A stretch of DNA of 10,391 bases, from the NCBI GenBank assembly GCA_019105125.1, contig JAHRWO010000092.1:1-10391 (forward strand), read 5' to 3'. Below, in pieces: positions 1-10,391 of the stretch; the first letter of the stretch is position 1, and each line of letters begins with the position of its first letter. The position numbers and the translations under genes are program-made. The notes beneath the pieces were generated by a model. That model was not told the origin of the DNA. It was given only the letters and a program-made list of their open reading frames with translations, and ran no database searches. The stretch comes from Flavobacterium sp. GTDB taxonomy: Bacteria; Bacteroidota; Bacteroidia; Flavobacteriales; Flavobacteriaceae.

Positions 1-427
1 TACACATATTACTTGCGCCGTGGGAACTGGAGGTACGATTTCGGGAATAATCAATTCTTCTATAGAAAAACAACAAATTATTGGATTTTCTTCGTTAAAA
101 GGTGCTTTTTTGTCTGATGTAATTCGTAATTTTGTAAATAAAACCAATTGGAATATAATCGAAGATTATCATTTTGGAGGCTATGGAAAAATTAATGATG
201 AGTTGGTTTCGTTTTTAAATTTGTTTTACAACCATAACAGTATTCCGTTAGATCCTGTTTATACAGGGAAAATGGTTTTTGGGGTGATGGATTTAATCAA
301 TAAAGGTTATTTTTTGCCCAACTCAAAAATTTTGATGATACATACAGGAGGTTTGCAAGGAATAAAAGGCATGAATTTTGCTTTAAGAAATAAGAATAGA
401 GAATTAATTCAATATGATGAAAATTAG
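1..427 (+). CDS. PLP-dependent ACC deaminase / D-cysteine desulfhydrase-like protein (3' part only)
   Basis: The reading frame is open from the left edge (frame of base 2), so only the C-terminal ~141 residues are visible. They look like the fold-type II PLP enzyme family that contains 1-aminocyclopropane-1-carboxylate deaminase and D-cysteine desulfhydrase. The segment AVGTGGTISG is the glycine-rich loop that holds the PLP phosphate. IPLDPVYTGKM and IHTGGLQG near the end are typical family signatures. The PLP-binding lysine would lie upstream of the window. Family members cleave small amino acids in the cytosol to ammonia and a keto acid; the exact substrate cannot be told from this part. 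The GTG at base 20 is only an internal valine codon (in AVGTGG), not a credible start. The stop codon lies inside the next gene (14-bp overlap), which suggests an operon with translational coupling. Confidence 0.85.
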   Translation, partial: THITCAVGTGGTISGIINSSIEKQQIIGFSSLKGAFLSDVIRNFVNKTNWNIIEDYHFGGYGKINDELVSFLNLFYNHNSIPLDPVYTGKMVFGVMDLINKGYFLPNSKILMIHTGGLQGIKGMNFALRNKNRELIQYDEN

Positions 428-1247
428 AATTGCCGTTTTTTTGTTAGCACTATTTGTGGTAAGTTGTTCAGGTTCAAAATCAGTAGTTAGAACTTCAGGT
501 AAACACAAAGTCGAACACAAAAAACAACCAATTTCACATGCTAAGAAAACTAGTGCGAATCAAAACGCGGATGCCGTTAATCTAGAGGCAACTTCTAAAG
601 TAAAAACTTATGCAGAGGAAATTCAAATTTATGTAGAGAACTTTAAAGAAATTGCCAAAAATAACATGAAAACCCATGGAATTCCTGCTAGTATCACACT
701 AGCACAGGGAATTTTAGAATCGGGTGCTGGGAAAGGTAAATTAGCACAAACCGCAAATAATCACTTTGGTATCAAATGTCACACCGGTTGGACAGGAGAA
801 AGTGTAAGACATGATGATGATGCCGAACAAGAATGTTTTAGAAAATACGAACACCCATCTGAGTCGTATAGAGACCATTCGATTTTTTTAACTTCTAGAT
901 CGAGATATTCTAATTTATTCAAATTGGATAAAGGCGATTATGAGGCTTGGGCCAAAGGCTTAAAAGCTGCAGGCTATGCTACAGACGTAAAATATCCTGA
1001 CAAATTAATCAGTTTAATTGAACGTTTTGAATTGTATAAATATGATAATGAAGTGTTGAGCCGAAATTTCATGCCTACAAAAAAAGAGGTTGTTTTAGCT
1101 CAAGGTAGTGATTACTACACGATTCAACAAGGGGATACTTTGTATTCTCTATCCAAAAGATTCAATCTTACAGTTGAAGACTTAAAAAAGTTAAATAATA
1201 TGTCAGATAATGCCATTTCTATAGGGCAACAAATCAAAATAAAGTAA
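414..1247 (+). CDS. Glucosaminidase-LysM lipoprotein (peptidoglycan hydrolase, GH73-like)
   Basis: This 277-residue protein probably cleaves the glycan strands of peptidoglycan. It starts with a lipoprotein signal: basic MMKIR, a hydrophobic stretch, then the lipobox VVSC with the acylated cysteine at residue 18. Residues ~20-65 are a Lys/Ser/Asn-rich linker. Residues ~70-210 match an N-acetylglucosaminidase domain, including [16 protein letters not shown] (E102 is the likely catalytic acid), NNHFGIKCH and AGYATD. A single LysM domain (residues ~234-277, [16 protein letters not shown]) ends the protein and should bind glycan. Two tandem ATG codons (414 and 417) are possible starts; both keep the signal peptide. 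The gene overlaps the upstream gene by 14 bp and its stop shares one base with the hemL start (TAATG). Family and location are clear; the exact bond cut is inferred. Confidence 0.9.
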
Positions 1248-2533
1248 TGTTATATAAAAGAAGTAGTGAATTATTTGTTGAGGCAAATAAGGTAATTCCA
1301 GGAGGTGTTAATTCACCTGTTAGAGCATTTAAAGGAGTAGGAGGTACTCCTATTTTTGTAAAAGAAGCTAAAGGAGCCTATTTATATGATGAAGATGGAA
1401 ACCGATTAATCGATTACATCAATTCTTGGGGACCTATGATTCTAGGTCACGCCTACGAGCCTGTGGTAAATGCTGTTGTAGAAAAAGCAAAAAAAGGAAC
1501 TTCCTTTGGTATGCCAACAGAATTAGAAACTCAAATTGCTCAATTAGCTGTAGCAATGGTTCCTAATATTGATAAAATCCGTTTTGTAAATTCGGGTACA
1601 GAAGCTTGTATGAGCGCCATTCGTTTGGCTAGAGGATTTACTAAACGAGATAAAATCATTAAATTTTCTGGGTGCTACCACGGTCATTCGGATTCGTTTT
1701 TAATTGCCGCAGGAAGTGGTTTAAGTACGTTTGGTGTGCCAAATTCTCCTGGCGTAACTGAAGGTACAGCTAAAGATACTTTGTTGGCTGCTTACAATGA
1801 TATTGATAATGTTAAGGCTCTTTTTGAAGCAAATAAAGGACAAATAGCGGCCGTTATTATTGAACCAGTAGCAGGGAATATGGGTTGTATTCCTCCTGTA
1901 AAAGGGTTTTTAAAAGCATTAAGACAGGTATGTACCGAAAATGAAACACTGTTGATTTTTGATGAGGTGATGACGGGCTTCCGATTAGCAAAAGGGGGTG
2001 CTCAAGAATTATTCGGTATTCAGGCCGATATTGTGTGTTTTGGAAAAGTAATCGGTGGAGGTCTTCCTGTAGGCGCTTTTGCTGCAAGAGAAGAAATTAT
2101 GAATTATTTAGCACCATTAGGACCAGTTTATCAAGCAGGTACTTTGTCTGGAAATCCATTGGCAATGGCGGCTGGACTTGAAATGCTTAAATCTTTGAAC
2201 GCTGATAATGAAATCTTTACGCGCTTAGATGAAAAGACAGCCTACCTAGAGAAAGGAATTCAAAGAGTTTTAACCGAAGCTAATGTTGTGTTTACAACGA
2301 ATAGAGTAGGTTCTATGATCTCGGTTCATTTTGATGCAAATCCAGTCTATGATTTTGCAACAGCTAAAAATGGAGATAATGATACCTTCAAAAAATTCTT
2401 CCACGGTTTGTTAAAACGCGGTGTGTATATAGCCCCTTCGGCATATGAAACTTGGTTTATAACCGATGCCTTAACCTATGAAGATTTGGATTTTACAATT
2501 CAGGCTGTAGGAGAAACAGCAAAAGAGTTATAA
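1247..2533 (+). CDS. hemL: Glutamate-1-semialdehyde 2,1-aminomutase
   Basis: HemL is a PLP enzyme that converts glutamate-1-semialdehyde to 5-aminolevulinate, the last step of the C5 route into haem. At 428 residues it has the normal family length. Visible signatures are the N-terminal [11 protein letters not shown] (residues 18-28), [15 protein letters not shown] around residue 115, the cofactor-binding FDEVMTGFR (238-246), and [15 protein letters not shown] with the Schiff-base lysine K267. The ATG overlaps the stop of the lipoprotein gene by one base, so translation is probably coupled. No promoter is seen just upstream, so it should be read from the operon. The stop codon runs straight into the A-tract and left arm of the split terminator at 2534. 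The partner enzymes of the C5 route (HemA and others) are not in this window. Confidence 0.97.
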
Positions 2534-2551
2534 AAAAAAGTCCCGAATTAT
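2534..2551. terminator. Left half of a bidirectional terminator, split by the IS
   Basis: An A-run directly after the hemL stop leads into GTCCCGA (2540-2546) and ATTAT (2547-2551). The exact reverse complement, TCGGGAC followed by a T-run, stands on the other side of the IS at 4311-4324. Removing the IS and one ATTAT rebuilds a stem GTCCCGAA-TTA-TTCGGGAC flanked by A and T tracts, which is a classic bidirectional intrinsic terminator between two convergent genes. As it stands the arms are ~1.76 kb apart and cannot work as a terminator. Confidence 0.7.
2547..2551 (+). repeat. Target-site duplication, left copy (ATTAT)
   Basis: ATTAT directly left of the IS is repeated at 4306-4310 directly right of it. 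Five bases is a plausible duplication length, but in AT-rich DNA it could be partly chance. Its centre coincides with the symmetry centre of the rebuilt terminator. Confidence 0.6.
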
Positions 2552-2567
2552 GGAGGGCACTGAAAAA
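2552..2567 (+). repeat. Left terminal inverted repeat of the IS
   Basis: GGAGGGCACTGAAAAA. Apart from the first extra G it matches the right end in 14 of 15 positions. Its inner part also forms one arm of a hairpin with 2591-2600. Confidence 0.75.
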
Positions 2568-2600
2568 CATCGACTATTTCGATTAGCATCGTTTTTCAGT
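2559..2600. other. Subterminal hairpin at the left IS end
   Basis: ACTGAAAAAC (2559-2568) is perfectly inverted as GTTTTTCAGT (2591-2600). Inside, ATCGA (2569-2573) pairs with TCGAT (2579-2583) around the loop CTATT, leaving TAGCATC unpaired. The outer arm includes the inner half of the terminal repeat, so the left end holds an inverted copy of part of its own repeat. It could be a transposase-binding repeat or an RNA hairpin that blocks read-through; the sequence alone does not decide. Confidence 0.55.
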
Positions 2601-2604
2601 CAAT

Positions 2605-2651
2605 AAAAAACGCTTGTAACAGGATTTTAAACATCCGTTATGAGCGTTTTT
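2605..2651. terminator. Strong bidirectional hairpin terminator inside the IS, downstream of the transposase
   Basis: AAAAACGCT (2606-2614) is inverted as AGCGTTTTT (2643-2651). Pairing continues inward through AAC/GTT and GGAT/ATCC with two G-T wobbles and one bulged A, around the loop TTTAAAC. This gives about 14 base pairs in the core flanked by A and T runs. On the minus strand it should end the transposase transcript. On the plus strand it should stop transcription leaving hemL before it becomes antisense to the transposase. Confidence 0.75.
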
Positions 2652-2744
2652 GTTTTTGCAACTGTTTTTTATTGTAGGTTGTATAAGTCTTTTTTGCTTT
2701 TACTACAGCTTGTTTTTACAAAATACCTGAGAAGATTGCATTTT

Positions 2745-4193
2745 CTACATTAATTTGAGTATTCTTTTTAAGTTTACTGTGAATATTGCTATTGCACCTT
2801 GCATTTGCATATTGGTAATGCCGTATGAAATTGCTTTATCATAACCATGTACATTTTTTAATTCGCTATTTTTGGCTTCTATCTTGTATCGATGTTTTGC
2901 GTTTTCTTTGTAATATTCTGTTTCTTGAAAAGCCATTTGATCTTTATGTAATTCAGATTTTATGGATACTGAATAGGTTTTAGTTTTAGCTCCATCGTTG
3001 TAACAACCATTTTTTAAAGGGCAAGATTTACATTTTTCGACATCAAAATAGTAAGTTTCTACTTGATTTGTTCCAATATTTTTACTTCCACCACGTGCTT
3101 TTTTTATTGCCAAATGTCCTGCTGGGCAAACAAACCTATCGGCATCTTTGTTATAATCAAATTTATCGGCATCTTTTCTGTTTCCTTGTGTTATTGATGG
3201 ATTTAATTTTGCTACTACTTTAATATTTTGCTCGCTTGTGATTTTAAGATTTTCTTTTCCAGAGTAAGCAGCATCACCAATAATGGTATCTACATCAATT
3301 CCATTTTCTTGACTAATTTCTAAAAGCTTAGGCAATTCTGGTCCATCACCTTTTTCACCCGATGTTACTACGGCTGCAGTAATGATGCGCTCTTCAGTCA
3401 TTGCCAAATGAGTTTTGTATCCAAAGAAGGAACTCTCGGCAGATTTATGACCTATTTTTGCATCAGTATCTTTTGATAAAGTTAGGTTTTCTTGAGTATC
3501 CTCCACAGTTTCCTTTAACAGGTTTAATTTCTCTTTCACTGCAGGAATCGAACTTATAGATGGCTCGTTTTCGATACGTTTTTCTAATTCTTTACAATAA
3601 ACCAGCTCCTTTTCTAAATCATTGTCGGTATTCTTTTGAGGCATACGTTCTTTAAATTGGTCGTCAAAGGTGTATATTGTTTTTCGAAGTAATTTGGAGC
3701 GTTCTCTCAATACATCAATGGCTAAAAACGGATTAGATCTTGATAAAGTATGAGTGGCATCAACGATAATAGACTTCGAACGAATGATTCCTTTTTCAAT
3801 AGCAATAGTTACTGTTTTGTTTATCAATAGATTTAATAAGTCGGTGTCTTTTAAACGTAGTTTTCTGAATTTTGTCAACGAACTTGGATTGATAACATCG
3901 TCTTCAGGATTCGTATCCAAAAAATATTTAAAAGACATATCATATTGAGAACGTTCCACTACATCTACATCGGAAATAGTGTAAATTGTTTTAAGAAGTA
4001 AATACTTAAACATACGAACAGGACTTTCTGCCGTACGGCCATTTGTTGTACTGTATTTGTTTAGCAACTCATCATAAATAAAAGAAAAATCAATTAAATC
4101 ATTAATCTTTCTTAATATATTTTCCTTTGGTACTATTAAATCATACAACGTAGAATGAGCACTAAATTGTATTGTTTGCTGCTTTAATAACAT
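2745..4193 (-). CDS. Transposase, IS1182-family-like (DDE type)
   Basis: This intact 482-residue transposase cuts and joins the IS ends using a DDE catalytic triad. The N-terminal ~110 residues (TAESPVRMFKYLLLKTIY, then INPSSLTKFR) resemble the N-terminal region found in IS1182/IS5-type transposases. The likely triad is D145 (SIIVDATHT), D307 (TIIGDAAYSGKEN) and E439 (RYKIEAKNSELKNVHGY). Between the second D and the E are clustered cysteines, C356 (VCPAGH) and C388, C391 and C397 (CKSCPLKNGC), usual for this family and possibly metal-binding. Residues ~185-245 are charged and probably helical. No frameshift or internal stop is seen, so the enzyme could be active. The only promoter candidate is a weak TATATTTA at 4217-4224 (-), which overlaps the insulating hairpin region. 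Family assignment is from motif recall, not a search. Confidence 0.9.
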   Translation of the reverse strand: MLLKQQTIQFSAHSTLYDLIVPKENILRKINDLIDFSFIYDELLNKYSTTNGRTAESPVRMFKYLLLKTIYTISDVDVVERSQYDMSFKYFLDTNPEDDVINPSSLTKFRKLRLKDTDLLNLLINKTVTIAIEKGIIRSKSIIVDATHTLSRSNPFLAIDVLRERSKLLRKTIYTFDDQFKERMPQKNTDNDLEKELVYCKELEKRIENEPSISSIPAVKEKLNLLKETVEDTQENLTLSKDTDAKIGHKSAESSFFGYKTHLAMTEERIITAAVVTSGEKGDGPELPKLLEISQENGIDVDTIIGDAAYSGKENLKITSEQNIKVVAKLNPSITQGNRKDADKFDYNKDADRFVCPAGHLAIKKARGGSKNIGTNQVETYYFDVEKCKSCPLKNGCYNDGAKTKTYSVSIKSELHKDQMAFQETEYYKENAKHRYKIEAKNSELKNVHGYDKAISYGITNMQMQGAIAIFTVNLKRILKLM

Positions 4194-4216
4194 CTAAAAA
4201 ACTCTATAATTACAGC

Positions 4217-4224
4217 TAAATATA
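4217..4224 (-). promoter_or_regulatory. Weak candidate -7 element for the transposase
   Basis: TATATTTA on the minus strand differs from TAnnTTTG at one position and lies 23 bases upstream of the transposase ATG. No TTTG is found at the expected distance; that position falls in the loop of the hairpin at 4233-4260. If real, it is a poor promoter, in keeping with the low expression usual for transposases. Confidence 0.25.
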
Positions 4225-4226
4225 CG

Positions 4227-4260
4227 AAAAAAGGAGTAGAAAAACGTAGTTTTCTACTCC
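4227..4260 (-). terminator. Insulating terminator at the right IS end
   Basis: GGAGTAGAAAA (4233-4243) is perfectly inverted as TTTTCTACTCC (4250-4260) around a 6-base loop. On the minus strand the 11-bp stem is followed by six T (4227-4232), the form of an intrinsic terminator. It lies upstream of the transposase gene and in its direction, so it would stop leftward transcription entering from the 108-residue protein gene before it reaches the transposase. Confidence 0.75.
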
Positions 4261-4290
4261 TTAAATTATTGTAATTATTAACTAAAAGAC

Positions 4291-4305
4291 TTTTTTAGTG
4301 CCCTC
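4291..4305 (-). repeat. Right terminal inverted repeat of the IS
   Basis: Read inward on the minus strand this is GAGGGCACTAAAAAA, matching 2553-2567 at 14 of 15 positions. Confidence 0.75.
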
Positions 4306-4310
4306 ATTAT
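4306..4310 (+). repeat. Target-site duplication, right copy (ATTAT)
   Basis: Second copy of the 5-bp direct repeat seen at 2547-2551, directly outside the right terminal repeat. Confidence 0.6.
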
Positions 4311-4324
4311 TCGGGACTTTTTTT
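4306..4324. terminator. Right half of the split bidirectional terminator
   Basis: TCGGGAC (4311-4317) and a T-run (4318-4324) are the mirror of the arm next to hemL. The T-run overlaps the stop codon (TAA on the minus strand, 4323-4325) of the small exported protein gene. In the uninterrupted state this would have ended both that gene and hemL. Confidence 0.7.
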
Positions 4325-4649
4325 ATTTTATTAAATCTTCGAAAAGTTCAGGTTTGCTTTTTAAGATAGTTAACTGTTCTGGAGTTAAACTATTTACAAT
4401 TTTAGATTCGATAGTATTGTAAATTTCAGTTTTTTCTTCAACCGTTATAGATTTAGATAAAGCTTCATGTTTGTATTTAAGTAAATCTAAAAAACTATTC
4501 TCAATAGAACTATCTAACGTTATAACTTTTACAAGAGCATTAACTTCTGCTTTTGCTAATTTTTCTGCTTCCGTTACTTTATTTTCTTGTGCATTGCTGC
4601 TTGCTCCAAAAGCAAATAGTAATACAAAAGTTAAAAATATTCTTTTCAT
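4323..4649 (-). CDS. Small exported protein with an LTPEQ motif (Spy/CpxP-like, uncertain)
   Basis: The function is unknown. The 108-residue product begins with a clear Sec signal peptide (MKRIFLTFVLLFAFGASSNA, likely cut before Q21), so the mature protein of ~88 residues should be periplasmic. The rest is predicted helical and charged, with LTPEQ at residues 88-92. Helical periplasmic proteins with LTxxQ motifs include the Spy/CpxP chaperones, and the next gene upstream has the same layout, so the pair may be distant relatives with a related envelope role. That is inference; sequence similarity between the two beyond this motif is slight. It has its own promoter candidate at 4683-4713. Its stop codon touches the right arm of the terminator split by the IS, so its 3' end was probably changed by that insertion. 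Confidence 0.75.
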   Translation of the reverse strand: MKRIFLTFVLLFAFGASSNAQENKVTEAEKLAKAEVNALVKVITLDSSIENSFLDLLKYKHEALSKSITVEEKTEIYNTIESKIVNSLTPEQLTILKSKPELFEDLIK

Positions 4650-4682
4650 AATTTAAAAAAATTAAATATTGTTTTGTCAAAA

Positions 4683-4713
4683 CTAAATTATTTATGAATA
4701 AAAAACAAACAAA
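4683..4713 (-). promoter_or_regulatory. Promoter candidate for the 108-residue exported protein
   Basis: On the minus strand TTTG (4710-4713) is followed after exactly 19 bases by TAATTTAG (4683-4690), one mismatch from the Bacteroidota TAnnTTTG element. It lies 33 bases before the start codon. This suggests the gene can be transcribed apart from its upstream neighbour. Confidence 0.5.
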
Positions 4714-4727
4714 TATTAATTTTATGA

Positions 4728-5150
4728 TTAATTATTATTTTTTGGTCTCATTTTCTTTGGCATTCTTCGGTCTCGCATATCCTCTTTTTTTGCTTCCCAT
4801 TTTTCAAATTGTTCAGGATTTAGAATTTTCTTCATTTTAGCTTTCAATGCTATTTGGTGGTCTAAGGCATCTTTTTTCATTTCAAAGCGTTCTTGAGCAC
4901 TCAGTTTTTCACCTTTTTCTCTTTTTCCTTTCAATAATGTCATTTTTTCTGATCTCATTCTGGCTTGATCTAATAAGACAGCGTTTATTTCTTTCTGTTG
5001 TTTGGCGTCTAAATCTAAATCAAGAGTCATTTTTTTAACCTGAAGCTCAGTTTGTTGTTCTGGTGTTAACCTCTCTCTTGCTTGTTTTTTATCTTGTGCA
5101 AATGTTACTGTTGTTAAAACTAAAGCTATTGCAAAAATTAATTTTTTCAT
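4728..5150 (-). CDS. Periplasmic Spy/CpxP-like LTxxQ protein
   Basis: This 140-residue protein has a Sec signal peptide (MKKLIFAIALVLTTVTFA, likely cut before Q19) and a very charged, helical mature part. LTPEQQTE (residues 28-35) and LNPEQFEKWEA (110-120) are two LTxxQ-type motifs separated by ~80 residues, as in the Spy/CpxP group of small periplasmic chaperones and metal- or stress-response proteins. Lys, Arg and Met are abundant and the C-terminus ends in a basic tail with several Asn. Known members hold unfolded envelope proteins or sense envelope stress; for this one the role is inferred from motifs only. No two-component system lies beside it in the window. The gene sits 116 bp downstream of lysS, beyond the lysS terminator, so it should be its own unit. 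A perfect dyad (5165-5177) lies just upstream. Confidence 0.8.
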   Translation of the reverse strand: MKKLIFAIALVLTTVTFAQDKKQARERLTPEQQTELQVKKMTLDLDLDAKQQKEINAVLLDQARMRSEKMTLLKGKREKGEKLSAQERFEMKKDALDHQIALKAKMKKILNPEQFEKWEAKKEDMRDRRMPKKMRPKNNN

Positions 5151-5164
5151 CTTTTCGTTTTTTA

Positions 5165-5177
5165 ATTGTTTAACAAT
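5165..5177. promoter_or_regulatory. Perfect 13-bp dyad upstream of the LTxxQ gene, possible operator
   Basis: ATTGTT-T-AACAAT is a perfect palindrome 14 bases upstream of the start codon at 5150. It is short and AT-rich, so chance is possible, but its position suits a repressor site or a leader hairpin. No convincing TAnnTTTG element was found for this gene. Confidence 0.25.
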
Positions 5178-5214
5178 AAGACTTTACGAATTAGAAAAGG
5201 TTTAATTAAGCAAT

Positions 5215-5244
5215 AAAAAAAGCGAAACTTTTTAAAGTTTCGCT
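5215..5244 (-). terminator. Intrinsic terminator of lysS
   Basis: AGCGAAACTTT (5221-5231) and AAAGTTTCGCT (5234-5244) form a perfect 11-bp inverted repeat. On the minus strand it is followed by a T-run (5215-5220, plus the last stem base). It starts 23 bases after the lysS stop codon and is a textbook rho-independent terminator. Confidence 0.9.
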
Positions 5245-5266
5245 TCTAATGTAGACTAGCAATAAA

Positions 5267-6964
5267 TTATTTCCCTAAATATTCGGCAATTTTGTGTTCG
5301 CCATCAACTACTACTCGCATCAAGCCATGTTTGCTTAATCCTTTACTAGCAGCATCCCATTTTTTTCCGCTTAATTCTGATTTTATTTTTAAATCACCAA
5401 TCGAAATTCCTTCGTTTGCTTTTAAAATTTCGATAATATGTTTCTCGTCTTCTGTTAATTCTGGACCTTTTTTCTCAGGTCGCATTTGTGGGAAGAATAA
5501 CACTTCTTGTATCGATGGATTATTCGTTAAGAACATAATCAAACGATCCATTCCAATTCCTAAGCCAGAGGTTGGAGGCATTCCATATTCTAAAGCTCTT
5601 AAGAAATCTTCGTCGATAATTCCATTGGCTTCATCATCTCCTTTTTCGGCTAAAGCCATCTGAACTTCAAAACGCTCTCTTTGGTCTATAGGATCGTTAA
5701 GCTCTGAATAGGCATTTGCGATTTCTTTTCCACAAACCATCAATTCAAAACGCTCAGTTAATTCAGGATTATCTCGGTGCGATTTACACAAAGGCGACAT
5801 TTCTTTTGGATAATCCGTAATGAAGGTTGGTTGGATGAAGTTGCCTTCGCATTTCTCACCAAAAATTTCATCAATCAATTTTCCTTTACCCATGGTGTCG
5901 TTCACTTCGATTCCCATAGATTTTGCTGCTTCGCGCAATTCTTCTTCTGATTTTCCAGTAATATCAAAGCCTGTGAATTGTTTGATAGCATCGGTCATCG
6001 TAACTCTAGCATAAGGCGCTTTAAAATCTACTTCGTGTTCTCCAAAAGTAGCTTTTGTAGTTCCATTTACTTGTAAAGCACAATATTCTAATAAATTTTC
6101 AGTCATTTCCATCATCCAGTTGTAGTCTTTATAAGCTACATAAATTTCCATAGCAGTAAATTCTGGATTGTGCGTTCTGTCCATTCCTTCGTTACGGAAG
6201 TTTTTCGAAAATTCGTAAACACCATCAAAACCACCAACGATTAATCTTTTTAAATACAATTCGTTAGCAATTCGCATGTACAAAGGAATATCCAAACTAT
6301 TATGATGTGTAATAAACGGACGCGCAGCCGCTCCCCCAGGGATCGATTGTAAAACGGGTGTTTCCACTTCCATATAGCCTGCTTCGTTGAAAAACGTTCT
6401 CATAGCGTTGAACAATTTTGTTCTTTTCATGAAAACTTCTTTCACTTGCGGATTTACGACTAAATCTACATAACGCATACGGTAACGCAATTCGGGATCG
6501 GTGAAAGCATCATATACTTTCCCTGTTTCATCCGTTTTGGGTAATGGTAGTGGTTTTAAAGTTTTACTTAATATTTTAAAATGAGTTACATTAACACATT
6601 GAGCACCAACTTTCGTAGTAAATAACTCACCTTCAATACCTATAAAATCGCCTAAATCAGTTAATTTTCTAAAAACTTGGTTGTAAAGTGTTTTGTCCTC
6701 GCCAGTACAAATAACATCTCGATTAAAATACAACTGCATTCTGCCTTCACTATCTTGTAATTCAGCAAAAGCCGCTTTTCCTTGATCGCGAACACTCATT
6801 AAACGACCTGCCAAAATAACCTTTTTGCCTTCTTCAAAATTTTCCTTTACTTGCTTCGAAGTGTGATTAACAGGAAATAAATCCGCTGGATATGGGTTAA
6901 TACCTAATTCGCGTAACGCGTTTAGTTTGTCTCTTCTAATGATTTCTTGTTCCGAAAGTTGCAT
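5267..6964 (-). CDS. lysS: Lysyl-tRNA synthetase, class II
   Basis: LysRS charges tRNA-Lys with lysine using ATP in the cytosol. The 565 residues begin with an anticodon-binding OB-fold (about 45-135, VILAGRLMSVRDQGKAAFAE). The class II catalytic core follows: motif 1 around 191-217 (GYMEVETPVLQSIPGGAA), motif 2 at 256-275 (FRNEGMDRTHNPEFTAMEIY) and motif 3 at 467-480 (GLGIGMDRLIMFLT). Residues ~505-565 form a C-terminal extension beyond the usual ~500-residue bacterial enzyme (ISIGDLKIKSELSGKKWD, then a short strand-rich tail); it looks like a small winged-helix-type unit, and similar extra length is known in Bacteroidota LysRS. The gene has a near-ideal promoter (6984-7014) and its own terminator (5215-5244), so it is probably a single-gene unit. 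Confidence 0.97.
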   Translation of the reverse strand: MQLSEQEIIRRDKLNALRELGINPYPADLFPVNHTSKQVKENFEEGKKVILAGRLMSVRDQGKAAFAELQDSEGRMQLYFNRDVICTGEDKTLYNQVFRKLTDLGDFIGIEGELFTTKVGAQCVNVTHFKILSKTLKPLPLPKTDETGKVYDAFTDPELRYRMRYVDLVVNPQVKEVFMKRTKLFNAMRTFFNEAGYMEVETPVLQSIPGGAAARPFITHHNSLDIPLYMRIANELYLKRLIVGGFDGVYEFSKNFRNEGMDRTHNPEFTAMEIYVAYKDYNWMMEMTENLLEYCALQVNGTTKATFGEHEVDFKAPYARVTMTDAIKQFTGFDITGKSEEELREAAKSMGIEVNDTMGKGKLIDEIFGEKCEGNFIQPTFITDYPKEMSPLCKSHRDNPELTERFELMVCGKEIANAYSELNDPIDQRERFEVQMALAEKGDDEANGIIDEDFLRALEYGMPPTSGLGIGMDRLIMFLTNNPSIQEVLFFPQMRPEKKGPELTEDEKHIIEILKANEGISIGDLKIKSELSGKKWDAASKGLSKHGLMRVVVDGEHKIAEYLGK

Positions 6965-6983
6965 AGTATTGTGTTTAAGCGTG

Positions 6984-7014
6984 CAAAGATAATTTATTTT
7001 GTTTCAAGTTCAAA
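6984..7014 (-). promoter_or_regulatory. Promoter of lysS (Bacteroidota type)
   Basis: On the minus strand TTTG (7011-7014) is followed after exactly 19 bases by TATCTTTG (6984-6991), a perfect fit to TTTG-N19-TAnnTTTG. It ends 19 bases before the lysS ATG. The -33 element lies inside a degenerate period-7 repeat (7001-7029). Confidence 0.75.
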
Positions 7015-7029
7015 AGTTTCAGGTTTCAG
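7001..7029. repeat. Degenerate GTTTCAR tandem repeat, period about 7
   Basis: The units are GTTTCAA, GTTCAAAA, GTTTCAG and GTTTCAG. The second unit is one base longer, and its CAAA supplies the TTTG -33 element of the lysS promoter on the minus strand. Confidence 0.6.
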
Positions 7030-7044
7030 TTTTTTACAATCTTC

Positions 7045-7065
7045 CATCACCCATTACCCATCACC
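7045..7065. repeat. Three heptamer units CATCACC-CATTACC-CATCACC
   Basis: Three tandem 7-base units with one substitution in the middle copy. The C-rich composition stands out against the AT-rich surroundings. It lies between the lysS and lipB promoters, 20 bases upstream of the lipB -7 element. Confidence 0.65.
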
Positions 7066-7084
7066 AATTTTCAATAACTATTCG

Positions 7085-7092
7085 TATCTTTG
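7085..7092 (+). promoter_or_regulatory. -7 element of the lipB promoter
   Basis: TATCTTTG is a perfect TAnnTTTG match, 32 bases before the lipB ATG at 7125. No TTTG is found 19 bases upstream (that spot is CACC, in the heptamer repeat). The site supports the start at 7125, because the longer in-frame start at 6999 would lie upstream of it. Confidence 0.6.
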
Positions 7093-7124
7093 CGAAACTT
7101 TTTCAAAACACAATTTCGTTTGCT

Positions 7125-7829
7125 ATGAATAAAATAGTCCAACTTCAAGATTTAGGGAATAAAGATTATAAAGATACATGGGATTATCAAGAAGCATTAT
7201 TTAAAGAAATTGTAGACATCAAAGTGCAAAATAGGAGAGAGGAAACTTCGATTCCAACACCAAATTATTTTTTATATGTGGAGCATCCTCATGTGTATAC
7301 GCTAGGAAAAAGCGGTGATATCTCAAATTTATTACTTTCAGAAAAACAATTAGAAGCTAAAGGAGCAACCTTTTACAAAATAAATAGAGGAGGAGACATC
7401 ACTTACCACGGACCAGGACAAATCGTCGGTTATCCCATTTTAGATTTAGAAAACTTTTTTACCGATATTCATAAGTACTTACGCTTTTTAGAAGAAGCTA
7501 TTATTCTAACACTAGCTGAATACGGCTTACAAGCAACTCGCAGCGAAGGAGAAACCGGAGTTTGGTTCGATGTAGGAACGCCATTCGCAAGAAAAATTTG
7601 CGCTATGGGAGTTCGTGCTTCTCGTTGGGTAACCATGCACGGCTTCGCCCTAAACGTCAATGCCGATTTAGGCTACTTCGACAACATCATCCCATGTGGA
7701 ATCAAGGGAAAAGCGGTAACGTCCATGCATGTAGAGTTAAAGAGAGCAATTGATGAAGAGGAAGTAAAAGGAAAAATTCTAAAACATTTTCAACATCTAT
7801 TCGAAGCTGAAATAATAGAGATAAAGTAG
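7125..7829 (+). CDS. lipB: Octanoyl-[acyl-carrier-protein]:protein N-octanoyltransferase
   Basis: LipB moves the octanoyl group from acyl carrier protein to the lipoyl domains of enzymes such as pyruvate dehydrogenase and the glycine cleavage H protein, the first step of endogenous lipoate synthesis. The 234-residue form has the normal length. Family signatures are YVEHPHVYTLGKSG (51-64), RGGDITYHGPGQ (88-99), ARKICAMGVRASRWVTMHG (155-173) and IIPCGIKGKAVTSM (188-201). K157 and C191 fit the known Lys-Cys catalytic pair, in which the cysteine carries the acyl intermediate. An in-frame ATG at 6999 would add 42 residues coded by the repeat and promoter region, so it is rejected as the start. LipA, which inserts the sulfurs, is not in this window. 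Confidence 0.96.
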   Translation: MNKIVQLQDLGNKDYKDTWDYQEALFKEIVDIKVQNRREETSIPTPNYFLYVEHPHVYTLGKSGDISNLLLSEKQLEAKGATFYKINRGGDITYHGPGQIVGYPILDLENFFTDIHKYLRFLEEAIILTLAEYGLQATRSEGETGVWFDVGTPFARKICAMGVRASRWVTMHGFALNVNADLGYFDNIIPCGIKGKAVTSMHVELKRAIDEEEVKGKILKHFQHLFEAEIIEIK

Positions 7830-7902
7830 GGATACTTAATAGATACTCCATACAAACCTTAGGGTTGTAGTACCCTTGCTAAATTAAATAGTTGTAAATA
7901 AT
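7830..7902. other. Convergent lipB-rnhB spacer with a weak hairpin
   Basis: AGGGT (7861-7865) and ACCCT (7872-7876) form a 5-bp stem with a 6-base loop, but no T-run follows on either strand, so it is not a convincing terminator. GATACT occurs twice near the start of the spacer. AT-only short inverted repeats (AAATTA/TAATTT) lie near the rnhB end. I see no gene here. Confidence 0.4.
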
Positions 7903-8562
7903 TTAAAAATCTAGACTTAGTTGTTCAGGTAATAGCCTAAAACTCATGCGATGGTATTTGCATGGGCCATACTTTTTAATTGCCTCTCTGTGATCCTTTG
8001 TTGGGTAACCCTTATTCTTATTCCAATTGTACATAGGAAATTCTTCGTGTATGCTATCCATGTATTCATCTCGATAAGTTTTAGCTAAAACAGAAGCTGC
8101 TGCAATACTTAAATATTTAGCATCTCCTTTGATAATGCTAGTATTAGGGATTGATTTTAAGAGCGCTATCTCTTCTTGAGTAAAAATCTTTCCTGTTTTT
8201 TGTTTCATCCCCAGTTTGCCGTTTAGTGGTCTGTTTCCATCCACAATAATATATTCGGGTGTGGGTGCTAGTTTAAGAATACATTCCTGCATGGCTTTCA
8301 TGGAGGCATTAAGGATGTTAATTTCGTCTATTTCATTTGTGAAAATATGGGTAATAGCATACGAAACAGCAAACTTTTCAATCAATGGTTTTAAATTAAA
8401 TCGGATTTTTTCGGTCAACTTTTTGGAGTCATTTAGTAGGTCTAATTCAAAGTCTTCAGGTAAGATAATAGCAGCGGCAGTTACAGGTCCGGCTAAGCAA
8501 CCTCTTCCGGCTTCATCGGTGCCGCATTCAAATTTTTTAGGGGTGTATTTTTTAAGTAACAT
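7903..8562 (-). CDS. rnhB: Ribonuclease HII
   Basis: RNase HII cuts the RNA strand of RNA-DNA hybrids and removes single ribonucleotides from genomic DNA. With the start at 8562 it has 219 residues, close to the family norm. [15 protein letters not shown] (13-27) carries D16 and E17, IIVDGNRPL (105-113) carries D108, and [20 protein letters not shown] (143-162) carries D147; these fit the four acidic metal-binding residues. The stretch between D108 and D147 is longer than in the E. coli enzyme as I remember it (about 20 extra residues). An upstream in-frame ATG at 8712 would add 50 residues, overlapping the divergent protease gene and unlike the family N-terminus, so it is rejected. No clear promoter was found for it in the 93-bp region it shares with the protease. 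Confidence 0.95.
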
Positions 8563-8655
8563 TTCAAAATTTACTTTTGTTGTGATAAAGTAGTTAAACT
8601 TTTTATTTTTTTTAAAAAAAACATTAAGTTTGTAAAAATAATTAAAAAAAAGTCT
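8563..8655. promoter_or_regulatory. AT-rich divergent promoter region between rnhB and the S8 protease
   Basis: TAAGTTTG at 8625-8632 on the plus strand is a perfect TAnnTTTG match, 23 bases before the protease ATG. TTTA at 8602-8605, exactly 19 bases upstream, is a one-mismatch -33 element. The spacer between them is almost wholly T8A8 (8606-8621). For rnhB on the minus strand only poor matches were found. Confidence 0.45.
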
Positions 8656-10391
8656 ATGAAAAGAAAAACATTGTTGTTTTCCATTTTGTTTTCTAGCGTT
8701 GTATTTTCTCAAACAATTGATGAACGAAAGAAAATAACGGAATACTATAAATCATTAGGCGAAGTAACTTCTTTTGACAGGGTGAACCGTACTAACGAAT
8801 TTTTGACAACAGTAGAAAGGGCTAAGAAGATAGGTGTTCCGTTGACACTTACCGATTATGACGGAGTAGAAGGTCAGTTGGTGCGATTCGATGGCGATAT
8901 TCCTATCTATTATAGAACTTACAATGCGGGTTCTGCTGTTACCACGCGAGCTAATATGTTGCATCCTACTGCAGGTAACGGTTACTCGTTAACAGGTTTA
9001 GGTATGTTAGTGGGTGTATGGGATCAGAATCATCCTCGACTAAGTCACTTGGATTTTAGAAAAGCTTCAGGTGAAAGTAAACTTTTGGCTGTTGATGGAC
9101 CTACTGCACCTAGTGCGCATTCTACCCACGTTACGGGAACCGTATTGTCAACAGGTGTAAGTTCTTCAAATTTTTCAGGAAGAGGTATTGCATATGAAGC
9201 TGATGGTTGGATTTTTGACTGGACTAATGATATTACTGAGATGGATATGTATGCTGGTTTTGGTCTTTTGATATCAAATCACTCTTATGGTCTTATTGCT
9301 TCTCAATTACCGCAATGGTATTTTGGAGCTTATGTTACTGATTCTCGTGATGTAGATAACGTGTGTTTTAATAAACCAAAATATCTTCCAGTTTATGCAG
9401 CGGGAAATGATAGAGGAAGTGCATCGAGTTTAAATCCAACTAAAAACGGTAATGACTTGTTAACTGGAGACAAAACCTCTAAGAACTCATTAGTCATAGG
9501 TGCTGTAAACGAAGTTGCTAACTATGTTGATAAAACATCAGTTGTCATGTCTGGATTTTCTAGTTTTGGTCCTACAGATGATTTCAGAATTAAACCAGAT
9601 TTAGTAGCGAAAGGAGTTGATGTCTTTTCTACTATTAGTAACTCTGATACTTCATATGGTTCTTTGGATGGAACTTCAATGGCGGCGCCTTCTGTAACAG
9701 CTTCATTGGCTCTTGTTCAACAATATTACGGAAGTCCTTTCTTAAATGCTGCCACTTTAAAAGGTTTAGCGCTTCATACAGCGGATGAAGCTGGTGATGC
9801 TACCGGTCCAGATCAAAAATTTGGTTGGGGATTATTGAATACTTTTAAAATGGTTAAAGCACTTGATGATAATGGAGAATTATCTATTGTAGAGGAGAAG
9901 ACATTAAACAGTGGTCAAACTTACACTATCAATGTTTTGGCTTTAGGAACAGAACCTTTAAAAGCTTCAATATCTTGGACAGATAGACCAGGTACTGTAA
10001 TTACTAACTCAACGGACAACAGTTCGCCAAGATTAGTCAATGATTTAGATTTGAGAATTGTTCAAAACAGTACACAAAATTTACCTTGGGCTTTAAGCAA
10101 AAATTGGCAAAATTTAGTTGCACAAAAAGCAGATAATAATGTAGATCCTTTTGAAAGAGTAGATATAGATAACCCGTCAGGAGTGTATCAAATTGTTGTT
10201 TCTCACAAAGGAACTTTAGTTGGAGGTTCACAAAACTATTCTTTGGTTATTACAGGTGTTGATGCAGATGCTGTGTTGAGTATTGATGAAACTCAGGATA
10301 ATGGACAAACGAATCTGTTATGGGTAAATAAAAACACATTGAATTTTAATCTTGCTTCAGAGTTTGATAATGGTCAATTAGAAATTTTTGA
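8656..10391 (+). CDS. Secreted S8 (subtilisin-like) serine protease, 3' end outside the window
   Basis: The frame is open from the ATG at 8656 to the window end (578 full codons). A signal peptide opens it ([18 protein letters not shown], likely cut before Q19). The subtilase domain (~105-400) shows the catalytic Asp in GVWDQ (D123), His in AHSTHVTGT (H155), oxyanion Asn in AAGNDRG (N251) and Ser in [10 protein letters not shown] (S341), so all active-site residues are present. Residues ~410-535 include [11 protein letters not shown] and SGVYQIVV, resembling the beta-jelly-roll C-terminal domain of KP-43-type subtilases. From ~555, [18 protein letters not shown] resembles the start of a type A sorting domain, which would mark it for type IX secretion; that part is cut off, so this is inference. 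No I9-type propeptide is recognised; residues 19-105 may play that role. Substrate unknown. Confidence 0.93.

Follow-up and report, generated by a model that had tools for sequence, protein, structure and literature searches.

Insertion into palindromic DNA is familiar from IS1397, an IS3-family element that inserts into the palindromic units of E. coli. Among the papers that we found, the IS1182-family element for which hairpin targeting is described in detail is the staphylococcal IS1272, which damages the hairpin and leaves no duplication. IS1272/TnSha1 inserts into hairpins, several of which are transcription terminators, and the relevant passages report no primary sequence common to its targets (Furi 2016, PMC4923244; Wan 2017, PMC5678879). 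The same passages describe partial or complete deletion of the hairpin without target duplication (PMC4923244; PMC5678879), and duplication of the loop is drawn as a hypothetical pathway in the legend to Figure 13 of Wan 2017 (PMC5678879). Other members leave 4-bp direct repeats, namely the intergenic MITEPye1, whose ends resemble those of ISPye18 (PMC11578231), and ISCaa15, an IS1182-family element with such repeats in 2 isoforms (PMC3196728). In the titles and abstract openings searched, we found neither A/T-tract targeting nor terminator homing with 8–9 bp duplications for IS1182 elements. A duplication-forming, terminator-homing clade, perhaps equipped with a tract "ruler," is therefore possibly new relative to the hairpin targeting published for IS1272.

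The window, which is the whole stretch of 10,391 nucleotides of Flavobacterium sp. DNA that was analyzed, contains an IS1182-family element between hemL and a convergent gene for a small protein with no Pfam or NCBIfam match (Table 1). Excising positions 2552–4305 and one ATTAT restores a perfect predicted bidirectional terminator, a GC stem with A and T tracts at the gene end, which folds as DNA into a 15-bp stem with the loop TTA (−15.2 kcal/mol, z −6.27; 0 of 200 shuffles were as good). With the IS removed, the remaining 8,632 bp of the window have perfect stems of at least 8 bp with loops of 3–8 at only two places, this site and one near position 5220. An extra G at 2552 lies between the left ATTAT and the IS core.

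Table 1. Features of the element and its insertion site, numbered along the window
Feature	Position	Strand	Basis or remark
hemL (glutamate-1-semialdehyde 2,1-aminomutase), one of two convergent genes	1247..2533	+	TIGR00713, 615.5 bits (cutoff 527.3)
A-tract, outer part of predicted bidirectional terminator	2532..2539	+	Sequence; overlaps hemL stop
Left half-stem GTCCCGAA	2540..2547	+	Joined-site fold, z −6.27; similar palindrome at the same place in L144 and L145
Left copy of ATTAT duplication	2547..2551	+	Sequence
IS1182-family insertion sequence, 1753 bp, ends GAGGGCACT / AGTGCCCTC	2553..4305	-	Ends common to other copies
Terminal inverted repeat GAGGGCACTGAAAAA	2553..2567	+	Sequence
Terminator-like hairpin within IS, downstream of transposase	2606..2651		z −5.28; missed by simple scan
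Transposase, 482 aa, IS1182 family	2745..4193	-	NF033551, 369.2 bits (cutoff 270)
Terminator-like hairpin within IS, upstream of transposase	4231..4262	-	13-bp stem, T tail; z −5.11
Terminal inverted repeat TTTTTTAGTGCCCTC	4291..4305	+	Sequence
Right copy of ATTAT duplication	4306..4310	+	Sequence
Right half-stem TTCGGGAC	4310..4317	+	Joined-site fold
T-tract, outer part of predicted terminator	4318..4324	+	Overlaps stop of minus-strand ORF 4323–4649
Small protein, 108 aa, other convergent gene	4323..4649	-	ORF

A sequence-only reading had placed the element at the center of a bidirectional terminator; its coordinates at the insertion site all check out, and both the fold of the reconstruction and the empty sites of relatives bear it out. 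The hemL search for relatives covered 60 genomes, and hemL 3′ ends were compared in 29 relatives. The two most similar Flavobacterium relatives, L144 and L145 (hemL 92% in each), carry an uninterrupted palindrome at the hemL 3′ end (GTCCCGATATAATCGGGAC and GTCCCGATAAAATCGGGAC, respectively) that at 19 nt equals the window reconstruction in length, and a homologue of the small protein adjoins hemL in both. A few inner bases set these palindromes apart from that of the window, so they represent orthologous rather than identical empty sites.

For comparison with other copies, the best 80 of 224 relatives were taken (79 loci). From 142 loci (L001–L142) came 89 unique sites, the 53 that were dropped being 30 duplicates and 23 loci without a recognizable end pair. 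Exact duplications of 7–9 bp flank 74 of the 89 sites, while 15, including the window and L009, have no exact 5–20 bp duplication. The main set comprises 70 sites, distinct in their flanks and each bearing an exact 7–9 bp duplication, with four tandem-copy loci excluded; not all of these sites are independent, as L015 and L023 share a repeat and L066 and L068 a near-identical terminator. A later set of 24 further loci gave 12 sites with a duplication, 3 without, 8 without an end pair (Peptoclostridium and Enterococcus plasmid loci among them) and 1 duplicate; L194, the same site as L070, was excluded from this set.

Hairpins (fold ≤ −5 kcal/mol) are present at 52 of the 70 sites, compared with 15.6 expected from swapped arms (sd 3.0, maximum 24), and in 45 of these 52 the dyad lies within 1 bp of the duplication center. 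L128, whose hairpin is 6 bp off center, is counted in the 52 and excluded from the loop-length test below. The copy-rich genome NK2020 has hairpins at 13 of 26 sites (swapped-arm expectation 3.5, sd 1.6, maximum 9); outside it they occur at 39 of 44, and all 12 duplication-bearing sites of the later set have a hairpin and tracts. The hairpin excess, the centered insertion and the orthologous empty palindromes bear out the generalization that had been drawn from one site. As 18 of the 70 sites, 13 of them from one genome, have no hairpin, a hairpin is not a necessary feature. Targeting of one repeated palindromic family was seen only at L015 and L023, two of the three sites in genome G383, which lie inside a repeated palindrome with 11 other copies found and weak tracts; the flanks of other copies differ. 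Among the orthologues of the L195 site, at least 5 of the 11 compared (L208, L211, L213, L214 and L216) have an A/T-flanked hairpin of other sequence after the gene, and an orthologue search over 40 genomes for the L029 site gave no usable empty site.

The A-tract and T-tract are a more constant target feature than the hairpin. Within the tracts 9–12 bp outside the duplication, at least six of the eight bases conform at 64 of 70 sites (three or more A and three or more T at 54, two or more of each at 68), and tract and hairpin coincide at 47. For the 8-bp sites (n = 47), A occupies positions −9 to −12 in 91/98/89/87% and T positions +9 to +12 in 89/96/91/85%; the pattern is weaker at the 9-bp sites (n = 21; A 86/76/67/76%, T 95/90/76/90%). 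T frequencies at outward positions 9–12 are 89/92/78/86% at the 18 hairpin-less sites versus 90/93/87/86% at the 52 hairpin sites. In 400 kb of NK2020, 1.9% of positions show a pattern of three of four tract bases on each side, versus 21 of the 26 insertions in that genome. Five sites (L015, L023, L030, L100 and L104) have a hairpin with poor tracts, which suggests that structure may suffice in some members.

Because hairpin-less sites come mostly from one genome and hairpins prevail both elsewhere and in the later set, tracts and hairpin are mostly confounded. With an expectation weighted by tracts and built from hairpin-less sites only, NK2020 has hairpins at 10 of 15 intergenic sites against an expected fraction of 0.354 (p = 0.014) and at 3 of 11 sites in frames against 0.019 (p = 0.001); once arm letters are added, 0.80 is expected for intergenic sites, though the effective n is then only 4.5. 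Even tracts alone, so weighted, lead one to expect many intergenic hairpins. Of 69 intergenic places at which all eight tract bases conform, 16 have a hairpin, a share below that at NK2020 insertions. At sites where the dyad is offset from the tract midpoint, neither has a clearly stronger hold on the position of the cut (slope 0.55; sd 0.75 versus 0.72; n = 44).

The duplication is 8 bp at 47 and 9 bp at 21 of the 70 sites. Its length shows no dependence on that of the loop (rho = −0.10, p = 0.46, n = 51); the two lengths are equal at 6 of 51 sites, duplication and loop coincide at 2 of 51, and loop parity compared with duplication length gives p = 0.056. The window (7 + 5 + 7) had suggested that tract spacing sets the duplication length, an idea that found no support, as arm sums show no difference between 8-bp (13.5, n = 43) and 9-bp sites (14.3, n = 16; p = 0.25). 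A 5-bp duplication, as in the window, departs from this pattern. It may have been 8 bp originally (CGAATAAT, read in transposase orientation), with GA since lost from the second copy; such damage would also account for the extra base at 2552.

The insertion site, the target pattern across copies, the centering, the near-constant duplication length and the hairpin-less sites can be read directly from the DNA. The explanation that we favor, and consider somewhat better than an even bet, is that the transposase prefers a two-fold symmetric target with an A-tract and a T-tract about 9–12 bp on either side of a staggered cut. The target would consist of an A-tract on the left, a T-tract on the right and GC-richer arms between them, and the staggered cut would be repaired to a direct repeat, usually of 8 or 9 bp. 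Bidirectional intrinsic terminators are among the best matches to this pattern in AT-rich Flavobacteria, which would bring copies into the center of terminator hairpins. Recognition of the tracts by the transposase might be direct, through bending or a narrow groove in the DNA roughly one helical turn away from each cut; an inverted-repeat structure probably helps without being required, and an extruded cruciform would not be needed. The sequence-only reading instead suggested that what the transposase recognizes is a hairpin or cruciform, irrespective of sequence, as in the structure-dependent model published for IS1272 (PMC4923244; PMC5678879). The excess of hairpins over swapped arms, the position of the dyad, the surplus over the tract-only expectation in NK2020 and the G383 insertions into a repeated palindrome with weak tracts all speak for a part played by structure, as does the IS1272 precedent in the passages cited. 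However, the 18 hairpin-less sites carry the same tracts and the duplication is indifferent to loop length, and we regard recognition of structure rather than sequence as unlikely, though a serious contender.

Could the pattern reflect survival instead, with insertion lacking any target preference and copies persisting only where harmless, as in terminators at gene ends? Such filtering would fit the prevalence of hairpins outside NK2020 when half of the NK2020 sites are hairpin-less, 8 of those 13 being in frames by a crude test. Survival, however, cannot explain why the cut stays within 1 bp of the dyad or why tract distances are the same at hairpin-less sites inside frames. The register of the cut contradicts selection as the sole cause, which we consider improbable, although selection on survival may sharpen the target pattern. 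That the element itself makes the palindrome, from its ends or from carried flank, found no support and can be dismissed with near certainty: the flanking arms differ between copies whose IS ends are alike, uninterrupted palindromes exist in orthologues, and the unoccupied sequences of L015 and L023 recur letter for letter at other places in their genome, G383. Returning to a preference for tracts, we tentatively extend it, at rather less than even odds, to an IS1182 clade of Bacteroidota and Firmicutes in which a symmetric A/T-tract ruler would pick targets, with the hairpin as bystander or helper. Terminators would then be hit because they carry the ruler, and terminators inside both IS ends would make insertion transcriptionally silent.

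This clade resembles IS1272 in its transposase family and its hairpin or terminator targets, and 52 of the 70 targets are inverted repeats. It differs from what is described of IS1272 in keeping the palindrome and duplicating 7–9 bp at its center; loss of the hairpin without duplication is not what we see, as 74 of 89 sites have duplications and the orthologous empty sites equal the reconstruction in length. Nor does the duplicated length follow the loop, unlike in the hypothetical pathway of Wan 2017. MITEPye1 and ISCaa15 share the IS1182 transposase family or its ends and differ in their 4-bp repeats, and the passages describing them mention no terminator target (PMC11578231; PMC3196728).

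Like IS1397, two of the three G383 copies sit in a repeated palindromic element; the transposase families differ, and the targets here are mostly separate terminator-like hairpins rather than one repeat family. Since the clade keeps the palindrome and leaves an 8–9 bp mark, any genome sequence will reveal its targets. The hairpin-less targets help tell structure from flanking tracts and make recognition by a terminator-homing transposase directly testable.

That this target choice spares genes, as the sequence-only reading proposed, is doubtful in NK2020, where a crude test places 11 of 26 sites inside open frames of at least 60 aa and 9 of 26 inside frames of at least 120 aa. Elsewhere the counts are 18 of 44 and 8 of 44, some frames over terminators probably being spurious. 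A safe-harbor preference read from A/T tracts could serve DNA placement between genes.

The element has the IS1182 layout, a single transposase ORF (2745–4193) flanked by GAGGGCACT terminal inverted repeats, and no further copies were found in the source genome (assembly 74.65% complete). The transposase also scores above the cutoffs for DDE_Tnp_1_6, DUF772 and DDE_Tnp_1, and a search for PDB sequence relatives at E 0.01 found none; D145, D307, E439 and E444, candidates for the DDE catalytic residues, are among the columns invariant across 8 aligned members. T-tailed hairpins with stems of at least 7 bp occur in the internal region upstream of the transposase in 78 of 89 copies and, with contiguous stems of at least 7 bp, in the downstream region in 54 of 89, both being raw counts without shuffle control. 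These terminator-like hairpins may restore the transcription stop after insertion.

The element in the window lies between two convergent genes and encodes a single transposase of 482 aa that scores 369 bits against the curated IS1182 model (cutoff 270). When the element and one ATTAT are removed, the flanks rejoin as A8-GTCCCGAA-TTA-TTCGGGAC-T7, a 15-bp stem with a fold z of -6.27, bearing out the sequence-only reading that excision rebuilds a palindromic terminator. Once the element is removed, the remaining 8.6 kb contain perfect stems of at least 8 bp (loop 3–8) at only two places, the rejoined site included. A second strong perfect hairpin, AAGCGAAACTTTTTAAAGTTTCGCTT, at 5220–5245 between the minus-strand gene 5267–6964 and the ORF 4728–5150, is probably an unoccupied terminator. 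The source genome is an incomplete assembly (74.65% complete) from the genus Flavobacterium; other genomes of its genus correspond to named Flavobacterium records, as shown by site L003, which is identical to L048 of F. aurantiibacter. The small protein beside the element has no match in Pfam or NCBIfam and one database match (96% identity); diverged homologues adjoin hemL in some relatives.

Features at the insertion site and within the element
Feature	Position	Context	Remarks
hemL	end at 2533	convergent partner of small minus-strand gene	
Small gene	4323–4649, minus strand		end at 4323
IS1182-family element	2553–4305 (1753 bp)	between hemL and small gene	ends GAGGGCACT/AGTGCCCTC
Internal hairpin	4231–4262	upstream of transposase	13-bp stem, T-tail, z -5.1
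Internal hairpin	2606–2651	downstream of transposase	z -5.3; not picked by the hairpin scan that found 4231–4262

A search for the empty site in related hemL 3′ regions had been proposed, and comparison of 29 relatives revealed orthologous uninterrupted sites. The two with the closest hemL (92%; small-protein homologue 49–51%) carry, between A- and T-tracts, an uninterrupted 19-nt palindrome of the same length as the window reconstruction (GTCCCGATATAATCGGGAC in L144, GTCCCGATAAAATCGGGAC in L145). A third relative, L146 (hemL 91%), has another palindrome at this position, and hairpins are also seen there in many others of the 29.

A search of the genus identified the transposase in 19 of 398 genomes (E up to 1e-50), one of them the source genome of the window. 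A collection scan, from which the best 80 of 224 relatives were taken, gave 79 loci, and 30 loci were sampled from the metagenome-assembled genome NK2020 (G270), which held many more copies. In all, 142 loci yielded 89 unique sites readable at both ends. The exact duplication was 8 bp in 51, 9 bp in 21 and 7 bp in 2; none of the 89 had one of 5 or 6 bp, and 15 had none of 5–20 bp. Several of these 15 join a left A-tract half-terminator to a right T-tract half, a pattern that would be expected from recombination between copies. Flanks resembling halves of different terminators, with no duplication, were seen at L012, L032, L057, L060, L071, L075, L077, L087 and L096. In G270, L039/L141 and L090/L126 are tandem copies with the same 8-bp duplication repeated between them, and the two IS ends that meet there form a long palindrome. 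Exclusion of four tandem-copy loci left 70 duplication-bearing sites for analysis.

How does the window site compare? In transposase orientation, its left flank terminates in CGAATAAT and its right flank starts CATAAT. We infer that an 8-bp duplication has lost two bases (C--ATAAT), which would explain the extra base at 2552 and match the site to the family; L009 could be read similarly, with a one-base loss. It is also conceivable that the window duplication is truly 5 bp.

The proposal that other copies target hairpins held. Among the 70 sites, 52 fold at -5 kcal/mol or below, compared with 15.6 when right arms of one site were paired with left arms of another (sd 3.0, maximum 24). In the first eight symmetric pairs outside the duplication, 48.6% of cells match versus 32.8% in swapped pairings (sd 1.8, maximum 40), and matching is highest at offset zero. 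In 45 of the 52 hairpin sites, dyad and duplication centre are no more than 1 bp apart; in L128 they are separated by 6 bp. In 400 kb of NK2020, 3.1% of random positions fold as well, as do 3.7% of positions with three of four bases in each tract and 23% (16/69) of intergenic positions with all eight.

These tracts went unweighed in the sequence-only reading. Among all column letters, the most pronounced are A (positions -9 to -12) and T (+9 to +12), counted outward from the duplication (85–98% in 47 eight-bp sites, 67–95% in 21 nine-bp sites), and at least 6 of the 8 bases are present in 64/70 sites. A filter for three of four bases in each tract passes 21/26 NK2020 sites versus 1.9% of genome positions, and 33/44 sites outside NK2020. 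Tract and hairpin coincide at 47 sites; 17 have the tract only, 5 the hairpin only and 1 neither. The suggestion that the transposase recognizes a hairpin rather than a sequence is only partly supported: hairpins are in excess, but in the 18 sites lacking one the tract letters are almost unchanged, position by position. By a crude test that also flags 18/52 hairpin sites, 11 of these 18 lie within a frame of 60 aa or longer (8/13 in NK2020, 3/5 elsewhere). With thresholds unchanged, a later set of 24 further loci, some met earlier, gave 12 with an exact duplication, including Bacteroides, Metabacillus and Priestia plasmid members, and all 12 have hairpin and tracts; the remainder comprised 3 without a duplication, 1 duplicate and 8 without an end pair, with none recognized in a Peptoclostridium locus and three Enterococcus plasmid loci.

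What does the hairpin contribute beyond the tracts? In NK2020, 13/26 sites have hairpins versus 3.5 in swapped pairings (sd 1.6, maximum 9). A tract profile trained solely on hairpin-less sites, used to weight genome positions, placed 59% of expected targets in frames (observed, 11/26) and predicted hairpins at 35% of intergenic targets (observed, 10/15; p 0.014) and 2% of in-frame targets (observed, 3/11; p 0.001). Adding arm letters raised the intergenic prediction to 80%, a figure based on about 4.5 effective positions. On these comparisons, the hairpin is likely to contribute moderately to targeting in addition to the tracts. At sites where the dyad is offset from the tract midpoint, the cut tracks both about equally. 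Two of the three copies in the Flavobacterium genome G383 (L015, L023) lie inside a repeated palindrome, GGGGTGCCCGNAGGGCGGGGTG, of which 11 other copies were found at up to 2 mismatches, five of them exact; the empty sequences of both sites therefore exist in the same genome. As tracts at these two sites are weak (2 and 2), they argue that structure alone may suffice as a target.

The element does not measure loop length: loop size varies between 3 and 8 nt, yet the duplication remains 7–9 bp (rho -0.10, p 0.46, n = 51), and the two coincide in 2/51 sites. This would be more consistent with a symmetric transpososome making a staggered cut of fixed length than with cleavage at the borders of an extruded loop. 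Loop duplication is drawn as a possible pathway by Wan et al. (PMC5678879). According to PMC4923244 and PMC5678879, IS1272, also of the IS1182 family, inserts into hairpins, RNA-seq-supported terminators among them, and both credit Siguier et al. with other palindrome-targeting IS1182 members, which Wan et al. mention without detail. Targeting of terminator hairpins is thus an already known kind of behavior. However, IS1272 insertion is described there as deleting the hairpin partly or wholly, with no duplication, whereas the present elements make an 8–9 bp duplication. Searches of an open-access library found no description of this duplication, the fixed tract distance or hairpin-less targets.

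The element also carries hairpins of its own. T-tailed hairpins with stems of at least 7 bp occur in the matching regions of 78/89 copies upstream and 54/89 downstream of the transposase, counts made with no shuffle control. Such predicted hairpins could stop outside transcripts, standing in for the terminator that insertion splits. Finally, in two Chryseobacterium records (L066, L068) the IS lies in near-identical terminators with the cut displaced by one base, as if this type of site had been hit on two separate occasions.
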